From NCBI GenBank assembly GCA_017524145.1, contig JAFWUI010000041.1, forward strand, positions 1-51,230: a stretch of DNA of 51,230 nt. Direction: 5' to 3'. Both the position numbers and the translations under genes were made by a program. Below the pieces are notes generated by a model. It did not search any database. It was not told the DNA's origin and saw only the letters and a list, made by a program, of their open reading frames with translations. This stretch comes from Oxalobacter sp. Lineage in GTDB: Bacteria; Pseudomonadota; Gammaproteobacteria; Burkholderiales; Burkholderiaceae_D. Positions 1-51,230 of this stretch are shown piece after piece. How positions within the stretch are numbered: position 1 is the stretch's first letter; each line of letters starts with the position of its first letter.

Positions 1-276
1 CAGCAGGTGTACCAGATCAAGGAGTACGATAAGCAGGACCGCCAGGATGATTTCGAGAAGGCAGTGAAGCGTTTCGGTGACGGTGACCTGGATAAGGGTT
101 ATGACAAGCTGGAGCGGTATGATGATTTCATGAAGGAGCTCCGGACATTGAACCGTGAACGGACGAAGGCGATGAAGGATGGCGATAAGGCGGAGGTCCA
201 GGCTATCGAACTCGACCGACAGAAGGTGTACAAGGCTTTCAATGAGGGCAAGCCGTTGGAAGAGGCGTGGAGGTGA
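1..276 (+). CDS. C-terminal fragment, possible prophage protein
   Basis: The open frame runs in from the left edge of the window, so only the last ~90 residues are visible; the GTG at 7 is unlikely to be the true start. The segment is very rich in Lys, Asp, Glu and Arg and looks helical, with no signal peptide, membrane segment or cysteine. It reminds me of the tail of large phage virion-internal proteins, but that is a weak impression. Support for a mobile origin is contextual: four phased TGTG(C/A)CA repeats, typical of integrase arm-binding sites, begin directly at its stop, and the next gene, cpoB, lacks its usual upstream partner pal. Function unknown. Confidence 0.45.
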   Translation, partial: QQVYQIKEYDKQDRQDDFEKAVKRFGDGDLDKGYDKLERYDDFMKELRTLNRERTKAMKDGDKAEVQAIELDRQKVYKAFNEGKPLEEAWR

Positions 277-328
277 TGTGCCAAAAATGTGCCATAGTGT
301 ATGATTAGCTGTGACAAGAGTGTGACAA
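277..328. repeat. Four phased TGTG(C/A)CA repeats, possible integrase arm-type sites
   Basis: TGTGCCA occurs at 277-283 and 288-294, and TGTGACA at 310-316 and 321-327. The start-to-start distances are 11, 22 and 11 bases, so all four copies lie on the same helical face. Short direct repeats of this form are typical of arm-type sites bound by the N-terminal domain of tyrosine integrases near an attachment site. This fits the end of an integrated element, but no integrase gene is visible in the window. Confidence 0.45.
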
Positions 329-372
329 ACAGTGCCTATATCAGTTGCAGGTGTCGCTGTAATTTATTGGTT

Positions 373-378
373 TATAAT
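373..378 (+). promoter_or_regulatory. Probable -10 element for cpoB
   Basis: A perfect TATAAT lies 29 bases before the ATG at 408. No good -35 is seen at 16-18 bases (TTGCAG at 345-350 is 22 bases away). It would give cpoB its own promoter, downstream of the putative integrated element. Confidence 0.4.
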
Positions 379-407
379 AACAATTTTCTTACTTGTACTC
401 TGTAACC

Positions 408-1196
408 ATGAGAAGCAATATCACCAAGATTGCGGGAGTGCTGCTGGCATGTTCTGCATGGTTTTCCGTGCAGGATGCACATGCGTTCTTTGAGGATGAT
501 GAGGCACGCCGCCATATCCTTGACCTGCGCGAGAAAAAGGCGGACAAGACCAGCCTGATTGAATTGCAGAGCCAGAATGATGCGTTGAAGCAGGAAATCG
601 CTGACCTTCGTGGACAGATTGAGGTTCTGACCCAGAAAACCGCTGAGATGGAGTCCCGCCAGAAAGATTTTTATGTCGATCTGGATGACCGCCTGCGGCG
701 GTTGGAAGGGAAACCGCCGGCAGCAAGGCCAAAGCCTGAAGGGGAACAGGAAGCCTTGGCAGAAGGGGGGGAACCGGCAGGGAAGGATGCACCAGGGGCA
801 GACAGACCTGCGGACCTGTCTGCCAATATGGAAGAAGCGGATTTCAATGTCGCTGAAGAAAGGTTCAAGGCTGGAAATTACAAGGGGGCTATTGCAGTCT
901 ATAGCCGGTTCATCCAGAAATATCCTGATTCGCATAAGCTGGGGCATGCCTATTATCAGCTGGGCAATGCCTATTACCTGCAGAAGGACTACAAGAACGC
1001 TTACCGCAACCAAGCGGTCATCCTCAAGCGGTTTCCACGGAATCCGGTGGCACCGGATGCGATGCTGAATATGGCAACCTGTCAGATTGGGATGAATAAT
1101 GTTGCCGGCGCGAAGAAGACGCTGACTGACCTTACCAGGCAGTATCCTGCTTCAAATGCAGCAAAACGCGCAAAGAGCATATTGGCACAGCTGTAA
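408..1196 (+). CDS. cpoB: Cell division coordinator CpoB (YbgF), Tol-Pal associated
   Basis: Periplasmic protein that links outer-membrane constriction by Tol-Pal to septal peptidoglycan synthesis. The ATG at 408 is preferred over an in-frame TTG at 393 because it gives a clean 26-residue signal peptide ending in AHA. The mature protein (about 236 residues) has an N-terminal coiled coil (roughly residues 35-95) for trimerisation, a Pro/Glu/Gly-rich linker, and a C-terminal TPR domain (roughly 140-262) with YxxG/YY repeats matching the family. In relatives cpoB follows tolB and pal; here its upstream neighbour is a possible prophage end, so either the tol-pal cluster is separated or an element has inserted between pal and cpoB. 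A strong bidirectional terminator follows. Confidence 0.9.
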   Translation: MRSNITKIAGVLLACSAWFSVQDAHAFFEDDEARRHILDLREKKADKTSLIELQSQNDALKQEIADLRGQIEVLTQKTAEMESRQKDFYVDLDDRLRRLEGKPPAARPKPEGEQEALAEGGEPAGKDAPGADRPADLSANMEEADFNVAEERFKAGNYKGAIAVYSRFIQKYPDSHKLGHAYYQLGNAYYLQKDYKNAYRNQAVILKRFPRNPVAPDAMLNMATCQIGMNNVAGAKKTLTDLTRQYPASNAAKRAKSILAQL

Positions 1197-1219
1197 GTCA
1201 TTGGCGGTACACCATTGAA

Positions 1220-1253
1220 AACCCCATTAAGGTTCCAAGCCCTTAATGGGGTT
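1220..1253. terminator. Bidirectional rho-independent terminator
   Basis: A 13-bp perfect stem (left arm 1220-1232, right arm 1241-1253) with an 8-base loop lies between the convergent ends of cpoB and the minus-strand gene at 1281. The T tract is short on both sides. Confidence 0.7.
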
Positions 1254-1280
1254 CCTTATGTGGGAATACCTGCGTTTCAG

Positions 1281-2270
1281 TCAGTCATCGTCGTCAAAAG
1301 ACCAGCTGCTTCCGGAGTCATTGTCGTCACTTCCAAACGACCAGCTGCTGCCAGAGCCACTGTCATCATCGTTGCTGAACCAATTGCCGCCGGAATTATC
1401 GTCATCATTGCTGCCCAGAGACCAACTGCTGTTGTCATCATTCCCTGAAGACAACCAGCCACCGTTGCTGCCGGTGTCGTTCTCGTCTGTTATCCAACCA
1501 GCAGCATTATTGCTGTCATCGGAACCGCCAAGATTGGAAAGGGCACCCAATCCATTGTCAAAACCACCGGGCAATGGCGTATCTTGGTCAGTGCCATTCC
1601 CGAAGAAGGGATTGTCACCGTTGCCCATGACATTGCCGAATGGCGAGTCACCTTCATCTCCGTTTCCTAAGATGCCACCATAAGGGTTGTTGCCGCCAGC
1701 TCCCATGCCAGGGAATGGACTGTCTGTATCGTCAGGATAGTCATCATCCGGCATCATGGATGGGTCAGGAGGCATCTGATTGTCGGCCTGGGCCTGCCCT
1801 TGCCCCATCAGTCCCCCAAGGATTGCCTGTGTTGCAATGACGGCAGCACCGGTTTTGACCGCATCACCGAGCATGGAACCGCCACGCCCTTCTTGTACAT
1901 GGGTTTCGCCTGTCTGGGTGTTTTGGCCTCTGCCCATGACAGGATGCCTTCCTTGTACAGGATTGCCATCATGAACGGGTGTTGCAGGACGGGGAGGCAG
2001 AGGCAGTTTTGCACCACAGGATGGGCAGAGGGTTTCTTGGTTTCCAACAGCTCTGGTGCAGTACGGACATTGCCGGTTACCGGCACCCAGTGGCCTTGAC
2101 TGCTGCGGATTGTTTGGGCCGCTGGCTCTGCCAAAACCGCCTTCAGGGTGGTTCTGTGGTATGTTCTGCTGAGGGATCTGTGTCTGGTTGGGTTGCTGGG
2201 TCCTGTTCTTATTGCGTTTCACCAGCCAGATAACGCCGATAATGATTAAAACAATGATTATCCAACTCAT
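1281..2270 (-). CDS. Membrane-anchored zinc-ribbon protein with Trp/Asp/Ser/Gly repeat tail
   Basis: No family recognised beyond its parts. One N-terminal membrane helix (residues 2-17) is followed by basic residues, so the rest should be cytosolic. A Gln/Asn/Pro-rich stretch leads to a four-cysteine zinc ribbon (C68, C71, C82, C85). The remainder is low complexity; the last ~90 residues hold about six degenerate repeats, each a Trp in a Ser/Gly context followed by an Asp/Asn-rich run (for example SSWSFGSDD), ending in four Asp. The tail is extremely acidic. The start is well supported by GGGAGG six bases upstream. Single gene, convergent with cpoB. The repeat could bind cations or basic proteins, but that is speculation. 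Confidence 0.75.
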   Translation of the reverse strand: MSWIIIVLIIIGVIWLVKRNKNRTQQPNQTQIPQQNIPQNHPEGGFGRASGPNNPQQSRPLGAGNRQCPYCTRAVGNQETLCPSCGAKLPLPPRPATPVHDGNPVQGRHPVMGRGQNTQTGETHVQEGRGGSMLGDAVKTGAAVIATQAILGGLMGQGQAQADNQMPPDPSMMPDDDYPDDTDSPFPGMGAGGNNPYGGILGNGDEGDSPFGNVMGNGDNPFFGNGTDQDTPLPGGFDNGLGALSNLGGSDDSNNAAGWITDENDTGSNGGWLSSGNDDNSSWSLGSNDDDNSGGNWFSNDDDSGSGSSWSFGSDDNDSGSSWSFDDDD

Positions 2271-2342
2271 GTCAAACCTCCCAAGGTTGATAAGATAAAG
2301 TCAGTTTACCAGTATTCTTGCAAGTTGCAGTAAAGTGTCCCT

Positions 2343-3278
2343 TTATTTAAGCCATTCATCCAACAGCCATGTCTTGCCCAAGATACCGCAGGTCAACCGT
2401 TCAGGTGCCAATCCAGCCTGTTCCCATAATTTAGGCAACAGGTAAAGTGGTTCATCCAATGGTTCATCAGACAGTTTGAAGGTTCCCCAGTGCATGGCAA
2501 CAAAATGTCTGGCTTCCAGCATCTGGAAGTATTTCACTGCTTCAGCAGGATCGATATGCTGGGGACTCATGAACCATCGTGGTGCATAAGCACCTGTCGG
2601 CAACATCACCACATCGATCTTTCCCCTGAATTTTCCGGCAATCTGTCCAAAGCCATCAAACCAGCCGGAATCTCCAGAATGATAAAGGGTCTTGCCATGA
2701 CGGGAAATCACATAGCCGCCCCACCAGCTTGTATTGATGTCAGCCAGGCCCCGGCGGCTCCAGTGTTCAGCAGGGACAAAAGTTACATCCAGCCCTTCAA
2801 CCTGTTCTTCCTGCCACCAACCCATTTCGATGACCTTGGACATGCCATTGGCATGAAACCATTTCCCCAAGCCTTGGGGAACGACATAAACCGGCATATT
2901 GCCCAACCTTTTCAGGGTGCCGGCATCCATATGGTCACGGTGGTTATGGGTAATGAATACCACATCAATCTTAGGCATGACTTCCCAGGTCAGGCCTGGT
3001 GGTGAATTGCGTTTGATGAAACCCAGCGATTCCGACATCACCGGATCAATCAGGATATTCCTGCCTCCCAGCTGTATTAAGAAAGAGGCTTGTCCAATCC
3101 ATGTCAGGGTATCGGCTGAACCTGAAGCAATCAATTGACCGTCATTGGCTTCAAAGGGAACAGGAACCCCAGTAGCAGGGGACTTCGGGCGTCTTTCGTT
3201 GTGCCAGCCCATCATCCATTTCAGGGTATCCATCCCCGCTGGTTTACGGAAACCGCTTTTCAAATTGGTGAAAACCAT
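2343..3278 (-). CDS. Metallo-beta-lactamase-fold hydrolase (UlaG/NAPE-PLD-like)
   Basis: About 311 residues. It carries the MBL metal-binding signature HNHRDH (H111, H113, D115, H116) after a predicted DVVFIT strand, later metal-ligand candidates in AEHW, YHSGDSG and MHWGTF, and a TWIGQASFL strand near residue 60, all typical of the MBL branch that includes UlaG and NAPE-hydrolysing phospholipase D. The start at 3278 is chosen because GGAG lies five bases upstream; an in-frame ATG at 3416 would add 46 poorly conserved residues. There is no signal peptide, so it is probably cytoplasmic. The substrate cannot be named from sequence; relatives act on phosphodiester or lactone-type substrates. Confidence 0.85.
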   Translation of the reverse strand: MVFTNLKSGFRKPAGMDTLKWMMGWHNERRPKSPATGVPVPFEANDGQLIASGSADTLTWIGQASFLIQLGGRNILIDPVMSESLGFIKRNSPPGLTWEVMPKIDVVFITHNHRDHMDAGTLKRLGNMPVYVVPQGLGKWFHANGMSKVIEMGWWQEEQVEGLDVTFVPAEHWSRRGLADINTSWWGGYVISRHGKTLYHSGDSGWFDGFGQIAGKFRGKIDVVMLPTGAYAPRWFMSPQHIDPAEAVKYFQMLEARHFVAMHWGTFKLSDEPLDEPLYLLPKLWEQAGLAPERLTCGILGKTWLLDEWLK

Positions 3279-3456
3279 AAAAACTCCTTCGGCGGGTATT
3301 GTAACTGCTAAATCCTGAAGTAATCCATCTGATGGCAGTTGGGATGCCATCATCGGTTTGTTGCATTCTGGCACTATATGCCGTGGATTTACCGGCAAAA
3401 CCACAGCAATGTGCATTTCCTGACTATTGGCAGGGATATAGGTTGTCCAACTTGGC

Positions 3457-3462
3457 TATAAT
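3457..3462 (+). promoter_or_regulatory. -10 element of the btu operon
   Basis: TATAAT at 3457-3462 would start transcription near 3469, where the riboswitch fold begins. A clear -35 is not seen at the usual distance. Confidence 0.5.
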
Positions 3463-3469
3463 CCAAGTT

Positions 3470-3700
3470 TCTGGTGCCATACATGATTCAGATGTGTGGT
3501 TAAACGGGAAACACGATGTTTCAGCAATGCTGGCAGAACGTGTGCTGCCCCCGCAACGGTAAACAGGTGTTCATTGAACAGACCGTCCAACCACGCCACT
3601 GTGCAACAGCATGGGAAGGCGGACGGAACCTTCAGGTTTCCTTACCTGAGCCTGTAGCCCGGATACCGGCCAGAAAATGGCTGTACTGTGGACGGGGAAT
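3470..3700 (+). ncRNA. Cobalamin riboswitch
   Basis: The leader of btuB contains the ordered conserved elements of the class I cobalamin riboswitch: GGTGCC near 3473, TTAAACGGGAA at 3500-3510, GCTGCCCCCGCAACGGTAA at 3544-3562, CACTG at 3597-3601, ATGGGAAGGCGG at 3611-3622, and a B12-box-like AGCCCGGATACCGGCC near 3656-3671. It should bind adenosylcobalamin and switch off btuB and the downstream import genes when B12 is plentiful. About 130 bases separate its end from the btuB start, which is the expected space for an expression platform. Confidence 0.93.
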
Positions 3701-3833
3701 CTCCATGGGAAAGACTTGGCCTGCTTATTCCAGCAGGCAGGCTGTTCCTGTTTTCCTGGATTGCCAGTCCCCGGTGCTTTTATAAGCTTGGATCCGGCGG
3801 GGATGTCGGATTATCGAGATTGATGGAAAAATC

Positions 3834-5756
3834 ATGCAATTCAAGAAAATATTCAAACCAGCCCTGTTGGTCACGGTGCTGGCCAGCTGCTTTGCAACAG
3901 CAGCCCATGCCGAAGAGGAGGTTGCCAATGAACAGACTCTGGCACCGGTTATTGTTACTGCTTCCCGTGTTGAACAGCTCCAGAAAGATGCGATACCAAC
4001 CACATTGGTCATTTCCCGTCAGGATATCGAGAATAAACGGATAGCAGACCTGCCATCACTGTTGAGGACAGAGGCAGGCGTACAGTTTGCAAGTTATGGC
4101 GGACCAGGTGGTACAACATCCATTTTCATGCGTGGGGCAAATCCTAACCAGACATTGATTATGATTGATGGTGTTCCGATCACCGATCACAATGACCTGG
4201 GCGGTTCTTCTACAAGTTCAACTTTCCTTTCACATATCCAGTTGGACCAGATTGACCATATTGAAGTGGTCAAGGGCAATGTGTCTGCCATCTATGGTTC
4301 TGGTGCCATGGGTGGCGTCATCAATATCTTCACCAAGGAAGGCAGTGGCGATTTGAAAGCCAATGCCTATGCGGAATATGGTACGCATGATACCGTCAAA
4401 TTTGGGGCAGGGATTTCTGGTGCTGCAGATTCTGGAACCAGCTATGCAGCAAATGTTTCACGCTATAGGACAAATGGGATTTCCGCCATGCGTTCATCAA
4501 TCAGCGGTGATGCCAATAATGACCACGATTTTGACCGTAATGTCAGTTTTAGTGCCAACGTATCCCATAAGTTGAATGCAGACCACCAGTTTGGAGCCCG
4601 TTTTTTCTACAATCATGCGAAATATGATTATGACTATACAGGGGCTGCTGATGACGATTCACATGGACGTTCCAAGAACCTTTATGTTTCGCTTTTCAGT
4701 AAAAACCGGTTTACCAGGGATTGGCTTTCTACGGTAACCCTTTCATATAACAGGTTGGATAGGGATTACTACGAAAACAATGTGCCTTGGGGAATGGATA
4801 GCCGGAATGGTTATGAGAGTGAGTCAAAACGGCTGCAATGGGATAACCAGGTTGCGTTGAATGCAGATTGGACGGTGACAGCAGGTATTGATGCTGTCCG
4901 TGAAGATGCTGATGTTTCAATGAACTATAAGAATTGGAGTTTCTACAATTCAGACTATAGCGTTGACCGTAACCGTTACAGTGCTTATGCCGGTCTGTTG
5001 GGCAATATGGGCGACCATCATCTCCAGGCAAATGTCCGTTATGACCATATTGAAGATGCTGGTGCGAAAACAACCGGCTATCTGGGATACAGCTATGACC
5101 TGACACCTAATTGGAAAGCTTTGGCAAGTGTTTCGACAGCGTTCCTGGCGCCTACCTTATACCAAGTCTATGACCCGAATTATGGTGACCAAGGGTTGAA
5201 AGCTGAAAGTTCCACAAGCTATGAAGCAGGCGTGCAGTACGCGTCAGGAAAGGACCTGGTCCGTTTGACCGTCTTTGAATCACATGTCCGTGACCAGATT
5301 GCTTCCATAGGCAGCCATTATACGAATATCGGGCGTGTCAAGAATACAGGGGTGGAATTGACTGCACAGTCGGATGTCTATGGTTGGTTTGATTTGAAGG
5401 CAAACATGACTTGGCAGAATCCCAAGGATCAGGATACGGGCGAACGTCTGATCAGGCGTTCGAAGTGGTTTGGTACGTTATCCGCATCCAAGACACTGGG
5501 TAAATGGTATTTTGGTGCAGATGTTTCTTACAACTCGCACAGGCCTGATATTGTCTATGATTCCATGACATACGCGAACCGCTCTGTTGACCTGTCGTCT
5601 TATGCATTGGTTGACCTGAATGCCCGTTATGACATTACAAAAAATGTTTCTATCTATGGGCGTATCGCCAACCTGTTTGATAAGGACTATGAAACCTATT
5701 ATGGCTATAACCAATGGGGACGCGCTGGTTTCATCGGTGTAAATGTCAAGATGTAA
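3834..5756 (+). CDS. btuB: TonB-dependent vitamin B12 outer-membrane receptor
   Basis: A 640-residue TonB-dependent transporter of usual BtuB size. A 26-residue signal peptide ends at AHA. A TonB-box-like segment (TLAPVIVTAS, about residues 36-45) is followed by the plug domain (DIENKRIADLPSLL, FMRGANPNQTLIMIDGVP, IEVVKGNVSAIYGSGAMGG), then a beta-barrel of repeated amphipathic Tyr-rich strands. The protein ends in a hydrophobic and charged strand (GFIGVNVKM) rather than a terminal Phe. The cobalamin riboswitch upstream and btuC, btuD and btuF downstream make the substrate assignment strong. It imports cobalamin or cobinamide into the periplasm using the TonB-ExbB-ExbD motor, which is not encoded here. 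Confidence 0.93.
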   Translation: MQFKKIFKPALLVTVLASCFATAAHAEEEVANEQTLAPVIVTASRVEQLQKDAIPTTLVISRQDIENKRIADLPSLLRTEAGVQFASYGGPGGTTSIFMRGANPNQTLIMIDGVPITDHNDLGGSSTSSTFLSHIQLDQIDHIEVVKGNVSAIYGSGAMGGVINIFTKEGSGDLKANAYAEYGTHDTVKFGAGISGAADSGTSYAANVSRYRTNGISAMRSSISGDANNDHDFDRNVSFSANVSHKLNADHQFGARFFYNHAKYDYDYTGAADDDSHGRSKNLYVSLFSKNRFTRDWLSTVTLSYNRLDRDYYENNVPWGMDSRNGYESESKRLQWDNQVALNADWTVTAGIDAVREDADVSMNYKNWSFYNSDYSVDRNRYSAYAGLLGNMGDHHLQANVRYDHIEDAGAKTTGYLGYSYDLTPNWKALASVSTAFLAPTLYQVYDPNYGDQGLKAESSTSYEAGVQYASGKDLVRLTVFESHVRDQIASIGSHYTNIGRVKNTGVELTAQSDVYGWFDLKANMTWQNPKDQDTGERLIRRSKWFGTLSASKTLGKWYFGADVSYNSHRPDIVYDSMTYANRSVDLSSYALVDLNARYDITKNVSIYGRIANLFDKDYETYYGYNQWGRAGFIGVNVKM

Positions 5757-5795
5757 AATACGGGGAAGAACAACCTTCCTTAAAGACTTGCCAAG

Positions 5796-6824
5796 ATGAC
5801 AGCCAGCCAGCTTTCCACAGCTTCTTATGCCCGGCAGAAAAAGCGGAAAGCGGGGTGGTTGGTCATCCTGCTGTGCGGTACGGTGACAGGCCTTTTCTGT
5901 TGCTGCGCCATCGGTTCGGTTGCCATCAGCATCCAGAGTGTCTGGCAGGGAATCGTTGGACTGCTCACTGGACAGATTGCAGAAACCGACAGCCTGATTG
6001 CAGCGATGCGGCTTGAACGCATCGGTGCGGCATTCCTTACCGGCGCTTCTTTGGCATTGGCTGGCTGCTTGATGCAGGCTTTGCTCCGGAATCCATTGGC
6101 TGACCCTTATATCCTTGGCGTATCAGGCGGTGCTTCTGTTGGTGCCATTGCTGTCCTTTTCTTTTCTGCAGCCTGTCTGGCAATCAACATGGCTGCGTTG
6201 ATAGGTGCAGCCGCTGTCACTGTCTGCCTATATCTGTTGTCAAGACGCAGTTTCGGCAGCCTTCATGGGACAACGCGGATTCTGCTGACAGGTGTGATGC
6301 TGGCATTTGGCTGTGGTGCATTGGTGACATTGATGCTGACCCTTGCGCCTGCCCATGACCTGCGGGGGATGGTTTTCTGGCTGATAGGCGATTTATCAGG
6401 GACACCGTTTTCTTTGGCACAACTGTTTTTGCTGGCCATTGTCCTGTGCTGGAGCTGGCATCAGGGCAATGCCATCAACCTGCTGTCCCGCCAGTCTGAT
6501 ATGGCAGCTGCATTGGGAGTGCCTGTGGCTCCGCTTCAGAAGACCCTCTTCGCTTTGTCAGCAATCCTGACTGCCATAGCGGTTGCTGAAGCGGGGTGTA
6601 TCAGTTTTGTTGGCATGACCGTACCCCATATCTGCCGGCGTATCTGGGGAGCTGACCACCGTTGGCTGATTCCTGCCTCAACCTTGACTGGCGGGTTGTT
6701 CCTTATCATCGCCGATACCGTGGCACGCAGCATCGTTTCGCCAATCCAGCTGCCGGTCGGTGCAGTGACTGCCATCATCGGTGCCCCGGTTTTCCTGTTC
6801 CAGCTGAGGAAAGGAGGGCATTGA
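5796..6824 (+). CDS. btuC: Vitamin B12 ABC transporter permease
   Basis: A FecCD-family inner-membrane permease of 342 residues with about ten hydrophobic segments. Family motifs are visible: RLERIGAAFLTGASLALAG, the LLRNPLADPYILGVSGGASVGA block, GMVFWLIGDLSG, and ISFVGMTVPHICRRIWGADHR near the C-terminus (the cytoplasmic coupling region). It forms the membrane channel of the BtuCDF importer. It starts 39 bases after btuB, and its TGA overlaps the ATG of btuD (TGATG at 6822-6826), indicating translational coupling. Confidence 0.92.
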   Translation: MTASQLSTASYARQKKRKAGWLVILLCGTVTGLFCCCAIGSVAISIQSVWQGIVGLLTGQIAETDSLIAAMRLERIGAAFLTGASLALAGCLMQALLRNPLADPYILGVSGGASVGAIAVLFFSAACLAINMAALIGAAAVTVCLYLLSRRSFGSLHGTTRILLTGVMLAFGCGALVTLMLTLAPAHDLRGMVFWLIGDLSGTPFSLAQLFLLAIVLCWSWHQGNAINLLSRQSDMAAALGVPVAPLQKTLFALSAILTAIAVAEAGCISFVGMTVPHICRRIWGADHRWLIPASTLTGGLFLIIADTVARSIVSPIQLPVGAVTAIIGAPVFLFQLRKGGH

Positions 6825-7597
6825 TGCTCTCAATCCAGAACCTGTCTATCCGTACGGTAGAAAAAGCTTTGGTGACAGACCTCAGCCTGACAGTTGAGGC
6901 AGGACAGAGCTGGTTCATCTATGGGGCAAACGGGGTTGGAAAATCTACCTTGATGCGGACACTTGCAGGACTTGGCAGCCTGCAGCCAGCAGGTATCACG
7001 GTACAGGGCAGCATCTCCCTCAATGGCAGATTCCTGCATGAATTGCCGCCTGTTGAACTGGCCCGGAAACGGGCATGGTTGCCGCAGACCTATTCTGATG
7101 CGTTTGGCTGGACAGTTTTTGAAACCGTCCTTGCCGCACGGTTTCCGCATCATGGTGGGATTTGGGAAAACGAAATGGATACTGCAATGGCAGCAAAAGC
7201 ATTGCAGCAGATGGCACTGATGCCATTCATCGACCGGGATATCCGTACCCTGTCAGGCGGTGAACGTCAACGGGTGGCAATCGCTTCCTTGATTGCCCAA
7301 GACACCCCGTTGATTTTGATGGACGAGCCAGCAACATCGCTTGACCTGCCACACCAGCAGTCATTGATGCAGTTCATCAATCAACAGGTTTCACAACAGC
7401 GTGCGGTGGTGACCATTGTGCATGACTTGAATCTGGCAAGGTTGGCATCGACCCATGTGTTGCTGCTCAATGGTGATGGTGCATGGGAAGCAGGCGAACG
7501 GACTGCTGTCATGACTGAAGAAAAGCTTTCTGATTGCCTGCATTGTCCGGTGAAATGCATCCCTTATAACGGTGAAACCATTTTTGTGGCTGTTTAA
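6824..7597 (+). CDS. btuD: Vitamin B12 ABC transporter ATPase
   Basis: A 257-residue ABC ATPase. Visible motifs are Walker A GANGVGKST (about residues 34-42), Q-loop LPQTYSD, signature LSGGERQRV, Walker B LILMDEP and the H-switch VHDLNLA. A longer frame open from 6662 is rejected because it lies within btuC; the ATG at 6824 overlaps the btuC stop. It powers the BtuCDF importer. It ends 11 bases before btuF. The C-terminus carries two cysteines (LHCPVKC) that are not part of the ABC core. Confidence 0.92.
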   Translation: MLSIQNLSIRTVEKALVTDLSLTVEAGQSWFIYGANGVGKSTLMRTLAGLGSLQPAGITVQGSISLNGRFLHELPPVELARKRAWLPQTYSDAFGWTVFETVLAARFPHHGGIWENEMDTAMAAKALQQMALMPFIDRDIRTLSGGERQRVAIASLIAQDTPLILMDEPATSLDLPHQQSLMQFINQQVSQQRAVVTIVHDLNLARLASTHVLLLNGDGAWEAGERTAVMTEEKLSDCLHCPVKCIPYNGETIFVAV

Positions 7598-7608
7598 AGG
7601 AATCAAGG

Positions 7609-8553
7609 ATGGTTTGGGAAGGAAGATGGAAGCCAGGTCTGCAGATAACAGCCATGTTGATGGCTGCGATGCTGTTATTGACTGCCTGCCGGTTCAACCA
7701 TCAAGCGGCTGAACCTGAAAAACAGGGGACTATCCAAGTCATGGATGGCGATGGGTATCTGGTGACACTCAAACAGCCTGCCCAACGCATCATCACACTG
7801 TCACCCCATACGACAGAACTTGTCTATGCTGTCGGGGCAGGCCGCCAGATTATCGCAACTACCCGTTTCAGCGATTATCCAGCAGAGGCCCTGGATTTAC
7901 CGACGGTCGGTGATGTCCAGCAGCTGGATATCGAAAAGATCATCAGCCACCATCCAGACCTGATTGTGCTTTGGCCTAGTGGCAGTGCGTCCCGCCAAGT
8001 CGATGAACTGATGAAGACGGGGATACCCATTTACCGTACGCATCCCCGGAAACTGGCGGATATTCCGGTGGATATGGAAAAACTGGGACAACTTACAGGG
8101 CATCCAGAGGATGGTTCGGAAAGTGCCCAGCAATGGCGTGACAGCCTGGAAAAACTCCGTCAACAATACAGTGCCAGTCAGAAAATCAAAGTGTTCTATC
8201 AGGTTTATGACCGCCCACTCTACACTATCGGGGGAACACAGATTATTGATGAGGCTATTGCCCTTTGTGGTGGGGAAAATATTTTCAATGAAATCCATGC
8301 ACTGGCACCCATACTCAGTGTTGAGACTGTATTGGCACGGAATCCAGATGCTGTCATCAGCACGGGTGGAATGAGTGGTGAAAATGGTTTGGCGCTTTGG
8401 AAACGTTTCCAGATGCTGAATGCGGCCAAGACAGGCAGCCTGTATTTCCTGGATTCTGATTTGATCAGCCGTCCTGGACCACGGATGGTGCAGGGCATCC
8501 AGTTGCTTTGTAAGGACATTGATGATGCCCGCAGAAAGCAATCATTCAAATAG
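7609..8553 (+). CDS. btuF: Vitamin B12 ABC transporter substrate-binding lipoprotein
   Basis: A 314-residue class III (TroA/BtuF-type) binding protein. Its signal peptide ends in a lipobox, LLTAC, with Cys27 as lipidation site. The mature protein has the BtuF-like RIITLSPHTTELVYAVGAG start, VGDVQQLDIEKIISHHPDLIVLW, and a second lobe with QVYDRPLYTIGGTQIIDEAI. It captures cobalamin in the periplasm and hands it to BtuCD. A good AAGGAATCAAGG ribosome-binding region precedes the ATG. In relatives btuF is usually soluble or lipid-anchored; here anchoring is predicted. Last gene of the btu operon. Confidence 0.9.
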   Translation: MVWEGRWKPGLQITAMLMAAMLLLTACRFNHQAAEPEKQGTIQVMDGDGYLVTLKQPAQRIITLSPHTTELVYAVGAGRQIIATTRFSDYPAEALDLPTVGDVQQLDIEKIISHHPDLIVLWPSGSASRQVDELMKTGIPIYRTHPRKLADIPVDMEKLGQLTGHPEDGSESAQQWRDSLEKLRQQYSASQKIKVFYQVYDRPLYTIGGTQIIDEAIALCGGENIFNEIHALAPILSVETVLARNPDAVISTGGMSGENGLALWKRFQMLNAAKTGSLYFLDSDLISRPGPRMVQGIQLLCKDIDDARRKQSFK

Positions 8554-8592
8554 TCTTAAAATATTCAAAGAATATCTTTGAATATTTTAAGA
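8554..8592. terminator. Long AT-rich inverted repeat, probable bidirectional terminator
   Basis: A perfect 17-bp stem (8554-8570 with 8576-8592) and a 5-base loop start at the base after the btuF stop and sit before the end of the convergent gene at 8618. It lacks a clean T run and is AT-rich, so it may act as a transcript-end stabiliser as much as a terminator. Confidence 0.6.
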
Positions 8593-8617
8593 GATGCTTC
8601 TGCCCAGTGAATGCCAC

Positions 8618-9094
8618 TTATTGCACAGGAATCTCAGCCAAGACAATCCGGTATTCTTCTCCGGTATGTCTCAACGGATAGACGGCTTCTTTGTAAGTGC
8701 CATTCTGGAAAACAACCATGGCTGTCACAATGGCGGTTGATCCCTTATCCGCTTCGTTGCGTTTGATGAATTCCGGTTGACCATCCTTGATTTCACCATT
8801 AGTGAAACGGGTCAGCACGTCTTTGATGGCAACATGTTCAAAACCGCCACGGTTATCCATTTCTTGTTTATCCCGGGTTAAAACATCACGGATTTTCTGC
8901 TGGTAATAGGCGGGGTTTGTGATGTCTTCAGGTTGATAGACCAGTTTAGCGGCATTTTCGATGTCATTTTCAGCCAATGATCTGAGGTGCTGCTGGACAA
9001 CCGTTTCCGGTTTCACCACTTCTTTTTTAGAACAGCTTGCCAGACAGAGGAAACAGGTAAAGAACATCAACAGGCTGACATAAACCCGTTTCAT
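8618..9094 (-). CDS. Small lipoprotein of unknown function (DUF4878-like)
   Basis: The start at 9094 gives a 158-residue protein with a classic lipoprotein signal peptide (lipobox LASC, Cys21). An upstream in-frame ATG at 9160 would place 22 unrelated residues before the signal peptide and is rejected. The mature part begins with a helical segment (PETVVQQHLRSLAENDIENAAKLV) and ends in beta strands, the pattern of small NTF2/DUF4878-like lipoproteins in which a helix pair packs on a curved sheet. No catalytic residues are evident. Convergent with btuF and separated from panC by a terminator, so it is probably transcribed alone. Confidence 0.75.
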   Translation of the reverse strand: MKRVYVSLLMFFTCFLCLASCSKKEVVKPETVVQQHLRSLAENDIENAAKLVYQPEDITNPAYYQQKIRDVLTRDKQEMDNRGGFEHVAIKDVLTRFTNGEIKDGQPEFIKRNEADKGSTAIVTAMVVFQNGTYKEAVYPLRHTGEEYRIVLAEIPVQ

Positions 9095-9147
9095 TATCGG
9101 GAGTCCTGAAGGATTGGGACAGTGGAAAGCGTCATCGTATCCATATT

Positions 9148-9177
9148 GCAAAAAAGGCAACAGGAACTGTTGCCTTT
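9148..9177 (-). terminator. Rho-independent terminator of panC
   Basis: Read on the minus strand, an 11-bp stem (AAAGGCAACAG with CTGTTGCCTTT, 9153-9177) with a 3-base loop is followed by further T residues, giving TTTTTT. It lies 23 bases past the panC stop. Confidence 0.85.
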
Positions 9178-9199
9178 GGCGTTTATGGGCGGGAAACCA

Positions 9200-10075
<876 letters not shown>

Positions 10076-10178
10076 CTATTCTGTGCTTAAAGCGGGTAAG
10101 GGTCAACCTGTGGCTATCCAGGGAGAAGGAAGTGTCACTTCAATGGAACGGATAAAGAGGCAGAGGCATTATTCCGGT

Positions 10179-10985
10179 TCAATGGGAAAGCCTGACAAAA
10201 ATCGGGGTATCCCTGCCGTCTTGGGTAATCTGGATCAGTGATTCTTTTGCCAGTTCAAGCAATGCAAGGAAATGTACGATGATGACGGCGACACCGGCTG
10301 AGACATCAAACAGGCTGGAAAATTCCCTGAATTGCCCATGCTGGAGCTGGCGCAGTATCAGGGTCATGTGTTCGCGTACAGAAAGTTCCTGTTTGGTGAT
10401 GGTATGGTGGGCGGTGAGTTTTGCCCGCTCAATCATATTCAACAGTGTCATCTGAAGGGATTCTGCTGTTACAGTAGGCAGGATTTTCACGTCCGAGAAA
10501 ACCATTGTTGCGGATGGCGTGAAAAAGTCCCTGCCGATTCGTGGCATTTCATCCAAATGCAGTGCAGCGCGTTTCATCTGTTCATATTGCAACAGTTTGC
10601 GGACCAGTTCTGCCCGTGGGTCTTCGGGTTCCCCATCGGTTTCGAGTTTGGGACGGGGAAGGAGCATGCGGGATTTGATTTCTACCAGCATGGCTGCCAT
10701 CAGCAGGTATTCTGCGGCAAGTTCCAGTTTCTGGTTGCGGATACGTTCAATATATTGCAGGTATTGGGCAGTCAGGGCGGCCATTGGGATATCCAGGATA
10801 TTGAAGTTCTGCCGCCTGATGAGGTATAGCAGAAGGTCCAATGGGCCTTCAAAGGCTTCCAAGAAGATTTCCAGTGCTTCAGGGGGGATGAAGAGGTCTT
10901 CAGGAAGTGCTTCCATTGGTTGGCCGTAAAGGCGTGCAACCGCTTCGCTGGATTCATCGTTCCGGAACAGGTCTTGTTCTGCCAT
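10179..10985 (-). CDS. scpA: Segregation and condensation protein A
   Basis: The kleisin subunit of the SMC-ScpAB condensin complex, which organises and segregates the chromosome. At 268 residues it has normal size. The family-defining N-terminal motif FEGPLDLLLYLIRRQNFNI is present at about residues 49-67, followed by the helical region MAALTAQYLQYIERIRNQKLELAAEYLLMAAMLVEIKSRMLLP, and a C-terminal winged-helix-like segment that should bind the SMC head. An extra ~45-residue N-terminus precedes the kleisin domain. Neither scpB nor smc is in the window. The scpA-metG neighbourhood is common in Burkholderiales. Confidence 0.93.
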   Translation of the reverse strand: MAEQDLFRNDESSEAVARLYGQPMEALPEDLFIPPEALEIFLEAFEGPLDLLLYLIRRQNFNILDIPMAALTAQYLQYIERIRNQKLELAAEYLLMAAMLVEIKSRMLLPRPKLETDGEPEDPRAELVRKLLQYEQMKRAALHLDEMPRIGRDFFTPSATMVFSDVKILPTVTAESLQMTLLNMIERAKLTAHHTITKQELSVREHMTLILRQLQHGQFREFSSLFDVSAGVAVIIVHFLALLELAKESLIQITQDGRDTPIFVRLSH

Positions 10986-11011
10986 ATCAGCTGTCCAATG
11001 CTTGGAAGAGG

Positions 11012-11224
11012 TCAGGCAGTCTTGCCATCAGCTTTTTGGCTGGATGTTTCTGGTGGGTTGCGTTTTTCCAGGGAAAAAGGCAGCTCATCCACTGGCAGCA
11101 GCCGGATTGGCTTTCTTTCGGTTGTTGCTTGGACGGTATCAGCCTCCTTCCTTGCTGAAGCTTGTTTTTTCAGCAGGGCATCAATTCCGGAAACATATTG
11201 GTGGTCAAACTTGAATTGGATCAT
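11012..11224 (-). CDS. Small hypothetical protein between scpA and a GNAT gene
   Basis: A 70-residue frame starting 12 bases after the GNAT stop and ending 26 bases before scpA, so it fits an operon. GAGGG lies shortly before its ATG. It has no signal peptide, membrane segment or cysteine; the C-terminal half is rich in Lys, Pro and Ser and looks disordered. In related genomes a small DUF3460 gene sits in this place. The N-terminal pattern (HQYVSGIDALL) is only faintly reminiscent of that family, so I do not assign it. It could be a diverged or decaying copy. Confidence 0.5.
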   Translation of the reverse strand: MIQFKFDHQYVSGIDALLKKQASARKEADTVQATTERKPIRLLPVDELPFSLEKRNPPETSSQKADGKTA

Positions 11225-11235
11225 CGGGGAAACCC

Positions 11236-11715
11236 TCAGTATTCAAGGTTTTTCCGCATCATGATGGGCGGTGGATCAAGGGGATTGCGCAGGGTGAATT
11301 CGATTTCAGGGGCTGGTTCGAACCCATAGGCTTCATAGAAGCGGGTCAGCGGTTCCAGCCATGGTGGCAGGAAAAGCCGCATTTCAGCAATATCCGACAG
11401 TTTTGCACGGTTGATGCAGGCTTCAATGAGGTATTGGGAAAAGTTCTGTCCGGAATATTCAGGAAGAACGCCAAGACGGCGGATTTTCCAGATTCCATCA
11501 TCTTCATCGATTGGCGCCCAGCGGATGGAACCTGCAGGTTTTCCATCGACCCAAAGAATGAAAGCACCACCTTCATGCAGGTCTGACAGTACACGGTCTG
11601 CGGAATCAAGATGACCGTGGGAACTGGGTGGGCATCGGCCTTCCCATGCCTTGCGTGTCAATTCCGCAATAAGCGGGGCATCCTCTTCTGACGCTTCACT
11701 GACAGTTATACCCAT
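11236..11715 (-). CDS. GNAT-family N-acetyltransferase
   Basis: A 159-residue single-domain acetyltransferase using acetyl-CoA. It has the expected order: an N-terminal strand (GITVSEASEEDAPLIAEL), a central GSIRWAPIDEDDGIWKIRRLGVLPEYSGQNFSQYLIEAC block holding the acetyl-CoA pyrophosphate loop (motif A, in a degenerate form lacking the usual RGxG), and a C-terminal RFYEAYGFEP segment (motif B). The substrate cannot be inferred. It sits between metG and the small ORF before scpA on the same strand, 25 bases after the metG stop, and may share its transcript. Confidence 0.85.
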   Translation of the reverse strand: MGITVSEASEEDAPLIAELTRKAWEGRCPPSSHGHLDSADRVLSDLHEGGAFILWVDGKPAGSIRWAPIDEDDGIWKIRRLGVLPEYSGQNFSQYLIEACINRAKLSDIAEMRLFLPPWLEPLTRFYEAYGFEPAPEIEFTLRNPLDPPPIMMRKNLEY

Positions 11716-11740
11716 AAAAAGTCAAGGCTCCTTATTGTAA

Positions 11741-13885
11741 TCAACTTAGGCGCATTCCTGGTTTGGCGCCAGACATCGGCTCAAGCAGGTAGATGCCGTC
11801 ATCCCCATCAGCTGATGCTGCCATGACCATTCCTTCAGAAACACCGAATTTCATCTTACGGGGGGCCAGGTTGGCAACGACAACCGTCAGTTTACCAACC
11901 AGGTCTTCCGGTCTGTAGGCACTGCGGATACCGGAGAAGATGTTGCGGATGCGTCCTTCACCCAGGTCAACAGATAGACGGAGCAGTTTTTTGGCACCTT
12001 CCACATAGTTGCAATCAACAATCTTGCCAACCCGCATGTCAACCTTGGCGAAATCATCAATGGTGATTTCTTCTGCCAGCGGTTCAAAGCTTTCTGGGAC
12101 TGGCAATGGTTCAATATTGGATGTTGATTCAGTGGAAGCGGTTGACTGGCTGGCTGGTTTGCCTTTGACTGTTGCAGCCTTGGCTGGTTCTTCAGCTTTT
12201 GGTTTTTCAAACAGGGCATCCAGCATCTTCTGGTCAACACGCTGCATCAGGTGCTGGTAGGTATTGATGGTATGGCCATCCGGCAAGGCGGTTCCTACGG
12301 AATCCCATTGCAGTGGTGCAATATTCAGGAACTGTTCGACTTTTTCTGCGATGGCTGGCAATACCGGCTTCAGGTAAACCGTCAGGATGCGGAAAGCTTC
12401 CAACAGACGGGAACAGACCTGCTGCAGGTTGTCTGACTGGGTTGGGTCTTTTGCCAGTACCCAGGGTTTGTTGGCATCGACATAGACATTCACTTCATCT
12501 GCCAGATGCATGATTTGACGCAGCGCACGGCCATATTCCCGACGTTCAAAACAGTTGGAAATCTCTTCAGAGGCTGCACGTAGGGATTTCAGGACAGGGA
12601 CTTCAGTGGCATCTGTTCCCAGTTTCAGCTGTCCGCCGAACCGTTTGGTGATGAAACCGGCAGCACGGCTGGCGATGTTGACGTATTTACCAATCAGGTC
12701 GGCATTGACCCGGGCAATGAAGTCTTCCCCTGTGAAGTCAATATCCTCGACACGGTCAGTCAGTTTTGCTGCCAGGTAGTACCGTAGCCATTCAGGATTC
12801 ATGCCGATTTCCAGATAGCGTAGTGGAGAAATCCCAGTACCACGGGATTTTGACATTTTTTCACCATCTACAGTGACAAAGCCATGGACAAATACATTGT
12901 CCGGCACTTTGCGGTCGGCAAAGTGCAGCATGGCTGGCCAGAACAGGGTATGGAAATAAATGATGTCTTTGCCAATGAAATGGTATTGTTCTGTTTCAGG
13001 ATCCGCCATGAAGGCGTCGAAATCCATTCCTTTCTTGTTGAACAGGTTCTTCAGGGAAGCGAGGTAGCCAATCGGAGCATCCAGCCAGACATAGAAGAAT
13101 TTGCCGGGAGCATCTGGGATTTCAATACCGAAATAAGGTGCATCACGGCTGATGTCCCAGTCAGAAAGGGCTTTGTCCCCATCACCTCCCAGCCATTCAC
13201 GGGCTTTGTTAGCGACTTCCTGCTGAAGGCGGGACCTGCCAGAGCCTTGTCCAAGGGTCCATGCTTTCAGGAAATCTGTGCACTGCGGGTCAGAAAGCTT
13301 GAAGAAATAATGCTCAGACTGTTTCATCACAGGAGTGGCACCGGTCAGCACAGAATATGGCCTGTTCAATTCGGTTGGGGTATAGACGCTGGAGCAGACT
13401 TCACAACTGTCACCATACTGGTCTTTTGCCCCACATTTCGGGCATTCTCCCTTGATATAACGGTCAGGCAGGAACATGGATTTGACCGGGTCAAAGAACT
13501 GTTCAATGGTCTTGGTGTAAATCAGGCCTTTTTCCCGCAGGCGTTTATAGATGCTTTTACTTAATTCATGGTTTTCAGGACCATCGGTGGAATGCCAGTT
13601 GTCGAACTTGATCAGAAAGCCGTCCAGATGGGCAGCACGTCCAGCTGCGATGCCAGCAACAAATTCAGCAGGGGATTTTCCCGCTTTTTCTGCAGCAATC
13701 ATAATGGGGGCGCCATGAACATCATCAGCACCAACAAAGTAAACTTCACGCTGCCTGCCTTCATCTTTCTGCATCCGTTGGTAACGGACCCAGATATCAG
13801 CCTGGATATATTCCATGATATGACCAATATGGAAAGGGGCATTCGCATAAGGCAGTGCGGTTGTGACAAACAGCTTTCTTGACAT
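11741..13885 (-). CDS. metG: Methionine--tRNA ligase
   Basis: Charges tRNA-Met, including the initiator. It is 714 residues. Class I motifs are HIGH (H19-H22) and KMSKS (343-347). A single four-Cys zinc knuckle is seen at C148, C151, C161 and C164. The anticodon-binding helical domain follows, then an Ala/Pro/Ser/Thr-rich linker (about 565-605) and a C-terminal EMAP-like tRNA-binding domain ([12 protein letters not shown] near 620, with [19 protein letters not shown] near the end) that makes the enzyme dimeric, as in the long form of MetG. Transcribed away from mrp, with a flavodoxin gene upstream. Confidence 0.96.
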
Positions 13886-14001
13886 AGATTAGGTTGCGTT
13901 GATCAATAAAAAGGGGATTCTGATTTTACTGTTTCCAAAAGGCGAACGGAAATTGCCCACAGAGCAGTGTGCTTCTGCGGGCGTGGTCTATGGTGTTGTT
14001 G

Positions 14002-14484
14002 TTACAGTTTCAATGATTTAGTCCATCTAGCAAGTTCTGTTGCGGTCGGTCCACCATTCAGAAGCTGCCCTGTAACAATCTTGGCAGAAGGGGGAAGACT
14101 CGATTTCAGGATATCAACCGTCCTACCCAAGCCACTGCCTCCAGATGTTGCAAACAAAACGACTGTCTTGCCAGAAAAGTCATAGGTTTCCAGGAAGGTC
14201 TGGATGATACGGGGTGCAATGTACCACCAGATGGGGAAACCAAGGTAGATGACATCATAGTCATTGATGTTGGCGTCTTTGGCAGCCAGGGCAGGACGGG
14301 CAGAAGTGTCTTTCTGCTCAATGGTTGCCCGGGTTGTCTGGTCCAACCAGTTCAGGTCGTTGTCAGAATAGGCTTTTTCCGGTTTGATTTCATAGAGGTC
14401 GGCGCCTATCGTTTCAGCAAGCCTACCTGATACAAGGCGTGTGACGCCGGTTGCACTGAAATATGCTACCAGTTTTCTGCTCAT
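14002..14484 (-). CDS. Flavodoxin family protein
   Basis: A 160-residue soluble flavodoxin-like protein. The FMN phosphate loop is seen at YFSATGVTR (residues 8-16), the aromatic isoalloxazine-flanking loop at FPIWWYIAPR, and a third loop at ATSGGSGLGRT. This is the Flavodoxin_4-type pattern common in anaerobes. Start supported by a perfect AGGAGG a few bases upstream. A related protein in the window (41700-42362) is a lipoprotein version. Likely a cytoplasmic electron carrier or quinone/nitro reductase partner; the physiological partner is unknown. Divergent from mrp. Confidence 0.85.
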   Translation of the reverse strand: MSRKLVAYFSATGVTRLVSGRLAETIGADLYEIKPEKAYSDNDLNWLDQTTRATIEQKDTSARPALAAKDANINDYDVIYLGFPIWWYIAPRIIQTFLETYDFSGKTVVLFATSGGSGLGRTVDILKSSLPPSAKIVTGQLLNGGPTATELARWTKSLKL

Positions 14485-14638
14485 TGGAAACCTCCTAAGG
14501 ATAATTTACCTGCTAAGGATAATCTACTTGAGTAATATTGCATGACAATAGGACAATGTCAAACAGTCTTGCAGACAATGGTATGCTGGAATGCGATAAA
14601 CTTGGCACAATCTATATCAGTCAATGGAAGGAAGTCCC

Positions 14639-15727
14639 ATGGCAATCACAAATGAACATGTCCTTGATGCCATCAGTGGCGTCATTGACCCCAATCTGAA
14701 TACTGATTATGTCTCAGCGGATGCCGTCAAGGATATCAGTATCCAGGGGGTAGATGTCTCACTGACCATTGAACTGGGTTATCCTGCAAAAAGCCTGCAT
14801 GATGAAATCGCCCGGAAAGTCAGGAATGCCGTTGCAACCATTGGTGGTGTCGGCAATATCATCATCCAGGTGACGACCAATATCATTGCCCATGCATTCC
14901 AGACAGGGCCTAGGGCTGTCAAGGGTATCAAGAACATCATCGCCATTTCATCCGGCAAAGGTGGGGTTGGTAAATCCACTGCTACTGCCAACCTTGCCCT
15001 TGCATTGGCATCAGAAGGGGCAAGGGTTGGCGTGTTGGATGCGGATATTTATGGACCGTCCCAGCCGACTATTATGGGGGTATCCGAGTTGCCGGTATCT
15101 TCTGATGGCAAGCGGGTTGATCCTATTGAACAGTATGGGCTCCAGATCATGTCTATTGGGTTCATGATGGATGATGTCCAGCCATTGGCTTGGCGTGCCC
15201 CGATGGTGACGCAGGCATTGATGCAGCTGCTGGAACAGACTGCTTGGAAAGGCTTGGATTATCTGTTGATCGATATGCCACCTGGAACTGGGGATGTCCA
15301 GTTGACTTTGTCCCAAAAAGTGCCCCTTACCGGAGCGGTTGTGGTGACTACCCCGCAGGAAATCGCTGTCTTGGATGCCCGGAAGGGGTTGATGATGTTC
15401 CAGAAAATGCATGTTGATGTATTGGGCATCATCGAGAATATGAGCGCATGGGTCTGTCCATGCTGTGGAGAGATTACCCATATCTTTGGGCAGGATGGCG
15501 GTAAACGGATGAGTGAGGCATATGGGGTCCCTTCGCTGGGACAGATTCCAATCAATGCAGTCATGTGCGCCCAGACTGATGGTGGAGTGCCTGCAGTTGC
15601 AGCAGACCCAGAAGGGTTGATGGCACGTATCTTCAGGGATATTGCACATCGCCTGACAGGGCTCATTGCCCAAAAGCCTAAAGACAGGACAGGCATCTTC
15701 CCGCCTATCAAGGTTGTCAGTTCCTGA
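14639..15727 (+). CDS. apbC: Iron-sulfur cluster carrier protein, Mrp/ApbC family
   Basis: A P-loop ATPase that carries and delivers Fe-S clusters. From the ATG at 14639 it is 362 residues; GGAAGGAAG lies just upstream, and an ATG at 14624 would sit before that ribosome-binding site. The N-terminal MIP18/DUF59-like domain (residues 1-85) is followed by the deviant Walker A GKGGVGKST (106-114), Walker A-prime VLDADIYGPSQP, LLIDMPPGTGD, and the cluster-binding CPCC motif in MSAWVCPCCGEI. Divergent from the flavodoxin gene and convergent with the regulator at 15781. Confidence 0.94.
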   Translation: MAITNEHVLDAISGVIDPNLNTDYVSADAVKDISIQGVDVSLTIELGYPAKSLHDEIARKVRNAVATIGGVGNIIIQVTTNIIAHAFQTGPRAVKGIKNIIAISSGKGGVGKSTATANLALALASEGARVGVLDADIYGPSQPTIMGVSELPVSSDGKRVDPIEQYGLQIMSIGFMMDDVQPLAWRAPMVTQALMQLLEQTAWKGLDYLLIDMPPGTGDVQLTLSQKVPLTGAVVVTTPQEIAVLDARKGLMMFQKMHVDVLGIIENMSAWVCPCCGEITHIFGQDGGKRMSEAYGVPSLGQIPINAVMCAQTDGGVPAVAADPEGLMARIFRDIAHRLTGLIAQKPKDRTGIFPPIKVVSS

Positions 15728-15780
15728 TAGGGTTGCATTGCCTTATTGGCCAAGGAAGGGCTTGGGGAAAAAGCAGATGG

Positions 15781-16869
15781 TTATTTCTGCTTCTTCGGAG
15801 TTACCTGCATGATGTCTTCAACTGAATAGATGCGGCCAGTATCAGTGGCATCATATCCACCAAGCTGGTTGATTTCCAGACTGAACTGACGGCTGCCCAT
15901 GATGGCCAGGATTTCGCGCATCGTTGGATTCTGGAGCATGTCTTTGGGAATGGCAAAGAAATACCGTTCCTTGACCAAAGGGATGAAATCCAATCCGAAA
16001 CGCCGGGCAGCTGTTTCAACGCCAAATCCGACATCGGCCATATTGCTGGCAATATAGGCGGCAACTGCGGCATGGGTGAATTCGGTGGTTTCGAAGCCGT
16101 TGATTTTGGAAGAATCAATGCCGTGCTTTGCAAGCAGGGATTCAAAAAGCTGCCGGGTGCTGGAACCACTCTGGCGGTTCACAAAACGGACATTGTTCTT
16201 GGTCAGGTCACGGAAAGAGAGGATCCGTTTGGGATTGCCCCGAGCAATCAACAATCCTTGTTCCAGGTTTGCCAGATGGATCAGCAGATGGGAATCATTT
16301 GAAAGGTACCGTAAGTACGGCTTGAGGGTTTCTTCATTTTCAATGATTACCGGTAGATGGAAACCGGCAATCTCACAGTCTCCCTGGGCAAGGGAGGCCA
16401 AAGATTCCATGCTGTTCTGGTACCGAAGGTTGACCGACAGTTCTTGGCGGATGATGTTTTCCATCAGCGTTGAGACAGCAAAGCCATGGCTGGCACAGAG
16501 ACGGAGGGACTGTAGATAGGTATAGACGCTCTTCGCCAGTTCAATCTCCAGTTCAGATGAAAGGGATTCAAGGATGGCTGAAAGTCTTGCCGAAATACGT
16601 TTGTCTGCCCACAGCAAAGTGCTTGCGAACCGCGTCAGTGTTGTACCGCGTCCCCTGTTTTTTTCCAATAATGGGGTGCCGAAAACCGATTCTGCTTCAC
16701 GCAGGAGTCCCCATGCATGCCGGTAGGACAGTTTCATCTCTTTTGCCGCCTGCAGGATTGTCCCGGCATTCTGGATGGAATCCAACAGCTTCAGCAATAT
16801 GGCGGTATCAATTGCCTGTTTCCTGTCATGTGAAATCCGCCAGTGCGGTTCAATGGAAACTTTATACAT
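15781..16869 (-). CDS. ModE-like HTH regulator with periplasmic-binding-protein-fold sensor domain
   Basis: A 362-residue transcription regulator. The N-terminal winged helix (residues ~10-85; ILQAAKEMKLSYRHAWGLLREAESVFGTPLLEKNRGRGTTLT read in two parts) resembles ModE and LysR DNA-binding domains. The rest (~135-330) is a binding-protein-like domain (QSGSSTRQLFESLLAKHG, AAVAAYIASNMADVGFGVETAARRFGLDFIPL in shorter blocks) of the kind that senses small oxyanions or carboxylates. The start at 16869 avoids a 26-residue N-terminal extension from 16947. It faces the OFA transporter across a ~200-base intergenic region with a dyad at 16957-16977. Formate-dehydrogenase regulators of this architecture (FdsR-type) are known in related bacteria, so carboxylate sensing is a reasonable guess. 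Confidence 0.85.
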   Translation of the reverse strand: MYKVSIEPHWRISHDRKQAIDTAILLKLLDSIQNAGTILQAAKEMKLSYRHAWGLLREAESVFGTPLLEKNRGRGTTLTRFASTLLWADKRISARLSAILESLSSELEIELAKSVYTYLQSLRLCASHGFAVSTLMENIIRQELSVNLRYQNSMESLASLAQGDCEIAGFHLPVIIENEETLKPYLRYLSNDSHLLIHLANLEQGLLIARGNPKRILSFRDLTKNNVRFVNRQSGSSTRQLFESLLAKHGIDSSKINGFETTEFTHAAVAAYIASNMADVGFGVETAARRFGLDFIPLVKERYFFAIPKDMLQNPTMREILAIMGSRQFSLEINQLGGYDATDTGRIYSVEDIMQVTPKKQK

Positions 16870-16956
16870 ATGGAACCTATTTTCTGTGGTTTTTTTGCTT
16901 TTTGAAAAGGAAACCGGAAGATTCGGCCAGTTTTTTGCAAAAAACACATTGAGAAT

Positions 16957-16977
16957 AGGATGATAATAGTCTATCCT
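16957..16977. promoter_or_regulatory. Dyad operator candidate between regulator and OFA transporter
   Basis: AGGAT at 16957-16961 and ATCCT at 16973-16977 form an inverted repeat with an 11-base spacer that contains a -10-like GATAAT (16962-16967). The geometry suits a dimeric winged-helix regulator acting on the divergent promoters. Confidence 0.35.
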
Positions 16978-17072
16978 GCTTGGATGCGTCTATGTGTGCG
17001 AGAAATAAGCATAGAAAGCTAAGGCAGATTTATTTGAAATCGTTGTTTTTTAGGGTGTAAGGAGTCCTACGA

Positions 17073-18704
17073 ATGGCATCAAAACTTGATAAGGCGTATA
17101 CCGTTGCCGGCGAAGGATACAATCGCTGGCTGGTTCCTACGTCTGCCCTGATGATCCATCTGTGCGTTGGTATGGGCTACGGTATGTCGGTGTTCTGGCT
17201 GCCAATGTCCAAGGCCATCGGTGTGGCTGAAGGGCTGGGTAAATCTAAGGCATGTCCTGCGGACATGAGTTGGTTCAGTGTTCTGTTTACCACAGAATGT
17301 GACTGGAAAGTCGTCCTGTGTTCTGTTGTGTTCTCTATCCTTTTCCTGATGCTGGGTACCACCACAGCAATCTTCGGTAATTGGCTTGAACACGCTGGTC
17401 CACGTCGTTGCGGTCTGTATTCCTGCATCTGCTTCTGCTCCTTCTTCTTCCTGATGGCTATCTCTATGGTTATCCATCAGCTGTGGCTGGCATGGGCTGC
17501 TTCGGTCATCGGTGGTATCGGGCTGGGGCTTGGTTACATCACGCCGGTTTCCACCCTGATCCGTTGGTTCCCTGACCGTGTCGGTATGGCGACCGGTATG
17601 GCTGTTGCAGGTTTCGGTGGCGGTGCAATGTGTGGTTCTCCTTTCGCTCAGCAGCTGATGGCATGGTTCGGTACTTCCACTTCTACCGGTCTGTGGCAGA
17701 CTTTCGCCTGCTTGGGTATAATTTACACCGTCTTCATGCTGGCTGGCTGTTTCACTATCCGTGTCCCACCTCCGGGCTACAAGCCAGCAGGTTGGGAACC
17801 TGATCCTAACAAGAATGTTTCCAGTGCCTTCAACGTTACCACTGCAAGCGCAGTCCGCACCCCTCAGTTCTGGTGCTGCTGGTGCATGCTGTTCCTGAAC
17901 ATCGCTGCTGGTATCGGTGTCCTGGCTATGGCATCCCCTCTGCTGCAGGAAGTGTTCGCAGGTGACCTGATCCATCTGCCAGGCGTCAAGTTCGATGACC
18001 TGACCGATGCACAGAAAGGTCAGGTTGCGATGATTGCAGCCGGTTTTGCTGGCCTGCTGTCCCTGTTCAACATTCTGGGCCGTTTCGTTTGGGCATCCCT
18101 GTCTGATAAGATTGGCCGCCGTTGGGTTTACTACATCTTTGCAGCAGGCGGTGCAGCGCTGTATGCATCCCTGCCATCCCTGGCTGCTTCCCTGAACCTG
18201 CTGCTGTTCCTGGCATGTACCTGCGTCTGCGTCTCCTTCTACGGTGGCGGTTATGCAGTTATCCCGGCTTACCTGAACGACCTGTATGGTCAGCAGTTCG
18301 TTGGTGCAATCCACGGCCGTGTCCTGACCGCTTGGTCTGCTGCAGGTCTGCTGTCTCCTCTGTTCATTAACGTCCTGCGTGAAATGCAGCTGAACGCTGG
18401 TGTTGCAAAGGCAGCGGCTTACTCCATGACCCTGTACTGTATGGCTGGTCTGCTGGTTCTGGAAATCGTGTTCATCACACTGATTCGTCCAGTCAATCCG
18501 AAGTGGCATATGACCCCAGAAGAATTCGCTGCTGAAAAGGCAATCCTGGAAGACAAGCTGAAAGCTGCTATGTCCGAAGGTGTTGTCAAAGGCAAGGAAG
18601 AAGTTGGTATGGGTATGTTCATCCTCCGCTGGGTATTTGTCGGTATCCCACTGGCATATGGCGTTGCGATGACAGCTATCCAGACGGCTAAGATGTTCAT
18701 CTGA
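17073..18704 (+). CDS. OFA-family (oxalate/formate antiporter family) MFS transporter
   Basis: A 543-residue 12-helix MFS carrier of the family typified by OxlT. Family blocks include the helix 4-5 region (GIGLGLGYITPVSTLIRWFPDRVG, read in parts) and NILGRFVWASLSDKIGR near 333-348. Aligned by eye with OxlT, Arg337 matches substrate-binding Arg272, but the position of OxlT Lys355 is Trp421. An extra segment with several Cys follows helix 1. The C-terminus (about 517-541, RWVFVGIPLAYGVAM) is an added membrane segment resembling the separate MFS transporter small subunit of other Burkholderiales. Codons are strikingly biased (almost all Leu as CTG, many GGT, CGT, TCC), implying very high expression. 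A perfect AAGGAG lies 8 bases before the ATG. Likely a carboxylate carrier; substrate not proven. Confidence 0.88.
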   Translation: MASKLDKAYTVAGEGYNRWLVPTSALMIHLCVGMGYGMSVFWLPMSKAIGVAEGLGKSKACPADMSWFSVLFTTECDWKVVLCSVVFSILFLMLGTTTAIFGNWLEHAGPRRCGLYSCICFCSFFFLMAISMVIHQLWLAWAASVIGGIGLGLGYITPVSTLIRWFPDRVGMATGMAVAGFGGGAMCGSPFAQQLMAWFGTSTSTGLWQTFACLGIIYTVFMLAGCFTIRVPPPGYKPAGWEPDPNKNVSSAFNVTTASAVRTPQFWCCWCMLFLNIAAGIGVLAMASPLLQEVFAGDLIHLPGVKFDDLTDAQKGQVAMIAAGFAGLLSLFNILGRFVWASLSDKIGRRWVYYIFAAGGAALYASLPSLAASLNLLLFLACTCVCVSFYGGGYAVIPAYLNDLYGQQFVGAIHGRVLTAWSAAGLLSPLFINVLREMQLNAGVAKAAAYSMTLYCMAGLLVLEIVFITLIRPVNPKWHMTPEEFAAEKAILEDKLKAAMSEGVVKGKEEVGMGMFILRWVFVGIPLAYGVAMTAIQTAKMFI

Positions 18705-18756
18705 CAGGATGTCTTAAGTCCTCTAAGTACAGTTTTAGAACACCCGGACTGTCGAG

Positions 18757-18790
18757 AAATCCCCATGGCTTCGGTCATGGGGATTTTTTA
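18757..18790 (+). terminator. Rho-independent terminator of the OFA transporter
   Basis: A stem AAATCCCCATG/CATGGGGATTT (18757-18767 with 18776-18786) with an 8-base loop containing TTCG is followed by a T run, 53 bases past the transporter stop. Confidence 0.9.
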
Positions 18791-19208
18791 TCTTATGTTC
18801 TTCCTGACATCAATGGGGGATAAGGAAATGGTTGATATTGGAAAGTGTGGTTTATCCTGGAAGGCACAATCTTCAGCCTGATTCTGGAAATACAAGACCA
18901 GTTCACAACCATCTTGGTCAGTATCCAGTAAATTCCGTGCCCAATCCCTGATTGCATGATTTGCATTGATGACAGTCAGTATCAAAACAGGTCAAGTATT
19001 TCCTGGGTTAAACGGGTAGGTTGTACTCGAAGTAAGGATTAAGGTACTGGTTCAGGCAACGTGGCAGCCTTCAAACAACAGTGCTGTCTTGTGAAAACAA
19101 GGCTAAGCGGATATGCAGTTCTTGGTGTCTGGTCCGGTTGTTTCCTTTTGCCAAACTGTTATGTTCGGGATATCTGGTGGGGTTGTGGCAGGGCTGTGTT
19201 ATGGCGGA
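18791..19208. other. Intergenic region with no supported gene
   Basis: About 420 bases between the terminator and the end of the minus-strand MCE gene. Only short frames without good start signals are present (for example a 65-codon minus-strand frame at 18788-18985). In relatives an auxiliary lipoprotein gene can follow an MCE gene; I see no convincing remnant of one here. Confidence 0.5.
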
Positions 19209-20060
19209 TTATTCACCAGGACCTGCAACACGTTTCTTTTGGATCAATGGGGAATTCTGCCCCCGTCGGTAATCGTTCAGGATGCTGTTGATGTTGTTCA
19301 GTACAGCACGGGAATCTTGGGCAATTTTTTCCAGATGCTCAATATCATCAGATGCCGTCCGCTTGGAAATTTCTTCATCGACCAATACAGAGACCTTTTT
19401 TACATCCACTGCCAGTTGATGGAGTGTTTTCACGACTTCATGTCCCTCATGAAGTTTTTCAGGAGCATCAAGGGAAGCGGCATAGATGTGCCATGGTGCT
19501 TCCGCCCAGCTTTTTGAGCGTTGGCTTAAATCATGGATGGTGGAAAAAACCAGTCTGTTATGCCTGCCGTCCAGTAGGGTTGCCAAGCTTTGGGTGACCA
19601 TCTGCACTTCGCGGATGATTTGCAGTCCCCGGGTCTGGACGGCATGATAGGTGCCTTTGGTCATAGGAATATAGGCAGGTGTTTCTTCAGAAGTCACCAG
19701 TTTCTTTGGGGTTGTCCCTTCATCAGAAAGGTCAATTGAGGAGATGCCGGTGACAGGTTGGTAGGCAATGGTGGCGATGGTGCTTTTGGTGATTGGCGCA
19801 TCTTTCTTGAGTTCCAGGTCAATGGCGATATAACCTGGGGCATCTTTACTGAATCCCAGTCCAGTGACGCGCCCAACATCGATTCCGTTGAATTTGACTT
19901 TACCGCCCTTGTTCAGACTGCCGACAGAGTGTTCTGTGATGATCCGGTAAGGGACATATTCTGACTTGTCATGGCCAAGGAAAAACAGGATGCAGACAAT
20001 GGTGGTCCCCAGGATTGCTGTGAACAGCAGTGTGACAAAGGCATAGGATTTATTTTCCAC
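19209..20060 (-). CDS. MCE/MlaD domain protein (lipid-transport substrate-binding type)
   Basis: A 283-residue protein with one N-terminal membrane helix (residues ~7-28) and a periplasmic MCE domain (about 38-115; VGSLNKGGKVKFNGIDVGRV and VTGISSIDLSD are typical). A long helical C-terminus with coiled-coil character (about 140-265) would form the trimer or hexamer stalk. MCE proteins shuttle phospholipids or other hydrophobic molecules between the membranes. GTG start with AAGGA upstream. In most Burkholderiales such a gene lies with permease (MlaE) and ATPase (MlaF) genes; here neither is adjacent, so it is an orphan subunit in this window. Divergent from gltX. Confidence 0.88.
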   Translation of the reverse strand: MENKSYAFVTLLFTAILGTTIVCILFFLGHDKSEYVPYRIITEHSVGSLNKGGKVKFNGIDVGRVTGLGFSKDAPGYIAIDLELKKDAPITKSTIATIAYQPVTGISSIDLSDEGTTPKKLVTSEETPAYIPMTKGTYHAVQTRGLQIIREVQMVTQSLATLLDGRHNRLVFSTIHDLSQRSKSWAEAPWHIYAASLDAPEKLHEGHEVVKTLHQLAVDVKKVSVLVDEEISKRTASDDIEHLEKIAQDSRAVLNNINSILNDYRRGQNSPLIQKKRVAGPGE

Positions 20061-20255
20061 AGTAGGTTCCTTGCATCATGACCCGTTTCCCAGAAGGGTG
20101 TTCCTGTCTGTTGCCATCAGGCAGGATAGGACGGTCAGGAAATACAGCTGACAGGATAGCATAGTCGTTCCAATGGTGCTTGCAGATATTCAGCAAACCC
20201 AGCCACTGAGGTAAAATTATATTTTCTGTTTTTTGACCATCCGATAGAATCCAAC

Positions 20256-21644
20256 ATGACTGTATGAACCCGATTTGCACCAAGCCCAACAGGTTTCCTG
20301 CATCTGGGCGGTGCACGTACCGCACTTTATTCCTGGGCATATGCCCGTCACCATAAAGGTACTTTTGTCCTGCGTATAGAGGACACTGATGTTGAACGTT
20401 CTACTGATGAGGCGGTCCAGGCAATCATTGATGGGATGCAGTGGCTTGGCCTGCATCATGATGAGGGGCCATTCTATCAGATGAAACGTATGGACCGTTA
20501 CCGTGAGGTCATTGCCCAGATGCTCAAGGATGGGACGGCTTATTACTGTTACTGTTCACCAGAAGAATTGGAAGCGATGCGTGAACGCCAGAAAGCCGCA
20601 GGGGAAATCCCCCGTTATGATGGAACCTGGCGTCCTGAGCCTGGCAAAGTCCTGCCACCGGTTCCTGAAGGTGTCAAACCAGTTGTCCGTTTCCGGAATC
20701 CACAGGATGGTGTTGTGACCTGGCATGATAGGGTCAAGGGGGATGTCACTATTGCCAACAGCCAGCTGGATGATTTGATTATTGCCCGTTCAGATGGTAC
20801 GCCGACCTACAATTTCTGCGTGGTCATTGATGACTGGGATATGGGGATTACCCATGTCATTCGTGGAGATGACCATGTCAATAATACTCCCCGCCAGATC
20901 AATATGCTCAAGGCCTTGAATGCGCCGGTTCCTGAATATGCGCATTTGCCGATGATTCTGGGTGATGACGGTGAGAAACTGTCAAAACGTCATGGTGCGG
21001 TCTCTGTCATGGAGTATCCATTGGCAGGCTATCTGCCAGAAGCGATGCTGAATTATCTGGCACGGTTGGGGTGGAGCCATGGGGATGATGAAATCTTCTC
21101 GATGGAACAGTTCTGTGAATGGTTTGATTTTGACCATCTGTCATCGTCTGCTGCACAGTTCAATACGGAAAAGCTTCGATGGCTGAACAACCACTATATC
21201 CGCGAAGCAGACAATGCCCGTTTGGAAGCATTGGTCCGTCCACAGTTGGAAAAACTGGGCGTTGACCTCAGTTCTGGTCCAGACCTGCAGGCAGTCATCG
21301 GTTTGATGAAGGACCGTGCATCGACAGTCAATGAACTGGCGCAGTCCTGCCTGATTTTCTATGGTACACCGCAACCGGACCCTGAAGTGCTTAAATTACA
21401 CCTGACTGATGCTTCCCGTGAAGCATTGAAGGAATATGCGGCAAATATTGAAACCATTGACTGGAACCGTGATGCACTCAAGGCGATGATGAAAGGTATC
21501 CTGAAACAGCGCAAGATGAAGATGCCGCAAGTAGCGATGCCTCTGCGCCTGTTGCTGACAGGGGAACTGCATACCCCGTCTATTGATGCTGTGGTCTGTC
21601 TTTTTGGCCGTGAAACGGTGCTTTCCCGGTTGAAAGGGCTGTAG
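20256..21644 (+). pseudogene. gltX: Glutamate--tRNA ligase with an in-frame TGA at codon 4
   Basis: GluRS, which charges tRNA-Glu. The frame from the ATG at 20256 translates as Met-Thr-Val-stop-Thr-Arg-Phe-Ala-Pro-Ser-Pro-Thr-Gly and continues without further interruption to 21644 (462 codons). The canonical N-terminus is [13 protein letters not shown], so a single CGA-to-TGA change at 20265-20267 explains it. The HIGH-type motif is HLGG (codons 16-19), KMSKS-type is KLSKR (about 241-245), and length and C-terminal anticodon domain are normal. No ATG, GTG or TTG in frame lies between the TGA and the HLGG motif; the first in-frame ATG (codon 61, 20436) would remove the ATP site. Either a sequence error (also possible: one extra C at 20268-20271, with ATG at 20264 then giving [10 protein letters not shown]) or a real lesion bypassed by recoding. 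The gene is normally essential. Confidence 0.85.
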
Positions 21645-21791
21645 CGCGTATCGCCCTTCGATGACAGCTGATAAAGCCCTGTTGGCAAGATTGCCCAGGG
21701 CTTTGCTGTTTCTGGCTGTATTGGGTAGGGCAGGGATGGCTTCTGTCGTTGGTATCATACGGCAGTTATGAGGATTTTTCTGATTTATTTC

Positions 21792-21821
21792 TTGCAGAGG
21801 GTTCAGGTAGGCTGTTATAAT
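21792..21821 (+). promoter_or_regulatory. Promoter of the tRNA-Ala/tRNA-Glu unit
   Basis: TTGCAG at 21792-21797, an 18-base spacer and TATAAT at 21816-21821, 15 bases before the first tRNA. A good sigma-70-type promoter. Confidence 0.7.
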
Positions 21822-21836
21822 CTACCTTCTTCGCAA

Positions 21837-21912
<76 letters not shown>

Positions 21913-21927
21913 GAAGACTGAAATTGT

Positions 21928-22003
21928 GTCCCCATCGTCTAGAGGCCTAGGACACCACCCTTTCACGGTGGGAACAGCGGTTCGAATCCGCTTGGGGATG
22001 CCA
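21928..22003 (+). tRNA. tRNA-Glu (anticodon TTC)
   Basis: A 76-base cloverleaf with acceptor GTCCCCA/TGGGGAT, anticodon loop CTTTCAC with TTC, T arm GGTTCGAATCC, discriminator G and encoded CCA. It lies 15 bases after tRNA-Ala in one transcript and downstream of gltX, which encodes the enzyme that charges it. Confidence 0.96.
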
Positions 22004-22016
22004 TGATCTGCTGAGA

Positions 22017-22041
22017 CGATCCCCTTGGGGATTTTTTTTTG
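22017..22041 (+). terminator. Rho-independent terminator of the tRNA unit
   Basis: The inverted repeat GATCCCC/GGGGATT (about 22018-22031) with a small loop is followed by nine T residues, just after tRNA-Glu. Confidence 0.85.
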
Positions 22042-22092
22042 TCCATCGGTTCTTGATTCCCTGTTTTGGGATAGGGTGGATTCTTTTTGACG

Positions 22093-23349
22093 ATGACAGA
22101 AATGCCGGATATTTCCAGACAACAACCAAAGCTCAGTGCTGACGGTAAGCGGATGACAGCTTTGGCAATGGAGATGTTCTACGCTTCCAGTTTTACAGAA
22201 AGCGAATATGCAAGGCTCCGTTTGCAGGAGCTGGCATCCTCCCTGATTAAACGTGGCCATCAATCAGTCCTCAGCCAGGCCGGGGAGTATCTGTTCAATA
22301 CGGATATGGAGGCGTACAACTGCCTTCTGGAAGTCATAGAATCTTACTGTGAGTCTGCGGTTATTGTAGAAAGGCAGCAGCGTTACCAGTTCCTGCTGGT
22401 GGCAATCCCTGTCTTGGCATGGACCCGCTATACCATTCCTTCCGGTGAATTGGATGCGACGGTCTATCAGGCACTTCATGAAGCATTCCGCCAGACCCTG
22501 TTGGCAGAGGATGTCCAGATGAGCCTGTCTCCTGTACTTTATGCGGTTGACCGCATGCCGATGGAACCCGTTGAAGTTTACCGGGCTTCCCAGCAGTTTC
22601 TTGAATCCATCAAGTCAGGGAATCCCTGTGTCTTGCCTGCCAAGCAGGAGACGGTTCCTTTCATGGCAGATGGGCGTTATCTGCTGGCAGGTGTGATGGC
22701 GGCTGAGGGCAGCCCTATCTTTTGCTGGCAGGCAGTTCCTGACCCAGCTGATATGGAAGCCCAGAAAAACAGGGCATTGCAATTGTGGCAACAGGCTGCC
22801 TTGCCATGGATAAAGCAGGTGTTGCCGGGATGCCATCTTGAGTTTCTGTTACCTGGAGGATTTTTCAACACCTGTCGGAAAACCGACCAGGAAATCCGTT
22901 CAGCAACTGTCCGTGCAGCAGTCCAGTATCTTGAGAATGCTTTGAATATCCCTGCGCAGGCATTAGGGGCTGTCATCGGCGGCTTTGGCAAAGACAGCAG
23001 TGGCAGTCAGGTAGAGGAATACCGTATCAGCTTCTACCATCCAAAGGACAGGAAGATTGTTTATGGTATTGTCTGGCCAATCTACGGGGTTGAGGAAATC
23101 GAGGGCATGAGTATGCCGGTGCTGCTGGAAAAACATCCTGGTTCGACAAAAGCAAAGGCTGGTTCACAGTTACTGGCAATTTTCAGACTGCTCCGTGAAT
23201 TGGGTGTCCAGTTTGAGAAGACACCGGTTGACCGTTTCATTACGGAATATTGCGATGATTGCGGTGCCCCGCTTTTTGCTGATACCAAAGGGGAACTTGT
23301 CCACGCTGAAATGCCGGAAGATATCCAGAAAGATATCAAACTGCATTGA
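22093..23349 (+). CDS. DUF2863 family protein
   Basis: A 418-residue cytoplasmic protein from the ATG at 22093 (a TTG at 22087 is the other option). The pattern matches DUF2863, a family largely confined to Burkholderiales: a helical N-terminus (MTALAMEMFYASSFTESEY), the conserved core PVLAWTRYTIPSGELD at about residues 116-131, YAVDRMPMEPVEVYR, and a C-terminal region ending with a CDDCGAPLFAD motif (two Cys plus an acidic stretch) resembling a half zinc ribbon. Function is unknown. It is monocistronic, between the tRNA terminator and convergent moaC. Confidence 0.8.
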   Translation: MTEMPDISRQQPKLSADGKRMTALAMEMFYASSFTESEYARLRLQELASSLIKRGHQSVLSQAGEYLFNTDMEAYNCLLEVIESYCESAVIVERQQRYQFLLVAIPVLAWTRYTIPSGELDATVYQALHEAFRQTLLAEDVQMSLSPVLYAVDRMPMEPVEVYRASQQFLESIKSGNPCVLPAKQETVPFMADGRYLLAGVMAAEGSPIFCWQAVPDPADMEAQKNRALQLWQQAALPWIKQVLPGCHLEFLLPGGFFNTCRKTDQEIRSATVRAAVQYLENALNIPAQALGAVIGGFGKDSSGSQVEEYRISFYHPKDRKIVYGIVWPIYGVEEIEGMSMPVLLEKHPGSTKAKAGSQLLAIFRLLRELGVQFEKTPVDRFITEYCDDCGAPLFADTKGELVHAEMPEDIQKDIKLH

Positions 23350-23361
23350 TGATGGGCATGG

Positions 23362-23862
23362 TTATCCTGCTTGCCAGAGGCCTGATTTGCCCCCCTTTTT
23401 TTCCAATAGCCGGACATCAGAAATGACCATGCCACGGTCAATGGCCTTCAGCATGTCATAAATAGCCAATAGACCAATCTGTACTGCTGTCAGGGCCTCC
23501 ATCTCAACCCCGGTCTTTCCGATGGTTTCTGCCTGTACACGGCATTCAATACAGTTGTTTCCCGGGATGAAATCCACCGATACATGGGTCAATGGTACAG
23601 GGTGGCACAAGGGGATGATGTCTGCGGTTTTTTTGGAAGCCATTATGGCTGCAATCCTTGCAACGCCCAAGACATCACCTTTATCTGCTTTGCCGTTCAT
23701 GATGACAGCCAATGTTTCTGGTTGCATATGGATGGTTCCAGAAGCCGTGGCAATACGGTGGGAGTCCTGTTTGCCGGCAACATCCACCATATGTGCCTGA
23801 CCGGATTCATCGAAATGCGACAGTGTTGGGATAGCAGTGGCAGCTGAATTGTAAGCAGACAT
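23362..23862 (-). CDS. moaC: Cyclic pyranopterin monophosphate synthase
   Basis: The second enzyme of molybdenum-cofactor synthesis, acting with MoaA to form cPMP from GTP. It is 166 residues, normal length. Conserved blocks are visible: [18 protein letters not shown], the [27 protein letters not shown] region with the active-site Lys and His, and [24 protein letters not shown] with an invariant Met-Glu-Ala. No other moa genes are adjacent. Divergent from the BepA-type protease, with a shared short promoter region. Confidence 0.95.
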
Positions 23863-23920
23863 AAATAAGGCATGGAAAAAGATGATAAAGCGGTATCATA
23901 ACACCATGAGGGAAAACATC

Positions 23921-25447
23921 ATGCCATTCCAGGACAAGACATCATCATCCAGACTGCTTGCTTCTTTCAGGCGGATGGTGTTGCCATTGCTTGCTGTGTT
24001 CTGTATGCAGTTCCCTGTGTATGCCTATGCACAGGCGAATCCAGTACCAAGTATCGGAGATGATGCCCGTACAGCCTTGACGCCAATCCAGGAATACAAA
24101 TTAGGCAGATACATCATGATCCAGATTGAACAGGATCCTGCTTATGTCAAGGATGATGTCCTGAACGAGTACCTGTTTGTCTTGGGAAATAAACTCATTG
24201 CAGCCGATCCGACCATCCGTGGGGAACTTGTCAATGATTTTACCTTTTTCGGCATCAAGGACCGGACACTCAATGCCTTTGCATTGCCAGGAGGGTTTAT
24301 CGGTGTCCATACCGGGTTGATTCTGGCAACGGAGACGGAATCTGAACTGGCATCTGTCCTTTCCCATGAAATAGGGCATGTCTCCCAGCGGCATATTGCC
24401 CGGATGATGGCTTCTTCGCAGAAAGATATCCTGATTCCTATTGCTTCTGCGGCATTGGGCCTGTTGGCAGCAGCTGCCGGCGGAGGGACAGATGCTGCAT
24501 TGGGTACCCTGCTGGCAGGGCAGGGGCTCGCTATTCAGAAGCAGATCAATTTCACGCGGGATGCAGAAAAGGAGGCTGACCGGGTTGGTTTCCAGATTCT
24601 CAAACGGGCAGGGTTCGATGTCAACGATATGGCGGCATTTTTCCAGAAAATGCAGCATGCAACCCGCCTCTACCATGATGCACCATCGCAGTATCTGCGT
24701 ACCCATCCATTGACTTCGGACCGTATTGCTGACGCAGAGGCCCGCGCATTGCATGAACCTTACCGGCAGCATGCTGACAGTGCTGATTTCCAGCTTATCC
24801 GTGCCAAGGCACGTGTCATCCAAAGGGATATGACAGGTGGCCTTTATGAAGCTGAGAAGTTTTTTGCTGAACAGGTCAAGAAGGGTACCCGTTACCAAGT
24901 TGCAGCTGGCTACTATGGGTTGGCATTGATTGCCTTGCAGCGTAAGGATCCAATACTTGCCCAGCTCCGCTTGAATGAAGCCAGGAAGATTTTCAGTGAT
25001 ACAGTCAACCGGCAGAGCATCGCACTGAATGTCCTGGCCGTACAGATTGCGATGGAAAAAGGAAAACCTGGTGACGCCTTCAAGATCACCCGGGATGCCA
25101 TCGACCATTTCCCGTCGTCCCGTGCGATGTCGAACCTTCATATTGAAGCTCTGAGCAAAGGCCATCGGTATGATGAATGCCTCCGTTTTCTGCGCAAGAT
25201 GAAACAACGTTATCCTGAAGATGCATCATTACGGAAGAAGACGGCAGAAATCTATGCAGGAATGGGTAAGAAGGGATTGATGCATCTTTCAATGGCAGAG
25301 TATTACCATTTGTTGCAGGCCAACGAGATGGCGCTTGAACAGCTGAATCTGGCTCGGCGTGAGAAAGATACCACTTTCTATGAACATTCATTGATCGATG
25401 TCTATGAGCGGGAGTGGAAGGCGGAAATCAAAGAAGCAAAAAAGTAA
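23921..25447 (+). CDS. bepA: M48 metalloprotease with TPR domain, BepA-like
   Basis: A periplasmic zinc protease and chaperone in the outer-membrane assembly pathway (BepA/YfgC). The signal peptide ends near YAYAQA. The catalytic HExxH motif is seen as SHEIGHV, followed by QRHIARMMA; the downstream zinc ligand Glu lies in FTRDAEKEADRVGFQIL. A C-terminal TPR region occupies the last ~200 residues. Start uncertain: in-frame ATGs lie at 23882, 23906 and 23921. I favour 23921 because AGGG lies eight bases before it, but 23882 also has GGAAAAAG upstream. About 508 residues, slightly longer than the E. coli protein. Confidence 0.88.
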   Translation: MPFQDKTSSSRLLASFRRMVLPLLAVFCMQFPVYAYAQANPVPSIGDDARTALTPIQEYKLGRYIMIQIEQDPAYVKDDVLNEYLFVLGNKLIAADPTIRGELVNDFTFFGIKDRTLNAFALPGGFIGVHTGLILATETESELASVLSHEIGHVSQRHIARMMASSQKDILIPIASAALGLLAAAAGGGTDAALGTLLAGQGLAIQKQINFTRDAEKEADRVGFQILKRAGFDVNDMAAFFQKMQHATRLYHDAPSQYLRTHPLTSDRIADAEARALHEPYRQHADSADFQLIRAKARVIQRDMTGGLYEAEKFFAEQVKKGTRYQVAAGYYGLALIALQRKDPILAQLRLNEARKIFSDTVNRQSIALNVLAVQIAMEKGKPGDAFKITRDAIDHFPSSRAMSNLHIEALSKGHRYDECLRFLRKMKQRYPEDASLRKKTAEIYAGMGKKGLMHLSMAEYYHLLQANEMALEQLNLARREKDTTFYEHSLIDVYEREWKAEIKEAKK

Positions 25448-25480
25448 GTTCCAATCAAGGGAAATACTTTGTTGACAGTA

Positions 25481-25519
25481 CAAAAAACAATGGCATCACC
25501 CATAAAGGCAATGCCATTG
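25481..25519 (-). terminator. Rho-independent terminator of fabI
   Basis: Read on the minus strand, CAATGGCAT pairs with ATGCCATTG (25511-25519 with 25488-25496), followed by a TTTTTT run, 26 bases past the fabI stop. Confidence 0.8.
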
Positions 25520-25544
25520 CAATCTAGACGCTGTCAGGGAAAAA

Positions 25545-26351
25545 TCAGTCGCCTTTCTGAGCGATTACTCCATCAGTATTCAATCCCATGACATGGGAGA
25601 AACCACCATCAACATAAGTGATTTCACCGGTGATGCCAGAAGCCAGGTCAGACAGCAGGAAAGCCGCTGCATTGCCGATTTCTTCAATCGTGACGTTCCG
25701 GCGAAGCGGTGCATTCTTGGCGACAAAATTCAACAGGATATTGAAGTCTTTGATACCACTTGCGGCAACAGTCTTGACTGGACCTGCAGAAATTGCATTG
25801 ACGCGGACCCCATTCTTGCCGAGGGATTCTGCCATATAACGGACTGTGGCTTCCAAGGATGCCTTGGCAAGTCCCATGGTGTTGTAGTAAGGGATTGCAC
25901 GGCTGGAACCCAGGTAAGTCAGGGCAAGGCAGGAAGCACCCGGCTGCAGCAAAGGACGCGCTGCCTTTACCAATGCTGGGTAGCTGTATGCTGAGATGTC
26001 ATGGGCAATCCTGAAATTTTCGCGGGACAGACCGTCGAAGAAATCACCGGCAATTGCTTCGCGTGGGGCAAAGCCGATGGAATGGACCAGACCATCCAAG
26101 CGTCCCCATTCTTTGGTGATTTCAGAGAAGACATGCTCAATATGTTCATCCTTACTGACATCGCATTCATAGACCATGCTGCTGCCCAGCTCTTTTGCAA
26201 AAGCAGTGATACGGTCTTTGAAGCGTTCACCAACATAAGTAAAAGCCAGTTCCGCACCTTCGCGATGGCATGCTTCAGCAATGCCCAATGCGATGGAGCG
26301 GTTGGACAGAAGTCCTGTAATCAGAATCTTTTTACCTTCAAGAAAAGCCAT
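25545..26351 (-). CDS. fabI: Enoyl-[acyl-carrier-protein] reductase [NADH]
   Basis: Last reduction of type II fatty-acid elongation. It is 268 residues of the short-chain dehydrogenase fold. The NADH loop is GLLSNRSIALGIA (residues 13-25), and the active site Tyr156-x6-Lys163 sits in YYNTMGLAK, the same spacing and numbering as E. coli FabI. SIGFAPREAI and GPVKTVAASGI are typical. The start at 26351 has GGAG just upstream; an ATG four codons earlier (26363) is possible but lacks a ribosome-binding site. Monocistronic with its own terminator. Confidence 0.96.
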   Translation of the reverse strand: MAFLEGKKILITGLLSNRSIALGIAEACHREGAELAFTYVGERFKDRITAFAKELGSSMVYECDVSKDEHIEHVFSEITKEWGRLDGLVHSIGFAPREAIAGDFFDGLSRENFRIAHDISAYSYPALVKAARPLLQPGASCLALTYLGSSRAIPYYNTMGLAKASLEATVRYMAESLGKNGVRVNAISAGPVKTVAASGIKDFNILLNFVAKNAPLRRNVTIEEIGNAAAFLLSDLASGITGEITYVDGGFSHVMGLNTDGVIAQKGD

Positions 26352-26519
26352 ACATGACTCCAAATAAAAAAAGGTTGTTCTTATATTATCTGCAAGCCGT
26401 CAGAAAGACAGGGCAATCCCGCTCCAACGGAAAAGTTGGCTTTTTGTCGGAAAGCCATACCAAATCCGGGAAATTTTACACCCAAATACTGGAAAAACCG
26501 CTAATAAATAAACGTTTTG

Positions 26520-28343
26520 TTACCTTTTTTTGTTTTTTGCCACAGCCTTTTTGGCAGAATCCTTGACAGATTTGGGGTTTTTGGCAAGTGTGGCAGTATT
26601 TTTCTTGCTGTCTTTTGCATACATCACTGTTTTTACAGCGGATTCCTTGCCATGTCCCTTTCCTCTTGCCGCTGACTGCCTATCGGCTGCTGCTTTTTTC
26701 CCATGTTCCTGTCTGACCGTTTGCTTCGGAGTTCCTTTTTTCGCTGACTGGCTGTCTTTTACATCACGGGCCTGCAGTGTGGTTTTTATGCGGTCTGGTT
26801 TCCGTTCATGACGGCTGTCAACAGTCCGTTTATCTTTCAGGCTGTTTTTGGATGACGGGCGTGTTTCGGTTTTCCTGCTGTTGTCCCTGCCTTTGCTGGT
26901 GATGAAGACATCGGATTTTTTCGTTGCTGCAAATGAGGAACTGCCTTTGGAGGGCGATGATGCAGAAGATGTCCAGATATTGTGTTTCGGTGTCAGGTCA
27001 TACTTCGGTTTTTCTGTCAGCGTTTCCGATGGTTTCAAACGTGGTGCAGGAGACATTTCGACCGCATCATCCACATTCTGGGGTTCTTCTGAAGGCGTTG
27101 GCTTGAAGTCAGAAGTATAGGCAATATAAGCATTGTCCAAGACACCTGGAGCGATGTCCCTGTTGAAGCTTGCCGTTCTTGGGACCAGGATAGTCGAGCC
27201 AAATTTCAGGGCTTTCCGGTAAGGGATGTTGTTCGCCTGACGGATGGCTTCCGGTGATACATTGAGTTTCTGGGCAATATCCTCAATCCTCTCACGGGCG
27301 CTGGTTACTTGGTATGACGTCCAGGAAGACAATGGGCGGGACCAGCTCAGCAGATTGCGCTGGAAACGCTGTGCCTTGTCTTTGGGCAACAGGATATGGA
27401 CGGAATTGCCGCCAGGAATGACATAACGGTATTGGGGGTTCAGTGCCTTGAATTCATCCAGTGGCATTTCGGACAGTTTGGCGGCAACTGCCACATCAAT
27501 ATCCTTGGTTTTCCCGATTTTTACAAAATAAGGTTGGTTTTCGATGTTCGGCAGATGGATACCATACATATGGGGATGGGCAACCAGGTTTTTGACTGCC
27601 AACAGTTTTGGGACGTAATTCCGGGTTTCTGCCGGCATATACGGGAAAATGCCGTTGAATGAAATGTCACGGCCTGCTGCTTCTGCTTTCCGTGTAGCAC
27701 GCATCACATTGCCTTCCCCCCAGTTGTAGGAAGCCAGTGCCAGATGCCAGTCACCGAACATGTCATAAAGGCGTTGCAGGTAAGTCAATGCTGCATCGGT
27801 TGAAGCGATGATGTCCCGCCGTTTGTCTTGGAACGTATTCTGGGAAAGGCTGTACTGTCTGCCCGTGCTTGGGATGAACTGCCAGAGGCCTTCTGCTTTT
27901 GCAGGAGAATGGGCGTGAGGATTGAAGGAAGATTCAATAAAAGGCAGCAAAGCCAGTTCTGTTGGCATGTTCCGTCGTTCACATTCCTGGACAATATGGA
28001 AAAGGTACCGCTCTGCCCGTTTGGTTGTCCGCTGGAAATATTCCCCCCGTTTTGCATAATATTTCTCATGGCTGTAAACCAGTTGGTTGTCGAGCGGCTG
28101 GATACCGAATCCCGAACGGATACGTCCCCAGACATCAACAGCGCTGACGGAAAGGATTTCCGTCAAAGGGTCATTCTGGATGGTTGCCTGCCCGGAACTG
28201 GCATAAGTGTTTTTATGGTATGTGCCAAAATCTGTATACCAGCTGTATTTTGGCAATGAAATGTCACGGGCCTGCAGTGATGGTGCCAATACTGACAGAC
28301 AGCCTGCGCAGACCACTGCAAACAGTTTTCGAAAAAAAGCCAT
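26520..28343 (-). CDS. mltD: Membrane-bound lytic murein transglycosylase D-like, LysM domain and Lys-rich tail
   Basis: Cleaves peptidoglycan glycan strands to 1,6-anhydro ends. 607 residues. A signal peptide (1-25) ends at LQA without a lipobox, unlike lipid-anchored E. coli MltD. The SLT domain starts near residue 115: LLPFIESSFNP holds catalytic Glu137, followed by EGLWQFIPSTGR and LALASYNWGEGNV. One LysM domain is seen at about 345-395 (SYQVTSARERIEDIA to TILVP). The last ~170 residues are highly basic, rich in Lys, Ser and Arg and probably disordered. In E. coli MltD has two C-terminal LysM domains; here the tail may replace one as a wall- or nucleic-acid-binding polycation. AGGA upstream supports the ATG. 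Confidence 0.9.
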   Translation of the reverse strand: MAFFRKLFAVVCAGCLSVLAPSLQARDISLPKYSWYTDFGTYHKNTYASSGQATIQNDPLTEILSVSAVDVWGRIRSGFGIQPLDNQLVYSHEKYYAKRGEYFQRTTKRAERYLFHIVQECERRNMPTELALLPFIESSFNPHAHSPAKAEGLWQFIPSTGRQYSLSQNTFQDKRRDIIASTDAALTYLQRLYDMFGDWHLALASYNWGEGNVMRATRKAEAAGRDISFNGIFPYMPAETRNYVPKLLAVKNLVAHPHMYGIHLPNIENQPYFVKIGKTKDIDVAVAAKLSEMPLDEFKALNPQYRYVIPGGNSVHILLPKDKAQRFQRNLLSWSRPLSSWTSYQVTSARERIEDIAQKLNVSPEAIRQANNIPYRKALKFGSTILVPRTASFNRDIAPGVLDNAYIAYTSDFKPTPSEEPQNVDDAVEMSPAPRLKPSETLTEKPKYDLTPKHNIWTSSASSPSKGSSSFAATKKSDVFITSKGRDNSRKTETRPSSKNSLKDKRTVDSRHERKPDRIKTTLQARDVKDSQSAKKGTPKQTVRQEHGKKAAADRQSAARGKGHGKESAVKTVMYAKDSKKNTATLAKNPKSVKDSAKKAVAKNKKR

Positions 28344-28427
28344 TATTTAATCCTGTCCAACATTGTCCAGCTGGAACAATGCCACTACAGGAACACTGCT
28401 ATGTTCCTGTAAAAATCCTTGTTTTGC

Positions 28428-29132
28428 TTATTGCTTGAGCTGAACGGACTGGTCTGGAAAACGCAAGGTCTGTACACCTTGTCCAGTGCCCAACAGGCAG
28501 ATATTGGCTCCCTGACGTGCAAACAGCCCAACAGTGACAACACCTGCCAGTTGATTGATTTCAGCTTCCATTGTGCGGGGATCCTCGATGACCAATCCCG
28601 CAATATCCAAAATATAGTTGCCGTTATCCGTTAAAAAAGGTTGACCATCACGCATACGGATGGCAGGGGTTCCACCATACATTATCGCAAGCTTGCGGCT
28701 AAGCGGTTTCCATGCCATAGGAATCACTTCGACAGGCAGGGGAAAACTGCCAAGCCGGGTCACCAGTTTTGAAGCGTCAGCGATACAGATGAAGCGTTCA
28801 GCAGCAGCTGCAATAATCTTCTCCCGGGTCAGTGCACCGCCGCCCCCCTTGATCATGGCACCTGAATGGGTGATTTCATCGGCTCCGTCAATATAAACGG
28901 GCAAAAGTGCATCAACCTCATTCAAGTCAAATACCCGGATACCATGTGATGCAAGCCGTTCCGCAGTCGCTTTTGAAGACGCAATAGCTCCCGTAATCCT
29001 GTTTTTGATTTTTGCCAGCTCATCGATAAAGAAATTGGCAGTGGAACCTGTTCCAACGCCAATCACTTTTCCCTCAGGGACATACTGGATTGCCGCACGG
29101 GCAGCAGAAAGTTTCAGGGTATCTTGAGACAT
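28428..29132 (-). CDS. rpiA: Ribose-5-phosphate isomerase A
   Basis: Interconverts ribose-5-phosphate and ribulose-5-phosphate in the pentose phosphate pathway. 234 residues. Motifs match Rpi[14 protein letters not shown] (phosphate loop), [22 protein letters not shown] with the catalytic-region Asp, and [17 protein letters not shown] with the general-base Glu. [18 protein letters not shown]-type region present (here DASKLV). Single gene on the minus strand; the region upstream contains no clear strong promoter on that strand. Confidence 0.95.
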
Positions 29133-29502
29133 GTCTTTTTGTGTGGAGAACCGGATAAGGGCAAAGTCTGTATTTTAACTGAATTTGACAATAAATCGAA
29201 CCAATATACTGATTTATATTGTGAAAAATGGCAACATTCTGGAAGCGTAACAGAGCATGGCAGTCTGGTTGCCTTACATCAAGGCAATCCTACAAGGGTA
29301 GGAAGCGTTTTTTATGAGTGGGCACCTATGTCAAGTTATCTGTTTGAAAAACGGGCAGAAAATGGCAGAAGGAAGGCTGTAAAAAGGATTGAAGGCGACA
29401 GAACAGCTTTGAAATGGTTAAAATTGACGATATGGTGGAAGATACCGATATAATTAGCCAAAAATCAATCGAAGAATCTGCTTTTTATTGAGGCAGCCTA
29501 TT
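29133..29502. other. Intergenic region with promoter of the next gene only
   Basis: About 370 bases. A frame of 109 codons from a TTG at 29124 crosses it but has no ribosome-binding site and no recognisable motif, so I do not call it. The only clear signal is the promoter at 29424-29454. Confidence 0.5.
29424..29454 (+). promoter_or_regulatory. Promoter of the small membrane protein gene
   Basis: TTGACG at 29424-29429 and a perfect TATAAT at 29449-29454, spacer 19 bases, lie about 50 bases before the ATG at 29503. Confidence 0.5.
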
Positions 29503-29790
29503 ATGAAAAATACAGCTTTCTTTGCTGCTACTGACCTGCCTGCCGGTACCTGTGCCTGTGGACCTATCATCATGCCGCCGGAATTGGCTCCTGTGGAATG
29601 CGAGTATCCTGTCATTCAGGCGGCACCTGCTGCACAAGCGAAGGTTGAGGTTGAAGAATTCCAGGAATATATGTCAGCTGGCTGTACAGCTACTGTACCG
29701 GCTGGTGCCCGGAAGATGTATCTCGTCATGGCAGCAATCTCTACGGCAGTGGGGGCACTTATCGCCTATGCCATCATGAATTTTACCTGA
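29503..29790 (+). CDS. Small single-pass membrane protein, unknown
   Basis: A 95-residue protein from the ATG at 29503. The N-terminal ~70 residues are soluble, rich in Ala, Pro, Glu and Val, with three cysteines, two in a CAC motif (near residues 16-18) and one at SAGC. A C-terminal membrane helix (about 71-93, MYLVMAAISTAVGALIAYAI) makes it look tail-anchored with the N-terminus in the cytoplasm. No family recognised. It has its own promoter, and the LysR gene beyond it is convergent. Confidence 0.6.
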   Translation: MKNTAFFAATDLPAGTCACGPIIMPPELAPVECEYPVIQAAPAAQAKVEVEEFQEYMSAGCTATVPAGARKMYLVMAAISTAVGALIAYAIMNFT

Positions 29791-29937
29791 TGGATTGACT
29801 GGTGTTCCTTTTTCTTGGTTGGCATTTCCAACTAGATGTCTTCCTATGCCGTTTGATACGGGCTTTTGGGCATTCTGTCAGTTGCTCCCTATAATTTCTT
29901 CTCCCCCTTTTTACCACTATCTTGATGGAATGCAGGC

Positions 29938-30888
29938 CTATCCAGATAGGTGGTTAGTATTTTCGGTCCTCAATCTGTTTTTGAGGTTGTTTTTGGTATA
30001 GTGCCGGAGGGCGTCGATGTAATGGTGGGCGAAACGGCTGGGTACAACCTTGTTATGGGTGATATAGCCGATTTCCATATAGTCATCGACTTCCAATGGG
30101 ATGGCGATAATCTGATTGCCGTTGAATTCGGTATTGAGGATACCACTGCAGATGGTATAGCCATTCAGCCCGATGAGCAGGTTGAATAGGGTTGCCCGGT
30201 CCCTGACTTGGATGTTCTTGCTGCATTCAAGGGTACTGAGGATTTCTTCTGAAAAATAGAATGCATTATGTTCCCCCTGTTCGTAGGATAGTCGGGGATA
30301 AGGGGCTAGGTCTTCAAGGGAAACCGTTGCCTGCTTTGCAAGAGGATTACCAGTACCGACAAAAACATGCGGTGAGGCAATAAAAAGGGGGGTGAACGAA
30401 AGGTCGTTGTCTTTGATGGTTTTCTTCAGCACCGTCTGGTTGAAAGGGTTGAGATACAGGACACCGACTTCGCTGCGTAGTTTTGCGACATCTTCGATGA
30501 TTTCATAGGTCTGGGTTTCCCGGATACGGAAATCATATTCATCCCCCCCCAGTACTTTCAATAAATCGACGAATGCTTCAATTGCAAAGGAATAATGTTG
30601 GGTTGAAACGCAGAATTGATGTTTGCCTGCTGCTTTGCCATGGTATTTCTCATGGATGAGGTTGGTCTGCTCAATGACCTGGCGGGCATAGCCGAGGAAT
30701 TCTTCGCCTTCAGGCGTGAGGGTAATCCCTTTGTTGGTGCGGTTGAAGATAGTGATACCTATTTCCCTTTCAAGTTCCTTGATGGAAGCAGTCAGGCTGG
30801 GCTGGGAAATATAAAGTGTTTTTGCAGCTTCACTGATGGTGCCTTTGGCAGCAACGGTGATGATGTATCTCAACTGTTGCAGTGTCAT
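29938..30888 (-). CDS. LysR-family transcriptional regulator, possibly of metE
   Basis: A 316-residue LTTR. The N-terminal winged helix is clear (LRYIITVAAKGTISEAAKTL, then SQPSLTASIKELEREIG). The C-terminal effector domain follows (about 90-300; YDFRIRETQTYEIIEDVAKLRSEVGVLYL in parts). Start supported by GGGAG seven bases upstream. It lies 132 bases downstream of metE on the same strand behind a terminator. This arrangement differs from enterobacterial metR (divergent from metE). An LTTR-type box (ATAG-N7-CTAT) upstream of metE makes metE a plausible target. Effector unknown. Confidence 0.85.
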   Translation of the reverse strand: MTLQQLRYIITVAAKGTISEAAKTLYISQPSLTASIKELEREIGITIFNRTNKGITLTPEGEEFLGYARQVIEQTNLIHEKYHGKAAGKHQFCVSTQHYSFAIEAFVDLLKVLGGDEYDFRIRETQTYEIIEDVAKLRSEVGVLYLNPFNQTVLKKTIKDNDLSFTPLFIASPHVFVGTGNPLAKQATVSLEDLAPYPRLSYEQGEHNAFYFSEEILSTLECSKNIQVRDRATLFNLLIGLNGYTICSGILNTEFNGNQIIAIPLEVDDYMEIGYITHNKVVPSRFAHHYIDALRHYTKNNLKNRLRTENTNHLSG

Positions 30889-30974
30889 CTGGTTTCTCCC
30901 GTTTATATCCAGTCAATAAAGCCTGTCCAAGCATCTATTTTACAGATTGTCTTTGCCAATGGCAGAAGGGGAAT

Positions 30975-31006
30975 CCGTTGGATGGCAGAGTCCAGCCAAC
31001 CAACGG
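30975..31006 (-). terminator. Terminator after metE
   Basis: A 12-bp stem with one mismatch (30975-30986 with 30995-31006) lies 15 bases past the metE stop on the minus strand. No strong T tract follows. Confidence 0.5.
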
Positions 31007-31020
31007 AAAACATCGGTCTA

Positions 31021-33291
31021 TCAGGCAAGAGATGCACGGATGTTTTTGGCCGCTTCAACAAGATGGGTCAGGCTGGCAACCGTTTCTTTTTCACCACGGG
31101 TCTTCAGACCACAGTCAGGATTGATCCACAGCTGTTGTTTCGGGATACGTTTCAGCATTTCCTGGATGGCGTGCTCGATTTCTGCGGTATCAGGGATACG
31201 CGGGGAATGGATGTCATAGACACCAGGTCCTGTTTCTGTTTCAAAATGGTTTACCTTGAGTGAATCCAAGATGGTCAATTTGGAACGGGATGCCTCAAAG
31301 GTGATTACATCGGCATCCATTGCGTCAATCTCAGGGATGATTTCTTCGAATTCGCTATAACACATATGAGTGTGGATCTGGGTTTCAGGTTTGACCTTGG
31401 CGGAACACAGACGGAATGCCTTGATGGCAAAGTCCAGGTAATCCTTATGCCAGTCAGCCCGGCGCAATGGCAGCTTTTCCCGAAAGGCAGCTTCATCGAT
31501 TTGAATAATCCGGACACCAGCTTTTTCCAACTCCATGACTTCATCACGGATTGCCAGTCCTATCTGGTTCATCATTTCTTGCACTGAGATGTCTTCGCGT
31601 GGGAATGACCAGTTCAGGATAGTGACAGGACCAGTCAGCATCCCTTTGACATCTTTGTCTGTCAGGGAGTTTGCGTAGGCGATGTAATCAGTTGTAATGG
31701 ATTTTTCCCGTTTGATATCACCAAAGACGATAGGCGGTTTCAATCCTCGGGTACCATAGGACTGGACCCAGGCGTTGTCGGTAAAGACATAGCCAGTCAG
31801 GTTTTCTCCAAAGAATTCAACCATATCATTGCGTTCAAACTCGCCATGGACGAGTACATCCAAGCCGATTTTTTCCTGTAGCGCAATGCAGTCCTTGATG
31901 AAGGCCTTGGCATTGGTACGGTATTCCGTTTCACTGATTTCACCACGGCGGAATTTTGCTCGGTTGCTTTTTACAGCTGCTGTCTGTGGGAAGGAACCGA
32001 TAGTGGTGGTTGGCAGTAAAGGTAGTTGCAGCCGCTTGTGTTGGATGCCCTGGCGTTCCTTACGTGGCATTTCACGGTGAAAGTCTGCCTCGTTCAGGGA
32101 TGCAGTACGGGCACGGACTTCAGCGTCTGTCCGCAGGGTACCCTGATGCAGTTCTTGGTTGGCAATGAAGGCAGGGTCTTTGGTATAGTCAGGCAGGTCA
32201 GACAGACGGCAGATTTCCTGCATTTCTTCCAGTTTTTCGTAAGCGAATGCAAAATGGCGTTTGATCCCATTGCTGAGTTTGGTTTCCTGCTTGACCGTAT
32301 AGGGAACATGAAGCAGGGAACAGGAAGTACTGAGCACTACCTGTGGATTGATAGCTTTTAGGTCTTCAAGAGTTTTTAAGACATCAGCATAGCTGCTCCG
32401 CCAGATGTTCTTACCATTGATGAGTCCAGCAAACAGGATTTTATCTGATGGGAAACCATATTTGGCAATCAGACCAGAGGTCTGTTTGCCTTCGACAAAA
32501 TCAAGTCCAATACCGTCAAACGGCAAGGCGCAGATTTCTCCGTAGCAGTCACGGACGTCTCCGAAATAGGTCTGCAGCAGGACTTTGACATTGCCTTTTT
32601 CCGTAAGTATCTGTGTGTAAAGCCGTTTGAAGAAGACGGTATCTGCATCTGTCAGGTCCATAACCAAGTAGGGTTCATCTATCTGGAGCCATTCAACCTG
32701 GTTGGTATTGCAGGCTTTTAGGATGTCAATATAGGCATTGACAATATCCTCAGTAAAACCAGCAGCGGTCTTATTGCCGGTGTAACGGGCAAGTTTCAGG
32801 AAGGTGAAAGGGCCGACAATGACAGGTTTTGTCTTGATACCAAGATGGGAAGCCTGTCTGAAACCATCCAGAAATGCGTCGGATTTCAGTTTGATCTGCA
32901 TACCGTCATCCAGTTCAGATACGATGTAATGGTAGTTTGTGTTGAACCATTTTTTCATTGCACAAGCCCTGACGTCGCCGAGACGTCCCTGATATCCTCT
33001 TGCCATAGAGAAATAGGTTCCGATGTCATCAAAATGCAGTTCTTCGTAACGTTCTGGAATGGCACTCAGCATGTATGCGGTATCAAGCATACCGTCATAA
33101 AGGGAATAGTCGTTGGATGGGATGAACGCATTACCTGCTGCCTGTTGGACTTTCCATTGGCCTGCCCGTAAAACAGCCGCTGTATTGGTCAGGGCATGTC
33201 TATCGATTTCATTGCGGAAATATTTTTCCGTAGCCCATTTCAGTTCCCGGTTGAGGCCGATTCGGGGAAACCCGATGATTGAATATTGCAT
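31021..33291 (-). CDS. metE: Cobalamin-independent methionine synthase
   Basis: Transfers a methyl group from 5-methyltetrahydropteroyl-triglutamate to homocysteine without B12. 756 residues, normal length. The N-terminal MQYSIIGFPRIGLNRELKWATE is canonical. The zinc site in the C-terminal barrel is complete: H642 and C644 (HMC motif), E666 and C727 (NPDCGLKTR). AAGGAA precedes the ATG. It coexists with a full B12 import operon, but its leader shows no cobalamin riboswitch; instead a set of overlapping hairpins and LTTR-like sites lie upstream. Confidence 0.96.
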   Translation of the reverse strand: MQYSIIGFPRIGLNRELKWATEKYFRNEIDRHALTNTAAVLRAGQWKVQQAAGNAFIPSNDYSLYDGMLDTAYMLSAIPERYEELHFDDIGTYFSMARGYQGRLGDVRACAMKKWFNTNYHYIVSELDDGMQIKLKSDAFLDGFRQASHLGIKTKPVIVGPFTFLKLARYTGNKTAAGFTEDIVNAYIDILKACNTNQVEWLQIDEPYLVMDLTDADTVFFKRLYTQILTEKGNVKVLLQTYFGDVRDCYGEICALPFDGIGLDFVEGKQTSGLIAKYGFPSDKILFAGLINGKNIWRSSYADVLKTLEDLKAINPQVVLSTSCSLLHVPYTVKQETKLSNGIKRHFAFAYEKLEEMQEICRLSDLPDYTKDPAFIANQELHQGTLRTDAEVRARTASLNEADFHREMPRKERQGIQHKRLQLPLLPTTTIGSFPQTAAVKSNRAKFRRGEISETEYRTNAKAFIKDCIALQEKIGLDVLVHGEFERNDMVEFFGENLTGYVFTDNAWVQSYGTRGLKPPIVFGDIKREKSITTDYIAYANSLTDKDVKGMLTGPVTILNWSFPREDISVQEMMNQIGLAIRDEVMELEKAGVRIIQIDEAAFREKLPLRRADWHKDYLDFAIKAFRLCSAKVKPETQIHTHMCYSEFEEIIPEIDAMDADVITFEASRSKLTILDSLKVNHFETETGPGVYDIHSPRIPDTAEIEHAIQEMLKRIPKQQLWINPDCGLKTRGEKETVASLTHLVEAAKNIRASLA

Positions 33292-33332
33292 ATGTCATTT
33301 CCTTCATTGAAACAGAAAAGGCGCACAACCAT

Positions 33333-33391
33333 GCCGTACAGTTGCGGGCTGGACGGCAGGAGTGATGCCTGCCATCTTGTTGAAGATGGCA
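33333..33391 (-). promoter_or_regulatory. Chained overlapping hairpins in the metE leader
   Basis: In order of transcription: hairpin A, a perfect 9-bp stem (33383-33391 with 33370-33378, 4-base loop); hairpin B, 6 bp (33368-33373 with 33355-33360); hairpin C, 5 bp (33353-33357 with 33333-33337). A and B share 33370-33373; B and C share 33355-33357. Each therefore excludes its neighbour, the logic of an attenuator or riboswitch. The last stem ends about 40 bases before the metE start. Confidence 0.45.
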
Positions 33392-33473
33392 TATCTAAAA
33401 TGAGTGTCATGACGGTGAATCAGTCTATCTACTATCAGTAAATCTGTAAAATACGAATTTTCAGCTTTTGGTT

Positions 33474-33488
33474 ATAGTTTTAAGCTAT
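33474..33488. promoter_or_regulatory. LysR-type box upstream of metE
   Basis: ATAG-N7-CTAT, the classic T-N11-A dyad bound by LTTRs, lies about 183 bases before the metE ATG. A second palindrome (ATCTACC-CT-GGTAGAT, 33524-33539) lies 35 bases further upstream. Confidence 0.4.
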
Positions 33489-33560
33489 GGTGAAAGGATT
33501 TGTATTTTGGAAGAGGATTGGGTATCTACCCTGGTAGATTGCTGAATATGGTATCGGGAT

Positions 33561-33591
33561 AAAAAAAGGCCATGCCTATGAAGGCATGGCC
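33561..33591 (-). terminator. Strong rho-independent terminator
   Basis: On the minus strand GGCCATGCCT pairs perfectly with AGGCATGGCC (10 bp, 33591-33582 with 33577-33568, 4-base loop) and is followed by seven T. It would end the candidate sRNA, or less likely the transcript of the gene ending at 33756. Confidence 0.9.
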
Positions 33592-33643
33592 GAGAAAAAC
33601 AAAACTTGAATAGGGAATCCCATTATGTAGAAACAGGAGATTG
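33561..33643 (-). ncRNA. Candidate FNR-activated small RNA
   Basis: On the minus strand, a perfect FNR/Anr site (TTGAT-N4-ATCAA, 33678-33691) is centred 41.5 bases upstream of 33643, the canonical class II activator position. A -10-like TTTATT (33654-33649) fits that start. The predicted transcript is about 80 bases, begins with a CTCCT-containing single-stranded region able to pair with ribosome-binding sites, carries a U-rich stretch, and ends in a strong GC-rich hairpin with seven T. No ORF is evident. Anaerobically induced FNR-dependent sRNAs of this size are known (FnrS in E. coli, AniS in Neisseria). Homology was not tested. Confidence 0.5.
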
Positions 33644-33652
33644 CTTTCAATA

Positions 33653-33676
33653 AAAAGTGACAGATTGTTCACTTTT
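33653..33676. promoter_or_regulatory. Inverted repeat between FNR site and -10 of the candidate sRNA
   Basis: AAAAGTGA (33653-33660) and TCACTTTT (33669-33676) form an 8-bp dyad with an 8-base spacer, centred about 21 bases before the predicted start. Its right arm overlaps the FNR palindrome, so a second regulator could compete there. Confidence 0.35.
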
Positions 33677-33696
33677 ATTGATATATATCAATAAAA
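33673..33696. promoter_or_regulatory. FNR/Anr-type binding site within a 24-bp palindrome
   Basis: A perfect 24-bp palindrome whose core is TTGATATATATCAA (33678-33691), an exact match to the FNR consensus TTGAT-N4-ATCAA. It precedes the predicted minus-strand sRNA. Confidence 0.65.
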
Positions 33697-33755
33697 TAAG
33701 AGGGAATATCCTGTTTTCTGGCGGTTTCCGTTGTGAAATGGCAAAAATTGAAGTT

Positions 33756-34196
33756 TCAGACACCAAGTCCATAGCTTATGGCATCGTCATTGATTTCTTC
33801 ATGGCATGAGACAAGGATTCCTTTGTCGATGGTCAGGGTCAGGTACCGTTCATAAACAGACGAATAACCGATGCAGATGGCATTCTGCAGTTCGCCTTGC
33901 GGCAGGCTGAATGTACCAGAATACCATTCGGCAAAGACACGTCCATCGGCATCAGGGAACACGGTTCTCAAGTCAACAACCTGACCGTTTTCCAACATCC
34001 CTTCCAGTTCTGTCAGGAAAAGCCTGTCATCTTCCAGTACCCAAGTACCCACATAACCACGCCATAAGGCAGTATGTGGTACATAGAAATCAGGACGGTT
34101 CCCGTGCTTTTCAAACCAGGCTTCCAGTGGCTGCTCATGGGGCAGGTCACAACGTTTGCCCTGATAGGTCAGTTTTTCAGGAACCTGTGGCAGCAT
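33756..34196 (-). CDS. Hypothetical protein, 146 residues
   Basis: No family recognised. A soluble protein without signal peptide or membrane segment. It is rich in aromatic residues and beta strands (YVGTWVLEDDRLFLTEL, VFAEWYSGTFSLPQGEL, ICIGYSSVYERYLTLTIDKGILV), suggesting a small beta barrel or sandwich. One Cys lies near the N-terminus (KRCDLP). The start is well supported by AAAGGAG five bases upstream. Divergent from the zinc-ribbon gene at 34350. It is followed by the sRNA region. Confidence 0.7.
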   Translation of the reverse strand: MLPQVPEKLTYQGKRCDLPHEQPLEAWFEKHGNRPDFYVPHTALWRGYVGTWVLEDDRLFLTELEGMLENGQVVDLRTVFPDADGRVFAEWYSGTFSLPQGELQNAICIGYSSVYERYLTLTIDKGILVSCHEEINDDAISYGLGV

Positions 34197-34349
34197 CTCA
34201 ACTCCTTTGAATAGATAAATCCGGTAGCGTTATACCTCAAAAAGCCGGCCAAGACAAAAGCAATTTCGTCAGGCAGGCTGCAATACCGGGATACTTGAAA
34301 AAAGACAGATCATTGGCTATTGTGGTTGGAAAGAATCATGGGAGTCGAC

Positions 34350-35072
34350 ATGACAAAAATCATCTGTCCAAAATGTGGCAGCAGGCGCATTGCGAAAAAC
34401 CGATGGGGAAAGCATATCTTCACTGAAAAGCTGTTTGATGCAGTTGAGAAGGGACGCATCCGCATCAAGAAAGGGAAAAAGAAGGAGGGTTCCTTTGAAT
34501 ACTGGTGCCATCAATGCCAGAAGGATTTCGGCAGGAGTACTCCCCGTTATTATTCAGATGCTATTTCCCGTTTCTGCCTTTCTATCGGTGATGTTGCCAA
34601 TGGTCGGACAACAGTTGAAATCTATCCGGTTGATAAGGTCATCATGGCGGTAATGGACCAATCTGCCCAAGATGTCATCATTCCAAACCGCCCCGCTTTA
34701 TGGATCAGTGACAAGTTCTGGCATACCTTCACTAAAAAGCTGCTTCAGGACAATCTGTTGCTGGAATGGTCAAGGCGGTATGATGGACCGGATGTTCCGG
34801 ATGGGAAACAGTGGTCACTCGATGTTGATTTCAGCCTGTCCAGACATATCCGGTGGGTTGGTACCAACCGGTATCCGCCGTACTGGGACACTATGCTGCG
34901 ACAGTTGATGAAACTTCTGAAAAAATCCCTGTCAGGTGCAGATATCGATAAGGTGACACGGGTCTGGCTGGAACAGTGCCTTTCCTATATTGGAACATGT
35001 GTTTCTCCGAAAGACCCGACAGAAGTATCAGATGAAGCTGATGGTCTGGTAGAAGGTGGTAGCCAGCCATAA
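34350..35072 (+). CDS. N-terminal zinc-ribbon protein of unknown function
   Basis: A 240-residue soluble protein. Two CxxC pairs (C6/C9 and C53/C56) frame a very basic insert (RIRIKKGKKKEG), giving a zinc ribbon of the kind that binds nucleic acid or acts as a structural cap. The remainder includes an aromatic segment (WSLDVDFSLSRHIRWVGTN and YPPYWDTMLRQLMKLLKK) resembling a motif in uncharacterised gut-bacterial proteins where a ligand is displayed on a beta hairpin before a helix. The start at 34350 has GGGAG five bases upstream; upstream frames (34320, 34338) are weaker. First of a run of four same-strand genes ending with the two Sel1 proteins. Confidence 0.7.
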   Translation: MTKIICPKCGSRRIAKNRWGKHIFTEKLFDAVEKGRIRIKKGKKKEGSFEYWCHQCQKDFGRSTPRYYSDAISRFCLSIGDVANGRTTVEIYPVDKVIMAVMDQSAQDVIIPNRPALWISDKFWHTFTKKLLQDNLLLEWSRRYDGPDVPDGKQWSLDVDFSLSRHIRWVGTNRYPPYWDTMLRQLMKLLKKSLSGADIDKVTRVWLEQCLSYIGTCVSPKDPTEVSDEADGLVEGGSQP

Positions 35073-35215
35073 TCAGGGCAGCCTTGATGCTTACAGGAAA
35101 ACAGCAGATGGACTGCCTTTTTCACAACACTTGACCCATAGGATAGGATGGAGGGGAAGCTGTTTCACAGATGGGCTATCCGGTGATGCTATACTGACGG
35201 CCGGAGGTATGCTGA

Positions 35216-35581
35216 ATGCTCAACATCGTTATGAATGCATTGGCGAAAGGTTTTTTCCGGGCATTCATATTTTTCTGTATCTGGTTTTTAGGCTATCTGT
35301 TCTGGCGGTTGATGAGTGCCAAGAATGCGGGGGCTGTTCGTCCGTTATGGCTGGATATTGTCATTGCAGCTGGTGTTGCTGGATTGCTTGGTGCCATCAG
35401 CGGAGTGCGCTACCATCGTCTGGATATGATTGTCACGCCTGTTATTTTCATCATTGGCGTCTGGATTGCCTGGTCTTGCTGGAAGAAGAGGCGGTCAGCC
35501 TTGTCTGACAAAACCGATGTTGCACCACCACAATCTGGCAATGTCCATATTGCCAATCCATTCAAGCAGGATAGGAACTGA
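35216..35581 (+). CDS. Small membrane protein, unknown
   Basis: A 121-residue protein with three hydrophobic segments (about residues 13-33, 46-62 and 68-88) and a polar C-terminal tail of ~30 residues rich in Pro, Asn and Lys. GGAGG lies eight bases before the ATG. No family recognised. It ends 13 bases before the first Sel1 gene, so the two are probably co-transcribed and may form a membrane complex. Confidence 0.65.
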   Translation: MLNIVMNALAKGFFRAFIFFCIWFLGYLFWRLMSAKNAGAVRPLWLDIVIAAGVAGLLGAISGVRYHRLDMIVTPVIFIIGVWIAWSCWKKRRSALSDKTDVAPPQSGNVHIANPFKQDRN

Positions 35582-35594
35582 ATACAGGATTTAA

Positions 35595-37169
35595 GTGGGA
35601 AACCGCCAGATGGAAAACGCACCGGACACAGATTTCTTCCTTCTGTATGAGCAGGCTGAGAACGGCAATCCAGAAGCCCAGTATCAGTTGGGGCTTTGTT
35701 TCCTGAATGGTATAGGTATCCATCAGGATATCCGTCTTGCCAAACTCTGGCTGCTTAAGTCCACATCAGCCAATCATCCTGAAGCTGCCCGTAGTTTGCA
35801 ATGGATAAATGAAGCTGCCTTATTGGATGTCAATCTTGTCAACCAATGGTTGACAGCACAGGCTGCACCGCAAAAAACGCAGCCTCAACCGGTTATACAG
35901 ACACCTGTCAAGGAAGCAGAGCCTGTTCCGATTCCTGCCCCTGTCCTGGTACCTTTACCAGAACATCTGAAGGTTCCTGACTATACGCCATTGCCCCGTA
36001 AAGACTATCCGTCAAGGCCCATGCAACCTGGTGGCATGGCATGTGGCACGCAGTTTCTTATTGACGGGCATCCGGCTGTCAGGGAAGGGCAGTTTGTCGG
36101 CTATGTTCCAGAGATTGCCTACACAGAGCCCGTACCACCTTACCATGTCAACGAGGCTCATCCGCAGGCTGGTGGGGCTTCTGTTGGAACGGAATATCTG
36201 CTTGTCCCGTCTGCGGCAGATAATGGGATTGAAGACACCATCATCGACCATGAAAAACCCGGTATCCTCGACCGGCTCATCATCGGATTCAAGAATCAGA
36301 AATTCCATAAGGCCTGTACCATCTTGGGCGGGATACTGGTTTTTGTAATGGTAATAGGCATCGGTCATTGCATCGGGCGTTTTGACCGTTTTGTCAGTGC
36401 TGCCAGTGATGCCAAAAACGTCACTAAAGCCATCCATATCCATTCGTCTAAAGGCGCATCGGTCGGTGTTGATAAGGATGATGTCAACAGTATGGTCAAG
36501 GATCTGATGGACAGCAGTTATGGACGTTTTGACAGCAAGCTTGGCTGCTGGTCCTCCCGTAGCGGTGGTACAGAATTCTGTATCAAGGTCAACCGGGTGG
36601 ATGCCGTCAAGACCAAGGAAGGGGCACGTATCTATGTGTTGGCAACCGGCCGCATGGCGAATGACAGCAATATCGCAGATGGCATTATCGGGATGTTTGT
36701 CCTTGAACCGCAGTTCGGCTTCAATTACACCACAGTTGCCAAGAATCCGTTTGTCACTGCAGGCAGTGGCGATGAACCGCCTGAAAACTGGCAGTTTGTC
36801 AAGCTTGGCAGGGATGATGTCTGGGGATGGTTGGGGGAAATCGAAAACAACAGCCTTGGCGAGACCGATTCAGGCGTTATCCTGTTTACTGAGGTTGAAG
36901 GCAATATCAAGAATATCGGCTATATCCCGACCTCTTTCGAAATGCTTGACCTTGGGCATGTCAATGGGCATATCGCCAATGCCCGTCAGGCGATTGACCT
37001 CAAGGGAACCATCAAGATTGAGGAATATGGCAATGGGATGTATCCAATCCGCCTGACGGTCAGCGGGATGCGGAACGGTACACAGAAGCAGGGGGAAAGT
37101 ATCCAGATTCCTTTCCGGAAAGAGACCGGTGAATATGTGATTCCGATGAGGAATCCATTCACCTATTGA
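35595..37169 (+). CDS. Sel1-repeat, Pro-rich linker, single membrane segment, C-terminal domain protein (copy 1)
   Basis: A 524-residue protein paralogous to the next gene. One Sel1 repeat lies at about residues 24-66 (GNPEAQYQLGLCFLNGIGI). A long Pro/Gln/Glu-rich linker (90-180) follows, then one membrane helix (241-260) and a C-terminal domain (about 290-524) with Cys318 and Cys329 that align with a Cys pair in the paralogue. With the Sel1 part preceding the only membrane helix and no N-terminal signal peptide, the Sel1 end is likely cytoplasmic and the C-terminal domain periplasmic. Start uncertain: GTG at 35595 has AGGA five bases upstream; ATG at 35610 is the alternative. Function unknown. 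Confidence 0.7.
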   Translation: MGNRQMENAPDTDFFLLYEQAENGNPEAQYQLGLCFLNGIGIHQDIRLAKLWLLKSTSANHPEAARSLQWINEAALLDVNLVNQWLTAQAAPQKTQPQPVIQTPVKEAEPVPIPAPVLVPLPEHLKVPDYTPLPRKDYPSRPMQPGGMACGTQFLIDGHPAVREGQFVGYVPEIAYTEPVPPYHVNEAHPQAGGASVGTEYLLVPSAADNGIEDTIIDHEKPGILDRLIIGFKNQKFHKACTILGGILVFVMVIGIGHCIGRFDRFVSAASDAKNVTKAIHIHSSKGASVGVDKDDVNSMVKDLMDSSYGRFDSKLGCWSSRSGGTEFCIKVNRVDAVKTKEGARIYVLATGRMANDSNIADGIIGMFVLEPQFGFNYTTVAKNPFVTAGSGDEPPENWQFVKLGRDDVWGWLGEIENNSLGETDSGVILFTEVEGNIKNIGYIPTSFEMLDLGHVNGHIANARQAIDLKGTIKIEEYGNGMYPIRLTVSGMRNGTQKQGESIQIPFRKETGEYVIPMRNPFTY

Positions 37170-37234
37170 TCCGGAATTGCCAAGGGTATGGAAACGGCAG
37201 TATAAGCAGTCAAGAAAGACCGGGTGGAGACAAC

Positions 37235-38512
37235 ATGGAAAAACAGACATCGGAACTGTATCGTCTTTACAGATTGGCATCGCAGGGTGACGCAGATGCC
37301 CAATACCGGCTTGGTATGCGTTACCTTAATGGTATCGGTATTTCCCAGGATATCCGTCTGGCATATGTCTGGATTGGCAAGGCGGCAGACAAGAACCATG
37401 AACAGGCGAAACAGGACCTTGTCCATCTGCGGAAAGCTGGCATTGCATCGGAGGTCCTGGCAGCAGGTGTGCCAACAGAAATGGGGATGCCAGATAATGC
37501 AGTCCCGGCGCCGGCAGGGTATGCCCAGCCTGAAACGGCACAGCCAATACCCGTCCAGAAGCCTGTCAGCCAGCCAGAACCTGCACCATTGCCTGAACCG
37601 GCTGCTTTGATGGAGCCGCAGCCTGTCCAATCACCTGAACCGGTTCCTTCGCCAGAAACAGAATCTGTGCCAGTCTCAACGGCAGTTCCGGCGCCAGTCA
37701 AGAAACCTATTGCTTTCCAGCGTCAACGCAGCCAGGATGAAAAGGATGATACCGGTGCTAGCCCAATGAAAAAAGTCTTCTGGGGTGTGGTAGTCCTTGC
37801 AGTCATCGTTGTTGCCGGCTGGTTCTTCAAAGGAAGTTTCTGGGGGACTGGCAAAGTCGTGGAAGACAAGCCGGTCAGCAACAAAGCAGTCATCCTGACA
37901 GACAAAGACCAGAAACAGATTGCACAGAAAGTTTTCGACAGGCAGTATGGCAACGGTACTTACAAGAATGGCTGTTGGATGACGGAAGGGAATGCCTGCA
38001 TGAAATTCAAGCAGGTCAACGCAGTTCCTATCAAAGGTTCCAGCCTTTATAACCTGTATGTCTATGCCTATAGTACGACAGGTCCAGGCCGTATTGATGC
38101 CTATACTGTTGAGGTCGATGCCAATACCCCGAATGAGTTCCGGATCCTGAACAGCAGTACAGGTGTTACGGCAGAGCCGAGTGACGGCAGGAAAACCTGG
38201 AAATTCGCCAAGGGTGGCCAAAGCTGGTCGGTTGACAGCTGGAAAGAACATGATGGCGTCCGCGATACCATCCGTTCAACCTATACCATTGTTGGTTCAG
38301 ACATCCGTTCAAACCGTGTCCTGCTGAAGTCAGAACCCATTGTGGTTGAGAATACCGATGACAGTCAGTCCACGACTTCAGAAGCCACACCAGGCGGAAC
38401 CAAACCGGCTGACAACAAGAATGCCGAAAGGAAACCGGAAGAAGGCGCTGGTGCAAAGCAACCTGATAACGAAGACCGGATCGGTCAGAAAATCAAGAGC
38501 CTGAGCCGGTAA
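37235..38512 (+). CDS. Sel1-repeat, Pro-rich linker, single membrane segment, C-terminal domain protein (copy 2)
   Basis: A 425-residue paralogue of the preceding gene. Sel1 repeat at about 20-62 (GDADAQYRLGMRYLNGIGIS, nearly matching copy 1), a linker of Pro-Glu-Pro repeats (90-155), one membrane helix (180-197) and a C-terminal domain with YGNGTYKNGCW (Cys247) and Cys255, aligning with YGRFDSKLGCW in copy 1. The C-terminus ends in a Lys/Glu/Pro-rich tail. The ATG at 37235 has GGTGGAG five bases upstream; a frame open from 37166 overlaps copy 1 and is less likely. The pair arose by tandem duplication and diverged. It may sense or scaffold across the inner membrane. Confidence 0.72.
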   Translation: MEKQTSELYRLYRLASQGDADAQYRLGMRYLNGIGISQDIRLAYVWIGKAADKNHEQAKQDLVHLRKAGIASEVLAAGVPTEMGMPDNAVPAPAGYAQPETAQPIPVQKPVSQPEPAPLPEPAALMEPQPVQSPEPVPSPETESVPVSTAVPAPVKKPIAFQRQRSQDEKDDTGASPMKKVFWGVVVLAVIVVAGWFFKGSFWGTGKVVEDKPVSNKAVILTDKDQKQIAQKVFDRQYGNGTYKNGCWMTEGNACMKFKQVNAVPIKGSSLYNLYVYAYSTTGPGRIDAYTVEVDANTPNEFRILNSSTGVTAEPSDGRKTWKFAKGGQSWSVDSWKEHDGVRDTIRSTYTIVGSDIRSNRVLLKSEPIVVENTDDSQSTTSEATPGGTKPADNKNAERKPEEGAGAKQPDNEDRIGQKIKSLSR

Positions 38513-38613
38513 GCAGCCAATGTCCTGTCCACTGTTGATTTGGCTGGACAGGACATCGTCAGACAGGAAGCCGTCATCATTGGGTAAATGATGGCGGTTC
38601 CTTTTTCAGGAAA

Positions 38614-40887
38614 TCAATTCCAATTATCCCACCCCTCTTTTTCGATGGCAGGGAAAGCTTTGTCAAGCGCATCATGGCTGGCTTTGATGAGGGATTCCGG
38701 CAGTTTGTCCAGTTCTGCTGTGACGTACTGTGTCAGGGAGCGGGAAGCGATGGATGATGCCGGACCGATCAGCCATGCAGCAAACAGGACCAAGGCGGTC
38801 GCTGGATCCTGATACACATCCACTCCTGAATCTTCCAGAATATGGATGGCTGCTGCTGGCAATTCCTCTATGATTTCAAGCAAAGCTTCCTTGTCGTGCC
38901 AATCAACATGGTTCAGGCTGTGGATGATGTCTTTCAAAGCGTCAATGTACGATTCCGCAGCTGTGTCAGCATCTGCAAAGTCGGCAACTACCGCACAAGG
39001 GGCAGGCATCCCTTCATCGATTGACCGGGAAGTGGTGTTGTTGCGCAAAAAAGCAGGGATATTATAGGTATCCATGTCAACTGAATACATTTCCTTGGCT
39101 ACAGATCCCTCAGGCTCAATGAATGCCTTATCATCGAGGCTGAAACATAACTTAATAGCATGTCCACCATATCTGGCATATTCTTCTACCGCCATCTGGG
39201 GGACTTTATGCAGTTCAGGCATTCCTTCCGCCTTTTCAGCATCATCGCGTTCATATACGAGGATCAGGTTGGTCTGATCGCCGATCAGGCTGTACCGTAC
39301 TGCCAGTTCAGTCTGTCTGGCCTCATCGTCCAGATACTTGACCTGTTCATTGACAACCGCTTTTGCCAATTGACCGTCATCCTTGATGAAATGGCTGACA
39401 GCATCTATCGCAATCCTTTCATCGCCCAGTCTGCAGCAGAGTGAGGCTGGGGAAACAGGTGTCTTGTCAAAAATGGCGGCAACCGTAATGCTTTCGCCCA
39501 GATAGGCATTCTTGGGGATAGGGGAATGCCAGACAGGCTGTTCTTTCCATTCAACCGTTATATCCGTCAGTTGGGTGAGCCGCATCCGGGAAAGCATCCG
39601 GGAAACGGTTTCATCCATGTCTTCTGTTGGCAGGACCATTTCACAGATACCACCGGTTGCCTCTGCCAGGCGCCTCAGCAGGTTTTCGCCCGGTGCCACA
39701 CCCACTCCGATGATGAAAAGACGGTGATTGCCCTGCCGGACAATATCAATCATGCCATCAGCGTTCCATACTTCACCATCGGTAATCATAAGGATATCTG
39801 CGGTATATCCATCAGATATCTTTGAGCTAAGGTTGATGACAGCTTCAAGTGCATCAAGCATATCGGTGCCACCCATATTGGCATCAATACCGTCAATCAT
39901 CGGCTTGTAACCCTGCCGCATGAAATGACGGGTACAGTTGCTGGGTTGCCTGATTTTGTGCTCAACGCCTGAACCGAAACATGACAGGGTGATGACATCA
40001 TCATCTGTCAGGTTGCCTGCCAGTGACTGCAACGCATGTTTTGCCAGATAGATGGAAGGGCCGTTCATTGAGCCGGAACAATCCACCAGGATTTTCATCC
40101 GCGCTGGTTTGACCGTCATGGCTTTGTGTATCGGGGTAAACGTACAGAAACCTGCCCAGCGTCCTTCGGTGATGGGGTCTGTGGCAAAGACACTGCTGTT
40201 GATTGCCTGAAGGCCTGTAATGGCAACGACGATATCCTTGTTGGCATATGCACGTTTCAGGTCGATGGTGACACCTGTCAAGGTCTTTTCAATACGTGCC
40301 GTATGCTGCGGGACATCCACTTCTCCATAAGCCAGCATGCCTTTCAGTTCCAGATGGAAATCCACCGGATATTCAGCCAGGAAATTCGTAGAGACCTGCT
40401 GGTGGGGGAGCAGGTTACCTTGTGAACCATCTGCACTGTACCGGTCGGCAATGACGGTGGGAACGGTGATGCGGACCCTGCCGTTGTCCCAGGTGAGGGT
40501 TTTGACCGTTTCAATTTCGATGACAACCGTTTCACCGGGTTGGAGGTTGCCCAGATTGGCAGTGCAGAGCCCGTCATCGGAATATTCCAGCATCACAGGC
40601 GTATCGCCGGATTCTATGGCATCTTCGTATTTTTCCTCAGCCTGTTTCTTTTCCATGGCTTGGGCAACCAGGGTTTTGCCATTCAGTTCGACGGCAAACC
40701 GGGATACAACAGCATTCCAGGCAACAGGAAAGGTATAGACCGCCTCGATGTTTTTCTGGCTGTCGTTCTTATAGGTCTGTCTTGTTTTCAGGGTCAGTAC
40801 CAAATCATTGGCAACCCCTTCCCAAGCAAGGGATTTGAGTGCAACCTTATTGCCGGTCAAGTCTGTCATACCTTTCCAGATATCCAT
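38614..40887 (-). CDS. VIT and VWA domain-containing protein
   Basis: A 757-residue cytoplasmic protein with no signal peptide. An N-terminal VIT (inter-alpha-trypsin-like) domain (residues ~1-135; YTFPVAWNAVVSRFAVELNG and AEEKYEDAIESGDTPVMLE are typical) precedes a VWA domain (about 262-440). The MIDAS is complete: DCSGS (269-273), Thr341 in GGTDML, Asp370 in MITDGEVW. The C-terminal ~300 residues include further helical segments (QTNLILVYERDDAEKAEGMPEL). Proteins of this plan bind partners in a metal-dependent way; the partner is unknown. AAGGA precedes the ATG at 40887, which almost overlaps the stop of the merR-like gene, so the two form an operon. Confidence 0.85.
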   Translation of the reverse strand: MDIWKGMTDLTGNKVALKSLAWEGVANDLVLTLKTRQTYKNDSQKNIEAVYTFPVAWNAVVSRFAVELNGKTLVAQAMEKKQAEEKYEDAIESGDTPVMLEYSDDGLCTANLGNLQPGETVVIEIETVKTLTWDNGRVRITVPTVIADRYSADGSQGNLLPHQQVSTNFLAEYPVDFHLELKGMLAYGEVDVPQHTARIEKTLTGVTIDLKRAYANKDIVVAITGLQAINSSVFATDPITEGRWAGFCTFTPIHKAMTVKPARMKILVDCSGSMNGPSIYLAKHALQSLAGNLTDDDVITLSCFGSGVEHKIRQPSNCTRHFMRQGYKPMIDGIDANMGGTDMLDALEAVINLSSKISDGYTADILMITDGEVWNADGMIDIVRQGNHRLFIIGVGVAPGENLLRRLAEATGGICEMVLPTEDMDETVSRMLSRMRLTQLTDITVEWKEQPVWHSPIPKNAYLGESITVAAIFDKTPVSPASLCCRLGDERIAIDAVSHFIKDDGQLAKAVVNEQVKYLDDEARQTELAVRYSLIGDQTNLILVYERDDAEKAEGMPELHKVPQMAVEEYARYGGHAIKLCFSLDDKAFIEPEGSVAKEMYSVDMDTYNIPAFLRNNTTSRSIDEGMPAPCAVVADFADADTAAESYIDALKDIIHSLNHVDWHDKEALLEIIEELPAAAIHILEDSGVDVYQDPATALVLFAAWLIGPASSIASRSLTQYVTAELDKLPESLIKASHDALDKAFPAIEKEGWDNWN

Positions 40888-40889
40888 AA

Positions 40890-41321
40890 TCAATCCTTTC
40901 TTTCTTGTTTTTCAGTTTCTTCCTGTTCAGCCTTGAAGGCTTGCAGGATTTCCAAAGCACCTTTGATGAACCGCCTCATCTGATGTTGGTCCATGCTGCT
41001 GGCATTGGCATCAACCACCAGTTCGATGCCGTCTGCCAGATAGATGTGAGAACAGTAACTGACATCACCCGGATGCTGTGGCTTCGATACCTCCTGTGGG
41101 ATTCCATCACCACCTTGCCGGATTTTTTCAAGGGACAGGCCCTGCGCTGACAACCGTTTTACCCGAAGCAGTGATTCCAGATGCTTTGTCAGGTAAAATG
41201 CCGTCCGCTTTTCCCCTTCAGGCCGGTCAACCAACCCCATCTGGATGTAATACCGGATGGTCCGTTTAGGCAGGCCGGTCAGGTTGCAGAGCTCATCCAA
41301 TGTGTAAGTACGTTCAGTCAT
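40890..41321 (-). CDS. MerR-family transcriptional regulator
   Basis: 143 residues from the third of three ATGs (41321), chosen because AAGGA is then six bases upstream. The N-terminal MerR helix-turn-helix is clear: YTLDELCNLTGLPKRTIRYYIQMGLVDRP, read in shorter parts, then a dimerisation helix. The C-terminal part (QHPGDVSYCSHIYLADGIELVVDANASS) is not a metal-binding Cys loop nor a drug-binding domain and is unfamiliar; it may contact the partner VIT/VWA protein. It is co-transcribed with that gene and probably autoregulated through the dyad at 41346-41358. Confidence 0.85.
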   Translation of the reverse strand: MTERTYTLDELCNLTGLPKRTIRYYIQMGLVDRPEGEKRTAFYLTKHLESLLRVKRLSAQGLSLEKIRQGGDGIPQEVSKPQHPGDVSYCSHIYLADGIELVVDANASSMDQHQMRRFIKGALEILQAFKAEQEETEKQERKD

Positions 41322-41339
41322 CATCATTCCTTTTTGTTT

Positions 41340-41367
41340 ATTATAACAGTTAAGCTGTAAAAAACAA
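41340..41367 (-). promoter_or_regulatory. Promoter and MerR-type dyad of the MerR-VIT/VWA operon
   Basis: On the minus strand a perfect TATAAT (41345-41340) lies 16 bases after TTGTTT (41367-41362). Between them ACAG-CTTAA-CTGT forms a short dyad, the place where MerR regulators bind. A TTGACA lies a further 7 bases upstream (41374-41369), 23 bases from the -10. Confidence 0.45.
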
Positions 41368-41374
41368 GTGTCAA

Positions 41375-41699
41375 AAAGAAAGTGTCTTGAAAAAGAATAA
41401 GGCAGGATTTTTTGCCGAAAATTTCAATAAAAATGCCTAAGTCAAGGTTTTTTGAAAACAATAGACCTGTCAATCTGAAAATTTTAGTGACAGTCATAAG
41501 TTGTCAGACGTATTTTATAACAGCTTACTGTCATTAAACAGTGTCAATAGGAGAAATCTGAAAGGGTGGAATTGCCCGGAATTTGCAGGGCAAATTGTTG
41601 ATGTGTTGTATGATAGCCGGGTATACATGAAGTTGTGGATTGGAGCCGTCAGGGAAGATGCCATGATGAACGGCTCCTTTAGCATGAAAGGATCCCTAT
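41375..41699. other. Intergenic region before the lipoprotein flavodoxin
   Basis: About 325 bases with low GC at its left end and no supported gene. A frame at 41501-41779 overlaps the next gene and is not credible. A -10-like TATGAT at 41609-41614 may serve the gene at 41700. Confidence 0.4.
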
Positions 41700-42362
41700 A
41701 TGAAGACAATCAGAAAAACCGGTATTGCCTTGGTCCTTGGTACGGTGGCATTGGCATTGACAGCCTGCGCCAAGGATAAAACGCCAGCCAAACCCGCCGT
41801 AGCAAGTCAGCAGCAGGCATCCCAAGCCTCCAATTATGTCAGTCAGGACGGCATCCTGCTCGCTTATTTCTCGAGAAGGGGGCAGAACCACACTGACCAG
41901 GGCATCCAGACCCTTGAAATCGGGAATACTGAACGGGTTGCGCTGAAAATCAGTGACCAGCTGAAACAGCCGGCTTATCAGATCCAGACGGTCAAGCCTT
42001 ATACCGATGACTTCAAGGAAATGCTGGAAATTGCCAAGAAAGAACAGGCAGAAAATGCCAGACCTGAACTCAAGGGACCGTTGCCAGATATGAAGCCAGT
42101 CAAGACCATGGTCTTGGGTTATCCAATCTGGCATGGCACCATGCCAATGGCAGTCTTCAGCTTCTTGGAAAAAGTGGGCTGTGACAACATCACCATCGTG
42201 CCGTTCAATACACATGGCAGCAGTGGGGTTGCACGGAGCGTTGATGACCTCCGGAAGGTCTGTCCGAAAGCGACAGTTTTAGATGGCACCCCTATCAAGG
42301 GGACATTGGCGGCAGGTGCTGACAAGGAAGCTGCAGAGATTGCCAAGAAAGCAAGGCCTTGA
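41700..42362 (+). CDS. Lipoprotein with flavodoxin-like domain
   Basis: 220 residues. The N-terminus is a lipoprotein signal peptide with lipobox LTAC (Cys23), followed by a ~25-residue Ala/Gln/Ser-rich tether and a flavodoxin fold: FMN phosphate loop YFSRRGQNH (near 56-64), aromatic loop GYPIWHGTMP and a third loop NTHGSSGVAR. It is therefore an FMN protein predicted to sit outside the cytoplasm, anchored in a membrane, which is unusual because flavodoxins are normally cytoplasmic. It resembles the soluble flavodoxin at 14002-14484. Possible role: electron transfer to periplasmic reductases. Convergent with emrB. Confidence 0.82.
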   Translation: MKTIRKTGIALVLGTVALALTACAKDKTPAKPAVASQQQASQASNYVSQDGILLAYFSRRGQNHTDQGIQTLEIGNTERVALKISDQLKQPAYQIQTVKPYTDDFKEMLEIAKKEQAENARPELKGPLPDMKPVKTMVLGYPIWHGTMPMAVFSFLEKVGCDNITIVPFNTHGSSGVARSVDDLRKVCPKATVLDGTPIKGTLAAGADKEAAEIAKKARP

Positions 42363-42409
42363 GTATATGATGGAAAAGGCTGGCTGGTTTCCTTGATTGG
42401 ATATGACAG

Positions 42410-43954
42410 TCAGCTTTTCTGCGTGCTCCGTCTGGCGAGCTCTGCCCTGATCCTGTTGGTGTTTGGTCCAAACCAGATGGAGAAAGCAGCGATTACCAAG
42501 ACAACCGCACATGCCTGCATGACAGTATTGGTTGCCAGCATTATGCTCTGCTGGGTTGTGAGCCGGTCAATGATGCCGCGTGCCACTTCCGGGTCAATCC
42601 CGGAACGGATGAGGCCATTGAAATAATCCCCGTAGCGGTCAAGCAGGTAAGACAGCTGTTCATGCTTATAGTTCGTCTGGTTTTCCCAGTAGGTGTTGAC
42701 GATGGATGTGGCGAAAGCACCTGCCAGTGAACGGCAGAAATTGATCAGCCCAGCTGCAGAGTCCATTTCTTCTGGCAGGACACTCATCATGGATTGGGTG
42801 GAAATCGGTACAAATACAAAAGGCAGCCCAAGCCCCATCAGGAACAGGGGTGCTGCTGCAATCCAGTAATCGACATCCGTATCCATGAAGCTGCGGAGAT
42901 AGGTGATGACAGCCATCCAAAGGATGCCGCAGAAAATCAGCTTACGGCAGTCTTTGGTGCCTGACAGTTTTGCAGCAAGTGTGGCGACAGTCAGGGCTGC
43001 GAGTCCCTGGACAGCGGTTGTCCTGCCTGCCCATGTTGAAGTGAAGTTCATACAGGTCTGCAGCCAGAGCGGGGTTGTCACATTGATGCTGAAGAATGCC
43101 CCGAACATCAGGCAGAGTGAGACCGTGCTGGTCCAGAAACCGCTGTGCCGGAATACCCTGAGATCCACTACCGGATTGGGTTCCGTCAGTTCCCAGATCA
43201 GGAATGCGGCAAAACCGATGACGGCGATAACTGCCAAAGTGATGATGTAGTTTGATTCAAACCAGTCATGGTCTTTTCCTTCATCCAGCATAATCTGAAG
43301 GGCGGCGACCCAGATGACCAGAAGGGTCAGCCCGATTTTATCGATTGGACTGTTATCGGTCTTTTCCTGATGGTTACGGAACAGGAAATACAATGCAACG
43401 ACGCTGGCGAATGTGAAGGGGACATTGATATAGAAAATCCAGGGCCAGGAATATTCATCACAGAGCCATCCTCCCAGGACCGGTCCTGTCACTGGTGCAA
43501 TCAGGGTTGTCATTGCCCAGACGCCGTTGGCGGCAGCAGCCCGTCTGGCACCGAATACCCGCAGCATCAAGGTCAGGGACAACGGTAGAAGGGGACCGCC
43601 TGCCAGTCCTTGGAGCACACGGGCAACAACCAGCATCTCCAGTGAATTCGCCAGACCACAGACTGCTGAGAAAAAGCCGAAACCGACCAATGAGAAACAG
43701 AAAACCTTGACAGCCCCGAAACGTTTCGACAGCCAGCCAGTCAATGGCACCATGATGGCTTCGGCAACGGCATACGAAGTGATGACCCAGGTTCCTTGGC
43801 TGTTCGAGGCACCCAGCCCACCAGCGATATGGGCAACAGAAACATTCGCAATCGTGGTGTCCAATACAGCGACAAAATTCCCTGCTGCAAGCACCAATGC
43901 AGTGATCAGCAGGGCGGGACCATTCAGTTCCCATTTTTCCATTGCCTTGTCCAT
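42410..43954 (-). CDS. emrB: DHA2-family MFS multidrug transporter, EmrB type
   Basis: A 514-residue, 14-helix drug:H+ antiporter. Typical motifs: NFVAVLDTTIANVSVAHIAGGLG near the N-terminus (helix 1 motif with Asp), WVITSYAVAEAIMVPLTGWL, RVLQGLAGGPLLPLS, and APVTGPVLGGWL (antiporter motif C). It is the inner-membrane pump of a tripartite system with the HlyD-type adaptor and NodT-type channel upstream on the same strand. Last gene of the operon. Substrates are likely hydrophobic toxic compounds such as uncouplers, bile salts or drugs. Confidence 0.92.
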   Translation of the reverse strand: MDKAMEKWELNGPALLITALVLAAGNFVAVLDTTIANVSVAHIAGGLGASNSQGTWVITSYAVAEAIMVPLTGWLSKRFGAVKVFCFSLVGFGFFSAVCGLANSLEMLVVARVLQGLAGGPLLPLSLTLMLRVFGARRAAAANGVWAMTTLIAPVTGPVLGGWLCDEYSWPWIFYINVPFTFASVVALYFLFRNHQEKTDNSPIDKIGLTLLVIWVAALQIMLDEGKDHDWFESNYIITLAVIAVIGFAAFLIWELTEPNPVVDLRVFRHSGFWTSTVSLCLMFGAFFSINVTTPLWLQTCMNFTSTWAGRTTAVQGLAALTVATLAAKLSGTKDCRKLIFCGILWMAVITYLRSFMDTDVDYWIAAAPLFLMGLGLPFVFVPISTQSMMSVLPEEMDSAAGLINFCRSLAGAFATSIVNTYWENQTNYKHEQLSYLLDRYGDYFNGLIRSGIDPEVARGIIDRLTTQQSIMLATNTVMQACAVVLVIAAFSIWFGPNTNRIRAELARRSTQKS

Positions 43955-44023
43955 ATGGAAATCCAGATTCCAGCGGGAAATTTCAAATATCCCGGTCAGG
44001 ATTGATTGGGAATGCTGCCATCA

Positions 44024-44995
44024 TCATTTTTCGTCACTGGTGGTATCAATGGTCACTTCCATCGAAAGGCCTACCTGTAATGGATGGGCTTTCAGTTCTT
44101 CAGGATCCAGCCGGATACGGACAGGCAGACGCTGGACAACCTTGATCCAGTTGCCAGTTGCATTCTGTGCAGGAATCAATGCAAATGCAGAACCGGTACC
44201 CCCAGAAAAACCATCAACCACACCATGGTATTCCACAGAAGAGCCATGGATGTCTGAAACAACGGTTGCTTTCTGTCCGGGACGGACATTTTTCAGCTGG
44301 CCTTCCTTGAAATTTGCATCTACATGGATATCCTGGATGGGTACAACTGCCAGGACAGGTACCCCTGGCTGGACTTTCTGCCCAACCTGGACAGTCCTTT
44401 TGGAGATGATGCCGTCAACAGGGGCTTTCAGGACGGTCCTGCCCAGATTGACAGAAGCTTGGTCGGCACGGGCTTTGGCCTGGGCAATGGCAGCTTTCGC
44501 ACCGTCAATCCGTGCTTGGGCAGAAGCCAGTGCATTCTCGGCAGCAGTGACTTCATCTGCAGACACAGAACCAGAACTGACCAACGCTTTGCGGCGCTGC
44601 AGGTCGATGGCAGCTTTTTTCCGGTCAGCTGTCGCTGCGGCAAGCTGTGCCTGTGCCATGCTTTCATCCGCTTTCGCCTGGTTCAATGCAAGACGGGTAT
44701 CAATTTCATCGATGACCACCAGGACATCCCCTTTTTTGACAGTCTGAGTGTCCACTACATTCACCTGTGAAACCGTTCCAGTGATTTCAGGTGTTACCTG
44801 TGCCACTTCTGTGGCGGTGTAGGCATTGTCGGTTGAGACATATCTGGAGGCATACAGGAACCAGTAAGCGCACCATCCGATGGCACATGCCAGTACCACC
44901 AGAATCAGGATGGCAAACAGTCTGCGGCGTCTGCCAGTATTTGTCTTAGGCGCGGTTGACGGCCCAGGAACCGTCGTGCCAGCATCATCAGTCAT
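44024..44995 (-). CDS. emrA: HlyD/EmrA-family membrane fusion protein
   Basis: A 323-residue periplasmic adaptor. One membrane helix lies at residues ~26-49 (LFAILILVVLACAIGWCAYWFL), then a biotinyl-lipoyl-like half (YVSTDNAYTATEVAQVTPEITGTVSQVNV), a helical hairpin rich in Ala and Lys (about 95-185), the second lipoyl half (LKAPVDGIISKRTVQVGQKV) and a beta barrel. This is the order of EmrA proteins. It bridges EmrB and the outer-membrane channel. AAGGA precedes the ATG. 69 bases separate it from emrB. Confidence 0.92.
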   Translation of the reverse strand: MTDDAGTTVPGPSTAPKTNTGRRRRLFAILILVVLACAIGWCAYWFLYASRYVSTDNAYTATEVAQVTPEITGTVSQVNVVDTQTVKKGDVLVVIDEIDTRLALNQAKADESMAQAQLAAATADRKKAAIDLQRRKALVSSGSVSADEVTAAENALASAQARIDGAKAAIAQAKARADQASVNLGRTVLKAPVDGIISKRTVQVGQKVQPGVPVLAVVPIQDIHVDANFKEGQLKNVRPGQKATVVSDIHGSSVEYHGVVDGFSGGTGSAFALIPAQNATGNWIKVVQRLPVRIRLDPEELKAHPLQVGLSMEVTIDTTSDEK

Positions 44996-45092
44996 TTAAG
45001 GTTTCCTTTTCATTCAATACCCGGTATGCAGGCCATTGCCAGACATCACTATGGGGAAAAGCGTCCAGATGGGGCATAGCATAGCGGTTCTG

Positions 45093-46574
45093 TCAGTATT
45101 TTTCAGCATCAAGGCGGTCAACCGTTGGCGGTTTTTCATAACCACCGCCCAATGCCTTGACCATTGCAACGTCCATGATGAAGATTTTTGCCCGCAGGTC
45201 AGCTTGGACACGCAGGGTCTGCAACAATGTTTCTTCAGCACTCAGGACTGCCAGATAATTGGCAAGCCCGCCTTTATAACGGTTATGGACAAGCCGGTGT
45301 GCTTCCCGTGCAGCATCGACTGCCAGACGGTTTTTTTCCAGCTGGGCGACCAGTTGCCGTTGCGAAACCAGTGCATCGCTGATTTCCTGAAAGGCATTCG
45401 TCAGTGTCTGGTTGTAAAGTCCAACCGCCTCAGCATATCCTGCCCGGACGCCTTCCAACTGGGCACTCAAGCGGCCCGCTGTAAAAATGGGCAGGTTGAT
45501 GGCGGGGACGACGCCATAATAGTCAGAGCCACTCTTGAATACTTTGGCAATACCTGCCTGGTAGCCGATAAAGGCAGACAGGTTTACATCAGGATAGAAC
45601 TCGGCTTTCTGGCGTTCAATCTGGCTGACCATGGATTCTACCCGCAGGCGGGCGGCTGCGATGTCAGGACGGCGTCCCAACAGCGACATCTTCAGTTCAG
45701 CAGGCAGGCTGTAACCTGCCTTGAGGTCCAATGCTGGGCGTGAAATGGCCAGTCCCCGGTCAGGTCCGGCCCCCATCAAGGCAGCCAGCTTGTTCCGTTG
45801 CAGGCCAATCCGTTCATCAATGGCGAGCAGTTCTGTTTCAGATTCCGCCAACCGTGCTTCAGCCTGTTTCACAGCCGTCAAGGTGTCCAAGCCATGTTGA
45901 TGGCGTTGCCTGAACAGCGACAGGTTCTGTTGGCGGATTTTCATGATTGAAGAGACCGTATCCTTGGTATAGAACAGATGTGCCAATTCACCGTATTCCA
46001 CTGCAATCGATGTAGCAATCATCAGCCGTGCCTGTGCAAAATCAGCGGCTGCTGCCTCTTCTGTCGAAATAGCGGCTTCCAATGCCGCACGGTTCTTGCC
46101 AAAGAAGTCCAGTTCCCAGTTGAAATCAAGTCCCATGGAAGCAAATCCATGGGTACCATGCGGGGCAAACTGGGGAGGAATCGTGTAATTCTGGCTGATT
46201 TTCTGGGTACCGGCCTGGGCTTCCCCATAAACCTGTGGATACAGGACGGATCCTGCAACACCGGTCATTGCCTGCGCATGACGGAAACGGGCTGCTGCAA
46301 CGGTTATGGAAGGTGAATTGGCAAGCCCCTCTGCAATGAGGGAGTCCAACTGTGCATCATGGTAATTTTCCCACCAGTTTCCGGTTGGCCAGTCCTGCTG
46401 GGGGGCTTGGAATGATGTCTGGGTTTCATACTGGTCAACCGTTTTCAGTTCTGGTGTCATGCCCTTGGGTGGGATAGGTGCACAGCCATTTAGAAGGACA
46501 ATCCCTGATATCAGTGCAGACATCATCAGCAACCGGCTTGGAATGCACCAGTGGCGGAAATTGCTTGGAAACAC
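45093..46574 (-). CDS. Outer-membrane efflux lipoprotein, NodT/OprM type
   Basis: A 493-residue TolC-like channel subunit. GTG start with AAGG six bases upstream. Signal peptide with lipobox LNGC (Cys31). The two repeated efflux-protein domains are seen: PTGNWWENYHDAQLDSLIAEGLANSPSI in parts, YPQVYGEAQAG, WELDFFGKNRAA, and SLLGRRPDIAAARLRVES, all hallmarks of the NodT family. A trimer forms the exit duct for EmrAB. First gene of the operon, divergent from the TetR gene. Confidence 0.92.
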   Translation of the reverse strand: MFPSNFRHWCIPSRLLMMSALISGIVLLNGCAPIPPKGMTPELKTVDQYETQTSFQAPQQDWPTGNWWENYHDAQLDSLIAEGLANSPSITVAAARFRHAQAMTGVAGSVLYPQVYGEAQAGTQKISQNYTIPPQFAPHGTHGFASMGLDFNWELDFFGKNRAALEAAISTEEAAAADFAQARLMIATSIAVEYGELAHLFYTKDTVSSIMKIRQQNLSLFRQRHQHGLDTLTAVKQAEARLAESETELLAIDERIGLQRNKLAALMGAGPDRGLAISRPALDLKAGYSLPAELKMSLLGRRPDIAAARLRVESMVSQIERQKAEFYPDVNLSAFIGYQAGIAKVFKSGSDYYGVVPAINLPIFTAGRLSAQLEGVRAGYAEAVGLYNQTLTNAFQEISDALVSQRQLVAQLEKNRLAVDAAREAHRLVHNRYKGGLANYLAVLSAEETLLQTLRVQADLRAKIFIMDVAMVKALGGGYEKPPTVDRLDAEKY

Positions 46575-46612
46575 AGGAGACCTTTAAAAAACGATTGAAA
46601 AACTTTTTAATA

Positions 46613-46656
46613 AACTGTACAGTACTGTCCATTATAGGAATCAATAACTGTACTGT
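46613..46656. promoter_or_regulatory. Operator candidate for the TetR regulator of the efflux operon
   Basis: AACTGTAC occurs at 46613-46620 and again at 46646-46653, 33 bases apart (about three helical turns). The first copy is part of overlapping palindromes (GTAC, ACAGTACTGT). The site lies between the divergent efflux operon and TetR gene, right over both expected promoters. Confidence 0.5.
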
Positions 46657-46681
46657 CAACAGAAATATAACTAAACAAATT

Positions 46682-47368
46682 ATGAGAAGACGAACAGAAG
46701 CAAAACGCAATGCCATTCTGAAAGTAGCAGAAGAGCTTTTCCGTAAAAAAGGGTATCAGAATACCTCGATGAGCGAAATCACAGCAAAGGTAGGGGGGTC
46801 AAAGGCGACCATCTATGGCTACTTCAAGTCCAAGAAACTTCTTTTCCAGGCAGTGATGGAAGGCGTGTCATTGGAGGCGTTCCGCCAGCAGGAATATGGT
46901 CCTTCAGACGGTTCCATACAGATCATCCCATGGGAAAATTACCGGCAGATCAGTGTCTTGATCGATGACCTGCTGAATTCCAAGGACGGCATGAAGAAAA
47001 CGCTCTACCGTTTCAGCAAGAATATCATGCGGACAGTCTGCCAGCCGGAATTCCTTGAAATCTACAGGCTTGCACTGGGCACTTCCAGCAAATCCGGCAT
47101 CAGCCAGCGTTTTTTTGAAACTGGTCCTATGCATCTGGTTGGGAATGTTGAGAAATACCTGCAGTCCTGCAAGGAGAAGGGGGAACTCCAGTTCAAGGAT
47201 ATCGAAGTGGCAACAGCCCACTTTTTTGGCCTGGTCCGCGGTTCAATCTTTGAGCCCCATCTTTTTAATTATGGAAAAAAGATGTCCGGGACAGAAGTCC
47301 AGCGGAAAACGCGTCTGGCGGTTGACGCCTTCCTGAAACTGTACGGAACAGAAAAGGCAGACGCATAG
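46682..47368 (+). CDS. TetR-family regulator of the efflux operon
   Basis: 228 residues from the ATG at 46682; a longer frame from 46478 overlaps the efflux gene and is rejected. The N-terminal HTH is clear: ILKVAEELFRKKGYQNTSMSEITAKVGGSKATIYGYFKSKK (read in parts). The C-terminal domain resembles the AcrR/TetR_C type, with a basic helix near 100-130. No evident ribosome-binding site. It should repress the divergent tripartite operon and be relieved by a pump substrate. Confidence 0.88.
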   Translation: MRRRTEAKRNAILKVAEELFRKKGYQNTSMSEITAKVGGSKATIYGYFKSKKLLFQAVMEGVSLEAFRQQEYGPSDGSIQIIPWENYRQISVLIDDLLNSKDGMKKTLYRFSKNIMRTVCQPEFLEIYRLALGTSSKSGISQRFFETGPMHLVGNVEKYLQSCKEKGELQFKDIEVATAHFFGLVRGSIFEPHLFNYGKKMSGTEVQRKTRLAVDAFLKLYGTEKADA

Positions 47369-47432
47369 TCTATACGGTTGCCTGTCATCAAGACGATGGC
47401 AGGCATTCAAGGTCAGCAGTATTCAAAACGTA

Positions 47433-48422
47433 GTGGGCGTACTCATTCAGATTGCAGGACTGCTTGGCAGATATATGGGACCTGTCATCGTTTTGGTGGC
47501 AGGTTCCGCGCTTTTCTGCCCTGGCGCCTTTCTTTGGCTCCAGACAGCATGGATTGCGCCATTGCTCATGCTGGTTATGTTCGGCATGGGGCTTACCCTC
47601 AAGACGGAAGATTTCAGGATCCTCTTCCTGCGTCCCAAAGACATCATTGCCGGTTGCCTTGCCCAGTTTACCGTTATGCCATTGCTGGCGTATGGATTAG
47701 GCTGCCTGTTCCAGTTGGATGATGCGTTGATGGCAGGTGTCATCCTGGTCGGGACCTGTCCAGGCGGAACGGCCAGCAATGTCATCACTTATCTGGCAAA
47801 AGGTGATGTAGCATTGTCTGTCGGCATCACCAGCATCAATACACTTATCGCACCTTTGCTCACGCCATTCATTACCTGGTTGTTGCTCCGGACATCCGTC
47901 ACTGTTGATTTCATGACGTTGTTCCTCTCCATCCTTCAGATTGTCGTGTTGCCAGTGACGTTGGGTTACCTGGCAAACCGGTGGTTTGGCAACCAGACCC
48001 AGAGACTGATTGGTTTGCTGCCAGGAGTTTCGGTAACGGCAATCGCTGTCATTGTTGCTGCGGTTGTTGCCCATAATGCCCAGAAGATACTGGATACAGG
48101 CATCATACTGTTTGCCGTTGTCATTCTGCATAATCTTCTGGGATATGCCTGTGGCTATGGTGTGGGGAGGCTGTTGCAGATGACTGGACCAAGAACCAAG
48201 GCATTGACCATCGAAATCGGCATGCAGAACTCCGGACTGGCATCCAGTCTGGCAAACTTGGCGTTTCCAAACCTGGCTATGGCGACTGTGCCAGGGGCAC
48301 TTTTCTCGGTCTGGCATAACATTTCAGGTGCTTTGCTTGCTGGACTCTTCCGCAAATGGGACGGACAGGGGAAAATAACAGCTGACAACCATCAATCTGG
48401 AGACAGTTCCAATGAAAGGTGA
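47433..48422 (+). CDS. BASS-family (bile acid:sodium symporter) transporter, PanS-like
   Basis: A 329-residue membrane protein with about ten helices. BASS hallmarks are visible: GMGLTLKTEDFR, then PLLAYGLGCLF, the GTCPGGTASNVITYLAKGDVALSVG substrate/Na+ crossover, and EIGMQNSGLASSLA at the second crossover. Bacterial relatives carry pantoate/2-ketopantoate, pyruvate or related organic anions with Na+; true bile-acid transport is rare. GTG start at 47433 is uncertain; the ATG at 47475 is the alternative. The stop overlaps the start of the next small gene by 11 bases. Confidence 0.88.
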   Translation: MGVLIQIAGLLGRYMGPVIVLVAGSALFCPGAFLWLQTAWIAPLLMLVMFGMGLTLKTEDFRILFLRPKDIIAGCLAQFTVMPLLAYGLGCLFQLDDALMAGVILVGTCPGGTASNVITYLAKGDVALSVGITSINTLIAPLLTPFITWLLLRTSVTVDFMTLFLSILQIVVLPVTLGYLANRWFGNQTQRLIGLLPGVSVTAIAVIVAAVVAHNAQKILDTGIILFAVVILHNLLGYACGYGVGRLLQMTGPRTKALTIEIGMQNSGLASSLANLAFPNLAMATVPGALFSVWHNISGALLAGLFRKWDGQGKITADNHQSGDSSNER

Positions 48423-48726
48423 AGAAATCACCATCAAAATCGGAGCCTGGCTGATAGAGCAGGCGGCAAAGGCAGTACCTGATGTGGCATCTGATGTCGA
48501 TCCGCGTATCCATCGGAACATCAAGGCGATGAATGCCGCAGAAGGCATGACATCGGAAATGATAGATGGGCAGCGTAAAGCTTGTGCGCAGGCACTGGGT
48601 TTTGAAGACAATCCCGAATTCCAGGCGTTTTTCAAGATTGTCCATCAGCTCTGGGCATCTGGAAGGCTTGACCTGATGATGGAATACTGGGAGAACAAGC
48701 AGATGGTGGATGACCTGAAGGCATAA
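48412..48726 (+). CDS. Hypothetical protein, 104 residues, coupled to BASS transporter
   Basis: No family recognised. A soluble, mainly helical protein (EITIKIGAWLIEQAAKAVPDVASDVDP, DLMMEYWENKQMVDDLKA in parts) with a single Cys, in KACAQALG. Its ATG lies within the last codons of the transporter gene in another frame, so it is likely translated by coupling. It may be a regulator or accessory of the transporter; that is inference from position only. Confidence 0.65.
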   Translation: MKGEEITIKIGAWLIEQAAKAVPDVASDVDPRIHRNIKAMNAAEGMTSEMIDGQRKACAQALGFEDNPEFQAFFKIVHQLWASGRLDLMMEYWENKQMVDDLKA

Positions 48727-48773
48727 GCAGGAAACTGCCTCTACAGGTCATCCTGGTGGGAATGTGGGACTGC

Positions 48774-49229
48774 CTAACGGCGGGTCCGGATAACGTAGTC
48801 TTTCCGGGTGGTTTTCACGGCTTCCCAAGTGCCGGAAAACCCTTCATGCAGGATGAAACTGTCACCGGCCTTCACATGGTGCGGTTCACCGCCATCTTCG
48901 GTGATGATGGATTCCCCCTCAATGATGCGGCAGTATTCCCAGTGGTTTTCCGCATTCCTGAAATGCCATTTCCCCGGTGTGGATTCCCAGATACCGGTTT
49001 TGATGTCACCGTCTTTCTCAAACTGCCAGATACGGAATTCCGGTTTGCCGGAAATCACATCGACGCGGGCAATTACCGGTCCATAGGAGAACGGCTCAAC
49101 CTTGCTGATGTCCATGGGTTGGATGCCGGAGACCCTGCCATCTGAGCGTTTCTCTGGCTGGTAATTCGTGCAGCCGCCCAAGGAAACCATCAGGGAAAGT
49201 CCCATCAATACAGCGGTCAGTTTTTTCAT
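48774..49229 (-). CDS. Lipoprotein with cupin domain
   Basis: 151 residues. Lipoprotein signal with lipobox LGGC (Cys20). The mature part is a Cupin_3 (DUF861)-type barrel: GIWESTPGKWHF, then ENHWEYCRIIEGESIITEDGG and HHVKAGDSFILHEGFSGTWE in parts, ending in a basic RTRR. Cytoplasmic relatives include EutQ-like and (S)-ureidoglycine-type cupins; a lipid-anchored periplasmic form is uncommon. AGGA seven bases before the ATG. It follows the NTF2-like gene by 32 bases on the same strand, so the two form an operon. Confidence 0.8.
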   Translation of the reverse strand: MKKLTAVLMGLSLMVSLGGCTNYQPEKRSDGRVSGIQPMDISKVEPFSYGPVIARVDVISGKPEFRIWQFEKDGDIKTGIWESTPGKWHFRNAENHWEYCRIIEGESIITEDGGEPHHVKAGDSFILHEGFSGTWEAVKTTRKDYVIRTRR

Positions 49230-49261
49230 TACGTCATCCTGTCAATCTGGAAATTGAAGGG

Positions 49262-49645
49262 TCATTTATCAAACATATGGAAGACTTTGGCGATTGCCTG
49301 CCATTTACCGTCCTGTTTCAGGAAAGTCAGGTAATCATTGTAATCAGCACCGATTGCATCGTTTTCCATATCAATGCGGACAACAGCGGTTGTCGGGGTG
49401 ATTGCCAATACATCGATATGGGTCTTGATATTGGGTGCGGCACCGTTTTCTTTCACAAAGTCATAAAGGTTGCTGATAGGGCCTTCCAGCAGCCCGTCGG
49501 TTGTGAATCCATACATGATGGCATCCTTATGGAAGGCTTCAGCGACAACCTCAGCCTTGCCCTGATAAAGCCCTTCAACATATTTCCCGGCTGCTGCAAC
49601 AACAGCATCATATTCAGCGGTTGGGACACATTTGATATTCGCCAT
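49262..49645 (-). CDS. Nuclear transport factor 2 family protein (lumazine-binding-like)
   Basis: A 127-residue single-domain protein of the SnoaL/NTF2 fold, close to the putative lumazine-binding (Lumazine_bd_2) type. The pattern is an N-terminal helix (YDAVVAAAGKYVEGLYQGKAE), AFHKDAIMYGF, then beta strands (TTAVVRIDMEN, NDYLTFLKQDGKWQAIAKVFHMF). Catalytic function unknown. AAGGA precedes the ATG. First gene of a two-gene operon with the cupin lipoprotein and divergent from the TetR gene at 49740. Confidence 0.85.
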   Translation of the reverse strand: MANIKCVPTAEYDAVVAAAGKYVEGLYQGKAEVVAEAFHKDAIMYGFTTDGLLEGPISNLYDFVKENGAAPNIKTHIDVLAITPTTAVVRIDMENDAIGADYNDYLTFLKQDGKWQAIAKVFHMFDK

Positions 49646-49682
49646 GGTTTTTTCCTTTCGATGAAATAAATATGTAACGTTT

Positions 49683-49719
49683 GGTACAAAATTATTTCAA
49701 TAATATAATGACCGGTACA
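49683..49719. promoter_or_regulatory. Operator and promoter between NTF2 gene and TetR
   Basis: Direct repeats of GGTACA (49683-49688 and 49714-49719) are 31 bases apart, with a perfect TATAAT (49704-49709) between them on the plus strand. The TetR protein probably binds here to control both directions. Confidence 0.5.
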
Positions 49720-49739
49720 TAATTTGTCAACACCATGTC

Positions 49740-50348
49740 ATGACAGAAGAAAAGATAAAACAGAGAGGACGTCCGAGGGCTTTCAACCGCGAAGAAGCCC
49801 TACGGGGAGCCTTGTCTTTATTCTGGCAGCAGGGCTATGAACCGACTTCGATTGCACAGCTCTGCGATGTCATGCAGATCAACAAGCCGAGCCTGTATGC
49901 GGCTTTCGGCAACAAGTCAGACCTCTTCCTTGAAGCAGTGGATTATTATGAAACCACCTATTGGGATGGCGTCTGGCAGCAGATGTTCAATGAGCCTGAT
50001 TTAAGGAAAGCCATCAAGGATTTCTTCATCACTTCGGCGGAAATCCTGACATCAAGGGAAATTCCCTGCGGATGTATGGTTGTGCTGGCTGCCATCAACA
50101 TCCGTTCATCGGAAACAGAAATCCTGAAAGTCATCCGCCAGCTGCGCCTTGAGGGGTATGACTGGTTCCGTAAACGGTTGCTCAAGGGCAGGGAAGATGG
50201 TCAGCTGGGTATGGATGTCGATATCGATGCCTTGGCAGTCGCGCTCAATACCTTCCTTGAAGGGCTTTCCATCCAGGTACATGATGGTGTGGATGCTGTC
50301 ATGCTGAAGGCAGTGGCGCGTTGTGCTGTTGATATGATTCCTGACTGA
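49740..50348 (+). CDS. TetR-family regulator
   Basis: 202 residues. The N-terminal HTH is clear: REEALRGALSLFWQQGYEPTS, then CDVMQINKPSLYAAFGNKSDLF. The C-terminal domain has the GCMVVLAAI segment (with Cys in IPCGC) typical of the TetR_C group that follows short-chain or oxidative-stress genes. No ribosome-binding site is visible before the ATG, and the -10 at 49704 implies a leader of only ~24 bases, so weak initiation is likely. Probably represses the divergent NTF2/cupin operon. Confidence 0.88.
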   Translation: MTEEKIKQRGRPRAFNREEALRGALSLFWQQGYEPTSIAQLCDVMQINKPSLYAAFGNKSDLFLEAVDYYETTYWDGVWQQMFNEPDLRKAIKDFFITSAEILTSREIPCGCMVVLAAINIRSSETEILKVIRQLRLEGYDWFRKRLLKGREDGQLGMDVDIDALAVALNTFLEGLSIQVHDGVDAVMLKAVARCAVDMIPD

Positions 50349-50450
50349 ACAGCGGCAATATCTTGAAAGAATTGCAATCTTGTCCTGAAACAGGGCTAGA
50401 ATGTCAGAAACCTTTCCCACGCTGTTTATCCAACCAGACAGGTCATCAGT

Positions 50451-50930
50451 ATGAGAAAAGCTGAACTCCGAGACATCCCCCGTGTGGCAGAAATCCTCAT
50501 CTTCACCAAACGGACAGCCTACCGCCCGATTTTTGAGAATGATGCCCTCTCTTTCAACGCCATGCAGGTCTGCAAGGAAGCGGAACGGCTGAAGAAAGCC
50601 CACGCACTGGATGGAGTGTATGTTTATGATGACGGGATTATCAAAGGGATGCTGCGCCGGGAGATTGATGGCAGGATCATGCATCTGTATGAACTCTTCA
50701 TCGACCCATTCTTTCAGAAAGAAGGCATCGGCAGGCAGATGCTGTCCGATTTGGTGGTGGAAGCCCGCCGCCGCCACTGTTTCGAGATTGACCTTTGGGT
50801 CATTGAGAAGAACACCGGCGCCCGGAAGTTCTATGAAAAACTCGGCTATGAATGGACTGGCAGCCGGGAACCGATCACCGAAGTTGAACCCGCTGGGCTT
50901 TTCCGGCTGAAATACAGCCTGAAACTCTGA
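50451..50930 (+). CDS. GNAT-family N-acetyltransferase
   Basis: A 159-residue acetyltransferase. The acetyl-CoA loop is QKEGIGRQML in the block LYELFIDPFFQKEGIGRQML, a canonical motif A (Q/R-x-x-G-x-G/A). Motif B follows as EKNTGARKFYEKLGYEWTG. N-terminus MRKAELRDIPRVAEI is typical. Substrate unknown. It stands alone downstream of the TetR gene and is not obviously part of that regulon. Confidence 0.88.
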   Translation: MRKAELRDIPRVAEILIFTKRTAYRPIFENDALSFNAMQVCKEAERLKKAHALDGVYVYDDGIIKGMLRREIDGRIMHLYELFIDPFFQKEGIGRQMLSDLVVEARRRHCFEIDLWVIEKNTGARKFYEKLGYEWTGSREPITEVEPAGLFRLKYSLKL

Positions 50931-51046
50931 TTGACGGTGTGCCTGAAATAGGGAGGTTTACAAACCTTCTACCGTTACCTCTATGACTCGGTCAAGGAGG
51001 GGAAGAATATAGGTGTCAGATAACAATAACTTTTAACAGGATTCTT
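50931..51046. other. Possible short gene remnant
   Basis: A plus-strand frame reading GGLQTFYRYLYDSVKEGK and ending at a TAA (51021-51023) looks protein-like but has no start codon. It may be a remnant of a mobile-element gene; support is weak. Confidence 0.2.
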
Positions 51047-51058
51047 TCAGCCAAAAAG

Positions 51059-51092
51059 AAACCACAGATTTTCAGGTCTGTGGTTTTTGTTT
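51059..51092. terminator. Rho-independent terminator
   Basis: AAACCACAGA (51059-51068) pairs with TCTGTGGTTT (51077-51086) with an 8-base loop, followed by TTTGTTT on the plus strand. Confidence 0.8.
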
Positions 51093-51098
51093 ATCAAA

Positions 51099-51125
51099 CG
51101 AAAACCCCCAGCTAGGCTGGGGGTT
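51099..51125 (-). terminator. Rho-independent terminator of a gene beyond the right edge
   Basis: On the minus strand AACCCCCAGC pairs perfectly with GCTGGGGGTT (51125-51116 with 51112-51103) with a 3-base loop, followed by TT. It suits the end of a minus-strand transcript entering from the right. Confidence 0.7.
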
Positions 51126-51230
51126 CCAGAAAGCTTATAGCTTTGCATAAAAAACTCCTTCAAAACTGATAAAACTGAGAAGCGGTCTGGCAACTGCGAC
51201 ACAGAAGAATCAGAGAAGAAGGAGATCACA

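Follow-up and report, generated by a model that had tools for sequence, protein, structure and literature searches.

A candidate small RNA gene with its own promoter and terminator beside an FNR-like palindrome in three related Oxalobacter genomes

The stretch of DNA analysed here (the window, 51,230 nucleotides) belongs to G000, a draft genome of 1.81 Mb from the strictly anaerobic genus Oxalobacter, in which it forms contig 25. It carries metE on the minus strand at 31021-33291 and, further upstream on the same strand, a gene at 33756-34196 for which no Pfam or NCBIfam match was found at E<=0.001. Between the two lies an element of ~140 bp that, among the 13 genomes of the genus compared, is shared with G062 and G063; these three carriers are 87% (G000), 91% (G062) and 99% (G063) complete, and the other ten genomes are non-carriers. 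The features of the locus are as follows.

33756..34196, minus strand: upstream gene, 146 aa, which adjoins the element in G062 and lies ~1.5 kb away in G063
33673..33696, no strand: perfect 24-bp palindrome TTTTATTGATATATATCAATAAAA, a putative operator dyad that holds the FNR-like TTGAT-N4-ATCAA at 33678-33691
33647..33655, minus strand: third half-site copy TTTTATTGA, overlapping the -35 and invariant in three species
33645..33650, minus strand: predicted -35 hexamer TTGAAA, invariant, found by promoter scan in all three species
33628..33644, minus strand: promoter spacer of 17 bases, poorly conserved, containing position 33643 and a CTCCT motif
33622..33627, minus strand: predicted -10 hexamer CATAAT behind the 17-bp spacer, invariant, found by promoter scan in all three species
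33561..33615, minus strand: predicted small RNA of ~55 nt, from promoter position, conservation and terminator, its start uncertain by a few bases
33595..33614, minus strand: unpaired 5' region CCTATTCAAGTTTTGTTTTT, the candidate seed, with 19 of 20 columns invariant and unpaired in all three folds
33561..33591, minus strand: intrinsic terminator with a stem at 33591-33568 and seven T, pairing kept in three species

Strong blastn matches to the element within the genus were found only in G000, G063 (E 7e-46, 89% identity) and G062 (E 3e-26, 80% identity over the matched part); all 13 genomes gave some match at E<=10, those of the non-carriers being short fragments (best E 0.036). Among 60 genomes sampled from the larger family, 17 had a match at E<=0.1, and only G000 was matched over more than 41 bases. 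A covariance model of the three sequences, run with stricter filters that are able to lose weak matches, gave one match each in 3 of 392 family genomes, the same three carriers, and matched 2 of the 346 more complete family genomes. A pattern scan of GTDB 220 (CATAAT, a gap of 5-9 and CTATTCAAGTTTTG) returned four stretches. Two of them belong to Oxalobacter MAGs, namely Tb.RUG.538 and MBin.057, that are identical to G062 and G063 over 3.1 kb around the element, and the RUG in the first name presumably stands for rumen genomes. Seed-pattern matches in Omnitrophota and Bathyarchaeota (L169, L172) were short and were taken as chance, and viral contigs contained no match to this pattern.

In the three-species alignment of the element, 100 of 142 columns are invariant; at the fourfold-degenerate sites of metE the figure is 59 of 251. 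Pairwise identities are 89, 76 and 77% for the element versus 47, 40 and 39% for these sites. The invariant columns include 22 of the 24 in the palindrome, all 15 of columns 42-56 (the third TTTTATTGA copy with the -35), 8 of 17 in the spacer, all six of the -10, one of the next seven, 19 of 20 in CCTATTCAAGTTTTGTnTTT and all seven of the T tract. The promoter scan gives TTGAAA-17-CATAAT (10/12) in each species, and here it is the best site (33650-33622); a weaker second candidate, TTGATA-16-AACAAT (9/12), occurs only here and in G063. The conserved promoter and the terminator predict an RNA of ~55 nt from ~33615, instead of the ~80-base transcript from 33643 that had been put forward in an earlier note on this DNA. 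The arithmetic behind that start is exact, as the dyad centre at 33684.5 is 41.5 bases from 33643, but the position falls in a poorly conserved stretch, and the -10-like element ascribed to it is poor: at the required spacing the sequence reads TTTATT or TATTGA. For the box, the 5' end and the terminator, which that proposal would have conserved jointly, the outcome is mixed, with conservation of the first and the last but not of the 5' end at 33643. The CTCCT said to stand near this 5' end is present in this genome, but it lies in the promoter spacer and reads CTCC, CTTC and CTTG in the three species, so that we rejected it as a conserved anti-ribosome-binding motif; the pattern TTGA-N6-TCAA...TCTCC has matches in 8 of the 13 genomes but locates the element in G000 only.

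The terminator is as the earlier note had described it, with ten pairs (seven of them GC), a loop of four and seven T. Two pairs of its stem are changed on both sides, a weak test over three sequences, in which 47 of 500 shuffles equalled this count. The fold of 33561-33643 has a z-score of -5.27, and the predicted RNAs of the three species (55-56 nt) each consist of an unpaired 5' part and the terminator (z -6.9, -4.8 and -3.0). The claim that no protein is encoded needs qualifying: a 15-codon ORF does exist at 33623-33576, yet coding is unlikely because its ATG (33623) overlaps the -10, the frame in G063 continues for 30 codons, beyond the terminator, and this ATG is missing in G062. A small peptide was rejected.

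A position upstream of metE, part of the original description, is true of this genome and false in G062 and G063. The metE upstream region is alignable in both relatives and does not contain the element, which is located elsewhere in each; the position is thus incidental, and a link with metE was rejected. In G062 the order is a zinc-ribbon-like gene (minus strand), the homolog of the 33756-34196 gene, the element, a facing gene and rpiA. In G063 an opposite-strand NhaR-like LysR gene (212.7 bits against the NhaR model, cut-off 219) stands between that homolog and the element. Downstream of the element, the facing gene and then rpiA follow in both relatives, and metE follows here. Because the neighbours change on both sides, the element is no metE leader, and it is more than the 3' part of the gene upstream of it. 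The comparison supports the view that the element is an autonomous, conserved unit of promoter, RNA and terminator; like trans-acting sRNA genes, it would have its own promoter and its own terminator and is kept apart from its neighbours. On this sequence evidence, a real short small-RNA gene shared by the three related genomes is very likely.

As regards metE itself, the MetE proteins of G062 and G063 are 83-84% identical to that of the window and those of five other genomes of the genus 42-45%; the genus thus holds two very different MetE lineages (L053-L059), and MetE was not found in 5 of the 13 genomes. The window also contains a cobalamin riboswitch (3455-3688, 85.1 bits), and the same genome has the B12-independent MetE.

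It is unlikely that there is no small RNA here and that the hairpin belongs to the 33756-34196 gene as its terminator, with the palindromes being incidental or forming a second, weak terminator. The hairpin does lie ~165 bases past the stop codon of that gene on the same strand, and a stem also folds at 33649-33681 both here (-6.3 kcal/mol, z -2.44) and in G063 (-3.0 kcal/mol, z -2.72). This stem is, however, weak in G062 (-1.5 kcal/mol, z -0.67), the -35, the spacing, the -10 and the 5' stretch are all conserved, and in G063 the element is 89% conserved even though the NhaR-like gene of the opposite strand intervenes.

The perfect FNR consensus reported for the locus is present as TTGATATATATCAA at 33678-33691, which is the sole match to TTGAT-N4-ATCAA in the window at up to one mismatch. 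At this tolerance the single match is rarer than chance (shuffle mean 3.52; 91 of 100 shuffles of the window have at least one). A perfect consensus is expected 0.12 times per window in a first-order Markov simulation, and the extended form of the site arose in none of 100 such runs. The site is unusual for being perfect and for lying within a perfect palindrome of 24 bp; the next longest of even length in the window have 16 bp. The box reads TTGAT-N4-ATCAA in G063 and TTGAC-N4-ATCAA in G062. Three copies of TTTTATTGA, one of them inverted, stand within the 50 bases 33647-33696, and the whole window has seven on both strands. Measured from the start of the conserved promoter at ~33615, the dyad centre is at about -69.5. 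We rejected a regulon built on the palindrome. Of the near copies among the loci examined, one in G000 (L021) has one mismatch and lies inside a coding region, two in L090 and L120 have three mismatches, and the few in other genera (L004, L005, L006 and L012) have unrelated neighbours. An IHF site was also rejected, as the IHF consensus does not fit.

The proposed dependence on FNR is at odds with the protein content of the carriers. The Crp/FNR helix-turn-helix (PF13545, cut-off 27 bits) was found over the cut-off in 8 of the 13 genomes of the genus, all eight among the ten non-carriers. The three carriers have no match over the cut-off, and neither have G066 and G067, two drafts without the element; all 14 controls do have one. 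With an FNR-like protein of the genus as query, orthologs (E<1e-130) were found in the same eight genomes, whereas G000 and G062 gave no match and G063 one at E 0.055 only. The element and this protein were thus not found together in any of the 13 genomes. The query itself scores 158.7 bits against the NCBIfam Fnr model, below its cut-off of 228. Since no FNR-type protein was found in the carrier genomes, an anaerobic switch probably fails as an explanation of the element.

The FNR-like proteins of the eight Oxalobacter genomes (L126, L152-L159) keep the ETVSR helix and have two to four cysteines ahead of it. The cysteine pattern of E. coli FNR is CX2CX5C, and because their cysteine positions do not fit it, these proteins may be without oxygen sensing. 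In G060 (L136, 1039-2427), a Crp-family regulator is followed directly by an iron-sulphur-repair di-iron-like gene, which we take to be RIC/ScdA-like.

The same sRNA gene could instead be governed by a Crp/FNR-family regulator that is hidden in assembly gaps or too diverged for the profile, although this strikes us as distinctly unlikely. Sites of the form TTGAY-N4-ATCAA with such spacing are typical of the Crp/FNR family, G000 and G062 are incomplete, and PF13545 rows below the cut-off occur in all 13 genomes, the carriers included (best 18.1 bits in G000, 22.2 in G062 and 20.0 in G063). These rows, however, span only parts of the profile (29-32 of 70 positions in the carriers), where all 14 controls pass the cut-off. 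G063 is nearly complete, and the chance that gaps conceal the gene in all three carriers is 0.13 x 0.09 x 0.01, or ~1e-4, if the gaps are independent, so that absence through assembly gaps alone is unlikely. Nor is there a sign of a regulon, as perfect consensus sites number 3 in G000, 5 in G062 (its own TTGAC element excluded) and 5 in G063, compared with 0-6 in the eight genomes that have the protein. Control by FNR itself, bound at -41.5 of a class II promoter that starts at 33643 and yields an RNA of ~83 nt whose CTCCT blocks ribosome-binding sites, is very improbable: the consensus is perfect within an extended palindrome here and in G063 (with TTGAC in G062), gonococcal fnrS is described with the same consensus at -41.5 (PMC3032703) and TTTTTATTGAAA, the would-be site of its -10, is invariant, but the carriers have no Crp/FNR helix-turn-helix over the cut-off, the -10 at the required place is poor, the start and the CTCCT region are poorly conserved and a better conserved promoter lies downstream.

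We therefore favour, as the probable reading, that the element is a lineage-specific gene for a trans-acting sRNA of one Oxalobacter branch, with its own promoter and terminator and a regulator other than FNR. Sigma-70 RNA polymerase would initiate near 33615 at TTGAAA-17-CATAAT, and transcription would end at the terminator (33591-33561). The resulting RNA of ~55 nt would consist of an unpaired, near-invariant 5' stretch (CCUAUUCAAGUUUUG...), a U-rich stretch, the terminator hairpin and a U tail. Such an RNA would probably act in trans, its 5' stretch pairing with mRNAs, perhaps assisted by a chaperone such as Hfq. Control of the promoter probably lies with a DNA-binding protein distinct from FNR, one that reads TTTTATTGA half-sites, an idea formed post hoc and suggested by the dyad at about -69.5 together with the third half-site over the -35; this regulator would bind the half-sites of the dyad and the third copy. 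The near-consensus promoter and the half-site lying over its -35 make repression seem slightly more likely than activation. Should the loss of FNR predate the split of the three species, the palindrome would since have been maintained by something else.

For the target of such an RNA, one match in the window provides a lead.

17080..17089, plus strand: candidate pairing site CAAAACTTGA, the exact complement of ten seed nucleotides, within codons 3-6 of a gene that encodes an MFS transporter

This gene (17073-18704) has AGGAG just before CAAAACTTGA; it scores 276.3 bits against an L-lactate MFS model (cut-off 320) and 144.3 against an oxalate/formate antiport model (cut-off 374.85). Pairing at the start of its mRNA (17073) would block translation, and this start is a possible target of the sRNA, as a lead only. 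In a duplex scan of the 5' stretch against the 45 predicted genes of the window, the best energy was -13.8 kcal/mol (mean -8.5, s.d. 1.9); the transporter ranks third, at -11.4 kcal/mol, and no target stands out by energy. As 54 of 2,000 shuffled seeds (2.7%) also have a 10-nt match among 111 start regions, the match is a lead and not a result. Among the loci examined, there is one homolog of the transporter, in the non-carrier G067, and it is present without its start.

The layout resembles that of FnrS of the Enterobacteriaceae and of gonococcal fnrS/AniS, which are presented in PMC3032703 as short intergenic RNAs with their own promoter and a rho-independent terminator, and with TTGAT-N4-ATCAA upstream. 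That source places the perfect consensus of gonococcal fnrS at -41.5 and reports a transcript of 108 nt and, for a fusion, 260-fold anaerobic induction, and E. coli fnrS is cited there as class II at -41.5; FnrS is also reviewed in PMC8139620. Unlike these systems, the Oxalobacter carriers have no Crp/FNR match over the cut-off, the dyad of the element is probably at about -69.5 (-41.5 fits only the assumed start at 33643) and the predicted RNA has ~55 nt, compared with 108 nt for gonococcal fnrS (PMC3032703). In Rfam, the region 33300-33760 gave 16 matches at E<=10, among which the names FnrS and AniS are absent; AniS may be without a model. The element also resembles the betaproteobacterial RF02278 (bdhR1, ncS27), described with a strong terminator and CU-rich unpaired stretches and, as toxic small RNAs, with 57-92 nt in B. 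cenocepacia (PMC5688073, PMC11722255; also treated in PMC7011215). Membership of this family was rejected, as the element scores 21.4 bits (gathering score 50), mostly through the terminator, and its 5' stretch differs; no genome of the 13 has RF02278 over the cut-off, and weak matches occur in 12 of the 13 and in 13 of the 14 controls. The best weak Rfam match, to VqmR (RF02834; 29.8 bits, gathering score 76), was taken as a chance similarity of AT-rich stems and a terminator, as it is far below the cut-off and aligns the promoter region as stems. VqmR, Spot 42 and the other Rfam families were all rejected, as each is under its gathering score. At the contig end (51103-51218), STnc490 was matched at 58.7 bits (gathering score 56); as we take STnc490 to belong to IS200-type insertion sequences, this is probably the end of an IS200-like element and no independent sRNA. 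The articles retrieved for Oxalobacter formigenes and small RNAs concern other subjects by their titles and abstract openings, which describe no Oxalobacter sRNA, and in the records retrieved for FNR in Oxalobacter nothing relevant was found.

In summary, the element is a concrete candidate for an sRNA gene in Oxalobacter, for which conservation in three species gives a short 5' seed and an operator. It also illustrates that a textbook FNR box and an exact -41.5 spacing can mislead, as FNR appears to be missing from the genomes in which the box is kept. A further-reaching version, which we regard as doubtful, is that the FNR-like palindrome was kept or co-opted by an unrelated regulator reading TTTTATTGA after the loss of Crp/FNR, and now controls a family of ~55-nt sRNAs that tunes carbon-acid transport. 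If true, a regulatory site would have outlived its regulator, and a new sRNA family would tune a lactate/oxalate-type MFS transporter in this branch of Oxalobacter.
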